46,381 bases of DNA, from the NCBI GenBank assembly GCA_017859815.1, contig JAFMMM010000008.1, positions 1-46,381 on the forward strand. The letters run 5' to 3'. The position numbers and the translations under genes are program-made. Shown piece after piece: positions 1-46,381 of this stretch (positions are counted from its first letter, which is position 1; the number at the start of each line of letters is the position of its first letter). Under the pieces are notes generated by a model that had not been told where the DNA came from, made no database searches, and saw only the letters and a program-made list of their open reading frames with translations. Source of the stretch: Planctomycetota bacterium. GTDB lineage: Bacteria; Planctomycetota; Planctomycetia; Planctomycetales; Planctomycetaceae.

Positions 1-2263
1 GGCCACCGGAACTGTCCAGTGCCGCATCAGGAGTCGTTCGAGCTGAAATCGCACGGATCCTCGAGGACTCCGCTGGCCCGCCCGGTTCTCCCGTAAAAAA
101 CACTTTCATTCCATTGCACGACAGTTCTCCGGAGAGATCGACTTCGTTATTCATCACGGCACGAACATTCCCACGGAATTCCGCCGTTGAACCAGCGAAT
201 TTCATCTGTTCATTCCAGTAGATGTCCAGAGGTGTGGCGCGGTTGAGCGATCTTCCGCTCAACCCCTTGCTGACGACAAAGCGAATTCTCCCCCCGCCGT
301 TGACTTCAGCCGTACGCTCACGATCTGCCCCCTGCTTGAAATCCTTCAATTCAATTCGCGGCCCGTCAATCCGAGCTGAATCACGAATCACTGCTGCCGG
401 ATCTCCAGTCAGGCTGATACGTTGGCCGCCACCAGCTGTCACTCGAGCATGCAGAATATTGGCTTCAGCGCTAAACTGCTGGTCATCGCCAGTCACATCG
501 TGCGTCACAACAACATTGCCACGCAGCCAAAGATCGTCCAGACGCTGCATCCCGTCGGAATTACGGAGCAGGCTCGCCTCGATCGTCTGACATTCAAACC
601 TTGTCTTCCCTCTGCCGCCACCTCCCATCGCCTCAGCCAAAGAACCGGCGCTCGAAGATGACCCACCGGACTCCGCCGGATCGCTGGCGACGGTGTCGCG
701 AAGATTCACGGCCAGAGTTTCGCTGATTCGGCCGCTCAGCATTGGAGACTCCAGACTGATATTTCCCGAAGCTTCCAGCTTTCGGGGAATACCACTGCCC
801 GGATTCCCGCCACCAGGCCGTCGCATGGTTGCCGGCTCGGCCAGCCGTTCTGTCTCCAGTTGAACTTCATCCGCCACGAGGTACAGACTCTGCTCCGGAA
901 GATCCAGCTCAGCCTGTCCACGCAGCGTGATTCGATCCTGAAGAGTTGTTCGCAACAGAGTTAAGGCGGTCTGCCAGCCAGCCCTCAAACCATCGCCGGC
1001 CGATCGCTGTGCGGTCTGCCCGAGGACCGGTTGTGGCACCATGCTGCCCGCTCCCAGACACTCAATAATTCGCGGCTGGCTGCGTTCATCGAGCGACACT
1101 GAAATGAAAGGGGCTGACAATCGTCGCCCCGGCAGATTCACATCCACCGGCAACGCCGCACTCGCTCCGGTTTCGGAACGTCCCTCAAGCTCCAGTACTC
1201 GATCATCCGGGTGATAACGCAGCTGAGTCATCTCAGCTGTCATCCGACGATCTGCCGATTCGTAACGGACTCGACGCCCCCCCGCTGTGATCGTGCTCAC
1301 TTCCACCTGCGTACTTTTCCGGTCCTGCGGAGCAGCCGAAATCTTTGGCTGCAGCTGCAAAGTCAACTGCGAACAAAACAACCGGTCCGAAGCCGTCGCC
1401 GAAACTGGACGCTCGACCACAATCTGATAATCCGGTCGCAGTTCGCGGTCAACAAATCCAAAAAACGTTGCTTCCCGAGTCGGAAAGAAATACTCAAAAC
1501 CGTTGGCAGCATTCACGCTCACCCGAATCGCTTCTGCCGGCTCGCGTTTGTTCTCAAAACTCAGGTCGCATCGAATCCTGCCAAGTAACCGCAGCCGGTG
1601 GACACTCTGAATGTCCGTCATATCCCTTGTCTCGCCACCCGAAAGCTCGATTTCTGCGCCGCCTTCCGCATATCCACTGTGAGACTCCCAGGCAAAACTC
1701 ACAGGCTCGCTGGTCCAGATACGCATTGAGTCTTCAGAAAGATGAAACGTATGGCCCTGAATACGCATGCCGGACGGACCGTCAATCCGCACTTCGCCGG
1801 AAAGAACGCCGCGCGTAATCCGACCAAACTGACCCTCTCCCAGGGAAAATCGAGTGGAGGCATCCAGTTGAGCAGCTTCCGCTGTCAACGTCACCGGGCG
1901 ATCATCTCCCGACCCTTCCCACAACATCGCCAGCGGCGAAACTTCTATCGATCGATTCTGATTCAACAACTGGTGATCACCAAAGAACAACAGCCGATCC
2001 CTGTCCCGGAAGCGTCCGTTGGCAGCCTGAACCCAGCTTGAACGAGGGAACCAGCGTTCTGCATTTTCACGGAACACCATGGAGCCGGGTGCGACGGTCG
2101 CCTCACTGTAACTTCGCTCAATCGTCGCTGAGCGCGGCACCGTCAGCAGATGGCGAGTCACCTGCGAATACACAAGATACAGCGCCGCCAGGCCGACCGT
2201 GGTCAGCACGCTTCGCTGGATTCTTGTCATCAAACCGGAGCCCATTGATTTTTCCGTTTTCAT
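1..2263 (-). CDS. Large OstA/LptA-LptC-like envelope protein (3' end off the window)
   Basis: I translated this frame by hand from an ATG at 2263 to base 1. It stays open for 754 codons, so the C-terminus lies outside the window. Residues about 15-35 form one N-terminal hydrophobic segment (VLTTVGLAALYLVYS), as in membrane-anchored LptC. The rest is rich in short beta-strand repeats of the OstA/LptA kind, for example LWLRGNVVVTHD, ISLTGDPAAVIRDSARIDG and FRGNVRAVMNNEVDLSG. It starts 33 bp after kdsD on the same strand. In Gram-negative bacteria lptC and lptA often follow kdsD, so a role in moving LPS across the periplasm is a reasonable inference. Both the length (over 750 residues, against roughly 190 for E. 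coli LptA or LptC) and the apparent joining of an LptC-like anchor to many OstA-like repeats are unusual. In-frame ATGs at 2245 and 2230 are alternative starts. A generic large beta-rich envelope protein cannot be excluded. Confidence 0.7.
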   Translation of the reverse strand, partial: MKTEKSMGSGLMTRIQRSVLTTVGLAALYLVYSQVTRHLLTVPRSATIERSYSEATVAPGSMVFRENAERWFPRSSWVQAANGRFRDRDRLLFFGDHQLLNQNRSIEVSPLAMLWEGSGDDRPVTLTAEAAQLDASTRFSLGEGQFGRITRGVLSGEVRIDGPSGMRIQGHTFHLSEDSMRIWTSEPVSFAWESHSGYAEGGAEIELSGGETRDMTDIQSVHRLRLLGRIRCDLSFENKREPAEAIRVSVNAANGFEYFFPTREATFFGFVDRELRPDYQIVVERPVSATASDRLFCSQLTLQLQPKISAAPQDRKSTQVEVSTITAGGRRVRYESADRRMTAEMTQLRYHPDDRVLELEGRSETGASAALPVDVNLPGRRLSAPFISVSLDERSQPRIIECLGAGSMVPQPVLGQTAQRSAGDGLRAGWQTALTLLRTTLQDRITLRGQAELDLPEQSLYLVADEVQLETERLAEPATMRRPGGGNPGSGIPRKLEASGNISLESPMLSGRISETLAVNLRDTVASDPAESGGSSSSAGSLAEAMGGGGRGKTRFECQTIEASLLRNSDGMQRLDDLWLRGNVVVTHDVTGDDQQFSAEANILHARVTAGGGQRISLTGDPAAVIRDSARIDGPRIELKDFKQGADRERTAEVNGGGRIRFVVSKGLSGRSLNRATPLDIYWNEQMKFAGSTAEFRGNVRAVMNNEVDLSGELSCNGMKVFFTGEPGGPAESSRIRAISARTTPDAALDSSGG

Positions 2264-2296
2264 CAGCCGTGGTGATTCTGATCAGGATCGAGCTGG

Positions 2297-3376
2297 TCAA
2301 GCTGCCCTGCAGGATCCCTGATCCCGATCTCCAGTTACGAAACCGCCGCACGCAGAGGCTTCCGCATGCTGCAGCACGTCAGTAATGTCAACCATGCCCA
2401 GTGGGATCCCCGCGGAATCCGTCACCGGCAGTTCGCTCAGCTTTCTGCTCGACATCACTTCAATAGCGTCCGACAAAAAAACCTCCGGTGACACCGTGAC
2501 TGGACTGCGAGTCATGACCTGACTAATGGCCTGGTCAATCTGATCGTCGCGATGATTCTCAAACAACCGCGCCAGATCACTGTCGGTAAACACTCCGCTC
2601 AGCCGGCCAGCCGAATTCACCAGCATGACCGCACCGGTGCGTCGCCCAGGACGTCCCAACTGAACCATGACCTCACGAACGGTGGATGTCTCCGAAGCAA
2701 TGCGAACCTCGTCTCCCCGCCGCATGACATCGGCAACCGCACGCAACTTCCGCCCGAGGCTTCCTGCGGGATGAAACACCGAAAAATCTGCAGCGGAGAA
2801 TCCTCGCAACTGACTGACAACAAGTGCCAGAGCATCGCCCATCGCCAGCATAGCCGTTGTTGAACACGATGGTGCCAGCCCCAGAACCCCGGCCTCCGCA
2901 TGCTTGCCGATTCGCAACAACACCGTGGCAGCACGCCCAAGAGAACTCTCTGACGAGGATGACATGGCAATCACCGGGACCCGCAGTGTGCGCAGAGTTG
3001 GCAACAGACTTGTCAGTTCCTCAGATTCTCCGCTGTTCGATAACGCCAGCACCACATCATCTGCCGAAACGCACCCCAAATCCCCGTGGAGTGCCTCGGT
3101 CGGATGCAGGAAATGAGAACGGGTTCCCGTGCTCGACAACGTTGCACTGATCTTTCTGGCGATTAAACCGGCTTTACCCACACCGGTCGTGATCACACTG
3201 CCGCGAATTTGCGACAACAACCGCACGCTGTCACAGAAGCAGGGATCCAGTTCTCCCGCCATGACGCGCAGTGTCTCTGCCTCCGCAAGGATGATTCTGC
3301 GCGCTTCCAGCAGCTGCTCTGTGTCGCTGGAAATGCCGGCTGAACGCGTCGAACGAGGTTCTGTTTGGGACATCAT
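2297..3376 (-). CDS. kdsD: Arabinose-5-phosphate isomerase (SIS + 2 CBS)
   Basis: This is a 359-residue KpsF/GutQ/KdsD family enzyme. It interconverts ribulose-5-phosphate and arabinose-5-phosphate, the first step towards Kdo for LPS. An N-terminal SIS sugar-phosphate domain (about residues 45-190) contains the TGVGKAG and LSNSGESEE motifs. The family signature FHPAGSLGRKL links it to two CBS domains (about 215-350: ADVMRRGDEV, SQVMTRSPVTV). The open frame extends 36 codons further upstream, but I placed the start at the ATG-ATG pair at 3376 because GAGGAAG lies just before it and the upstream stretch does not resemble the family. The OstA/LptA-like gene follows on the same strand after 33 bp, which suggests an envelope LPS operon. 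Confidence 0.93.
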   Translation of the reverse strand: MMSQTEPRSTRSAGISSDTEQLLEARRIILAEAETLRVMAGELDPCFCDSVRLLSQIRGSVITTGVGKAGLIARKISATLSSTGTRSHFLHPTEALHGDLGCVSADDVVLALSNSGESEELTSLLPTLRTLRVPVIAMSSSSESSLGRAATVLLRIGKHAEAGVLGLAPSCSTTAMLAMGDALALVVSQLRGFSAADFSVFHPAGSLGRKLRAVADVMRRGDEVRIASETSTVREVMVQLGRPGRRTGAVMLVNSAGRLSGVFTDSDLARLFENHRDDQIDQAISQVMTRSPVTVSPEVFLSDAIEVMSSRKLSELPVTDSAGIPLGMVDITDVLQHAEASACGGFVTGDRDQGSCRAA

Positions 3377-3588
3377 GTCTTCCTCGCGGCCATGGCATCC
3401 TGCCCGGGCCGGATTGCTGCACCCACTGAACCCGACCGCTACACAGCAGAGATGGGACCGAGGGGAGTGTTCCTGTGACGGCATCGTAACAGAGCGATCG
3501 CCGCACGGTCAACCTCACAAAGCCTGCAAGGAAACTCCGCAACCCCCTTGCATACAAGCATTTACGGAAGCCCCCAACACGCGAAAGA

Positions 3589-5715
3589 TCAGTCTTTCCC
3601 GGCCCACTTCAAAAGTGGCAGCAGGTTGGCAAAATCATCTGTCCACAGAATCTCATGACCACTCGCTGCAGGACGCTGATCCCGCTGTAGCAATGAATGC
3701 CTGAAAAATTCCGCGTTCGCAGTCATGATGGTCCACACGCTGCCCGGATCGGATAACTTCGACTGTCCCGACGAATCCAACTGCCTCGGCAGATTCTGAA
3801 GTGTTCGCGCTGACATTCCTGTCGTGCTCGCCAGTGTTTCCGTCACCGGCTGAAGATCAAAATGAATGTTCGAAATATGGAATGCCAGGACTCCGCCAGA
3901 CTTCAAATGGCGACGGTAAACCTGCATTGCCTCAGCAGTCAGCAGATGTACTGGAACGGAATCCCCGGAAAATGCATCCAGCACCAGCAGGTCAAACTGC
4001 TGAGGCTCTGAAAACTCCAGCAGCAGCCTCGCGTCGCCCGCTTCCACATTGACCGCCGCCTCACATCGTCGCAGAAAGCTGAAATGTTCTTCAGCAATGT
4101 CGATCACGTCGGAATTGATCTCGTAAAATGTCAGTTCATCCCCCCGTCTGCCGTAAGTTGCCAGCGTTCCTGTCCCCAGCCCAACCAAACCAATTCGTAG
4201 CCCTGCCCCGTCCTTGTCAGCGCGCTCACGCAACACACTCAAAGTCCGTCCCACGCCACTGTCATAGCCATAATAGGTGGCCGGTACTGACTGCATTCGG
4301 CGAAACTGCATCCCGTGTGTAATCCGCCCGTGTCTCAGAATCACTGCGTCTTCAGGCTCATACTCTTCGACCGTCAGGACGCCGTAAAAGTTTCGTCTGC
4401 TCTCGGTCGCACTCAACGTCATATCCACGGCTGACGCCGACATCGTAATCAGCACCACCAGCAGCAGAATTGCCGCCAGCAGAGAACCCGCCGGCGGACG
4501 AAACCCATCGCCCGTCCAGCGACGGGACTGAAACCAAACCGCCAGAGCAAGCAGTGCCACCGCCAGGAGGCCCAGATCATGTTCCCAGTATGCAGGAAAG
4601 AGCTGCGGTGCAATGATCGCCACACTCAGCCCGCCGGCTGCCCCCCCCGCAGAACTGAGCAGATAGAACACCGTCAATTGATCGGCCTCAGGTCGAAGCC
4701 GCGCCAGTTCGCCATGACACAGCATGAAAATTGCAAACATCCCCGCACTCCAGATCACCAACTGAACAGCCAGATGAAGCTGCGTGCCAAAGATCTGCAT
4801 CAGAGAAATTGCCAGAACCAGAATTGCGGTTACGGGGGCAATGAGGCCGCGGCGGTACCAGCGATCACTCTCAAAGCAAAGAATGAACGAAAGCAGATAT
4901 AACGCCAAAGGAACGACCCAGAAGAAGGGAACAACGGCCACGTCCTGACAGATCTGGTTGGTTTCCGCCAGCAGCATGACAGAGGCCAGACCGGACAGGA
5001 GAAACCATGCAACGCGACTTGTCGATACCGCAGTCGGATCCGGTTCCCCGCGCGATTCCATGGCATCCCGTCGCCCCCGGATCAGCAGCAGTACAACAAC
5101 GCTCAACAGACCGTAGATGACAAACATGATCATCCAGCCGCCGGCCTGTCTGCCAATCGGCAATAACGGCTCCACCAGCAGCGGATAACTGATCAAGGCC
5201 AGCAGAGATCCCGCGTTGCTTAACGCATAAAGTCGATGCACCGCCCGCTCCGGAAAACACAGGCTGTACCAGCGCAACAGGAGCGGGCTGGTTGTACTCA
5301 GCAGGAAATACGGCATACCCACTGTTCTCGCCAGCACCAGCAGAATGCGTCCGGTGGCCGCTTCGCCACTCACCGGCTTCCAACTCTCGTCAGGAAGAAT
5401 CTGCAGCGTACTGACCGCCAGCAGGATCAGCAGCAGATGAATCCATGGTTGCCATGCCTGTCGGATCCGGGTCGTCAGCAGATGCGAGTACAGATACCCG
5501 CCACAGAGCAAACACTGAAAAAACAGCATGCAGGTGGTCCATACGGATGGAGCACCGCCAAACCATGGCAACAAAACCCGACTGATCAACGGCTGAACCT
5601 GAAACAGCAGAAATGCTCCCAGAAATACCCCCGCCGCAATGACCCAGCCACCCTGAACCGGTGCACTGACCGCGTTCGGATGGTTGGTGAGACTGCTGTC
5701 GCTTTGTGTCGACAT
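3589..5715 (-). CDS. Fused multi-pass membrane / spermidine-synthase-like protein
   Basis: The product has 708 residues. The N-terminal half (about residues 20-430) is a polytopic membrane region with around ten to twelve hydrophobic segments. The C-terminal part (about 440-700) is a SAM-binding Rossmann fold like spermidine synthase: GLVGLGTGTLATYG is the glycine-rich loop, FYEINSDVIDIA the acidic loop that binds SAM ribose, and LLVLDAFSGDSVPVHLLT the segment around the catalytic Asp region. This 'fused MFS/spermidine synthase' layout is known in planctomycetes and other bacteria, usually without a proven substrate. Whether it makes a polyamine or methylates something is not shown by the sequence. 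It is transcribed leftwards towards kdsD, with a gap of about 210 bp. Confidence 0.85.
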   Translation of the reverse strand: MSTQSDSSLTNHPNAVSAPVQGGWVIAAGVFLGAFLLFQVQPLISRVLLPWFGGAPSVWTTCMLFFQCLLCGGYLYSHLLTTRIRQAWQPWIHLLLILLAVSTLQILPDESWKPVSGEAATGRILLVLARTVGMPYFLLSTTSPLLLRWYSLCFPERAVHRLYALSNAGSLLALISYPLLVEPLLPIGRQAGGWMIMFVIYGLLSVVVLLLIRGRRDAMESRGEPDPTAVSTSRVAWFLLSGLASVMLLAETNQICQDVAVVPFFWVVPLALYLLSFILCFESDRWYRRGLIAPVTAILVLAISLMQIFGTQLHLAVQLVIWSAGMFAIFMLCHGELARLRPEADQLTVFYLLSSAGGAAGGLSVAIIAPQLFPAYWEHDLGLLAVALLALAVWFQSRRWTGDGFRPPAGSLLAAILLLVVLITMSASAVDMTLSATESRRNFYGVLTVEEYEPEDAVILRHGRITHGMQFRRMQSVPATYYGYDSGVGRTLSVLRERADKDGAGLRIGLVGLGTGTLATYGRRGDELTFYEINSDVIDIAEEHFSFLRRCEAAVNVEAGDARLLLEFSEPQQFDLLVLDAFSGDSVPVHLLTAEAMQVYRRHLKSGGVLAFHISNIHFDLQPVTETLASTTGMSARTLQNLPRQLDSSGQSKLSDPGSVWTIMTANAEFFRHSLLQRDQRPAASGHEILWTDDFANLLPLLKWAGKD

Positions 5716-6224
5716 TCGTGACGCTTTCCCGATTGCACGGCCGCCTTCATTCGAGGGTAACCCGCTGCTTTTGGATGGCCGGGCAACGATTGTCTCACCC
5801 GGCCAGCCAATATGGACTCTGCAGGGCAGAATAATGGGTGGCGGCCTGATTCGAACATTGAGAAGCAGAAAAAACGAGTCTTCGAAATAATTCGCTCAAT
5901 CGGACGAATCAGGCTCCTCGCCAGTGAATTCATTGATCACACCCCCAATCCTGAATGCGAATTCTGCTCAATTTCGGCCGATTTGCCGACGACCATGGAA
6001 TAACTGTTGGCTTTTCGACTTCACCACGTCTTCATAACAACGAGAAGACTCTGTCCGCAGGAGGCAACACCGGGTCGGAACCCTCGCGGCAATCAGCCCG
6101 ACAACGCCGACAGGTGCAGAGCCCGTGATCACATCTGATCCGGGGGCACGGGTAAACTGTCCCCCTGCGTATCCCTGACTTCTTTCTGCCCACCAGCGGC
6201 GGTACAGCCCACTGAAGCTGCAGC
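5716..6224. other. Divergent intergenic region, about 510 bp
   Basis: This region separates the leftward spermidine-synthase-like gene from the rightward secreted-protein gene, so it should hold both promoters. I see no convincing gene. It contains an inverted repeat with 8-bp arms (TGGCCGGG at 5776-5783, CCCGGCCA at 5798-5805) about 60 bp upstream of the leftward start. A G-run/C-run stem (GGGGGCA at 6142-6148 against TGTCCCC at about 6158-6164, one G-T pair) lies about 60 bp upstream of the rightward start. Neither has a T-tract. No clear -35/-10 pair was recognised. Confidence 0.5.
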
Positions 6225-8657
6225 ATGATGTTTCCCTTTCGCCCAGGTCAGCGCCGCCGCACTCGACTGCGATCCCACGCAGGATATCCAGCACAGTTCG
6301 AGGTGCTGGAAATGCGGACCCTGCTCAGTGTCAGCACTGCAACGCTTACGCCCGCCCAGGACACAACCATCTATTCTGTTGTGGCAGGAGATCTGTCCAA
6401 CGGCGCCGGACAAAGCATCGTGGTAGGTGGAGCCGGGGGCGTTGCTGAGGCTCGCAGAGGTCTGGTTGCGTTCGACCTGAGCGATGCTCAAATACCGGTC
6501 GGGGCAACAATTCTTGATGCAGTTCTGACGATGAACATCGCCCAGGTCTTTGGGGGCACAACCAGCATCTCACTGCACCCTGTTACCACGGTGTGGAGCG
6601 AATCAGCGAGCGATGCTGACGGCGATGAATTTAACGGCACACAAGCTCTCACGCGTGATGCGACCTGGGCGTTTGGCCTCTACGGATCACTGCACTGGAA
6701 TAACGCGGGCGGTGATTTCAGCGCCCCTTCCGCCACCGCATCACCCGCCGGTAACGGCGTCATCGAATGGATCGGCGGAGCACTGGTTGACGATGTTCAG
6801 AACTGGCTTGATGATCCACAGCTGAATAACGGCTGGATGCTGATTGGCGAGGAACAGATCGCGTCCGCGCAGAGCTTTCACAGTCGTGATTCCCTCAACC
6901 CGGCACTGCAGCCTCACCTCGAAATCACCTGGGAGGACCCCTGGACACCATCCGTTGTCGAAGGTCGAAAATGGCACGACATCAACGCCGATGGAATCCA
7001 TCAACAGCAGCAGGCTTCAAATCTGCAGCTCACATTCGCCGGCGGACGCAACTACTACAATAGCTTTGGTGGTGGGGAGTACTGGTATTGGTCACAGTCC
7101 GGTTCAGCCTGGTTCTTTCTGACACCCGATGGCAACCTCTCACAGTGGGACCAATCCCCTCGTACGCTCAGTGGACCTGTGATCGCCCAGCCAGGCCCCA
7201 GAGCCTGGAATAACCCCACCGCTCTGATCGCAAGCAGCGAATCTGTCCAGGCCGAACCGGGGCTCAATGGATTCACTTTTCAATTGATCGATGAATCCGG
7301 ACAGATTGTTGCTGAGACGCAGTCCAGAGACATTGACCTGAATGGAGACGGTCAGATTCAGCCTGATACTGAACGAGGCTGGTATCGATTCGAAAATGTC
7401 GCGCCCGGCGAGTATCGAGTCCGCGAACAACTCACGAATGGCTGGACACAGAGCGCTGGTCGCATGTCGCCTCTGGCCGAAAACGCCTGGCTGATCAGCC
7501 AAAGTCTGGAACTGGAATTCACCGGCAATCTCCACCAGAACTTTGGAGGCCTGGGTGAAAAATGGCTTTGGGGAAGTGCCGGCTGGCACTTCGTGACGCC
7601 GGACGGCACGGTCAGCCGCTGGGACGAACAGGCTGTCACCTCGCAACGCGGCCTGCAGGGAACAGTGGTCGCAGGGTTGACGAACGAGTATTTTCGCGAC
7701 CCGTCACTCCTGTACGCAGCCCGGCAGCCCAGGTTTCTTGTCACTTCGGGCTCCGTCACCGGCGGACTGAATTTCGGAAACTATCGCGAAATCGAGGTGG
7801 CCGGACGGATCTGGAACGAACGGGATCCAAACGGAATCCGCAACAACGACGCGATGCCGGAAGCACAACTGGTTGCTGTGCCGACAGGTGTCCCTGATCA
7901 ACTGCAGACTGCAACCTGGTACGGCATCCCCGCAAATAACACCCAGCAGCTGTACTGCATCACCGCACTGGGCGAAGTGTTTTTCTGGTCACAGGCAACC
8001 GGCGCTGTCCTGCACACGCGCATTTCTGAGGCGGCCATGGGGGACCCGCAGGTCATTAGCAACTTTGCATTTGCGGAAGAACAGTGGCTCAATGAAATAC
8101 CATTGGAGTTGCTGGATTCCGACGGCCATGTCGTTGCCAGAACCGTCAGTCAAAACCGTGATATCAACGGTGACGGCAACATTGATCCGTCCACCGAATC
8201 CGGATGGTACGCTTTTGCTGGCCTGCTGCCTGGAAACTACTCGCTGCGTCAGGTCACATCAAACGGAGTCATTGAGGTTTCCCAGACAACTCCGGCCGAA
8301 AGTCGCCAGCTCATGGAGTTCTCGCAACAACACGGCTTCAGGCTGACAAACCGCGATCATTTTAACTTTGGTGGACTCAACGAACGCTGGCTCCGCGATC
8401 GTTTCAATCAATGGTACTTTATCACGCCTGACGGTCGCATTCGTCTTTGGGATCGAGTCAGCGGTGGTGCCCTCGGTGATGTCACCGGTACTGAAATTGG
8501 CCAGGTTGCCTCTGCTGTTTTCGTCAATCTTAACCTGCTGGTTGCTCCGCAGAACCCCCTGTATCAGCTCGCGGAATCCGATTCACTGAACCTGAACCTC
8601 GGGCAGAGTCGAATCCTTGATACTGTGTTCGCGGAACTCGCCTCCGACCTCACCTGA
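6225..8657 (+). CDS. Modular secreted protein: DNRLRE-like domain, split SdrD-B-like domains, aromatic repeat modules
   Basis: The product has 810 residues. The N-terminus (RRTRLRS...FEVLEMRTLLS, residues about 10-35) is a close variant of the planctomycete 'LExRxLLS' leader seen on exported giant proteins, with Met where Pro is usual. Residues about 40-236 match a DNRLRE-type domain (AQDTTIYS, GLVAFDLSD, DDVQNWLDDP, GWMLIGEE). Two SdrD-B-like domains follow, starting GRKWHDINADGI (about 247) and GRIWNERDPNGI (about 527), each ending in NVAPGEYRVRE or LLPGNYSLRQV. EF-hand-like Asp loops occur within them (DIDLNGDGQIQPD, DINGDGNIDPS). Four aromatic modules are interleaved: YWYWSQSGSAWFFLTPDG (about 286-303), KWLWGSAGWHFVTPDG (446-461), LYCITALGEVFFWSQ (576-590) and RWLRDRFNQWYFITPDG (721-737). 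The likely location is outside the cell or on its surface. No enzymatic motif was seen. Confidence 0.8.
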   Translation: MMFPFRPGQRRRTRLRSHAGYPAQFEVLEMRTLLSVSTATLTPAQDTTIYSVVAGDLSNGAGQSIVVGGAGGVAEARRGLVAFDLSDAQIPVGATILDAVLTMNIAQVFGGTTSISLHPVTTVWSESASDADGDEFNGTQALTRDATWAFGLYGSLHWNNAGGDFSAPSATASPAGNGVIEWIGGALVDDVQNWLDDPQLNNGWMLIGEEQIASAQSFHSRDSLNPALQPHLEITWEDPWTPSVVEGRKWHDINADGIHQQQQASNLQLTFAGGRNYYNSFGGGEYWYWSQSGSAWFFLTPDGNLSQWDQSPRTLSGPVIAQPGPRAWNNPTALIASSESVQAEPGLNGFTFQLIDESGQIVAETQSRDIDLNGDGQIQPDTERGWYRFENVAPGEYRVREQLTNGWTQSAGRMSPLAENAWLISQSLELEFTGNLHQNFGGLGEKWLWGSAGWHFVTPDGTVSRWDEQAVTSQRGLQGTVVAGLTNEYFRDPSLLYAARQPRFLVTSGSVTGGLNFGNYREIEVAGRIWNERDPNGIRNNDAMPEAQLVAVPTGVPDQLQTATWYGIPANNTQQLYCITALGEVFFWSQATGAVLHTRISEAAMGDPQVISNFAFAEEQWLNEIPLELLDSDGHVVARTVSQNRDINGDGNIDPSTESGWYAFAGLLPGNYSLRQVTSNGVIEVSQTTPAESRQLMEFSQQHGFRLTNRDHFNFGGLNERWLRDRFNQWYFITPDGRIRLWDRVSGGALGDVTGTEIGQVASAVFVNLNLLVAPQNPLYQLAESDSLNLNLGQSRILDTVFAELASDLT

Positions 8658-8670
8658 GCACTTCAGGGTG
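8651..8670. terminator. Possible bidirectional terminator hairpin between convergent genes
   Basis: Two convergent genes end only 5 bp apart here. CACCTGA (8651-8657) pairs with TCAGGGTG (8663-8670), with one bulged G and a five-base loop. Both stop codons sit in the stem arms. There is no T-tract on either side, so termination is inferred from position only. Confidence 0.3.
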
Positions 8671-10168
8671 TTGCCAAACGAACGGCCTTCAGTCCCGATA
8701 CTTCGATGATGTCGCGACGGTCCTCCTGAGACCAGCGGGTTCCCATAACGCCAACCGGATTACCAGCAAAACTCTGCAGATCCACTCCCGCAGCAGGACG
8801 CAGTTCAGCCAGAATATTGCCTTCACCGTCCGCCAGTACAAAACCATCAGCTCCACCGTCAGCCGGCAACAGCATTCCAGCCCCGACGAATGGATTCTGT
8901 GGACTTCCCGGCTGCAGCATCGATGCCGCTTCCGACTGTGAAACATCGCCTGTGGCCTCGACTGCGGAAGCCGGAATGACGTTGCCGTCAAATCGAGTCT
9001 CTGACACTGGCGTGGCGGATTGATCGGCAAACACAGTGGAGGTGCCCGGAGGCAGCATCTGTTGAGCCTCCACAAAAACTGATCGCTCGCCCGGATTCGT
9101 GGAAACCGCGGAGGTGGTGCCGGATGACTCACTTTTTCCCGGTTGCATGTACTGTGGAAATCCACCAGGGGCCTCACGCTGCACAATTCCCGAGCGAGAT
9201 TGAACCCGGTTACTCAGCGGACTGATGCCCGCGCTCATCATGGAACGAAATCCATGGCGCGACACCAGCGAAGCATCCCGACGCTCTGTGGCACTCTGCA
9301 GATTCCGAATATTACGGGCATCTGACATGCGCTGCTGATACCGCCTGATTGCCGCGAATCGCAGTTCGATCGCGGCCGACAGAGACGGACTGGTCAGTTC
9401 CGATTGCAAAGCTCGGTACTCCGCTTCAAGCTGGTCCAGATTCCACGTTGAGGCATCCTGCAGGACCATCGCGCGAAATTTTTGATCCAGTACTGCGATC
9501 TGCTTCCGCTCGGTCGTATGGCGTTCCTGCTCGACAAGTTGCGGACTCTTCGGCACATCTGACTCACTGGTGCTGTTTGCATCGGCAGTGGGAGATTTTA
9601 TCAGCCCTGATTGCGCTGCGTTTGATGGCATTCGGTATGCATCACTGTCCGCAAGTTGCTGCTGTCCAGGATCTACCGGCACCACGGCCACTCCCGGAAT
9701 CCATCGGCGTTCGCGCTGGGGAGGACTGATCTTCAGCATGGATTGCCGCCCCGAAGAAGTCTCCAGATCCCGGCGTTCCATGATCGCAACCACTTCCCCT
9801 GCCATCAACCTTCGCTGCCACACGGAAACCTCATCGCCAAACTCACTGCCCACAAACGCAACGACATTGTCATCTCGAACGACACCCTGAGTCGCATTGG
9901 TTCTCTCGACATACCGTTCGGCAATCCAGTTGAAGCTGCCCCCGGGAGGATCAATCATGTACCAGCCGCCCGGATCATGACGATGCACTGTCACCAACTG
10001 TCCCTGGGTGAGACGTTGAGTTGGGTAATAGCGCTCGCCTCCACCGGACCTCACCCATGTTTCTTCAGCAATCACCCGCGCCTGATAAGGAAATCTCGTT
10101 TCCCCAGCTTCAAGGTTCGTTGCTGAAAGACCTGCAATCAACAAACATCCAGCTGCAACCAGTCTCAT
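8663..10168 (-). CDS. Secreted SH3-domain / coiled-coil protein, unknown role
   Basis: The product has 501 residues from the ATG at 10168, chosen because GGAG lies 7 bases upstream and a signal peptide follows at once (MRLVAAGCLLIAGLSATNLEA). The frame is open a further 83 codons upstream to 10417, but that stretch is not signal-like and spans a perfect palindrome. After the signal peptide come two bacterial SH3-like repeats (about residues 27-80: ARVIAEETWVRSG, GWYMIDPPGGSFNWIAERYV; and about 90-150: NVVAFVGSEFG, ISPPQRERRWIPG). A Glu/Arg-rich region likely to form a coiled coil follows (about 210-300). A low-complexity Ser/Pro/Gly region precedes a C-terminal domain of about 90 residues (GNILAELRPAAGVDLQSF). 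It is probably periplasmic and may bind a cell-wall or envelope component. Its function is unknown. Confidence 0.75.
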   Translation of the reverse strand: MRLVAAGCLLIAGLSATNLEAGETRFPYQARVIAEETWVRSGGGERYYPTQRLTQGQLVTVHRHDPGGWYMIDPPGGSFNWIAERYVERTNATQGVVRDDNVVAFVGSEFGDEVSVWQRRLMAGEVVAIMERRDLETSSGRQSMLKISPPQRERRWIPGVAVVPVDPGQQQLADSDAYRMPSNAAQSGLIKSPTADANSTSESDVPKSPQLVEQERHTTERKQIAVLDQKFRAMVLQDASTWNLDQLEAEYRALQSELTSPSLSAAIELRFAAIRRYQQRMSDARNIRNLQSATERRDASLVSRHGFRSMMSAGISPLSNRVQSRSGIVQREAPGGFPQYMQPGKSESSGTTSAVSTNPGERSVFVEAQQMLPPGTSTVFADQSATPVSETRFDGNVIPASAVEATGDVSQSEAASMLQPGSPQNPFVGAGMLLPADGGADGFVLADGEGNILAELRPAAGVDLQSFAGNPVGVMGTRWSQEDRRDIIEVSGLKAVRLATP

Positions 10169-10714
10169 TGGCTTGCTCCAAACCATCAAATTCGGCTCCG
10201 AAAATTCATCATTTCGGGCCATTCCAATCACACCCGATGACATCTGCCGGAACGCGGAATTCTCTCCATGTTCCGAACACTCTGCTGCCAGTCGTTTTTT
10301 CACGATCGAATCACTCACAACCGACCATGCCATGGGCCAGTTCGGCAGATTCTGCCGAACTCCAACTCCTCCGGCAAAAACTGCCGATTCACCGACCGAA
10401 CTCACCAACGCTGACAAAGTCCTCTGCCATCTCTACCCAGCGCCGGAAAAACACTCTCCAACGGTCACCAAACACATCGACAGCCAGCATTTTCCGCCAC
10501 TGCGATGGCATACTCGCAAGCTTCAGCTCACGAGACAGAGCAACGGCGGGAATTGCCAGTAACTGCCATCAGGGCTTTCTTCATCCACTCTTTGGATTAC
10601 ACTTTCTCGGGAAATGGCTCAAGATTGAATTTCAATTGCACTGAAACGGTGCACTCAGTCCTGCAAAATCAACGCTCCCGACGTCCGGTTCGGGAGCTCA
10701 ATTCAGGTCGAACC
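10169..10714. promoter_or_regulatory. Divergent regulatory region with a perfect 23-bp palindrome
   Basis: This stretch of about 545 bp lies between the leftward SH3-domain gene and the rightward redoxin gene and has no credible gene. At 10339-10361 there is a perfect inverted repeat with arms AGTTCGGCAGA and TCTGCCGAACT around a single T. A smaller stem follows (CGGCA 10372-10376, TGCCG 10382-10386). At 10623-10635 there is a 13-nt palindrome (ATTGAA-T-TTCAAT), 80 bp upstream of the redoxin start, placed like an operator. No T-tract follows the large palindrome, so it is not a classical terminator. Confidence 0.5.
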
Positions 10715-11326
10715 ATGAAACGAACGCTGTCACTGGTACTCCTGTTCCTGCTCATCTCCCCTGTCACCGGCGACGAACCCCGCCTGCAAATCGGGCAGGT
10801 GGCACCCGCGTGGAAAAACCTGCCAGCAACGAACGGAAAAAAATATTCTCTAACCGACTTTGACAACATCGACGTGCTCGTGGTCTGCTTCACCAGCAAC
10901 ACTTGCCTGTATTCGCAGGACTATGAAGGACGGATGGCCCTATTCAGTAACGCCTACTCTCAGGCTGGCGCAAGCGTCAAACTGATTGCCGTCAACTCCA
11001 GCCCAAAGCCATCAGACAGCATCGAGAACATGAAACGACGGGCTGAAGAAAAGAAGTACCCATACCTTTACCTTGCCGACCATGAACAGACGCTCGCCCG
11101 TTCGTGGGGCGCTATCTTTACTCCGGAATTCTTCGTCCTGAACAAGTCCCGGGAAATTGTCTTCATCGGTGCCATGGACGATCACACAATGGAGGATAAA
11201 GTCACCAGGCATCACCTGAACGACGCGGTCGACGCTGCACTCATGGGCACACTGCCGAAAGTCACCACCGTTCCGGCAAGGGGTTGCCGTATTCCCGTCA
11301 GTCGCTCTCGCAGACAAAAGCCGTAA
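10715..11326 (+). CDS. Exported thioredoxin-fold redoxin (AhpC/TSA-like)
   Basis: The product has 203 residues. The N-terminal hydrophobic stretch (RTLSLVLLFLLISPVTG) is a signal peptide, so the protein should act outside the cytoplasm. The thioredoxin-fold region contains VLVVCFTSNTCLYSQDYEGR, KLIAVNSSPKP, AEEKKYPYLYLAD and TPEFFVLNKSREIVFIGAMDD. These match a redoxin group common in planctomycetes that ends in an 'ARGC' motif (Cys191 here). In relatives I recall, the active site reads CNxC; here the first position is Ser (SNTC), leaving Cys64 as the likely reactive residue, with Cys58 and Cys191 as possible partners. The frame opens earlier (10505), but the ATG at 10715 starts the signal peptide. 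The next gene follows after 39 bp. Confidence 0.85.
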   Translation: MKRTLSLVLLFLLISPVTGDEPRLQIGQVAPAWKNLPATNGKKYSLTDFDNIDVLVVCFTSNTCLYSQDYEGRMALFSNAYSQAGASVKLIAVNSSPKPSDSIENMKRRAEEKKYPYLYLADHEQTLARSWGAIFTPEFFVLNKSREIVFIGAMDDHTMEDKVTRHHLNDAVDAALMGTLPKVTTVPARGCRIPVSRSRRQKP

Positions 11327-11365
11327 TCATCCAGGAACAGCAATCACTTTGCAGGTCGCGCCACG

Positions 11366-12223
11366 ATGACTGTCGATCACGAATTACAGCAGACACATTG
11401 CGGATCACCCCACTCGTGTTGCCTCCTGCTCCTTCTGCTCGCAGTCACGCACATCGGCTGTCAGGCGACTCCACGCACAACCTTCTCCACCTCTCCTCCT
11501 GATCGTCATCTGTTCAGCGGAGATGGGTTCGCCATTCACAGCGACGTCCCGCTGCGGCCGGATGACCCCATTGTCAAACAATTGGCTGAGACCCGATTGA
11601 CCGTAACCAACCGCTTAAAGCTCCAGGAACAGCGAGATCCAATCGACGTCTACCTGTTCAGTGATGAAGTCAGCTATCGCAACTTTCTCCGCGTCCGCTG
11701 GCCTGCACTGCCCTCCCGCCGAGCCTACTTCATGCAGACATCCAAACAGCTGGCTGTCTACTCATTCGTTAGTTCCCGAGTCCTTTCAGATCTGCGGCAC
11801 GAATTCACTCACGGAATTCTGCACGCGTCATGCTCCCACGTACCGCTGTGGCTTGATGAGGGACTGGCAGAATACTTTGAAACTGCCACTGACCTGGATA
11901 ACCGTCGCAGTCAGCAGCACCTCGATGAACTACTACTGGCCGAACAGGAAGGATGGAGCCCGGGAATGTTCCGCCTCGAAATGATCGCGGAATTCAGCGC
12001 GTTCTCAGCACGTGACTATGCCGAAGCGTGGGCATGGACTCACTTCCTCCTCAATGGCAGCCGGGAGGGTCAGGCAGTCCTGCTGAAATACATCGCGGAC
12101 CTGCGAGACGCGACGGTTGCCCCGGGATTTCTGCAACGGCTTGAGAAAGCTGTACCGACATACGCCGGAGATCTCTGGGACCACCTGCACAGTCTTCGTC
12201 GCGATTCGAATGCCGCTCTATGA
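11366..12223 (+). CDS. Zinc peptidase-like lipoprotein (DUF1570 type)
   Basis: The product has 285 residues. A hydrophobic segment (LLLLLLAVTHIGC, Cys32) is a probable signal peptide with an imperfect lipobox, so the protein is likely a lipoprotein or exported. The gluzincin zinc motif HEFTH is at 145-149, followed by WLDEGLAEYFE (162-172), where Glu165 is the expected third zinc ligand. This spacing and the 'DEGLAEY' block match the DUF1570 group of planctomycete peptidase-like proteins. The substrate is unknown. It lies 39 bp after the redoxin gene on the same strand, and the two may be co-transcribed. Confidence 0.82.
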   Translation: MTVDHELQQTHCGSPHSCCLLLLLLAVTHIGCQATPRTTFSTSPPDRHLFSGDGFAIHSDVPLRPDDPIVKQLAETRLTVTNRLKLQEQRDPIDVYLFSDEVSYRNFLRVRWPALPSRRAYFMQTSKQLAVYSFVSSRVLSDLRHEFTHGILHASCSHVPLWLDEGLAEYFETATDLDNRRSQQHLDELLLAEQEGWSPGMFRLEMIAEFSAFSARDYAEAWAWTHFLLNGSREGQAVLLKYIADLRDATVAPGFLQRLEKAVPTYAGDLWDHLHSLRRDSNAAL

Positions 12224-12227
12224 AATA

Positions 12228-12247
12228 CCGCCTGGAGTCTCAGGCGG
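12228..12247. terminator. Hairpin between convergent genes, possible bidirectional terminator
   Basis: A perfect 7-bp stem (CCGCCTG 12228-12234, CAGGCGG 12241-12247) with a six-base loop sits exactly between the stop of the DUF1570-like gene and the end of the convergent membrane-protein gene. Only weak T-richness follows on the minus strand (TATTTC). The location supports a terminator more than the sequence does. Confidence 0.4.
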
Positions 12248-13520
12248 CAGTCGTTGCTGCTTCCAGTTCTTCCCCGCCGCTGGCACCGGGAGACCTCACG
12301 CTGTCAGCCACGTCGCAGAACTGCAGCGATTGAGATCGCTGCGGAGGATCTGAATTGCGGTAGAGCACAAACCACGTATGCAGAAGACAGCCTGAGAGGA
12401 TCAGGCCGGATGTGAGTAGTTGCAGCACAGCAACAAAATCCGACTCCGCCTGCACATTTCCTCGCAGCGGTAACACAGCCAAAACCAGCCCCAGACCTAA
12501 ACCGATCGTCAACAGGATTTGCGAAGTGCGGAATCGCTGCATGTCCTTCGAGATTTTAAACAACGTACACAGGAAGACGGCACTTGCCGGCACAACCCAC
12601 AACGCATGACGTGATGCTGCAGGAGCTGAGCCGCCGACTCCAGTGGGCAACATGATCAACTGCTCGATGTCCGGCACCAGTGAACTCGAAAAAAAGAAGC
12701 CAACCGCAAACAACTGAGCGGAGAGCCACTTCCAGACGCGGTAATCCCCACGGAAATCGACCGTGCTGCAGGAACGAGCCACCGCGATAAGAAAGCATAA
12801 CTGTGCCGCAAAGCACAATTCGAAACTCACCAAAACCCGCAGCAACCGCTGTAGCGGTGAACCCGACTCCCGCAAAGAACCCAAACCGGTGTCCCAACCG
12901 GTGCCTGGCACCGAAACATCCTCCGAACCGATGTCCGCATTGGTGCCAGGCACTGAAATCCCGGGCTCCGAGGTGCCAGGTACGGTGTGACCAATCACGG
13001 CCCCGAGCCCTCCTGCGACTGCGGTGCCTGGCACCCGATCGCCACTGATCGTATCGGCACCCACCCAAGTGACGCGACGTGATCGATCATCATCCAAAAT
13101 TGCAGGAGCGGAGTAGACGGTGCCAGGCACTTTTTGAGAAAGCTGTAATCCGTCACCGGCGATCAACAGAGTTGCGACCTTTGGGCTCCTGGGACTGGTC
13201 GGCACTGACGGAAGGAGGGCCAGCGGCAGGAGAAGAAGTCCGCCGCAAACACAAGCATTCTTCCAAAGTCGGCGGGAAATCAGCCGGCGCAACACAAATA
13301 GCGAGACCAGCCGTATTGCGGCTCGCTCATCCTCTGTCCCGGAACAAGCATGCATTTGCTGAACTCGTTCCAGATGTCGCTGTTCGAAGGAAAGGCCTTC
13401 GCCAGAATCCGAGGATATGCAGACTTCACTGGATTGTTCATCGAGACAAGGCTGATCGACCAGCATCCGCCGCCTGCGGCCTTCTGCCCACCCAGCAAAC
13501 ATCTTAGAGGGACCATCCAT
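12240..13520 (-). CDS. Six-pass membrane protein with five in-frame VPGT repeats
   Basis: I do not recognise the family. From the ATG at 13520 it has 426 residues; a GTG at 13544 is an alternative start and neither has a strong ribosome binding site. About 85 cytoplasm-like residues precede a first hydrophobic segment (about 89-105, CGGLLLLPLALLPSV). A loop of about 120 residues follows, then five more hydrophobic segments (about 225-247, 267-283, 305-322, 333-352, 360-386) and a polar tail. The loop contains VPGT five times (residues 131, 163, 180, 190, 204). Each is encoded by a copy of a short palindrome that also belongs to repeats around the adjacent RAYT gene. The insertions appear tolerated because they fall in the loop between segments 1 and 2. 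Function is unknown. Confidence 0.6.
   Translation of the reverse strand: MDGPSKMFAGWAEGRRRRMLVDQPCLDEQSSEVCISSDSGEGLSFEQRHLERVQQMHACSGTEDERAAIRLVSLFVLRRLISRRLWKNACVCGGLLLLPLALLPSVPTSPRSPKVATLLIAGDGLQLSQKVPGTVYSAPAILDDDRSRRVTWVGADTISGDRVPGTAVAGGLGAVIGHTVPGTSEPGISVPGTNADIGSEDVSVPGTGWDTGLGSLRESGSPLQRLLRVLVSFELCFAAQLCFLIAVARSCSTVDFRGDYRVWKWLSAQLFAVGFFFSSSLVPDIEQLIMLPTGVGGSAPAASRHALWVVPASAVFLCTLFKISKDMQRFRTSQILLTIGLGLGLVLAVLPLRGNVQAESDFVAVLQLLTSGLILSGCLLHTWFVLYRNSDPPQRSQSLQFCDVADSVRSPGASGGEELEAATTAA
12901..13130. repeat. Five copies of palindrome GTGCC(A/T)GGCAC
   Basis: Copies lie at 12901-12911, 12943-12953, 12973-12983 (variant GTGCCAGGTAC), 13024-13034 and 13120-13130. The core is an 11-nt palindrome with a single central base, and four copies are exact apart from that base. 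Starts are 42, 30, 51 and 96 bp apart, all multiples of three, and each copy encodes VPGT in the membrane-protein frame. Because the core is palindromic it encodes V-P-G-T in either orientation. The last copy is followed on the plus strand by TTTTT. This size and symmetry resemble REP-type elements mobilised by RAYT proteins, and a RAYT gene lies about 600 bp away. Confidence 0.85.
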
Positions 13521-13754
13521 GGTCGCATTGGCCTTCGAGATCACTTCGCGCGATCGATATTGGATTCCGAGAGGATGTCATCCGTGGATGTTGTCAAGCA
13601 GAATCAACGACGTTGGTTTTTATCAGTCATTGCCGCAGACCCTGATTCAGTCAATATCACGCCTCTGAGGCTTACCAATAAATCTTTTCCGCGTAGCCGA
13701 TCCAATCGCTACAATCACTCGTAACCGAACTGGTTGCTATGGTCACAGACTGGT

Positions 13755-14789
13755 CTACGCCCCCCCCTTGTTAACTGCACCAATCCGGCGATGAACTGTC
13801 TTCATTGGCTTCTTTATGATGCGAGACGGGAGTTCTGCTGCAAAACGGAAGCTCTTTCGGAAGTTGCTCACAATCGCAATCCAGTGCTCACCCGGAATCG
13901 CGAGTCTTTCGATTATTGGCGGTACTGCACTCGAGATTCGCGATTTCCTGCCCCGATGGAGGTGTCGTCCAGACCAGTCGACCACCTCGAGGTAGGCAAC
14001 GAATTCGACCTCCAAAAAAGGCATTTTCGGCTTCGGGTTTTGCTCAGTCCAAAGTTGACATTTTTCCGGCTGAGGCGACCTGTCAAGAAAGGGAACCAGC
14101 CAGTCACAACCAGGTGCTCCTTGCCCCCTGTCTTTCGATCGTTTGCCTACGATTCGAATGCGTTCGCTGAGCCCTGTAAATTCACCAGTTTCTGGAGTAT
14201 CAGCAATACCTGCCCTTACTTCATTCAAATCGACGTAAACCATTGCCGCAATCAATGCAAACTGATCTTTCAATGGTCTGACATCGTATCGCCCCTCCCA
14301 AAAATGACCGGAGACATCGTCTTCTTTGTTGGCACGTCGGGCGACAGGTTCCGCCAGACATTTCATAAACCACGAGACTGATACGAGCCGGTCTCTAAGG
14401 ACATTCACCCGTTCAGCATCCGTGGCGATCGCGTTGATTTCCGCGGTATTTGGCGAATCGCGAGAGTCCCGTTTCATTGCAGCAGTTGGAAATAGGCTGA
14501 GCCAACGAGCGGCGATTTCCGTCTCAGTCCAGTTCGCTGCCTGATCAGGACAACTCAGGATCACAAGGTGGAAGTGATTACTGAGAATTGCATAAGTACA
14601 GATCTGAATCGAGAACGCCTCACAAAGCACCCTACAGCGATCTCGTATCCATTGCTTTCGATAGGTGTAGTCTCGTCCCCCGCCGGGCATCCGACCGCAT
14701 AACCGAGTTCTTCGAACACATCGATGGGTGATGAGAAACGCCTGTCGATCAGATCCACTGTAGATTTTGGAACGATTTACTCTCGGCAT
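13755..14789 (-). CDS. RAYT-type (REP-associated, Y1/HUH) transposase
   Basis: The product has 344 residues from the ATG at 14789, preferred over 14813 because GAGAGG lies six bases upstream. The Y1-transposase domain covers about residues 15-200. It has the metal-binding HUH motif NHFH (His72 and His74) in TYAILSNHFHLVI, then ARRANKEDDVSGHFWEGRYD and YVDLNEVRAGIAD, typical of IS200/RAYT-like single-domain proteins without flanking IS ends. These proteins act on short palindromic repeats, which are present on both sides of this gene. At the place where relatives usually show Tyr-Ala-Arg-Arg-Phe-Asn this protein reads Val-Ala-Arg-Arg-Ala-Asn (from Val149), so the usual catalytic Tyr is absent or lies elsewhere. 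The frame is intact, which points to a domesticated gene or a recent copy. Confidence 0.88.
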   Translation of the reverse strand: MPRVNRSKIYSGSDRQAFLITHRCVRRTRLCGRMPGGGRDYTYRKQWIRDRCRVLCEAFSIQICTYAILSNHFHLVILSCPDQAANWTETEIAARWLSLFPTAAMKRDSRDSPNTAEINAIATDAERVNVLRDRLVSVSWFMKCLAEPVARRANKEDDVSGHFWEGRYDVRPLKDQFALIAAMVYVDLNEVRAGIADTPETGEFTGLSERIRIVGKRSKDRGQGAPGCDWLVPFLDRSPQPEKCQLWTEQNPKPKMPFLEVEFVAYLEVVDWSGRHLHRGRKSRISSAVPPIIERLAIPGEHWIAIVSNFRKSFRFAAELPSRIIKKPMKTVHRRIGAVNKGGA

Positions 14790-15642
14790 GTTAAGCCTCT
14801 CGCGGGAATCCACATCAGAAACTAGTAATCAATCATCGTCACCCTTAATAAACGTTTTAACACCGCACCACAAACCCGCTCTTCTTCGGCGTTTTTTTTC
14901 TGAACTGCAGATGAAAATGACAGTCGGTTGCATGCTTTCACCACGCGCGTTGATTTGCCACAACACGACGGTTCTCGGGCTTCTGCATTGCATACTGAGT
15001 AAACTCGTGGACGCGTTGGCAGATCCACGCTCAATATCAGCCGAGACCCACATGCCAAGATGGGGAATTCTTCGGAATACCTGCGCGGCCCCCTGCGTGC
15101 AGGAAATCGCATCAAGTCGTGACGACTCCTCGCAGCAACGCGGATCTCCCCCGCGATAGCTGCGATAACGTGTCTGGTACCCAGGAATGTTTCTGGTACC
15201 TGCGCATGTCAGGAAAATTGTGGAAGGCTATTCGTTCAGCAGCTTCCAATTCAGAACGCCACACCAAAGCCGTGGTTGCCACCCGCGTTACTCCGCGGGG
15301 CTCCCCCCGGCCTGTTGCCACCGCCGCCTGCACGGTCACATTTCGATCTTTCGATGGCACGGTGTTCAGCGACAGGGATGTGCCCGCATGACCGGATTTC
15401 CATTCCAACACATCCGCCGACCAGAGTACGCAGTGTTCCGCTACGGCCGGAGTGTTCTGTTACGAACCGTGCGAGGGCCAAAACGAGGCAGCTGCGACTG
15501 GATCGCGAACATGCTGAGACTTCGACGGAACACGCGACAGAGATCTCCCAGTCAACACACTGTGGAATGCGGCCTTGCCTGCATCACTCGGATCGCTTCT
15601 CGTCCCCGTCTTTGCTCCTTCCGGTCGACAGAAAGAGGAGAA
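14790..15642. other. About 850 bp without a convincing gene, beside the RAYT gene
   Basis: No recognisable protein, tRNA or rRNA was found between the RAYT start and the end of proA. An open minus-strand frame spans about 15112-15459 but offers only a GTG start (15411) and matches nothing I recognise. Two related palindromes lie inside it at 15170-15199. A T-run occurs near 14894 without a good stem before it. The region may be decayed sequence or RAYT-linked non-coding DNA. Confidence 0.5.
15170..15199. repeat. Two tandem GTxTCTGGTAC palindrome variants
   Basis: GTGTCTGGTAC (15170-15180) and GTTTCTGGTAC (15189-15199) are separated by eight bases. The first differs from the 12.9-13.1 kb repeat GTGCCTGGCAC at two positions, and both changes keep base pairing as G-T wobbles, which suggests a related folded element. 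It sits about 380 bp upstream of the RAYT start, so repeats occur on both sides of that gene. Confidence 0.55.
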
Positions 15643-16911
15643 TCAGCCTCGAGTTTGGCCCGTCCCTCGCAACACATACTTGTAGGTGGTGAGCTCCTGC
15701 AGGCCGCATGGCCCGCGTGCATGAAATCGATCCGTACTGATCCCGATTTCAGCTCCCAGTCCCAGTTCACCTCCGTCATTGAACCGTGTGCTGGCATTCA
15801 CGACGACGGCCGAGGAATCCACCAGGGTTTCGAAGGCTTCCGCTGCCGCAAAACTCTGCGTGACGATTGCATCTGTGTGAGCCGATCCAAATTCTCGAAT
15901 GTGCTGCACAGCCTGCTCCAGCGAATCCACTACTTTCACATTAAGAATCAAAGCGAGGTGCTCAGTTGAGTAGTCTTCTGCCGTCGCCGCCACTGCCCCG
16001 GGTGCCAAAGCAAGGCTGTCTTGACAGCACCGCAGTTCGACCTTGTGATGTTGCAGAGCCACGGCGACTTCCGGCCAGACTCGATCCAAAGCCGCCCGAT
16101 GAATCAGCAGCGATTCCGCTGCATTGCAAACGCCGGGCCGTTGGCACTTGCTGTTGACGACAATTTCTTTCGCCATTTGAACATCTGCAGATTCATCAAT
16201 GAAAACGTGGCAGATTCCGTCGTAGTGTCGAATGACCGGCATTGTCGCCTCCCGACAAACGCGTTCGATCAGTGACTTGCCGCCCCGAGGAATCGTCACG
16301 TCGATCAGGTCGCCACAGGACAGGAATTCTCCAACTAATGCCCTGTCGGGAAACTCAACGAGTTGAACAGCATGTTCGGGTAATCCTTCCGTCCTGAGGG
16401 CCTCCTGCAGAATCTCTCCGAGCGCAAGATTGCTGTGTAACGCCTCCCGGCCACCGCGAAGGATGACGCTGTTCCCGCTCTTGATGCAGAGAGCAGCGGC
16501 ATCAATCGTAACATTCGGACGCGACTCAAAGATGAAGAACACAACACCCAGTGGAACTCGCACGCGATTTACCTGAAGACCATTTGGCCTTCGCCCACCG
16601 CTGATCACCTCTCCTACCGGATCCGGCAGTGCACAGATCTGTCTCACTGCTGCGGCGAGCGATTCAATTCGCTGCTGACACAGTCGCAGGCGATCCAACA
16701 TCGCCGGGGAAAGCCCGCTGTTCTCCCCCGCAATCAGGTCCAGTTGATTTGCCTGGAGAATGGAATCCTGTCTTTCAAGCAACAGGGCCGCGACCTGTTC
16801 AAGCCAGGCATTCTTCTGGCTGCCGGTCAGCGATGGCAACTGCTGGGCAGCATTTCGCGATTGCCCCGCGATCTTTTTTGCGTACCCGGGGTCTGGAATG
16901 CAATCGGCCAT
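15643..16911 (-). CDS. proA: Gamma-glutamyl phosphate reductase
   Basis: The product has 422 residues, the usual length. ProA reduces gamma-glutamyl phosphate to glutamate semialdehyde with NADPH in cytoplasmic proline synthesis. The aldehyde-dehydrogenase-like signatures are clear: [44 protein letters not shown], and the catalytic block [13 protein letters not shown] with Cys262 as the expected nucleophile. The C-terminal [19 protein letters not shown] and [10 protein letters not shown] blocks are intact. No proB is visible in the window. The ATG at 16911 starts close to the family N-terminus. It is transcribed away from the nuo operon. Confidence 0.97.
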
Positions 16912-17528
16912 CGTATCAATTCACATTTGCACTGACGGAACTTACAGGGATAGCGGATGATCCCGGAAAAGTTGAAACCATCCTGCTTGCAACCTGAGTT
17001 TACTTGAAGCCCTCGAAAAAATCGCGGCCAACTCTTCCCCCCGTCCACACACGGTCTTCACCGGGCTCCAGCAAGCCGCAACACGACCAGTTCTCGAGTG
17101 GATATCGACATTGCCGGATGGGAAAACGGGGCCGGCTGTGGCGATCCTGGGAATTTCCGAAAGCGAGAGGATTTCGCGAGAGATTACCTTTCGCTTGATC
17201 CACACGCCTACACACCATATTCCAACCTTGCAGAAGCTACAACGGGGAGATTCCGATCATCGCAGGCTTCCTCGAACCCCGCGTTCCCGGGAATCTGCCT
17301 TTGAACGACCAGAGAAATCTTCAGATCTGCCCTTTTTTGAGACTCAGCGGAGATGACGGCTGCTCGAATGTCGATTTTCTGACGGAACACTCGATAACAA
17401 GCATGAAAGCACCATGATCCCGCAGACCTCGCCAGGCCCGAACTGGGTCCGGCAGTCAGGTTTGACACCCGATCCGGCGATTTGGCTGTAATCGGGCCCG
17501 AAATCGATTCCGTCAAAGAGGACACTCA
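16912..17528. other. Region between proA and nuoA with one startless open frame
   Basis: This region of about 615 bp separates the divergent proA and nuo operons. On the plus strand a frame is open from 16976 to the stop at 17354-17356 (readable part: SLLEALEKIAANSSPRPHTV, then ATRPVLEWISTLPDGKTGPA). It has no ATG; CTG at 16994 and TTG at 17111 are the only possible starts. It has a coding-like composition but matches no family I know, so it could be a short protein, a decayed gene or chance. The last 70 bp contain the likely nuo promoter. Confidence 0.35.
17462..17501 (+). promoter_or_regulatory. Putative promoter and operator-like palindrome of the nuo operon
   Basis: A perfect TTGACA (17462-17467) is followed 19 bases later by TGTAAT (17487-17492), which matches TATAAT at five of six positions. 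The spacer is two bases longer than ideal. A 10-nt palindrome TCGGGCCCGA (17492-17501) overlaps the end of the -10 box, where a repressor would block transcription. The nuoA start codon is at 17529, with a strong AAAGAGGA ribosome binding site between. Confidence 0.4.
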
Positions 17529-17927
17529 GTGGATACATCCCTGCTTTCTAATCTGCCCAGTCTGCCACCACTGTTCGTGTACGGCGCGATTCTTGTGGGA
17601 TTTGTCGTCACGAATCTGGCGCTGGCCCATCTGCTTGGCCCACGACGCAGAACCGCAGTCAAGGATATGCCTTATGAATCCGGCATGGATCCTGTGGGGG
17701 ACGCCAGGCAACCGTTCGATATTCGCTTTTATTTAGTGGCGATCCTGTTTCTTGTTTTTGATGTAGAACTACTATTCCTGTATCCGTGGGCTGTCAGTGC
17801 CTACAGCGACCTGGGGATTCCGGTTGAATTGCGGGATACAGTGTTCGGAATCATGCTGATATTCATGGCAACCCTCGCACTTGCGTGGATCTATGCCTGG
17901 CGAAAAGGGGTATTTCGATGGCGGTAG
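17529..17927 (+). CDS. nuoA: NADH-quinone oxidoreductase subunit A
   Basis: The product has 132 residues and three hydrophobic segments. This is the small membrane subunit of complex I at the junction of the peripheral and membrane arms. Family blocks are YESGMDPVGDARQPFDIRFY and AILFLVFDVELLFLYPWA, the latter with the conserved Asp and Glu in the membrane. The start codon is GTG at 17529, set by AAAGAGGA six bases upstream. It is the first gene of the operon. Its last ten bases overlap nuoB, implying translational coupling. Confidence 0.96.
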   Translation: MDTSLLSNLPSLPPLFVYGAILVGFVVTNLALAHLLGPRRRTAVKDMPYESGMDPVGDARQPFDIRFYLVAILFLVFDVELLFLYPWAVSAYSDLGIPVELRDTVFGIMLIFMATLALAWIYAWRKGVFRWR

Positions 17928-18523
17928 GACTTCCGGAAAACATTTTCATCACTCGACTGGATGCTGCCGCAAACTGGGCTCGGTCGAACAGTCTCTGGCC
18001 GATGCCATTTGCCACAGCCTGCTGCGGGATCGAATTGATGGCCACAGCGGCCTCACGTCATGACCTGGCACGATTCGGTGCTGAGGTCATGCGGTTCAGC
18101 CCCCGCCAGTGCGACTTACTGATCGTCGCTGGCCGAGTCGTGATGAAGATGCTTCCAGTTTTGCAGCGAATCTGGCTCCAGATGCCAGAACCGAAGTGGT
18201 GCATTTCCATGGGTGCCTGTGCCTGCTCCGGCGGTGTTTTCGACACCTACGCAGTTGTTCAGGGTGTTGACCGTTTTATCCCGGTCGACATGTACGTACC
18301 GGGCTGCCCACCGCGGCCGGAGCAACTGCTTGCTGCAGTGATTGACATGCAGGAAAAGGTTCGCCGCACCGGGACAGTGATGGGACGCGAATTCGCGGCC
18401 CGGGACACGTCATCCGGTCCCACCCCGTTTGACCTGCAGGAGGAGCACCGAATTGAGGACGCCAGCCTGATTCAGCTGGGTGGATTCTCTGCTGCCGCAA
18501 CCACCATGAAGAGGGATGCCTGA
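17918..18523 (+). CDS. nuoB: NADH-quinone oxidoreductase subunit B
   Basis: The product has 201 residues. NuoB carries cluster N2, the [4Fe-4S] centre that passes electrons to quinone. The expected ligands are present: the adjacent pair Cys35-Cys36 (FATACCGIELMA), Cys101 (SMGACACSGG) and Cys130 (VPGCPPRPEQ). Cys103 is an additional cysteine where Asn is usual in 'GxCANSGG'. The ATG at 17918 lies within the end of nuoA. A frame opens at 17885, but that part only repeats nuoA sequence in another frame. The C-terminal tail (about residues 150-201) is longer than the core fold and variable. Confidence 0.97.
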   Translation: MAVGLPENIFITRLDAAANWARSNSLWPMPFATACCGIELMATAASRHDLARFGAEVMRFSPRQCDLLIVAGRVVMKMLPVLQRIWLQMPEPKWCISMGACACSGGVFDTYAVVQGVDRFIPVDMYVPGCPPRPEQLLAAVIDMQEKVRRTGTVMGREFAARDTSSGPTPFDLQEEHRIEDASLIQLGGFSAAATTMKRDA

Positions 18524-18524
18524 G

Positions 18525-19016
18525 ATGGTTTCGCTTGAGGAACTGCAGTCGCGATTTGGCGAAGAAATTCGGGAGAAAACATTTCGCGACAATCGTTTCA
18601 TTGACGTGTCGTCTGGTGTTCTTCTCGACGTACTGAGCGGGCTCAAAGCTGACTTCGGTTTCAGTATGCTCATCGATATCACAGCCATTGACTGGCTGGA
18701 TTACGAAGGAGCGACAGATCGTTTCAGCGTGGTCTACCTGCTGCTGAATGTGGAGACTGGAGAGCGACTGACCATTCGTACTGCGGTAAATCTCCCTGAC
18801 CCGCAACTCCCAAGTGTCTGTGCCCTCTGGATGAGTGCAGACTGGCTGGAGCGAGAGGTCTACGACATGTTCGGAATCTCCTTCAGCGACCACCCGGACC
18901 TGCGCAGAATCCTGATGCCCGAAGAGTTTGCGGCGTTTCCACTGCGGAAAGACTATCCGCTCAAGGGACGCGGCGAGCGACACAACTTCCCTGTGATCAC
19001 ACGGTCCGAGGGCTGA
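18525..19016 (+). CDS. nuoC: NADH-quinone oxidoreductase subunit C
   Basis: The product has 163 residues; it is the 30-kDa-type subunit of the peripheral arm and here is not fused to NuoD. Family blocks are FSMLIDITAIDWLDYEG, SVCALWMSADWLEREVYDMFG, HPDLRRILMPEEF and PLRKDYPLKGRGE. Two ATGs compete: 18516, which overlaps the nuoB stop, and 18525. I chose 18525 because GAAGAGGG ends nine bases upstream. Translation is likely coupled to nuoB. A terminator-like hairpin follows immediately. Confidence 0.95.
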   Translation: MVSLEELQSRFGEEIREKTFRDNRFIDVSSGVLLDVLSGLKADFGFSMLIDITAIDWLDYEGATDRFSVVYLLLNVETGERLTIRTAVNLPDPQLPSVCALWMSADWLEREVYDMFGISFSDHPDLRRILMPEEFAAFPLRKDYPLKGRGERHNFPVITRSEG

Positions 19017-19025
19017 TTCAACAGT

Positions 19026-19058
19026 CCGCGGGACGCTTCTGTGTCCTGCGGTTTTATT
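19026..19058 (+). terminator. Intrinsic-terminator-like hairpin between nuoC and nuoD
   Basis: CCGCGGGAC (19026-19034) pairs with GTCCTGCGG (19043-19051) in nine base pairs, one of them G-T, around an eight-base loop, followed by TTTTATTTTT and more T-rich sequence. This is the full form of a Rho-independent terminator, yet it lies inside the nuo operon, 10 bp after the nuoC stop and about 40 bp before the nuoD start. It probably attenuates the transcript or protects an RNA end created by processing. Confidence 0.65.
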
Positions 19059-19088
19059 TTTGTCTTTTTTGATACGCGGCCTCGTTCC

Positions 19089-20309
19089 ATGCCACTGACG
19101 CCTGTTGCAACACACGGTTCAGAATCCAAAGAACGTGAATACGTCTGGACACTGAATTTCGGCCCTCAGCACCCGGCCACCCACACAACTCTCCGTTTGG
19201 TGCTGACACTGGACGGCGAGAAGGTCCTGCAGGCCGTCCCGTACATCGGCTATCTGCATAGCGGCTTCGAGAAACTGGGAGAGCATCTCGACTTCAACCA
19301 GTATGTGACGATCGCTGACCGAATGAATTATCTGTCCCCGCTGGCTAATGAGATCGCGTGGCATCATTCCGTTGAGAAACTGCTGGGAATCGAACTCACC
19401 CCTCGCTGCAAATATCTGCGAACGATTCTTGCCGAATTGATGCGGCTGCATGACCACCTGCTGAATCTGGGAACAACGGCACTGGATCTCGGCGGCTTCA
19501 CGGCGTTCTTGTACTTCTTCCAGCAGCGAGAGCACATTTACGATATCGTTGAACTGGCTTCCGGTCAGCGATTCCACACAAGCTACACGCGAGTGGGCGG
19601 GGTTCTCTTCGACGTCAACACAGACTGGGTCAACCGAGTTCGCAAGTTCATCCAGAACTTCCCGCCGGTTTACGAGGAGGTCAATCGCCTGCTCACCAAG
19701 AACCGCATCTTTGTGGACCGCACGCAGGGCATCGGCTATCTGAGCCGGGAAGATGCCATCAACCTCAGTGCCACCGGCCCGGTAGCACGGGCGAGTGGAG
19801 TCGAGCGTGATCTGCGCCGCGATGATCCTTACCTGGCCTACAACGAACTGGACTTTGACGTGATCTGCAGCACCGGCGGTGACTGCTATGCTCGTTATCT
19901 TGTGCGGATGCAGGAGATGCTGGAAAGTCTCCGAATTCTGGAACAGGCCATCGAAAACATCCCGTCGGGTCCGGTCAACATCGATGTGGATTCGGACATG
20001 GTTCTGCCACCGAAGCCGTCTGTCTATCGCAGTATCGAAGGACTGATTCAGCACTTCGAAATGATCATGCCGAATCGCAGCCATGACGTTCCTCGCGAAG
20101 AGGTGTACGCGGCCACAGAATCTCCGAACGGCGAACTTGGCTTCTACATTGTTGGTAATAACGAATCTCGTGCCTGGCGTGCCCGTACAAGGCCCCCCTC
20201 ATTCATTCATTTTGCAATGTTTCCGCACATGATTCGCGATCATCAGTTGAGTGACGTCGTCGCGGTGCTGGGAAGCCTGAATATCATTGCCGCCGAACTG
20301 GATCGATAA
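19089..20309 (+). CDS. nuoD: NADH-quinone oxidoreductase subunit D
   Basis: The product has 406 residues. It is the 49-kDa subunit, related to the hydrogenase large subunit, and forms the quinone pocket with NuoB. Diagnostic blocks are FGPQHPATHTTLRLVLTLDG, IGYLHSGFEKLGE, ADRMNYLSPLANE, RVGGVLFDVN and the C-terminal RPPSFIHFAMFPHMIRDHQL. The open frame begins at 19041, but that stretch runs out of the T-tract of the preceding hairpin, so the ATG at 19089 is the start. All conserved blocks are intact. Confidence 0.97.
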   Translation: MPLTPVATHGSESKEREYVWTLNFGPQHPATHTTLRLVLTLDGEKVLQAVPYIGYLHSGFEKLGEHLDFNQYVTIADRMNYLSPLANEIAWHHSVEKLLGIELTPRCKYLRTILAELMRLHDHLLNLGTTALDLGGFTAFLYFFQQREHIYDIVELASGQRFHTSYTRVGGVLFDVNTDWVNRVRKFIQNFPPVYEEVNRLLTKNRIFVDRTQGIGYLSREDAINLSATGPVARASGVERDLRRDDPYLAYNELDFDVICSTGGDCYARYLVRMQEMLESLRILEQAIENIPSGPVNIDVDSDMVLPPKPSVYRSIEGLIQHFEMIMPNRSHDVPREEVYAATESPNGELGFYIVGNNESRAWRARTRPPSFIHFAMFPHMIRDHQLSDVVAVLGSLNIIAAELDR

Positions 20310-20344
20310 CAAGTCCCTGTCCTCTGAAAGTTGGCTGACAGAAC

Positions 20345-20818
20345 ATGACTGTGCTCAGTGAAGAAATTCGAGATCGGATCCGGGCAGAATTCCCCAAGTA
20401 TCCGAACAAGCGTGCCGTTACACTGCCGGCACTGCACATTGTGCATGACACCCTGCGTGCCGTCTCGCGGGAAGCAATCGTGGAGATTGCTGACCTGCTG
20501 GAACTGCATCCAGCAGAGGTGCATGACACCATGACCTTCTACAACTTCTTCAAGACGGAAGAAAACCCTCAGGGAAAGAATCGCGTCTGGTTCTGCCGCA
20601 GCATCTCATGCATGCTGCGAGGCGGCGAAGAGTTGCTGGAGAATATTTGCCAGAAATACAACGTGACCCCCGGACACACGACAGAAGACGGGGCTGTGAC
20701 AGTCGAATTTGCGGAATGTCTGGGTGCCTGCGAGGGAGCACCCTGCATTCTGGTGGACGACGTTTGTCACATGGACATGACAACGGAATCAACGTCAAAG
20801 CTCATCGACGAACTGTAA
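20345..20818 (+). CDS. nuoE: NADH-quinone oxidoreductase subunit E
   Basis: The product has 157 residues with a thioredoxin-like fold. It holds the [2Fe-2S] cluster N1a in the NADH-oxidising module. The four ligands are Cys84 and Cys89 (WFCRSISCML) and Cys125 and Cys129 (FAECLGACEGAP), with the family's C-x4-C and C-x3-C spacing. It pairs with NuoF, the next gene, about 60 bp downstream. The ATG at 20345 gives a standard-length protein. Confidence 0.97.
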   Translation: MTVLSEEIRDRIRAEFPKYPNKRAVTLPALHIVHDTLRAVSREAIVEIADLLELHPAEVHDTMTFYNFFKTEENPQGKNRVWFCRSISCMLRGGEELLENICQKYNVTPGHTTEDGAVTVEFAECLGACEGAPCILVDDVCHMDMTTESTSKLIDEL

Positions 20819-20878
20819 TTACAGGCTCGATAGAGTGATCTTTGGCTTCAACCAGACACAGCGAATCCGAGGCAGATT

Positions 20879-22216
20879 GTGGCAGAATTCGAACCAGTTC
20901 TCTTTGCACGAATCAACAAGCCAGACAGCGCATCGCTCGCAACCTACAAGGCGGACGGTGGTTACTCCCGGCTCGAAGAATTTCTCAAGCTGGATCCCGC
21001 CGACATCACTGCGCAGGTCAAGAACGCGGGACTGCGGGGGCGCGGGGGTGCGGGCTTTCCAACCGGCTTGAAATGGACGTTTCTGCCCAAGGATCACAAA
21101 GGCCCTATTTACCTTGCCGTCAATGCAGACGAGAGTGAACCTGGGACCTTTAACAATCGATATCTGATGGAAAAGGACCCGCATCAGCTGATCGAAGGCA
21201 TCATTCTCGCCTGTCGCGCGATTCGCTGTAATATGGCCTACATTTACCTTCGCTATGAATACGGCGACAGCTACCGAATTCTGGAAGAGGCCATTCAGGA
21301 ATGCCGGGACGCCGGGATCCTTGGAGATAACATCTGCGGTTCCGGGTTCGCTCTGGATATCGTCGTGCACCGTGGCGCCGCAGCCTATATCTGCGGGGAA
21401 GAAACCGGACTCATCGAAAGTCTTGAAGGGAAACGGGCCTGGCCGCGAATCAAGCCACCGTTCCCGGCTATCGAGGGACTGTTTCGCAAGCCAACGATCG
21501 TCAACAATGTCGAAACATTGTGCTGCGTGACGCACATTCTTTATCGGGGCGTTGACTGGTTCCGGTCAATCGGCGTTCAGCCCGACCCGAACAATCCACG
21601 GGATCCCGGCAGCCTTGGCCCCAAGCTCTACTGCATCAGTGGGCACGTGAACAAACCGGGTTGCGTCGAGTTGCCTCTTGGCGTGACAGCTCGAGAGTTG
21701 ATCGACAATCACGCTGGGGGAGTCTGGAAAGGTCGCAGGGCCAAGGCCGTAGTTCCCGGCGGAATCAGCATGGGCTTTCTTTCCGCTGATGAGCTGGACA
21801 TCCCTCTGGACTTCGCTGGTCCGGGAAGTGCCGGATGTCTGGGACTCGGGACGGCGGCTGTTGTCGTTGTTGACGACCAGACCAGTATGGTCGACGTGCT
21901 GTACAACTGCTGTCGATTCATGGCTCACGAATCCTGCGGGCAGTGCACACCCTGCCGCGAGGGTACTCAGTGGATGACACGGATTCTGGAACGAATTCGC
22001 GATGGTCGGGGCCGACTGGAAGATCTGGATCTGCTGCTGGAAGTTGCCGGCTCCATGGGAATCATTCCCGGAACCACAATTTGCGGGTTGTCAGATGGAG
22101 CAGCATGGCCCGTGAAAAACGCGATCAACAAGTTCCGCAGCGAGTTTGAAGAGTACATTAAGAAGCAGAGTCCCTCGGTGACATCTGCACAAAAGCTCAT
22201 GATGGCTGCTCACTAA
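20879..22216 (+). CDS. nuoF: NADH-quinone oxidoreductase subunit F (FMN and NADH binding)
   Basis: The product has 445 residues. NuoF binds NADH and FMN and starts electron transfer. The nucleotide-binding loop GLRGRGGAGFPTGLKW (from residue 51), the NADESEPGTFNNR block and the [4Fe-4S] N3 motif ESCGQCTPCREG are present; the fourth ligand is in GTTICGLSDGAA. The start is a GTG at 20879 with GAGG about seven bases before it; no ATG fits. About 150 bp without a gene separate it from nuoG. Confidence 0.97.
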   Translation: MAEFEPVLFARINKPDSASLATYKADGGYSRLEEFLKLDPADITAQVKNAGLRGRGGAGFPTGLKWTFLPKDHKGPIYLAVNADESEPGTFNNRYLMEKDPHQLIEGIILACRAIRCNMAYIYLRYEYGDSYRILEEAIQECRDAGILGDNICGSGFALDIVVHRGAAAYICGEETGLIESLEGKRAWPRIKPPFPAIEGLFRKPTIVNNVETLCCVTHILYRGVDWFRSIGVQPDPNNPRDPGSLGPKLYCISGHVNKPGCVELPLGVTARELIDNHAGGVWKGRRAKAVVPGGISMGFLSADELDIPLDFAGPGSAGCLGLGTAAVVVVDDQTSMVDVLYNCCRFMAHESCGQCTPCREGTQWMTRILERIRDGRGRLEDLDLLLEVAGSMGIIPGTTICGLSDGAAWPVKNAINKFRSEFEEYIKKQSPSVTSAQKLMMAAH

Positions 22217-22369
22217 AGCCCCATCGAACAGCAGCGATTGGAATTCCCGGACCATCGACAGGCCCAACTGGAAGACTGACCGAAAGCCTGCGATCAGCAC
22301 GGCGGAACTCTGCTGGATTAATCGGAACCACTTTTCTCAGTTAAACCGCAAGCAATATCAGGTATCAGC

Positions 22370-24037
22370 ATGGCAACCGTAACGGTAAACGGAAAAGAAG
22401 TGGAGATCGGCTCCAATGAGCGTCTGAATTGCATTGAGGCGGCAGCGCGGGTCGGTGAGGAGATTCCTGCGTATTGCTGGCATCCGGAACTTTCCGTTGT
22501 AGCCAGCTGCCGCATGTGCCTTGTGGAAGTGGGCGAGAAAAAAGAAGACGGCGAAGTGCAGATGGTGCCGAAGCTGGTTCCAGGCTGCCAGACTCCCGTG
22601 AAAGACGGCACGGTCATTGTATCGGACAGTGAAAAGGTCAAAGCGGCTCGCAAGGCAACACTGGAGTACCTGCTGCTCAATCATCCTCTCGACTGCCCAA
22701 CTTGTGATCAGGCTGGTGAATGTTATCTGCAGGACTACAGCTTCGATCATGGCCGCGGTTACAGCCGGCTTAATGAACCCAAGAACATCAAGCCGGACAA
22801 GGATAATATTGGTGACCAGATCACTCTGTTCACCGATCGCTGCATCATGTGCACACGGTGCGTGCGTTTCACCAGGGAAATTTCCGGATCCTCCGAGCTC
22901 CAGGTGGTCAGCCGTGGCAGCCATGAAGAAATCGACATCTTCCCCGGCCACCCGGTGAACAACCCACTCGCCGGGAACGTTGTTGACATCTGCCCGGTCG
23001 GAGCATTGTGCAGCAAGGACTTTTTGTATGAACAGCGGGTCTGGTGGCTCAAAAGCACCAACTCCGTCTGCCCCGGTTGCAGTACAGGCTGCAGCATTAC
23101 AGTGGATCAAAACGAAGAGCGAGTCTATCGCGTGAAACCGCGCGAAAATGAGCTGGCTCAGGGGCACTTCATGTGCGATGAAGGTCGGTTTGGCTGGAAA
23201 TACACACATTCTGACCAGCGACTCACCAGCCCACAGCAGCGAGAAAACGGCCAGTTGCAGGAAACGGACTGGGAGAAATTGTTGGTTTCTGTGCGTTCAG
23301 CAATCACCCAGCAACAGGCAAACGCCTCAGGCCGGGTTGCTGCAGTTCTCTCACCGTGGATGACAACGGAAGAGGCATGGATGCTCGGTTCATGGCTCAA
23401 AGCCATTGCATCGGATGCAATCCTGGTGCCTGGACCAATCCGGAATTCCGGCGCTGACCAGCAGTTCCCACAGGATCGCAATGGCAATCCGTTGGAACCC
23501 ATTCGTTTCACCATTCGTGCCGAGAAAGCTCCCAACAGAGCTGGCGTGCAGGCGGTCATTGATCACCTGATGGACGGTTCTTCCACCAGTTTCGATGAAC
23601 TTACGCAGCTGGCAGCAGAGGGGAGCGTGGGCATGTTGTATGCTGTCGGTGGCGACCCGGAGGGATGGATTACCGAATCACAGGCGGAGGCATTCAGCAA
23701 CGCTGGCACGCTTATTGTGCAGGATATTCTGCCATCATCACTGCTGCAGCACGCAACATTCGTGCTTCCGGGCGGTACATTTGTCGAACGTGAAGGAGTT
23801 GTTATCAACCACTCCGGTCTGGCACAGTTGATTCGTCGTTCTGTCCGTTGCCCGGATGGGAGTCGTCCGGATTCCCGAATCCTTTGGGATCTGACTGAGC
23901 GCACCGGGCTGGTCCAGTACGAAGCGATTCGGCAGGAGATCGCGGCAGCCATCCCGGCTCTTGCAAGCCTGACAGATGAAGCCCTGAGGAAGAACGGTGT
24001 TGTAACAGGTGACGCGGCGGAGACCGTAGCTAACTGA
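22370..24037 (+). CDS. nuoG: NADH-quinone oxidoreductase subunit G (short form)
   Basis: The product has 555 residues. It carries the N-terminal iron-sulfur chain: [2Fe-2S] ligands Cys36, Cys47, Cys50 and Cys73; the His105/Cys109/Cys112/Cys118 cluster (NHPLDCPTCDQAGEC); a [4Fe-4S] site at Cys158, Cys161, Cys164 and Cys208; and a further CPGCSTGC motif (234-241) opening the molybdopterin-oxidoreductase-like domain. That domain has no visible molybdopterin role in complex I. The protein is clearly shorter than E. coli NuoG (about 900 residues) because the C-terminal domain is reduced. The end (AAETVAN) abuts nuoH with no gap. Confidence 0.95.
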   Translation: MATVTVNGKEVEIGSNERLNCIEAAARVGEEIPAYCWHPELSVVASCRMCLVEVGEKKEDGEVQMVPKLVPGCQTPVKDGTVIVSDSEKVKAARKATLEYLLLNHPLDCPTCDQAGECYLQDYSFDHGRGYSRLNEPKNIKPDKDNIGDQITLFTDRCIMCTRCVRFTREISGSSELQVVSRGSHEEIDIFPGHPVNNPLAGNVVDICPVGALCSKDFLYEQRVWWLKSTNSVCPGCSTGCSITVDQNEERVYRVKPRENELAQGHFMCDEGRFGWKYTHSDQRLTSPQQRENGQLQETDWEKLLVSVRSAITQQQANASGRVAAVLSPWMTTEEAWMLGSWLKAIASDAILVPGPIRNSGADQQFPQDRNGNPLEPIRFTIRAEKAPNRAGVQAVIDHLMDGSSTSFDELTQLAAEGSVGMLYAVGGDPEGWITESQAEAFSNAGTLIVQDILPSSLLQHATFVLPGGTFVEREGVVINHSGLAQLIRRSVRCPDGSRPDSRILWDLTERTGLVQYEAIRQEIAAAIPALASLTDEALRKNGVVTGDAAETVAN

Positions 24038-24088
24038 TTGTCGCCTGCGATTGTATTCTGTGTTTGTCTTTCTACTTCTCTTCCTGCG

Positions 24089-25300
24089 ATGTTTTCTGAC
24101 ATGACTAACCCGCTACCGGAATTGCTGACGACACTGATCACCATTGCAGTGGTTGTTGGTGCCATCCCAGGCGTTTGCAACTATCTGATTCTGCTCGAGC
24201 GAAAACTCTCCGCATGGATGCAGGACCGTATCGGCCCGAACCGAGTGGGGCCGAAGGGGTTGTTGCAACCTCTTGCAGACGGCATCAAGCTGCTGTTAAA
24301 GGAAGAAGTGATCCCGGGCCATGTCGACCGCATTTTGTTCCTGCTGGCCCCCGGCATTTCCGTCTTTACAGCGTTGCTGGCTTTTGCGGTTGTCCCGTTC
24401 GGCCCTGTGGGAGAGCCTGGTGTTCCCTCGTTCCTGCGTTTTATTATCGCGCCCGGCATCGACATTGGACTGGTGTTCATCTTCTCAATTGGAAGTTTGG
24501 CTGTCTATGGCGTCGTACTGGGCGGCTGGGCTTCGAACAACAAGTACAGTGCACTGGGTGCACTGCGAGCAAGTGCTCAGGTTGTCAGCTACGAAATTCC
24601 TCTCGGGATGTCCGTACTGGGAATCGCCCTGATCTCCGGCACCATGAATCTGGAACAGATCATGATGCAGCAGATTGAGGGCGGAATTCTGGGATGGAAT
24701 ATCTGGTTTCAACCGGTTGCGGCAGTGATGTTTTTCACGGCTTCACTTGCGGAGGCAAATCGGCTTCCTTTTGACCTCGCGGAATGCGAACAGGAGCTGA
24801 TTGGTGGCTGGCACACGGAATACAGTGCCCTGAAGTGGGCTCTGTTCTTCCTCGGCGAATACACCCACATGATCACCATCAGCCTGCTGACTGCAATTCT
24901 GTTTCTGGGTGGCTGGCACTTCCCCGGAATTGCTGAAGCGGGTGGCGAGGCCTCGATTATTTCGTGGGTCATCAAGCTGGGCGTTCTGTTGACCAAGGCC
25001 TTGGCTTTTATCTGCATCATGATTGCACTTCGGTGGACGATTCCTCGCTTTCGTTTTGACCAACTGATGGAACTGGCGTGGAGAGTGATGATTCCCCTCT
25101 CACTGGCCAATCTGCTGATGGTGATGATCTGTAAGCACTTCGAATTCAGTCTCTGGTGGCTGTTGCCAGGATCCGCCGGTTTGTTTGCGGCATGGGGATC
25201 GATCAGTGCCAGTCTGCGGGCAGCGGAACGAGCGTCGCGGCCTGGCTACGTGAAGCAACAGCAGGGGGCTGCCACTGCGGCAGCAGGAAGTGCTCACTAA
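24089..25300 (+). CDS. nuoH: NADH-quinone oxidoreductase subunit H
   Basis: The product has 403 residues and about eight membrane segments. NuoH forms the quinone entry channel. Diagnostic blocks are LLERKLSAWMQDRIGPNRVGPKG, cut here to ERKLSAWMQDRIGPNR, then QPLADGIKLLLKEE, ASLAEANRLPFDLAECEQEL and the loop GGWHTEYSALKWALFFLGEY. The frame opens with a TTG at 24038 right after the nuoG stop, but the ATG at 24089 (or 24101) fits the family start. The C-terminal tail is Gln/Ala rich. Confidence 0.96.
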   Translation: MFSDMTNPLPELLTTLITIAVVVGAIPGVCNYLILLERKLSAWMQDRIGPNRVGPKGLLQPLADGIKLLLKEEVIPGHVDRILFLLAPGISVFTALLAFAVVPFGPVGEPGVPSFLRFIIAPGIDIGLVFIFSIGSLAVYGVVLGGWASNNKYSALGALRASAQVVSYEIPLGMSVLGIALISGTMNLEQIMMQQIEGGILGWNIWFQPVAAVMFFTASLAEANRLPFDLAECEQELIGGWHTEYSALKWALFFLGEYTHMITISLLTAILFLGGWHFPGIAEAGGEASIISWVIKLGVLLTKALAFICIMIALRWTIPRFRFDQLMELAWRVMIPLSLANLLMVMICKHFEFSLWWLLPGSAGLFAAWGSISASLRAAERASRPGYVKQQQGAATAAAGSAH

Positions 25301-25325
25301 AAGCACAGAGGAAGACACATTAACA

Positions 25326-25376
25326 TTCGGGCGGTCCTCGACTGGACGGCCCGAAATCCTTGAAATCCGATTTCGG
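25326..25376 (+). promoter_or_regulatory. Mutually exclusive hairpins upstream of nuoI
   Basis: Stem 1 pairs 25326-25337 (TTCGGGCGGTCC) with 25344-25355 (GGACGGCCCGAA): eleven pairs with one G-G mismatch and a six-base loop. Stem 2 pairs CCGAAATC (25351-25358) with GATTTCGG (25369-25376), eight perfect pairs and a ten-base loop. The two share bases 25351-25355, so they cannot both form. Stem 2 ends five bases before the nuoI GAGG box (start codon 25388), so the choice of stem could open or hide the ribosome binding site. Confidence 0.5.
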
Positions 25377-25387
25377 AATCTGAGGTC

Positions 25388-26056
25388 ATGTCAGAAACAA
25401 CAAAGAAGAAGAGTATTCGCTGGGTTGAGGAACCGGAACTGGGGTTCTGGGAAACAACCTTCGTTCCTGCGGTACTGAAAGGACTGAAGACAACTTTGCG
25501 GCACGTGACGGCCCGCAAGACTGTGACACAGCAATATCCGGAAGTGAAGCCGGAACTTCCGCTGCACTACCGCGGTGTGCATCGGCTGAATCGTGACGAA
25601 GAAGATCGCGTCAAATGCGTTGCGTGCATGATGTGTGCAACAGCGTGTCCTGCTAACTGCATCTCCATCCAGGGGCAGGCCGCCCCCCCGGAGTGGACTG
25701 ACCGAGACAAGTTCCCGAAGACGTTCGAACTCGATGAACTCCGCTGCATCTACTGCGGAATGTGTGAAGAAGCGTGCCCGGTAGACGCCATCGAACTGAC
25801 TCACATCTATGACCTGACAGGCGAGAGCCGTGAAGACCTGTTGTACACCAAGGATAAACTTCTGAACGTGTACGATCAGACGCGAGAAGACCACCGTGAC
25901 CCGCTACGCACCGGACGCGGAGTTCTGGGCCCGGCATCAGAGTTTGTCGATCTACCGGCACTTGGCCCGGCGACATCTGTCCCGGAGAATGACCGTTCCG
26001 CCAAATCTGAAACAGCGGGTGTCATCAGGACGACCGGGCGGGAGGGCCAGCAATGA
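25388..26056 (+). CDS. nuoI: NADH-quinone oxidoreductase subunit I
   Basis: The product has 222 residues. It is a ferredoxin-like subunit with two [4Fe-4S] clusters (N6a and N6b). Ligands are Cys77, Cys80, Cys83 and Cys87 (CVACMMCATACPANC), and Cys120, Cys123, Cys126 and Cys130 (CIYCGMCEEACPVDA). The C-terminal extension after about residue 170 (LGPATSVPENDRSAKSE) is not part of the core fold. The stop overlaps the nuoJ start by four bases (ATGA). Its ribosome binding site lies just after the hairpin pair described separately. Confidence 0.96.
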   Translation: MSETTKKKSIRWVEEPELGFWETTFVPAVLKGLKTTLRHVTARKTVTQQYPEVKPELPLHYRGVHRLNRDEEDRVKCVACMMCATACPANCISIQGQAAPPEWTDRDKFPKTFELDELRCIYCGMCEEACPVDAIELTHIYDLTGESREDLLYTKDKLLNVYDQTREDHRDPLRTGRGVLGPASEFVDLPALGPATSVPENDRSAKSETAGVIRTTGREGQQ

Positions 26057-26934
26057 CCGAGACGATCACACGAGTTTTTTGGAGCTGGAATCCTGTTGCC
26101 GTCTCCGGCCTCGCACTTTGGATTGCCGGAATCCTGTGGATGATGCCGGGCGGTGTCGTCACTGCTGCAAAGACTCGAATTCCCGGACTTCTGTTCACAG
26201 TTGCAGGACTGGTTCTTGTTTTGAGCTCTTTCGGGGGAGCCATTGGCGAACTGAGTGAAGAGTTGATGTTCTGGGTCTTTGCCATTGCGGCCCTGCTGTG
26301 CGGCACGTTGATGATCACATCCAGAAACCCCGTCTATGCAGCACTTTGGTTTGCTCTGGCAACCCTCAGCACATGCGGGTTGTTCATGCTGCAGAGTGCT
26401 CCTTTTTTGGCTGCGGCCACAGTCATTGTCTATGCAGGAGCAGTCATCGTTACCTTCCTCTTCGTCATCATGCTGGCTCAGCAGTCTGGTGCCGCGGGCT
26501 ACGACCAGACAGCTGGCGGTACGCTTCCGGCAACGCTGGCGTCTTTCCTATTGCTTGGGGCGGTTTTTTATCTGGTGAATACCACGGCTCCGGAGGTTCG
26601 ACGGGTTGCTCCCCTCGCTGATTCGCTGCGGTTGACTACGAGTGCGGAAAATGCGGTGGCGGCAGGAGAAGCCGCTGGTGGCGGAGCATCACTGCAGGCC
26701 GTTCCGGTCGAAGAGATACTCGCCCAGGAGCAGCGTGATTCAGAGCAACCGGCTGTGCAGCCGAACCTGCTCAGCAGAGCCACCGAATCGCATCCGGTTG
26801 GAAGCATGAAGGGGTTGGGGCGGTCACTGTTTGGCGACTATTTGTTCGCCGTGGAATTGGCGGGCACCATTCTCCTGATTGCCTGCATTGGTGCGATCGC
26901 TGTTGCGCCCCGCCGAGAAGAGGGGGCAATTTGA
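26053..26934 (+). CDS. nuoJ: NADH-quinone oxidoreductase subunit J (long form)
   Basis: The product has 293 residues, against about 185 in E. coli. It is the membrane subunit next to NuoA, K and H. The core TSRNPVYAALWFALATLSTC and AATVIVYAGAVIVTFLFVIML is typical. There are two additional N-terminal hydrophobic segments (residues about 15-70) and an Ala/Glu-rich loop (about 195-255) before the last segment (VELAGTILLIACIGAIAVA). The start overlaps the nuoI stop by four bases, and the stop overlaps the nuoK start. Confidence 0.93.
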   Translation: MTETITRVFWSWNPVAVSGLALWIAGILWMMPGGVVTAAKTRIPGLLFTVAGLVLVLSSFGGAIGELSEELMFWVFAIAALLCGTLMITSRNPVYAALWFALATLSTCGLFMLQSAPFLAAATVIVYAGAVIVTFLFVIMLAQQSGAAGYDQTAGGTLPATLASFLLLGAVFYLVNTTAPEVRRVAPLADSLRLTTSAENAVAAGEAAGGGASLQAVPVEEILAQEQRDSEQPAVQPNLLSRATESHPVGSMKGLGRSLFGDYLFAVELAGTILLIACIGAIAVAPRREEGAI

Positions 26935-27413
26935 TGGAAATTCCCACGATGATTGACGCCTCCAACGGCCTGACCAGTATTCCACCGCAGGATCTGCGAA
27001 CGCTGGTCGTCGGTGCAGCATTGTTCGCCATCGGGACCATCGGCTTCCTGACGCGACGCAACCTGATTCTGCTGATTCTCTGTGCGGAATTGATGCTGCA
27101 CGGTGTTTCGCTCAGTTTGGTAACCTTCGGCAAATTGCAAAACAATAACGAAGGCCAGGCCTTCACGATTTTTCTGCTGACCATTGCGGCCTGCGAAGCC
27201 GGACTGGCATTGGCGCTTGTCCTGTCTCTTTATCGCAGTGCCCGGTCGCTGGACATACGTCTGTGGACGGAATTGCGTGAAACAGATGTCCCGGTGGCTC
27301 CGCTCGAACCGGCGGCTCCTGCAGCGGGATCATCCTATGGTGACATCCCGCGTTTGACGCCGGCGGGTACTCAGCCTGCCCACGTACCTCGCCGTCCCGC
27401 GGCGAAGAAGTGA
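26934..27413 (+). CDS. nuoK: NADH-quinone oxidoreductase subunit K with C-terminal extension
   Basis: The product has 159 residues; E. coli NuoK has about 100. Three membrane segments carry the conserved acidic residues: Glu in LILLILCAELMLHGVSL and Glu in TIFLLTIAACEAGLALALVL. After about residue 115 there is a Pro/Ala-rich tail (VPVAPLEPAAPAAGSS) that the family does not normally have. The ATG at 26934 shares a base with the nuoJ stop (TGATG), a coupling arrangement. A TTG at 26931 is a less likely start. Confidence 0.94.
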   Translation: MEIPTMIDASNGLTSIPPQDLRTLVVGAALFAIGTIGFLTRRNLILLILCAELMLHGVSLSLVTFGKLQNNNEGQAFTIFLLTIAACEAGLALALVLSLYRSARSLDIRLWTELRETDVPVAPLEPAAPAAGSSYGDIPRLTPAGTQPAHVPRRPAAKK

Positions 27414-27440
27414 GACTCTGCGTACGGCCATGAACTGGAA

Positions 27441-27458
27441 CGGCGGCGAGTCCCGCCG
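27441..27458 (+). other. Small GC hairpin between nuoK and nuoL
   Basis: CGGCGG (27441-27446) pairs with CCGCCG (27453-27458) around a six-base loop in the 109-bp gap between nuoK and nuoL. AAATTTT follows after a few bases, which is too weak and distant for a proper terminator. It could mark an RNA processing or stabilising site like the other two hairpins in this operon. Confidence 0.3.
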
Positions 27459-27522
27459 GAACAAATTTTGAATCTCTGCCTCCGTGTTTTTTCCCCGGCA
27501 TTCGGGGCTGGAACCGACAACA

Positions 27523-29556
27523 ATGTCTGAAGCAATCAATTCTTTCCTGTCACCGGAAGTGCTCCTGCTGCTGCTGTGGCTGATTCCTGGCGCACCACTG
27601 CTGTCAGCGATCCTCACTGCACTGCTGGGGCCCAGAGTTCTGCGTGGCAAAAGTCATCTGCCATGCTGGTCTGCTCTGGCAGTTTCTTTTGTGTGTTCAG
27701 TCCTGGTGTTGATTGCATTGCCGACCGCACCGAACCCAAATCAGCTCGACGTCATTGCTCCCGAGAATCTGCAGGATGCCTCTGACAACGCCTCTCCTGA
27801 GCTGGTTGTTGTTGGGCCGGAATGGCTAAGCGTTGGTGATCTGGAAGTCGGATTTGATCTGCGGGTTGACAGTATCACCGCAATCATGCTGGCCATGGTT
27901 ACTGGGGTCAGTTTCCTGGTGTCGCTGTTCGGCTCTGGCTATATGCATGGGGATGGCGGCTACCCGCGTTTCTTTGCTGCGGTGTCCGGGTTTGTGTTTT
28001 CCATGTGCATGCTGGTCATGGCAAACAACTTTGTCCTGCTGTTCTTTTTCTGGGAGATGGTAGGACTTTGCAGCTATCTGTTGATTGGCTTTTGGTTCCA
28101 CAAGCCCTCAGCTGCAGCAGCATCACGCAAGGCATTCGTCGTCAACAGAATTGGTGACTTCGGGTTGATCATGGCGATCTTCCTGATGCTGACACAATTC
28201 GGCTCAGTCAGTTTCAGCGATGTCCTGGGGAATCCCGAGCGAATCGCACAATTGCATGCTGGTAACGAGACGATCATCCCTTTGATCTGTTTATGTCTGT
28301 TCCTCGGAGCAATGGGTAAGTCGGCTCAGTTTCCACTTCAGGTTTGGCTGCCGGATGCGATGGAGGGGCCCACTCCGGTCAGTGCATTGATCCACGCCGC
28401 CACAATGGTCACGGCTGGAATCTACCTGGTGGCCCGCTGTACCCCGCTGTTCGTCATGGCGCCTGAGGTTCAGGTTCTGGTCACGGCTGTCGGAACAATC
28501 ACAGCGTTGCTTGCTGCCCTGATCGCGCTGACTCAGACAGATTTGAAACGTGTACTCGCTTACTCAACAGTGAGCCAACTGGGCTTTATGTTCATGGCCC
28601 TCGGTTGCGGTGCTGCCGGGGCTGAGGTTGCCACACCCGCAGTGAACGCTGGTATGTTTCACCTCTTCACACACGCCTACTTTAAGGCCTTGTTATTCCT
28701 CGCAGCCGGAAGTGTCATGCACGCCATGGGCGATGTGATTGACATGAGATACTTCAGCGGTTTGAAGAAGGCTTTGCCAATTACCCACTGGACATTTCTG
28801 GTCGGAGCTGCTGCTCTGGCGGGTGTACCATTGCTGGCGGGATTCTGGAGTAAGGATGAGATCCTCGCAGTGCTTGGCACGGCCGCGTCGACAGGTGAGT
28901 ATCAGGCATTTTTCAAAGTGGTTCTGATCACAGCATCAATCACTGCCGTTCTGACCGCGTTTTATACGTTCCGAGCCTACTTCATGACGTTCTGTGGCGA
29001 AGAGAAATTCCCTGTAGAAGCCGGACACCACCCCCATGAAGCAACACCAATCATGGCATGGCCGCTGCGGATACTGGCGGTCTGTGCTGCACTGATTGGT
29101 TTGGCGGTCGGACCAACTCATCTGTTTCAGACCTACCTGCAGCGAACTCAGGGGCTCACTCCATTTGAAGCTCACTTCCACATTGATGTCATGATCACCA
29201 GTGTTGTGATTGCCTGCTCCGGCATTGGAGTCGCGTGGTGGTTTTATGTTCTTTCCCCGGCCACACCGGTTCGGATTGCAAAAATTCTGACCCCCTTCTT
29301 TTTCCTCTCCCAAAAGAAATTCTTTCTCGACGAGATTCTTTACGGAATCGTCGTTGCTCCGCTCAAACTACTTGGACGCCTGTGCGTGATGTTTGACCGC
29401 AACCTGATCGACCGCCTGATTGATTCGCTGGCGGGCGGTCCTGTGTTTGTCGGTAATCGGCTGAAAAGGTTCCAGGGCGGCGTTGTGACTTCCTACGCGG
29501 GGATCATGTGGTTCGGGGCAGTCACTGCCGTCGTTGTCGCAATCAGTCTGTTTTGA
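27523..29556 (+). CDS. nuoL: NADH-quinone oxidoreductase subunit L
   Basis: The product has 677 residues with many membrane segments. It is the distal antiporter-like proton pump with the long lateral helix. Conserved parts are FFFWEMVGLCSYLLIGFW (key Glu), GKSAQFPLQVWLPDAMEGPT (key Lys/His region), STVSQLGFMFMALG and LAGVPLLAGFWSKDEIL. The C-terminal hydrophobic anchor (YAGIMWFGAVTAVVVAISLF) fits the end of the lateral helix. The ATG at 27523 is preferred to an upstream GTG at 27484. Confidence 0.96.
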   Translation: MSEAINSFLSPEVLLLLLWLIPGAPLLSAILTALLGPRVLRGKSHLPCWSALAVSFVCSVLVLIALPTAPNPNQLDVIAPENLQDASDNASPELVVVGPEWLSVGDLEVGFDLRVDSITAIMLAMVTGVSFLVSLFGSGYMHGDGGYPRFFAAVSGFVFSMCMLVMANNFVLLFFFWEMVGLCSYLLIGFWFHKPSAAAASRKAFVVNRIGDFGLIMAIFLMLTQFGSVSFSDVLGNPERIAQLHAGNETIIPLICLCLFLGAMGKSAQFPLQVWLPDAMEGPTPVSALIHAATMVTAGIYLVARCTPLFVMAPEVQVLVTAVGTITALLAALIALTQTDLKRVLAYSTVSQLGFMFMALGCGAAGAEVATPAVNAGMFHLFTHAYFKALLFLAAGSVMHAMGDVIDMRYFSGLKKALPITHWTFLVGAAALAGVPLLAGFWSKDEILAVLGTAASTGEYQAFFKVVLITASITAVLTAFYTFRAYFMTFCGEEKFPVEAGHHPHEATPIMAWPLRILAVCAALIGLAVGPTHLFQTYLQRTQGLTPFEAHFHIDVMITSVVIACSGIGVAWWFYVLSPATPVRIAKILTPFFFLSQKKFFLDEILYGIVVAPLKLLGRLCVMFDRNLIDRLIDSLAGGPVFVGNRLKRFQGGVVTSYAGIMWFGAVTAVVVAISLF

Positions 29557-29628
29557 TGGTTCCGTAATTCGGACAGCATTCTTCAGTTTTCTTCGCTGTT
29601 ATCACCATCAGTCATCGGTTTCACTCCC

Positions 29629-31269
29629 ATGCAAACACTTCTCTTTCTTGTTCTTGGTCTGCCCACCGTCACGGCGGCATTACTGATGCTGTTTCGGGCG
29701 TCTTTAACGATGCGAACCGCTCGCTGGACCGCTCTGATGGGTTCGCTTGCCACGCTGATGTTTTCAGTATTCCTGCTGACGAGTTATTACAACCGCACAG
29801 TTCAGGCCACAGAGCTTCAACTCGAGAGACTTGCCACTTCCCAGCCTGCGGGCTCACTGATTCGTCCTCGCGCAGAGGTCGTCCATTCGTGGCTGAACAC
29901 CGCCGGAATGAAACTGGAACTCTATTTCGGCGTGGACGGCATCAGCGTGGCCATGATTGCACTGACCGGCCTGCTGAGCTGCTGTGCAATCCTCATTTCG
30001 TGGGAAGCGATTCGGGAACGCACAGCAGAATTCTACGCTGCACTACTGCTGCTGGAGACCGGTCTTGTTGGTGTCTTCTGCTCCTTCGACCTTGTGCTGT
30101 TCTATGTCTTCTTTGAGATGACGCTGATTCCGTTGTTTTTCCTGATCGCAGTCTGGGGTGGTCAACAGCGTCGCTGGGCAGCGGTCAAATTCTTCCTGTA
30201 CACACTGGCGGGCAGCCTCGTAACACTCTCGGGCCTGATCTATCTGGTCCAGGAGGCATCCAGAGGTGGTTTGGCAAATCCAACATCCATTCCGGCACTT
30301 GCCAACTGGCTGAGCGCGAATCCGCTGTCTGCAGAAGTGCAGTCTGTGTTGTTCCTCGTCGTCTCGGCCGGGTTCCTGATTAAGGTTCCGGTATTTCCAT
30401 TTCACACATGGCTGCCGCTGGCCCACGTTGAAGCGCCGACTGCGGGAAGTGTGGTTCTTGCAGGCGTCCTGCTGAAACTTGGCAGCTACGGCTTTCTGCG
30501 ACTGTGTCTGCCAATGTTCCCCGCCGCCTGTCTTGAGATTGGTTTGCCATTGATTGGACTGTTGTCGGTCATCGGAGTGATTTACGGCTCCCTGTGTGCC
30601 CTGGCTCAGTCCGACATTAAGAAACTGGTGGCCTATAGTTCCGTGGCCCATCTCGGGTTTTGCATGTTGGGTCTGTTTGCGTTGAACATTGAAGGGCTAA
30701 CGGGCAGCGTTCTGCAGATGATTAATCACGGACTGTCTACCGGTGCCCTGTTCATCATCGTCGGAATGATTTATGAGCGATATCACACCAGGGAGATGTC
30801 GGACCTGGGCGGACTTGCTCACGCCCTTCCGCGAACTGCCATTGCGATGGTTTTCATTTCAATGGCAAGTATCGGACTGCCTGGACTCAATGGGTTCGTT
30901 GGCGAGTTTCTTTCGCTGGCTGGCATGTTCCGAGCGAACCCGCTTTATTCCGCACTGGGGACCACAGGTGTCATCCTCGGTGCGTGGTATCTGCTGAATG
31001 CCGTTCGGCTGGTCTTCTTCGGAGATCTGAAAGTTCCAAAGCAGCACGACGGAGATCCACCGGTTCGCGACATGAACGGACGAGAATTTATTGCTCTTGC
31101 CCCGCTGGCTGTGCTTTGCCTGTGGATTGGGCTTCGCCCTGCCCCGCTGGTCAATCTGATTGAACCGGACCTGAAGCCACTGGCAGACTCATTCGTTGCC
31201 GCTGCCGAGGCAGGCGCGGTCGCGTCAAACGATTCGGCAGTCAAGTCAACTGTCGCTTCCATGGACTGA
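29629..31269 (+). CDS. nuoM: NADH-quinone oxidoreductase subunit M
   Basis: The product has 546 residues. It is the second antiporter-like pump of the membrane arm. The conserved block VLFYVFFEMTLIPLFFLI holds the essential Glu, and FLIKVPVFPFHTWLPLAHVE the essential Lys and His. Also present are KLVAYSSVAHLGFCMLGLF and MASIGLPGLNGFVGEFLSL. The ATG at 29629 gives a normal-length protein; no strong ribosome binding site precedes it. Gaps to nuoL (72 bp) and nuoN (53 bp) hold no gene. Confidence 0.97.
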   Translation: MQTLLFLVLGLPTVTAALLMLFRASLTMRTARWTALMGSLATLMFSVFLLTSYYNRTVQATELQLERLATSQPAGSLIRPRAEVVHSWLNTAGMKLELYFGVDGISVAMIALTGLLSCCAILISWEAIRERTAEFYAALLLLETGLVGVFCSFDLVLFYVFFEMTLIPLFFLIAVWGGQQRRWAAVKFFLYTLAGSLVTLSGLIYLVQEASRGGLANPTSIPALANWLSANPLSAEVQSVLFLVVSAGFLIKVPVFPFHTWLPLAHVEAPTAGSVVLAGVLLKLGSYGFLRLCLPMFPAACLEIGLPLIGLLSVIGVIYGSLCALAQSDIKKLVAYSSVAHLGFCMLGLFALNIEGLTGSVLQMINHGLSTGALFIIVGMIYERYHTREMSDLGGLAHALPRTAIAMVFISMASIGLPGLNGFVGEFLSLAGMFRANPLYSALGTTGVILGAWYLLNAVRLVFFGDLKVPKQHDGDPPVRDMNGREFIALAPLAVLCLWIGLRPAPLVNLIEPDLKPLADSFVAAAEAGAVASNDSAVKSTVASMD

Positions 31270-31322
31270 CAGCATTCCCAACCCGGAATTGAGTATTCCA
31301 GCATTCTAATCGAGATACAGCT

Positions 31323-32825
31323 GTGCCCGCATACGATCAACTTAACCAGGCTGCCGGACTGATCATCCCGGAGATCATTCTGATTGCCACAGTCTGCATT
31401 ATGTTTCTTTCGGCACCTTTTCTGGTGACGGAGACCGGCCAGAGCTCGCCCGGACTGCGACATCGATGGGGGATTCTCACGCTGCTCTCGCTGGGGTGCG
31501 CCATTCTCGCGTGGCTGAATTCACCACTCACTCATGGTGCCGTCGGTCCATTTGAGGTGGATGCTCTGGCGTGGTACGTCCGCGGAGTGATTCTGATCAC
31601 CGGAGTCCTGCTGACGTTGGTTGTTTGGGATCAGACCAGCGATTCGATTGCTGCTGAAGTATTTGCCTGTTTGCTGGCCGTACTTGCGGGCGTCAGTTTC
31701 GTTGGAGTTGCCAACGACCTGATCGGAATCTTTTTGGGCCTCGAGCTCGTCAGTATTCCCACCTATATCCTGCTGTACCTTGGACGTCAGGACTGGCATT
31801 CCAGAGAAGCCACGATCAAGTATTTCCTGCTCAGCATCTTCTCATCGGCACTGGTGCTGTTTGGCCTGGCATGGGTCTACGGCCTGGCAGGGTCGACGAA
31901 TCTTGCTGCAATCGCCAGTGTTTCCGGCATTTCAGGCACTGTCACACCACACAAGATGCTGACAGTGGCCCTTGTGATGATCCTGTGCGGAGTCAGTTTC
32001 CGTCTGACTGCTGTGCCATTTCACTTCTACGCACCTGACGTTTTTCAGGGCACCACACCCTCGGCCGCCGCGATGCTTTCGTTCCTGCCCAAGCTGGTCG
32101 GATTTGTGGCTCTGCTGCAGATTCTTCCGGTCTGTTATGGCAGTCTGCAGCCGGCCAACTGGCTTCCGGCTCCCCCGGTGCAGTTGCTCGTGGCAGTGAT
32201 GGCAGTTGGCACAATGACCATCGGTAATGTGATGGCTCTGCGGCAAAAGAGTCTTCTGCGGCTGCTGGCCTGGTCCAGCATCTCCCACGGAGGCTACATG
32301 CTGGTTGGTCTTGCGGTAGCGGATGGTTCGGCAGAGGGGACCGGCCTTGCAGCGATCCTGTTTTACCTGCCCGTTTATGGGGTCATGTCGATTGGAGTTT
32401 TCGCAGCAATCAGTGCCGCTGGCACCCTTGCTCGACCGCTGCGATCCCTTGAGGACATTCACGGGCTCAGCCAGACCCGACCTGCACTCGCACTCACGAT
32501 GACAATCTGTCTGTTTGGGATGAGCGGACTTCCGCCCACGGGCGGATTCCTTGGCAAACTGAACCTGTTTGTTGCAGCATGGAAAGTCAACACAGAACTC
32601 AGTCGTTTCCTCGCCATCGTGCTCGCAATCAATGCCGTGATTGCAGCCACCTACTATCTTCGCGTTATTGGCCTGATGTATTTCGAAAAGTCTGTTGTTT
32701 CGACAGAACGCGAAACTGGTCAGATCGCTCCCATTGCCGGGCTGATCTGTGCTGCCGCCACACTGCTGACTTTCCTGATACCACAGCAACTCTGGGAAGC
32801 TGCTGTGACTGCGGCCGGTTTGTAA
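31323..32825 (+). CDS. nuoN: NADH-quinone oxidoreductase subunit N
   Basis: The product has 500 residues. It is the third antiporter-like pump, which completes the 14-gene set. Conserved blocks are DLIGIFLGLELVSIPTYILL, SFRLTAVPFHFYAPDVFQG, LLRLLAWSSISHGGYMLVGL and GMSGLPPTGGFLGKLNLF. The start is a GTG at 31323; the family N-terminus (LIIPEIILIATVCIMFL) follows. It ends 22 bp before a radical SAM gene in the same direction. Confidence 0.96.
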   Translation: MPAYDQLNQAAGLIIPEIILIATVCIMFLSAPFLVTETGQSSPGLRHRWGILTLLSLGCAILAWLNSPLTHGAVGPFEVDALAWYVRGVILITGVLLTLVVWDQTSDSIAAEVFACLLAVLAGVSFVGVANDLIGIFLGLELVSIPTYILLYLGRQDWHSREATIKYFLLSIFSSALVLFGLAWVYGLAGSTNLAAIASVSGISGTVTPHKMLTVALVMILCGVSFRLTAVPFHFYAPDVFQGTTPSAAAMLSFLPKLVGFVALLQILPVCYGSLQPANWLPAPPVQLLVAVMAVGTMTIGNVMALRQKSLLRLLAWSSISHGGYMLVGLAVADGSAEGTGLAAILFYLPVYGVMSIGVFAAISAAGTLARPLRSLEDIHGLSQTRPALALTMTICLFGMSGLPPTGGFLGKLNLFVAAWKVNTELSRFLAIVLAINAVIAATYYLRVIGLMYFEKSVVSTERETGQIAPIAGLICAAATLLTFLIPQQLWEAAVTAAGL

Positions 32826-32847
32826 GAACTCCACCGGGGACGTCATC

Positions 32848-33744
32848 TTGCAGTCGCTAACAAGTCGAATCCTGTCCCTGCGTGGTCCCCGCAACGACCT
32901 GGTTCCGAATCGTCCGTGGCACTTTCTGTCTGAGTACGAATTCTCGCCCGCTGGCAGCGAGGCTGTGACATCCACGATTTTCCTGACCAACAGGGAATGT
33001 CCGTGGAAATGCGTGATGTGCGATCTGTGGAAAAACACAACCACAGAGTCGGTCCCGGCTGGTGCAATTGGTGAGCAGATTGAATTCGCGCTGCAGCGAC
33101 TCCCGACAGCCCGCTATCTCAAGCTCTACAACAGCGGCAGTTTCTTTGACACCGCTGCCATTTCCCCAACGGAATGGCCACGCATCACAGAGTTGATTCG
33201 TGGATTTGAGTCCGTCACTGTTGAGAACCATCCGCAGTTGTGCGGCAAACAATGCGGTACATTCCGGGACATGTATGGTGGGACTCTGGAAGTCGCGCTC
33301 GGCCTCGAAACATCACACGAAGCGACGCTGTTGCAGCTCAACAAGAAAATGTGTCTGGACGACTACATCAGAGCCTGTGACTCTTTGCAGGATCAGGCCA
33401 TTGAAATCCGCAGCTTTATCATACTCCGTCCGCCCTGGACCAGTGAGGAAGACGGGGTCGAGCGGGCTTTGCATTCGCTGGATTTCGCATTTCGTCATGG
33501 GGCCCGCGTGTGCAGTGTCATCCCCTGCCGAGCGACCAACGGATTTATGGAGCAGTTGCAGCAGCGTGGTGAATTTCATCCGCCCTGCATCTCATCGCTC
33601 TACAACGTGCTGCGAGAATCGCTCTCATGGAATCGCGGACGCGTGTTTGCTGATCTCTGGGACATCGATGACAGCGGACATCCGGAGGCTCATTCACTGC
33701 TGGCCGGACTGCGGCAGATGAATCGGACGCAAAAGCCGTGCTGA
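32848..33744 (+). CDS. Radical SAM protein of unknown substrate
   Basis: The product has 298 residues. The radical SAM cluster motif is CPWKCVMC (Cys51, Cys55 and Cys58; C-x3-C-x2-C) in TNRECPWKCVMCDLWKN, which should bind a [4Fe-4S] cluster and SAM. Further conserved-looking blocks are LKLYNSGSFFD, VENHPQLCGKQC, ALGLETSHEAT and RSFIILRPPWTSEEDG, as in the Elp3/MiaB-like branch of the superfamily. No SPASM-type second cluster motif is obvious, although other cysteines occur. The start is probably the TTG at 32848, with GGGGA about seven bases upstream. The 22-bp gap after nuoN suggests it belongs to the complex I transcript. The substrate is unknown. Confidence 0.85.
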   Translation: MQSLTSRILSLRGPRNDLVPNRPWHFLSEYEFSPAGSEAVTSTIFLTNRECPWKCVMCDLWKNTTTESVPAGAIGEQIEFALQRLPTARYLKLYNSGSFFDTAAISPTEWPRITELIRGFESVTVENHPQLCGKQCGTFRDMYGGTLEVALGLETSHEATLLQLNKKMCLDDYIRACDSLQDQAIEIRSFIILRPPWTSEEDGVERALHSLDFAFRHGARVCSVIPCRATNGFMEQLQQRGEFHPPCISSLYNVLRESLSWNRGRVFADLWDIDDSGHPEAHSLLAGLRQMNRTQKPC

Positions 33745-33869
33745 GCGGCACGACATCGCCGAGCGGACGTGCGACAGCAGCGCGACCTTCCGTTCGCTGG
33801 AGTTTCCGAATCAACAGCGTCATGATGCTGCATTCGCACAAACGCTCCACTTTCTCCTGGAGAATCAGA

Positions 33870-35990
33870 ATGTTTCCGGCGCAAAAGACCCTGCTGCTGA
33901 CTCTGGTCGCAGCCTCTGTACTGACCCGTCCCGCAAATTCCGGTGAGTTTCAGGCTGGCGTCGCAGTGGTTGATGTCACCCCACAGACACTTCCGGTGCT
34001 GGTGAATGGCGGAATGACGAGCCGCAGCATTTCAACGGTGCGCACCAGTGTGAATGCTCGCGCATTTTTCTTCAGTGACGGCGATGAACAACTGGCGATC
34101 GTTGTGGTTGACAGTTGTATGATCGGTCGGGCATTACTGGACGACATCAAGGCACTGGCGCAACAGAAGCTGGGAGTACCGGCGGATCGGATCCTGATAT
34201 CCGCCACACACTCGCATACAGCACCTGCCTCCATGGGCTGTCTGGGAACAGATGCTGATCCGGACTATGTCCCGTATCTGCGAGTCCGTATCGTGGAGGC
34301 CATCGCAGCGGCGCGGAACAATCTGCGGCCTGCTGAGGTTGGTTTTGGTCAGCTGGCAATACCCGAAATGACGGCCCTGCGAAGGTGGGTTCGCCGCCCG
34401 GATCGCGTTGTGGAGGATCCATTTGGAAATCTGACCGTCAGAGCGAACATGCACTCCGGGCGTGTTCTGGACGACGTTACAGGCGAATCCGGTCCGGAAG
34501 ATCCTGATCTGCAGATCATTTCCCTGCGGACTCGCGATGGAGATCCACTTGGTTTGCTGGCAGCATTTTCGATGCACTACTACGGCGATCGGGATATCAG
34601 CGCCGACTACTTTGGTCTGTTTTCGGAAGGATTAAAATCACGACTGTTTCCAGACAGCGGCTTCGTTGCAGCAATGGCTCACGGCTGCAGCGGCGATATC
34701 TGGCGAAGAGACTACATGGCGCCGGAAACATGGGATCCCGAGCAGACGATCGAACAGTATGCAGATGCCATGATCGATGCTGCACAGAAGACCCTGAAAG
34801 ACATCAAGTATCGGTCTGACATCTCACTTGCGATGACTGAGACACGCCTGCCACTGAAGTACCGAATACCTGACCGTCAGCGTTTGGAGTGGGCCCGGAG
34901 AATTGTTGCCGAAATGGGCGATCGTGCTCCGAAGACACAGCCTGAGGTGTACGCGCGCGAACAGCTGCTGCTGCACGAAGCAGGGCAGACCGAAGTCGTT
35001 GTTCAGGGGATTCGAATTGGTGAGATCGGGATTGCCACAACTCCCACCGAGACCTACGCGGTCACCGGGCTGAAGATCAAATCCGCAAGTCCACTTCAGA
35101 ACACGATGGTTATTGAACTGGCAAATGGCGGCGACGGATACATTCCACCTCCAGAGCAGCACTTGCTTGGTGGTTATAACACGTGGGCAGCACGATCGGC
35201 CGGACTGCAAATGACCGCCGAACCTCAGATCACCCAGGCTGCAATTCGCATGCTGGAAGCAGTTTCGGGGCGTCCGAGGCGATCGGACGCGTTGCCTGAA
35301 GGTCCGGCTGGAGCTCAGATTCGAAAACTGTCACCACTGGCATGGTGGCGAATGAATGATTCGTCAGGGCCACTGGCTATGGATTCCAGCGGGAATCATC
35401 GTCACGGTGTTTTGAACGCACCTGTCACCTATTTTCTGGAGGGACCTCTTTCCGACGCCTACTGTGGACCGGGCACGATGAATCGCAGTTTGCATTTTGC
35501 CGGGGGACGGATCACGACCGTACTTCCGGAAACCGGGTCGCAATATACGGTCGCGGGCTGGATCTGGAATGGCATGCCTCTGGACGCCCGACCGATTGCG
35601 GGCTGGATCTATTCTCGTGACCATGACTACGGCGTCAGTGTCGGTGGAGAACACCTCGGGGTGCTGGGTGGCGAAGAGGATTCGGGACGGCTCATTTTTC
35701 GCTGGGGACTTGCAGCACAGCAACAGGCCGTCGGACGCCGGCAAATTGCTCGCTGGACGTGGAATCATGTTGCATTAGTCCGTGACGGCGAAGGTTACCG
35801 CATTTACCTGAACGGTTCTCAGGAGATGGCCGGCAACGCATCGGAGTGTCACATTGACCGAATTTTTTTGGGCGGGCGCAGCGACAACAGCAGCAACTGG
35901 GAAGGAAGGCTGGATGAATTCGCTGTCTTTTCAAGGGCACTGAGTGCGGCAGAAATTGAACAGATTGCGAAGCCGCAGACCACCAGGTGA
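33870..35990 (+). CDS. Exported neutral/alkaline ceramidase-like protein with C-terminal LamG-like domain
   Basis: The product has 706 residues from the ATG at 33870, which follows GGAGA by seven bases and begins a signal peptide (KTLLLTLVAASVLTRPANS). Residues about 25-470 resemble the N-terminal domain of neutral/alkaline ceramidases, common in planctomycetes with unknown substrates: AGVAVVDVTPQTLPVLVNGG, the zinc-site block ISATHSHTAPA (residues 111-119), and AMAHGCSGDIWRR. From about residue 485 a concanavalin/LamG-like domain follows (LAWWRMNDSSG, GRLDEFAVFSRALSAAEI), usually a carbohydrate- or surface-binding module. Sphingolipid hydrolysis is not proven by the motifs; other amide or ester substrates are possible. 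Confidence 0.82.
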   Translation: MFPAQKTLLLTLVAASVLTRPANSGEFQAGVAVVDVTPQTLPVLVNGGMTSRSISTVRTSVNARAFFFSDGDEQLAIVVVDSCMIGRALLDDIKALAQQKLGVPADRILISATHSHTAPASMGCLGTDADPDYVPYLRVRIVEAIAAARNNLRPAEVGFGQLAIPEMTALRRWVRRPDRVVEDPFGNLTVRANMHSGRVLDDVTGESGPEDPDLQIISLRTRDGDPLGLLAAFSMHYYGDRDISADYFGLFSEGLKSRLFPDSGFVAAMAHGCSGDIWRRDYMAPETWDPEQTIEQYADAMIDAAQKTLKDIKYRSDISLAMTETRLPLKYRIPDRQRLEWARRIVAEMGDRAPKTQPEVYAREQLLLHEAGQTEVVVQGIRIGEIGIATTPTETYAVTGLKIKSASPLQNTMVIELANGGDGYIPPPEQHLLGGYNTWAARSAGLQMTAEPQITQAAIRMLEAVSGRPRRSDALPEGPAGAQIRKLSPLAWWRMNDSSGPLAMDSSGNHRHGVLNAPVTYFLEGPLSDAYCGPGTMNRSLHFAGGRITTVLPETGSQYTVAGWIWNGMPLDARPIAGWIYSRDHDYGVSVGGEHLGVLGGEEDSGRLIFRWGLAAQQQAVGRRQIARWTWNHVALVRDGEGYRIYLNGSQEMAGNASECHIDRIFLGGRSDNSSNWEGRLDEFAVFSRALSAAEIEQIAKPQTTR

Positions 35991-35995
35991 CCGCG

Positions 35996-36757
35996 TTATC
36001 TCCACGACTGGTTGCGATTCAATTCAAGCACGGATGAAACGCACAGATACCCCATAAAGATCATCATGAACTGCGGGTCCGGCTGCAGCGAAGTCAGCAG
36101 ACGCTGAGCATCTTCCGTGAACGGCATGTAGAGCCAGGCGGGAAAGAAGTCACCCCTGCCCTTGTTACAGACAGCCGCCCAGGCTGCCGCTGCACCGGCC
36201 ACGCCAATGGAAACCTTCAGGACAAGCTCAGACGAACTTACTCCACCAATTCGATAATGCCTGACGACTGCAGACATGATCTGCCCGCCATCAAGTGGCA
36301 AACAGGGAATCAGGTTCAGGACATTGACGATGATTCCTGCGAATAACAGCATCCTGAAGCCGTAGGACATGAGCGGATACTCGCCCAACAGCGAGGTCGG
36401 TAACACAGACCGGATCAGATAAACAAGCACCCCCAACAACAGTCCTGCGGCCGGTCCGGCAGCAGAAACGGCAACGGCGCGGCGAAACGGAAAATGTGAG
36501 GAGGTTGCATAGCCGCAGAAAAAATAGAGCACAATCTCTGAGGGGTACCCATAGCGGCGAATTACGAGCGCATGTCCCAACTCGTGAACCAGAATGGACA
36601 CGAAAATACTGAGCACCCCGATCGCCACAAAGGGCAGATTACCATTGCCCCAGACCATGAAACCCGTGGAGAGCCAGAAGATGGGATGTACACGAACCGG
36701 AATCCCAAGCAGTCGAAACCGCAAGTCAAATTCCGTCTCACCTGCCATACCAAACAT
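35996..36757 (-). CDS. M50 family membrane metalloprotease (site-2 protease-like)
   Basis: The product has 253 residues and about five to six membrane segments. The zinc motif HELGH (residues 58-62, SILVHELGHALVIRRYG) and the second ligand block LIPCLPLDGGQI (Asp156) define an intramembrane protease of the SpoIVFB/S2P type. No PDZ or CBS domain is attached. Its substrate cannot be told from the context. It converges with the ceramidase-like gene (stops 5 bp apart) and diverges from the next gene. ATGs at 36757 and 36748 are both possible. Confidence 0.88.
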   Translation of the reverse strand: MFGMAGETEFDLRFRLLGIPVRVHPIFWLSTGFMVWGNGNLPFVAIGVLSIFVSILVHELGHALVIRRYGYPSEIVLYFFCGYATSSHFPFRRAVAVSAAGPAAGLLLGVLVYLIRSVLPTSLLGEYPLMSYGFRMLLFAGIIVNVLNLIPCLPLDGGQIMSAVVRHYRIGGVSSSELVLKVSIGVAGAAAAWAAVCNKGRGDFFPAWLYMPFTEDAQRLLTSLQPDPQFMMIFMGYLCVSSVLELNRNQSWR

Positions 36758-36867
36758 GCTGCTGATACCGTAATGTGTGAAGAGGATTGAGGAGTCGAAA
36801 TCGTCTCGCTCCGAAAGTCAGTCTACCGCCTTTTCCACCGGAATGCACATCGACGTGATCGGCTCTG

Positions 36868-37953
36868 GTGACGTGTCGATTCTGCGATCATCTCCGCCTT
36901 CGTTTCCAGAGGCTTTGCAAACTGAATTTTTTTCGCGTTCTGATGGGTGTCCCAATCTTCCAGTCCGTGCTTCGGCCGGTGCTGAGGCCCTTCTCGCGCC
37001 TGTTGCTTGGCTTGATAGCGGTCCCCGTCTTTCATTTTCTGCTGCGTCGCGTCCTGCGAATTCAGAGACTGGATAAAGAACTCGAAAAAGACCTGCAGGA
37101 GTGGTTTCGAGCGTCGCTGTTACTGCTCGCAGCCACAGCCAACATGGAACACATCCTGTTCAGCTGGCTGAATCGCGTGGACTGGCTGGACCGTGCGGAC
37201 TGGCTGACCATGGGACTGCGGCTGCTGATGGTGATTGGTGTGATTGAAGGCATGCCTGACCAGGAGTTATTTGCGGTCCTGCACCCTGGTCCGCCGCGTC
37301 TGGAACGAAAAAACGGACTGATCCGTGAGCTGTTCAACCGCAAGTGGGAGTTGATTAAGGGGCATCTTTGTCGACATATCAATCGCTCATCCCCGGTCTT
37401 CGCAATGATGTGCGCAATTGTTGGATCGCAGTTGCCCATGCAACCCGTCATTACGACGAAATCGGTCGCCGTGTACTCCGACCTGGTCGAAGCAAAAGAA
37501 TCAATACGCGTTGCGAACAAAACGATCGGAAGTGGCAAGGCCGACAGCCTGTCGCGCAGCAGGGCCGCTGAAGATCTGGTCAAAGCCACGAAGAGAGTTG
37601 ACGAGGCAAAAGTGAAACTGGGCAGTTTATCTGTCAGCGAGTCCGAAGCGGCGGCCGACTATCAGGCCTATGCGAGGGAATTGCAGCAGTACGGACGGAA
37701 CAGAGAACGCTGGGCAGTGGGCTGGCTCTGCTTTCTTGTTGCGATTGTGCAGTACCTGATTATCGGCCTGGTCACCTCACGTGATCGGGCGGTTGATGTG
37801 CTGACCGAATTCGACAAAGCTGTCGCGCAGCGTCGTCGTGAATTGATCGAAGAATTCAGTCTGGAACGGCAGAAACCGCCTGCTGAAGAAGACCCGGAAG
37901 ACTCACAGATTGAGCCAGAATCCGGTCCAAATGAATCCAGTCCTCCTGCGTAA
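36868..37953 (+). CDS. Membrane protein with central coiled coil, unknown function
   Basis: I do not recognise the family. Up to 361 residues from a GTG at 36868; an ATG at 36943 is an alternative, and neither has a clear ribosome binding site. Hydrophobic segments lie at about residues 42-60, 83-105, 112-128 and 175-190. A charged, Ala/Lys/Glu-rich stretch follows (about 205-285, DLVEAKESIRVANKTIG, KATKRVDEAKVKLGS) that looks like a coiled coil. A last hydrophobic segment is at about 288-310 (WLCFLVAIVQYLIIGLVTS), then a charged tail ending in PEDSQIEPESGPNESSPPA. No enzymatic motif was seen. Confidence 0.7.
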   Translation: MTCRFCDHLRLRFQRLCKLNFFRVLMGVPIFQSVLRPVLRPFSRLLLGLIAVPVFHFLLRRVLRIQRLDKELEKDLQEWFRASLLLLAATANMEHILFSWLNRVDWLDRADWLTMGLRLLMVIGVIEGMPDQELFAVLHPGPPRLERKNGLIRELFNRKWELIKGHLCRHINRSSPVFAMMCAIVGSQLPMQPVITTKSVAVYSDLVEAKESIRVANKTIGSGKADSLSRSRAAEDLVKATKRVDEAKVKLGSLSVSESEAAADYQAYARELQQYGRNRERWAVGWLCFLVAIVQYLIIGLVTSRDRAVDVLTEFDKAVAQRRRELIEEFSLERQKPPAEEDPEDSQIEPESGPNESSPPA

Positions 37954-37973
37954 TTCTGCCAAAAGCCACAGGA

Positions 37974-38228
37974 TCAGAGGAGAATCCGGCACTTCCTGAT
38001 TCGGGGTCGCTCGACAATCTGCATCTCCACGCCGGTATTTCCGCGCTTCTCCAATACCACTGCGACAGGCCCTGGCGGCTCGCCTGTAATATGGGGAATC
38101 CAGGGACCCTGGTGACTTCGCCAGCTTCCATACGCCTGAATCTTTATTGAACTGCCGGGGAGCAACTGCGCAGGAATTGCGAGCAGTGCCGGCCATGTGC
38201 AGGAAACGGCGGCAATCTGACGAGGCTT
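37974..38228 (-). CDS. Possible small secreted protein, start unresolved
   Basis: A minus-strand frame is open from 38228 to the stop at 37974 and reads like a protein: a hydrophobic leader (WPALLAIPAQLLPG) followed by SIKIQAYGSWRSHQGPWIP, GPVAVVLEKRGNTGVEM and a basic end. Only a TTG at 38165 is available as a conventional start, and it would cut off the leader. It is otherwise a gap of about 470 bp between the membrane protein and lpxD. This may be a short gene with a rare start or a decayed one. Confidence 0.25.
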   Translation of the reverse strand, partial: KPRQIAAVSCTWPALLAIPAQLLPGSSIKIQAYGSWRSHQGPWIPHITGEPPGPVAVVLEKRGNTGVEMQIVERPRIRKCRILL

Positions 38229-38424
38229 TCACCATCAGGGAGTATCAACGATCGTCTGCGGCAGCTGCAAATCTTGCACAACAGCGTTGGTTCACACTAC
38301 ACTTATGGATCGCATCAGCCAGCCGGGGCAACTTGTCCTGGCTGGTACATTAGAAGACATGCAAAGTCGCTCAGGGAGTAATCCTGAACGGGATTTGCCT
38401 GCGGTCCGAGCAAAGGAGGGCTCG

Positions 38425-39522
38425 ATGACGGCATATACTGAACGATTGCTGTCAGCCGGTGAGATCACCAGCATGCTGTGTGCCACACTGATGGGCCCTC
38501 CGGATGTCACCATTAATGATGTGCAGACCCTGGAGATGGCTGGCAGTAACCATCTCAGCTTCGTTGGTGACGAGAAACAACTTGGGCGTCTCAACAAATC
38601 CCGGGCAATCGTGATCATTGCTCCTGAATCAGCCCGAGACAGCCTTGCTGCTTATTCAGATCGGGTTTTCATCCTTGTTCCGGAACCCGAACCTGCATTT
38701 CTGTCGATTGCCGCAATCCTGAACCCGGCTCGTCCGCGAGAGATGGTCGGCGTCTCAGAAAGAGCCAGTGTCCCGAGCGATGCTGAGATTGGGGCGAACA
38801 CCAACATTCATCCGTTCGCTGTCATTGGCCGTGGCGCGCGAATTGGCCGAAACTGTGATATCAGATCCGGCGTTGTGGTCGGGGACGACTGCATCATTGG
38901 TGACCATGTTGTGCTGCACCCGAATACCGTTCTCTATGCCGACGTACAGATTGGAAGCCATGTCACAATACATGCAGCCTGCGTGATCGGAGCTGATGGT
39001 TTCGGATATCGCCAGGTGAACGGGGGCCACCAGAGGTTGCCCCATTTTGGAACAGTCATCATCAAAGATGATGTCGAGATCGGCGCAGCGACAACGATTG
39101 ACCGAGCCAAGGTCGGTGCAACAATCATTGGCGAGGGAACGCGAATCGACAATCAGGTAATGATTGGGCATAACTGCCGTATTGGTCGCCACAATCTAAT
39201 CGTTGCTCAGTCCGGTTTTGCTGGCACAGCCTCAACTGGTGACTACGTGGTCTGTGCCGGCCAGGTCGGTGTGGCTGATCACGTTCACATCGGCACGGGA
39301 GCGAGGCTTGGCGCAAAGACGGGAGCTCACAAAAACCTGCGAGGCGGGCGCGCGTACCTTGGAATGCCGGCAGCACCGATTGACGACATGACTCGACAGA
39401 TGACAGCTTTACGGCGTCTACCGTCCCTGAGAAACAAACTTCGGGACCTCGAAAAAGAGGTCGAAAAACTACAGGCTCAGATCAATGGTGAAGGCGACAA
39501 ACGTCACCGTGACGCTGCCTGA
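38425..39522 (+). CDS. lpxD: UDP-3-O-acylglucosamine N-acyltransferase
   Basis: The product has 365 residues. It adds the second acyl chain to UDP-3-O-acylglucosamine in lipid A synthesis. An N-terminal uridine-binding region (about 1-95) is followed by a left-handed beta-helix of hexapeptide repeats (about 105-310: AEIGANTNIHPFAVIGRGAR). The catalytic His lies in VMIGHNCRIG, and the DGFGYR block is present. A C-terminal helix (KLRDLEKEVEKLQAQI) fits the trimer's helical bundle. The start at 38425 is fixed by AAAGGAGGG five bases upstream, although the frame opens at 38287. Confidence 0.95.
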   Translation: MTAYTERLLSAGEITSMLCATLMGPPDVTINDVQTLEMAGSNHLSFVGDEKQLGRLNKSRAIVIIAPESARDSLAAYSDRVFILVPEPEPAFLSIAAILNPARPREMVGVSERASVPSDAEIGANTNIHPFAVIGRGARIGRNCDIRSGVVVGDDCIIGDHVVLHPNTVLYADVQIGSHVTIHAACVIGADGFGYRQVNGGHQRLPHFGTVIIKDDVEIGAATTIDRAKVGATIIGEGTRIDNQVMIGHNCRIGRHNLIVAQSGFAGTASTGDYVVCAGQVGVADHVHIGTGARLGAKTGAHKNLRGGRAYLGMPAAPIDDMTRQMTALRRLPSLRNKLRDLEKEVEKLQAQINGEGDKRHRDAA

Positions 39523-39593
39523 TTCACCGCATTCCATCATCTCCCTGACAGAGAATTTGCGTTCCTGAAATCGCCGAATGCAGTCATGCTCTT

Positions 39594-40514
39594 ATGAGTT
39601 TCAGAATATTCTCCACCAATACAACAAGTGCTCAATCCGCACAGCATCCTGATCAGCAGCGCCGGCTGGGATTGCTCGCAGGAGCCGGTGACTTTCCCAT
39701 TCGATTTGCGGAAGCCGCCCGCCGAGAAGGTTACTTTGTCTACGGACTTGGCGTTGCCGGCATGGCTGCACCGGAACTGGCCGAAGTTTGCGACGAGTAC
39801 AAGACGGCGCCCCTCGCAAGGCTCGGATTCGCTATTCGAACGCTGCGACGTGCTCGCGTTAACAGTGTGGTGATGGCAGGGAAAATTGAAAAGACCGTAC
39901 TGTTTCAGCGATTTCGCTGGCTTCGCCTGATCCCTGACTTTCGAACACTCCACATGTGGTATCGGTATGCGAGTGAAAACCGCAAGGATGACACTTTGCT
40001 GCTGGCAGTGATTCGTGAATTCGAACGTGATGGACTCCACTTTGACTCAGCCCTCGAATACGCCCCGGAGCTGCTCGTGAAACATGGTTTTCTGACCAAA
40101 CGCCGTCCCACATCCGCACAGTGGGAAGACATTCGATTTGGCTGGACACTGGCCCGTGAAATGGGGCGGCTTGACGTCGGTCAGACCGTCGTTGTCAATG
40201 ACCAGGCTGTCATGGCGGTGGAAGCCATTGAGGGTACGGATAAGTGCATTCGCCGCGCGGGTGAGCTTTGTCGCAGGAATGGTTTCACAGTGGTCAAAGT
40301 CTCCAAGCCGAACCAGGACCTGCGATTTGATGTCCCAACAATCGGCGAACAGACGATCCGTTCCATTCATGAGTCGGGCGGGCAGGTGCTGGCAATCGAA
40401 GCTGGAATGACAATCCTGCTGAATTCTGCGGAGGTCATTGAGTTGGCAGATCGTCTTGGCATCGCCATTGTCGCGGTCAATGCAGCAGAACTGCGCGTGA
40501 GAGACGTCGCCTGA
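39594..40514 (+). CDS. lpxI: UDP-2,3-diacylglucosamine diphosphatase
   Basis: The product has 306 residues. LpxI (DUF1009) hydrolyses UDP-2,3-diacylglucosamine to lipid X, replacing LpxH in many bacteria. Family blocks are RLGLLAGAGDFPIRFAEAAR, VMAGKIEKTVLF, QTVVVNDQAVMAVEAIEGTD and the C-terminal signature VSKPNQDLRFDVPTIG, with the catalytic Asp region. It lies 71 bp after lpxD in the same direction, so both lipid A steps are probably expressed together. No lpxA, lpxB or lpxC is present in the window. Confidence 0.94.
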   Translation: MSFRIFSTNTTSAQSAQHPDQQRRLGLLAGAGDFPIRFAEAARREGYFVYGLGVAGMAAPELAEVCDEYKTAPLARLGFAIRTLRRARVNSVVMAGKIEKTVLFQRFRWLRLIPDFRTLHMWYRYASENRKDDTLLLAVIREFERDGLHFDSALEYAPELLVKHGFLTKRRPTSAQWEDIRFGWTLAREMGRLDVGQTVVVNDQAVMAVEAIEGTDKCIRRAGELCRRNGFTVVKVSKPNQDLRFDVPTIGEQTIRSIHESGGQVLAIEAGMTILLNSAEVIELADRLGIAIVAVNAAELRVRDVA

Positions 40515-40834
40515 GCAGGACACGATCACCGCAGCTGCACTGCCTCATCTGTTAATCATTCCGCTGCCCGATGGGTCCAACTGCACGGATTCCGCTGACT
40601 TTTCGCACTCAAATCACGAAACACACCGCGGGTTCTGCCAATTGGGGTGCGTCCGGACAGTATTCGCTTCCGAAAACTCAATGGAATCGGCTTGAGAACC
40701 ACGCTATATCTGGCAGTGTAGCCGGACTGCAAAACCTGGTTTCCCTGCCAAATGCGGATGAGCAGCACGATCACCCCAGCCGTGCGCATCCTGCGCCGCT
40801 CACGTCAGTCCACAACTGTCGGAATCAATCTCCC
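40515..40834. other. Intergenic region, about 320 bp
   Basis: No gene is convincing here. A plus-strand frame runs into the next gene from 40571, but the signal peptide of that gene starts only at 40835. Short self-complementary octamers occur (CCAATTGG, GTCCGGAC) without a larger stem. No clear promoter pair was recognised. Confidence 0.4.
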
Positions 40835-41824
40835 ATGAAATCCATCTGCACACTCCTGTTGGCGGTCTCATTCAGCATCCTGGTTTCCGTCCGGTCACCA
40901 GCGGATGAAGTGAATTCCGTTGAATCCGGCAGCGGACTCATCTGGCTTGCTGCCACAGTCCATCTGGATGGCGGCACGGAACGGATTGACCTCGGTGATG
41001 TGCATGGAGTACTGGAGGGTGATCGGCTTGCGGTATTTCGCAGCACAGACGGCCACCACACACCAGTGGGCACCATCCAGGTCACCGAATCACGTGCGAC
41101 ATGGAGTTATATCAACACAACTGCAGCTGGCACATTGCGTGAGGGCGATCTTGTTCTGGGCGTCCGGAATGTCCGTCAGCAGGGAACCGGGGATCATATG
41201 CAGAACGGTTTTCTGCGACGACAGTTGATTCGCAGTGGTTCACGCAATGGGTATTCATCAACAGACCGAGTTCAGTCCGCTTTGACGCTGCGTAGTCTGG
41301 TCCGGCGGCAGAACCGCTGGGTGAAGGAAAAAAAAGAGATCGCCGGAAGCATTCGCTCTCCCAGCATTACCCAAGAAAAATACAGCGATCTGCAGCCGCT
41401 GCGAAACCAGATCCTGCGGATGCGAGATCTGCAGGAAATCGGAATTCCATTGCAAAGCTGCATGGGTGATCAATGGGATTCTGCCACCGCAGTGCTGACC
41501 CCGGCTCCCACGACAACAGAGTCAATCATTCAACTGAACCGCCCCTCCACATCCAGCGCACTCCCGGCTGACGAGCAACTGTTGAAACGGATCCAGGTGA
41601 TCCGCGACGCCACGGACGTGGTCCTGTTTGATCGGTTTCAGGAAGAACAACGACTCGCGGTCTTAATCTGCACTGCAATCGACAAAGAAGCTCCCTCCAG
41701 CGAAGCGATCTGGATTGGATTGCAACTCTCTCGCAGCCAGTTCCCCGAGCTTGCAGACGACAAGGAAATGCTGGAGGAAATCCCGGAGATCCTGCGCCGC
41801 GTTCGAGCAACGCTTGATCAGTGA
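40835..41824 (+). CDS. Exported protein of unknown function with an SH3/OB-like N-terminal domain
   Basis: The product has 329 residues from the ATG at 40835, where a signal peptide begins (SICTLLLAVSFSILVSVRS). Residues about 45-125 contain DLGDVHGVLEGDRLAVFRST followed by GTIQVTESRATWSY and REGDLVLGVR. This G-V-x-x-G-D-x-L-x-V pattern occurs in small beta-barrel domains of envelope proteins such as the FlgT C-terminal type. The remaining two thirds are charged and mostly helical, with no catalytic motif (LRNQILRMRDLQEIG, EMLEEIPEILRRVRATL). Expected location is the periplasm. It lies 92 bp upstream of mutL in the same direction. Confidence 0.7.
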   Translation: MKSICTLLLAVSFSILVSVRSPADEVNSVESGSGLIWLAATVHLDGGTERIDLGDVHGVLEGDRLAVFRSTDGHHTPVGTIQVTESRATWSYINTTAAGTLREGDLVLGVRNVRQQGTGDHMQNGFLRRQLIRSGSRNGYSSTDRVQSALTLRSLVRRQNRWVKEKKEIAGSIRSPSITQEKYSDLQPLRNQILRMRDLQEIGIPLQSCMGDQWDSATAVLTPAPTTTESIIQLNRPSTSSALPADEQLLKRIQVIRDATDVVLFDRFQEEQRLAVLICTAIDKEAPSSEAIWIGLQLSRSQFPELADDKEMLEEIPEILRRVRATLDQ

Positions 41825-41916
41825 TTTTACTGCTGAATTCGATCTCACAGCTGCCCGCCCGGGAAGTAAACCGGAGCAAAATGTGTTAACATGGGTGAGC
41901 CAGGAAGGCTTTCCGA

Positions 41917-43863
41917 ATGGATACACATCTCCCCCCTGAAAGCAGCGACATGTCGCGGATTCAGCAGCTCGACACGCACGTCATCAACCGAATTGCCGCT
42001 GGTGAAGTCATCGAACGTCCGGCCAGCGTGGTCAAAGAACTGCTGGAAAACAGCGTCGATGCACTTTCAACCCGAATCGACGTCCAGATCGTCGACGGCG
42101 GTATGGAATTGATCCGAATTGCGGACAATGGCGAGGGAATCCACCACGAGGACATGCTTCTCGCTGTCACCAGCCATGCGACCAGCAAGATTCGATCCGA
42201 CTCCGATCTGGACCATGTTGCGACACTGGGTTTTCGCGGCGAGGCTCTGGCATCGATTGCTTCCGTATCCCGGTTCCGAATCAGCACCCGCACCGAAGAC
42301 AGCAACAAGGGACGGGAACTGGAAAGCCACGGCGGCAACATCATCACAGACACAGACTGCGGCTGTTCGCCTGGCACAGTCATGGAAGTCCGCAATCTTT
42401 TCTTCAACACGCCGGCGCGACGCAGATTTCTGAAGAAAGCGTCGACAGAATTCAGTCGTATCGTGGAACAGTTCTCCCGAGTTGCCCTCGCCAATCCGGC
42501 ACTTGCACTCACACTTCGCCACAATGACCGCCTCGTCTACGAACTTCCCGCGACCACTGACCCTCTGCAGCGAATCCGACGCTTCTACAACGCCGAGGTC
42601 AGCGACAAACTGATCAGTGTGGAATCTTCTGCAGAGCTTCCGGAAGGGGGGGCCATCAGACTGTGGGGTTATGTTGGCGAACCATCCCTGAATCGTGCCA
42701 CAAGAAAAGATCAGTACCTGTTCCTGAATGGACGCTGGATTCAGGACCGCAGCCTGCAACATGCGCTGCTGGAGGCTTATCGCGGCCTGCTGATGACTGG
42801 CCGGTATCCTGTCAGCTTTCTCTTCCTCGAAATCCCGCCGGCTCTTGTCGATGTCAACGTGCACCCCACCAAAAGCGAAGTACGATTCCAGGATGGGCAG
42901 AATCTCTATCGCCATCTGCTGAAGACATTGCGGGACAAGTTTCTTGCTCTTGAATTTCGCACCGAATTCGATCTTAATCAGCCTGCCGCAAGCGGGCTTG
43001 CAACGACACGCGTCGATTCAGCACCGCCTGTCTCTGTACCACGTCAGATGCATCTCCCTCCCGCCACCAACAGTCCCGGAACCTTCCGTGATTATCAGCC
43101 CGGCACCGGGCAACAGCGTGCTCACAGTCAGGCGGTCTTTCACAATCCGGATGTGGTCGCTGCGCTGGCCGTGGACCACCACCTGCAACAACAGGGAACA
43201 GCTCCCCACACCGCCACCAATCCATCACCGCAACATCCCTCGACGGTCGCTGCAGCCAGCTTTGAGGCCGCACCTGAAATCGTCACAGATGAGTTTCGTG
43301 CTTTTCAGATTTACGACTGCTACCTCGTGGTTGCCAGCGATTCCGGGCTGGAAATCATCGACCAGCACGCGCTGCATGAACGCATCATGTACGAGAGCAT
43401 TCGTGAGCGAATCCTCTCCGGTACCGTGGAAACGCAGAAGCTCCTGGTTCCTGATGTTATTGAATGTTCCGCAGTGGAAACCGAAGCCATCCTTGAATCC
43501 GCTGAACTGTTTCAGGAAATGGGGTTCGACATCCAGAGCTTCGGAGGCACCTCTGTCATTCTCAACAGCTGCCCTGCTCTGATTCCACGTGGACGGCTGA
43601 CCCGCATTATTAGGGATTTTGCCGAGCGACTACTTGAGGCGGATGGCAGGATGAGTCGACGTGATCTGCTTGAAAACATGCTCAGCACGATGGCTTGCCG
43701 CGCTGCCATCAAGTCGGGACAGCGTTTAACCACCGAAGAAATGCAGGAGTTGCTGCGACAACGCCACCTCGTTGATGACTCGCATCACTGCCCGCATGGA
43801 CGGCCCACGGCGCTGGTGTTAAACCGTCATTCACTTGATCAGCGTTTCGGCCGACTGGGCTGA
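41917..43863 (+). CDS. mutL: DNA mismatch repair protein MutL with endonuclease motif
   Basis: The product has 648 residues. The N-terminal GHKL ATPase has VINRIAAGEVIERPASVVKE, IADNGEGI, TSHATSKI and GFRGEALASIASVS. The linker (about 360-440) is Pro/His/Gln rich. The C-terminal domain has the metal-dependent endonuclease motif DQHALHERIMYE (DQHA-x2-E-x4-E), plus ACRAAIKSGQ and CPHGRPTAL, the zinc-site signatures. It is therefore the nicking MutL type found in bacteria lacking MutH and Dam-directed repair. The ATG at 41917 is backed by GGAAGG eight bases upstream; the ATG at 41950 is less likely. Confidence 0.97.
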   Translation: MDTHLPPESSDMSRIQQLDTHVINRIAAGEVIERPASVVKELLENSVDALSTRIDVQIVDGGMELIRIADNGEGIHHEDMLLAVTSHATSKIRSDSDLDHVATLGFRGEALASIASVSRFRISTRTEDSNKGRELESHGGNIITDTDCGCSPGTVMEVRNLFFNTPARRRFLKKASTEFSRIVEQFSRVALANPALALTLRHNDRLVYELPATTDPLQRIRRFYNAEVSDKLISVESSAELPEGGAIRLWGYVGEPSLNRATRKDQYLFLNGRWIQDRSLQHALLEAYRGLLMTGRYPVSFLFLEIPPALVDVNVHPTKSEVRFQDGQNLYRHLLKTLRDKFLALEFRTEFDLNQPAASGLATTRVDSAPPVSVPRQMHLPPATNSPGTFRDYQPGTGQQRAHSQAVFHNPDVVAALAVDHHLQQQGTAPHTATNPSPQHPSTVAAASFEAAPEIVTDEFRAFQIYDCYLVVASDSGLEIIDQHALHERIMYESIRERILSGTVETQKLLVPDVIECSAVETEAILESAELFQEMGFDIQSFGGTSVILNSCPALIPRGRLTRIIRDFAERLLEADGRMSRRDLLENMLSTMACRAAIKSGQRLTTEEMQELLRQRHLVDDSHHCPHGRPTALVLNRHSLDQRFGRLG

Positions 43864-43887
43864 TCAACGCCTCACAACAACGCTCAT

Positions 43888-45228
43888 CTACTCGTGTCGC
43901 AAAGCTTCAATTGGATCCAGTCGAGCTGCAGAGCGAGCAGGATAGAGTCCGAACATCACTCCGATACCAACAGAAATCCCGAAGGCGAGAGGAAGGCTGC
44001 TGGGGACAACCTGAGGCGAAAGATTGGCGAACATTTCGCTGAATTCTGAGGCGCCGCCGCTGTCAAAAAAGAACCGCTCCGCCAGAACCTTCAGCAGCTG
44101 AAAGACCAGCGGAGTCGCCAGCCCCAGCACGACTCCAATCACTCCCCCACTGCCCGCCAGCACGATGGTCTCGGTCAGGAACTGCATCGTGATGTCCTGT
44201 TGCTTTGCCCCCAGGGCTCGGCGGATGCCAATTTCGCGTGTGCGTTCCGTAACTGTCGCCAGCATAATATTCATGATTCCAATACCACCGACAACCAGGC
44301 TGATCGCGGCGATGGAACCGAGGACCACGTTGAAAATTGTTCGAATCTGTTCCGCCTGTTTCAGGAGTTCCTGCGGCACCACCACGGAGTAGTCCTTGCC
44401 GTTGCGATGTGTGCGTTCAAGAGTTTCCCGAATGACGTCTGCGGTCGACATCACCTGACCGATGTCGGAGATTCTGAGCGTGATCTGGTTCAGTTGGACT
44501 TCTTCTGCGCTGAATGAACCCTGACGTCGATCAATGTCAAGATCGCCCATGCGAACACGCATCGTTTCCAGCGGGATGTAGATATCCTGGTTGTAATCCT
44601 GACCCGACAGGCTGCCACCGATGGCAGCACTGGCCTCACGAGCCCGGGTGACTCCAACCACTTTGTAACGCCGATCAGCGACCTTGACAGATTGTCCAAG
44701 CGGATCCTCATACTGGAACAATTCGTCTGCGGTGCCGGACGCCAGCACACACACGTTTGTTTTCTCGCGACGGTCCTTGTCCGAAATGAAACGTCCCTGG
44801 GCTAGTTCCAGATGGTTCATATCGGTGTATTCGGGACTGCATCCAACGATCCGGCAGTTCATCTCCCGATGCAGAAATCGACATGCTTTCACGAGTTCCC
44901 GAATTGGCACTGCCTGCATCACAGTCGGAATGGTCTTCGAAAGTAAATCGAAGTCCGCTCGCTTCAATCCATAGCGAAGAACAAAACTGTTGGCTGTCTG
45001 CTGACTTGCAGTCTCGCGAGGTGGCTTCACGCTGCGGACGATAATGTTCGTCGCCCCAAGCTGGAGTACCTGCTGCTGTGCCTGCTGACTGGCCCCTTCC
45101 CCAATCGCGAGCATCGCAATAACAGAGAAGACCCCAAACACGATCCCCAGCATCGTCAGGCCGGAACGCAGCTTATGCAGCATCAGGCTTTTGAGCGCCA
45201 GCTGAACTGTTCGCATCAAATTTGGCAT
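43888..45228 (-). CDS. ABC transporter permease, MacB/FtsX type
   Basis: The product has 446 residues. A first membrane segment (about 18-45, [20 protein letters not shown]) is followed by a large periplasmic MacB-like domain (about 50-290) and three C-terminal segments typical of FtsX permeases ([21 protein letters not shown], then [20 protein letters not shown] and the last near 405-430). The conserved [20 protein letters not shown] block is present. The ATPase gene lies just upstream, 86 bp away on the same strand. Such pairs export lipoproteins, peptides or drugs by mechanotransmission; the cargo is not visible from the sequence. Confidence 0.93.
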
Positions 45229-45314
45229 CGCTGTGGCATCTCTAAAAACTGGTCGGGAATACTCTTTGATCTGCTGTGAAGCACACTTTGTGCGGATTCA
45301 ATCCACCCGTGAAA

Positions 45315-46013
45315 TCATCCGGGAAACACACCCTCACCGGCAATCACACCATCCTTCATGTAAACCTGGCGCTTCGCCAGCTTCGCAACGGAAGTCTCAT
45401 GGGTCACCATGATGATGGTGCGTCCCTCTCGGTTGAGTCGAAGCAGCGTCTCCATGATCTCTTCCTCGGTCTTAGAATCGAGGTTACCGGTGGGCTCGTC
45501 CGCCAGAATGATCTGCGGGTCATTCACAAGAGCTCTGGCAATCGCGACACGCTGCTGCTGCCCGCCTGACAGTTGGAACGGTCGGTGATCCATTCGATCA
45601 CCCAGACCAACAAGGTCCGCCAGTTCCATGATCCTGGACTGCTCCACCTGCCCGATCGTGGGGTAACCCGATCGATAGTGCAAAGGGACCTCGATATTTT
45701 CCAGCACGGTGTACTGCGGGATCAGATTGTATGACTGGAAGATAAAGCCGATCCGCTCGTTGCGAATCTCAGACAATTCGTCGTCGGTCATCCGAGAAAC
45801 ATCTCGATCGCCAATCAGGTAATTACCACGTGTGGGACGATCAAGAGCACCCAGAAGATTCAGAAGAGTACTTTTTCCACTTCCGGATGACCCCATGATT
45901 GCAACGAAGTCACCGTGAGGAAAATCAATGGAAACGCCACGCAACGCTCGAACAGGGACCGAGCCGAGCATGTAGTCTTTTTCGAGATCAATGACCTGGG
46001 CAGCAAATGACAT
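45315..46013 (-). CDS. ABC transporter ATP-binding protein, MacB/LolD type
   Basis: The product has 232 residues. Walker A is GSSGSGKST (from about residue 41), the signature motif is [15 protein letters not shown], and Walker B is [12 protein letters not shown], followed by the His switch (MVTHE). The N-terminus [20 protein letters not shown] is typical of the LolD/MacB/FtsE group. It drives the adjacent permease. It is preceded by the end of a Gly-rich EF-hand protein in the same direction. Confidence 0.95.
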
Positions 46014-46111
46014 CTTCGGTCAGTTTCTCCAAAGACGGGACGAATACGAGGACCGGCCTTCACGCAGTCGGCCCATTCGACAACAGACGATTCCAGCGAG
46101 CTGGAGCCTTC

Positions 46112-46132
46112 CGGAGGAATCAGTTTCCTCCG
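46112..46132 (-). other. Hairpin with the stop codon in its loop
   Basis: Read on the minus strand, CGGAGGAA and TTCCTCCG form a perfect 8-bp stem around a five-base loop, and the TGA of the EF-hand gene (46122-46120) lies in that loop. A second short stem (TCCAGC 46092-46097, GCTGGA 46100-46105) follows. There is no T-tract. It probably stabilises or processes the transcript upstream of the ABC ATPase gene. Confidence 0.45.
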
Positions 46133-46381
46133 CCGGAGGCTCGTTTCTTCATGGCGGATTCCAGCTCTTCTTTTGTCACTGCTCCGTCGCCATCGGCGTC
46201 CATATTACCGATCGGGAACGGGGATTCATCCGACGTAATCTTGCCATCGCCATTCTTATCCAGACGACTGAATGCCGCAGCCGGATCCATGGCACCGCCA
46301 CCTCCCGGACGACCGCCACCGCCCTGACCGCCACCACCCTGACGACCGCCACCCATGGGCCCACCGGCCTTTGCGGCGACA
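46120..46381 (-). CDS. C-terminus of a Gly-rich EF-hand protein (5' end off the window)
   Basis: The frame is open through the right edge (VAAKAGGP before the first Met), so the N-terminus is missing. The visible end has a Gly-rich linker and two EF-hand calcium loops: DKNGDGKITSDE and DADGDGAVTKEE, each with Asp at positions 1, 3 and 5 and Glu at 12. It ends KKRASGGGN. Because it sits directly upstream of a MacB-type ATPase and permease, it could be the tail of their periplasmic adaptor (HlyD/MacA role). That is inference from position; a free-standing EF-hand protein is equally possible. Confidence 0.75.
   Translation of the reverse strand, partial: VAAKAGGPMGGGRQGGGGQGGGGRPGGGGAMDPAAAFSRLDKNGDGKITSDESPFPIGNMDADGDGAVTKEELESAMKKRASGGGN

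Follow-up and report, generated by a model that had tools for sequence, protein, structure and literature searches.

A gene for a membrane protein of unknown function in the window, that is, in the whole 46,381-nt stretch analysed here, carries within 230 bp five sites of the palindrome GTGCCWGGCAC, all of them read in frame as Val-Pro-Gly-Thr (VPGT) and lying in a loop that is longer than that of any aligned orthologue. The explanation given the greatest weight, with a probability of about 70%, is that the five sites are RAYT-type REP palindromes which gained entry to a tolerant loop and increased in number there, the reading frame being kept by selection.

Palindromes within the window gene

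The sites, the gene that hosts them and the loop in which they lie are as follows.

12240..13544, minus strand: membrane protein of unknown function, host of the repeats, 434 aa as listed
12837..13190, minus strand: expanded loop that joins hydrophobic segments 1 and 2, approximately residues 119-236
12901..12911: palindrome copy 1, GTGCCTGGCAC, VPGT at residue 212
12943..12953: palindrome copy 2, GTGCCAGGCAC, VPGT at residue 198
12973..12983: palindrome copy 3, GTGCCAGGTAC, VPGT at residue 188, its one mismatch leaving the amino acid unchanged
13024..13034: palindrome copy 4, GTGCCTGGCAC, VPGT at residue 171
13120..13130: palindrome copy 5, GTGCCAGGCAC, VPGT at residue 139

The earlier note counted five palindrome copies between 12901 and 13130; there are indeed five sites, of which four are exact and the one at 12973 is a near copy. 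Its spacings of 42, 30, 51 and 96 and its Val-Pro-Gly-Thr at every copy were confirmed, since ORF 12240-13544(-) contains all five copies in phase 0. Val is encoded on the sense strand by GTG or GTA, Pro by CCT or CCA (CCW), Gly by GGC and Thr by ACC, and the central base is A in two copies and T in three. That insertion in either orientation gives the same peptide, as the note also held, is true for phase 0 by the genetic code: the sole ambiguous base, the A/T centre, is the third position of the proline codon, so that phase 0 alone is orientation-blind, whereas phases 1 and 2 read AWH/ARH and CLA/CQA, differing by orientation.

That this pattern arose by chance, or from normal codon usage in a loop of low complexity, is hardly credible, because the density and the codon identity of the copies both go far beyond chance. 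Matches with at most one mismatch number 8 in the window against 1.3 expected, a value reached in none of 100 shuffles, and four exact copies within 230 bp have a Poisson probability of ~6e-15. Given the codon usage of the window's other genes, the spelling GTG CCW GGC AC has a probability of 0.039 per VPGT, and the codon test gives p ~1e-5 for the core spelling in at least four of five, which places the repetition at the DNA level. What can be said for chance is that the divisibility of the window spacings by three, taken alone, is weak evidence: 39% of 202 cluster spacings, mostly from non-coding background, are divisible by three, and against this background the 4/4 in the window gives only p ~0.02.

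The copies have only the core of 11-14 nt in common, and no repeat longer than ~14 nt connects them. Their flanks gave no significant match (p 0.09-0.63) to the flank profile of the REPs of relatives, built from 55 sites, which means that the unit is the core only or that the flanks have diverged. A donor copy for the loop DNA was not found in the organism's own genome, where matches were short and weak only. These data bear on an unlikely alternative, that a single palindrome, acquired by the loop or formed within it, was multiplied there by slippage or unequal exchange without a transposase, the RAYT neighbour being coincidental. The short common part argues against it, as do the two A and three T centres on the sense strand, a mixture not easily obtained by simple tandem duplication.

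Host protein and its expanded loop

The host protein, for which a simple gene caller sets the start at 13466 (408 aa), has no Pfam or NCBIfam match and is matched in 36 of the 99 genomes searched, its own genome counted. Its first loop is predicted to be extracytoplasmic, as hydropathy and the charge of an arginine-rich N-terminus suggest. W94 and R257, both invariant in an alignment of 14 sequences, are 163 residues apart here but 60-85 apart in the 13 orthologues, so that the palindrome-bearing loop is 78-103 residues longer. The closest relative is G002, whose orthologue, the nearest available, is ~50% identical over the matched part. The same VPGT repeats with divergent codons in orthologues, which the earlier note regarded as a sign of ordinary protein evolution, were looked for, and VPGT is absent from all 29 homologues extracted.

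Selection for the VPGT tetrapeptide itself, for example as a turn-rich spacer or a binding motif of the loop, is accordingly improbable. The predicted exposure of the loop and the constant phase 0 in the window are in its favour, but VPGT is missing from every homologue extracted, and selection on the peptide alone would not be expected to make the codons nearly identical, as they are here.

The neighbouring RAYT gene and synteny

The genes used to describe the neighbourhood are listed below.

11366..12223, plus strand: DUF1570 protein, a conserved neighbour by which synteny was judged
13755..14813, minus strand: RAYT-like Y1/HUH transposase gene, 352 aa, full length, with the motifs NHFH and YVDLN
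15643..16911, minus strand: aldehyde-dehydrogenase family gene (labelled ProA), the next gene in G002

The adjoining RAYT gene claimed in the earlier note is thus present, ~210 bp upstream of the host ORF on the same strand. Both an HUH motif and the region of the catalytic tyrosine are found in its product, the profile scores of which lie below the curated cut-offs (NF047646, E 1.9e-5, 24.6 bits vs 80; Pfam Y1_Tnp, 19.5 vs 23); a PDB sequence search gave no match. In a RAYT tree the window sequence forms a long branch, and the tree was left unused because its place there is unsure. No palindrome stands at either end of this RAYT gene, the nearest lying within the adjoining gene ~625 bp downstream, and for this reason the link to the window RAYT rests on neighbourhood and homology. 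The same absence is a point in favour of local duplication.

In G002 the same neighbours are found, but there is no RAYT gene between the host gene and the aldehyde-dehydrogenase family gene, and neither the palindromes nor the neighbouring RAYT occur in this relative. Around the orthologues, 12 neighbourhoods, some of them short, were retrieved, and none contains a RAYT match. Together with the loop lengths, this makes both the loop expansion and the adjoining RAYT peculiar to the genome of the window within the set examined, and a RAYT gene that adjoins the host gene only here, among the neighbourhoods fetched, speaks against its being a coincidental neighbour of locally duplicated repeats.

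The palindrome in the own genome and in the genus

The genome-wide count proposed in the earlier note was made by pattern searches and gave 15 exact copies in the organism's own genome (5.63 Mb, 560 contigs) against 2 for the reversed control. Ten of the 15 were called non-coding, four lie in the window gene and one is coding in another phase, so that VPGT-coding copies occur in the window gene only; the calls here, as for the relatives and the public loci, come from a simple, unvalidated codon-usage gene caller written for this work, which overlooked at least one long open frame. The presence of four of the 15 exact copies in one gene, with none of the other 11 coding VPGT, is again what local duplication would predict.

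Many of the copies outside the window gene are within ~300 bp of contig ends, and they stand in intergenic mosaics with GGTGCCACCCACC- and GGTGCCATCCACC-like repeats. At five loci (L007, L009, L012, L013 and L014) mosaics of GGTGCCACCCACC, GGTGCCATCCACC and GGTGCCTGGCACCCAATTCGGCC were seen between genes near contig ends.

Within the genus the copy number of the palindrome is lineage specific: 45 in G009, 42 in G003, 31 in G001 and 12 in G016, with 0-7 in the other genomes. Matches to the window RAYT number 64, 35, 44 and 15 in the same four genomes, but RAYT counts do not always follow those of the palindrome, as G006 has 26 RAYT matches vs 4 palindromes and G004 has 14 vs 4. At 13 of 30 RAYT loci of the genus, GTGCCWGGCAC or its one-base variant GTGCCATGCAC is located 63-90 nt upstream, several of these loci also having an inverted copy downstream, which ties this type of palindrome to this RAYT family. 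In G009, G003 and G001, each with tens of RAYT matches per genome (e.g., at L103, L116 and L118), several RAYT matches have palindromes at like distances on both sides, and this suggests that the RAYT gene itself is mobile in these lineages.

The sites are non-coding in 26 of 28 cases in G009 and in 30 of 31 in G003, while 73-83% of that DNA was called coding. With 56 of 59 sites non-coding in these two relatives, the suggestion of the earlier note that the repeats are selected to enter genes harmlessly finds no support in the genus as a general rule. Its reading of the site stands in part: the copies are palindromes repeated at the DNA level, they belong to a kind that is associated with RAYT genes in the genus, and they lie in frame in a loop predicted to be extracytoplasmic, but the window RAYT itself is not flanked by them. 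As is usual for REPs, the palindrome is repeated above chance in the own genome, in three relatives (31-45 copies) and in an acidobacterium described below; it is mostly extragenic in G009, G003 and the own genome, with the window copies as the exception; and the family is associated with RAYT genes at loci of the genus and of the acidobacterium.

In-frame arrays in an acidobacterium

When public genomes were scanned for pairs of palindromes separated by 16-45 bp, at least 117 stretches from many phyla were obtained, and 347 of the 369 sites among the matches listed are non-coding. Counts of reading phase over stop-to-stop ORFs of these loci were dropped since most such ORFs are spurious, and the gene caller was used instead. 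One short ORF with four phase-0 VPGT copies (L228 3788-4261) belongs to a low-coverage metagenome bin, and a longer tandem repeat encloses the copies.

Acidobacteriota bacterium OFTM328 contains 262 copies vs 3 for the control, and phase-0 VPGT arrays are found there in five unrelated genes, which encode a Y-family DNA polymerase, a methyltransferase, Cas6, an RND efflux adaptor and a giant Ig/RHS protein.

L395 5086-6057, L397 4439-5422, L398 3589-4905, L363 3187-4992 and L172 3-8000: unrelated genes of OFTM328 with in-frame VPGT arrays, those for Cas6 and the Y-family DNA polymerase among them

The methyltransferase array divides a conserved domain: residues 56-99 correspond to positions 2-47 of the Methyltransf_25 profile, residues 147-195 to positions 46-94 of its sister model Methyltransf_11, and the VPGT array occupies the gap between these two matches. 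The palindrome cluster is absent from homologues of the giant Ig/RHS protein. A further open frame of 445 aa, with seven copies and no family match, was not called as a gene. Of the OFTM328 sites called coding, 29 of 38 are in phase 0, which would also be expected if the peptide were selected; against such selection are the unrelated enzymes that carry VPGT and a TPR-containing protein (L405 3335-6406) in which the same palindrome is read both as VPGT and as GAWH, so that other phases are tolerated too. Copies lie near 3 of the 12 RAYT loci of OFTM328.

In family-verified or caller-supported genes, the window gene included, 17 of 19 spacings are divisible by three (p ~7e-6 vs the 39% background); this count leaves out the 445-aa frame, with which it becomes 23 of 25. 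Arrays with a 33-nt period are found in OFTM328 and are common also outside its genes, which makes its own non-coding clusters the stricter control, and against these the excess in the OFTM328 genes has p ~0.01 only. The resemblance of the 33-nt arrays to tandem amplification is a further point on the side of local duplication.

Proposed origin of the expanded loop

The preferred explanation, entry of RAYT-type REP palindromes followed by their multiplication, would run as follows. A RAYT gene would have settled beside the host gene in this lineage, and palindromes would have entered the DNA of the first extracytoplasmic loop and multiplied there in a manner resembling the intergenic clusters found elsewhere, with their spacing of 20-60 bp. 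Selection would have removed any frame-breaking copy or local duplication, and those that kept the frame would have stayed because VPGT is small and turn-forming and phase 0 yields it either way round; the loop has grown by ~80-100 residues in this lineage. The association of palindromes with RAYT genes suggests that RAYT activity placed or multiplied the window copies, and the VPGT insert is probably merely tolerated by the host protein. Against this explanation are the bare ends of the window RAYT gene and its unsure place on a long branch, a shared core of only 11-13 nt, the uneven relation between RAYT and palindrome counts, the distance of the nearest orthologue (~50% identity) and the smaller spacing excess in the OFTM328 genes under the stricter control.

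Comparison with known systems

RAYT/REP systems consist of Y1/HUH transposase genes associated with short dispersed palindromes (PMC2817692; TnpA-REP, PMC8266576). Unlike in these, some relatives have dozens of RAYT matches (64 in G009), and the window RAYT is without palindromes at its flanks. Di Nocera et al. (2013, PMC3733652) found REP palindromes inside ORFs, often as dimers or groups, and reported clusters encoding 43-82 residues in some species and repair genes among the intragenic targets; the present sites are alike in lying inside ORFs, and the Y-family polymerase of OFTM328 parallels the repair-gene targets. Those REPs have GTAG or CGTC ends, whereas GTGCCWGGCAC sites in the relatives, with the consensus AGGTGCCWGGCACCTG, have neither tag at their termini, and the window copies share a core of 11-13 nt only and always encode VPGT. 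GTGCC was not found in the main text of that paper. Rickettsia palindromic elements also occur in frame inside unrelated protein genes, to which they add a peptide (reviewed in PMC10969869), but they are ~150 bp long with a conserved peptide of their own; the window copies differ in both respects, being several per gene and adding four residues each.

In a literature search, the DNA string of the palindrome was found in 15 papers, most of which, judged from the title, concern human or mouse and are unrelated; none is on a repeat family, and VPGT was not found together with 'repeat' and 'bacteria'. Both in-frame REPs and in-frame palindromic elements were known before; the palindrome family, its hosts and the orientation-blind peptide look new.

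Significance

REPs, which are usually intergenic, can also lengthen proteins, and VPGT provides a recognisable peptide signature that can be searched for directly. More tentatively, GTGCCWGGCAC REPs may be a mobile protein-decorating element in at least two phyla: phase-0 insertion would give the same VPGT in either orientation, and arrays whose period preserves the frame, such as the 33 nt of OFTM328, would let RAYT-driven amplification lengthen loops in many proteins with little damage. With several insertions in genes whose domains are known, OFTM328 makes it possible to test whether REP arrays within proteins do harm, bring a benefit or are neutral.
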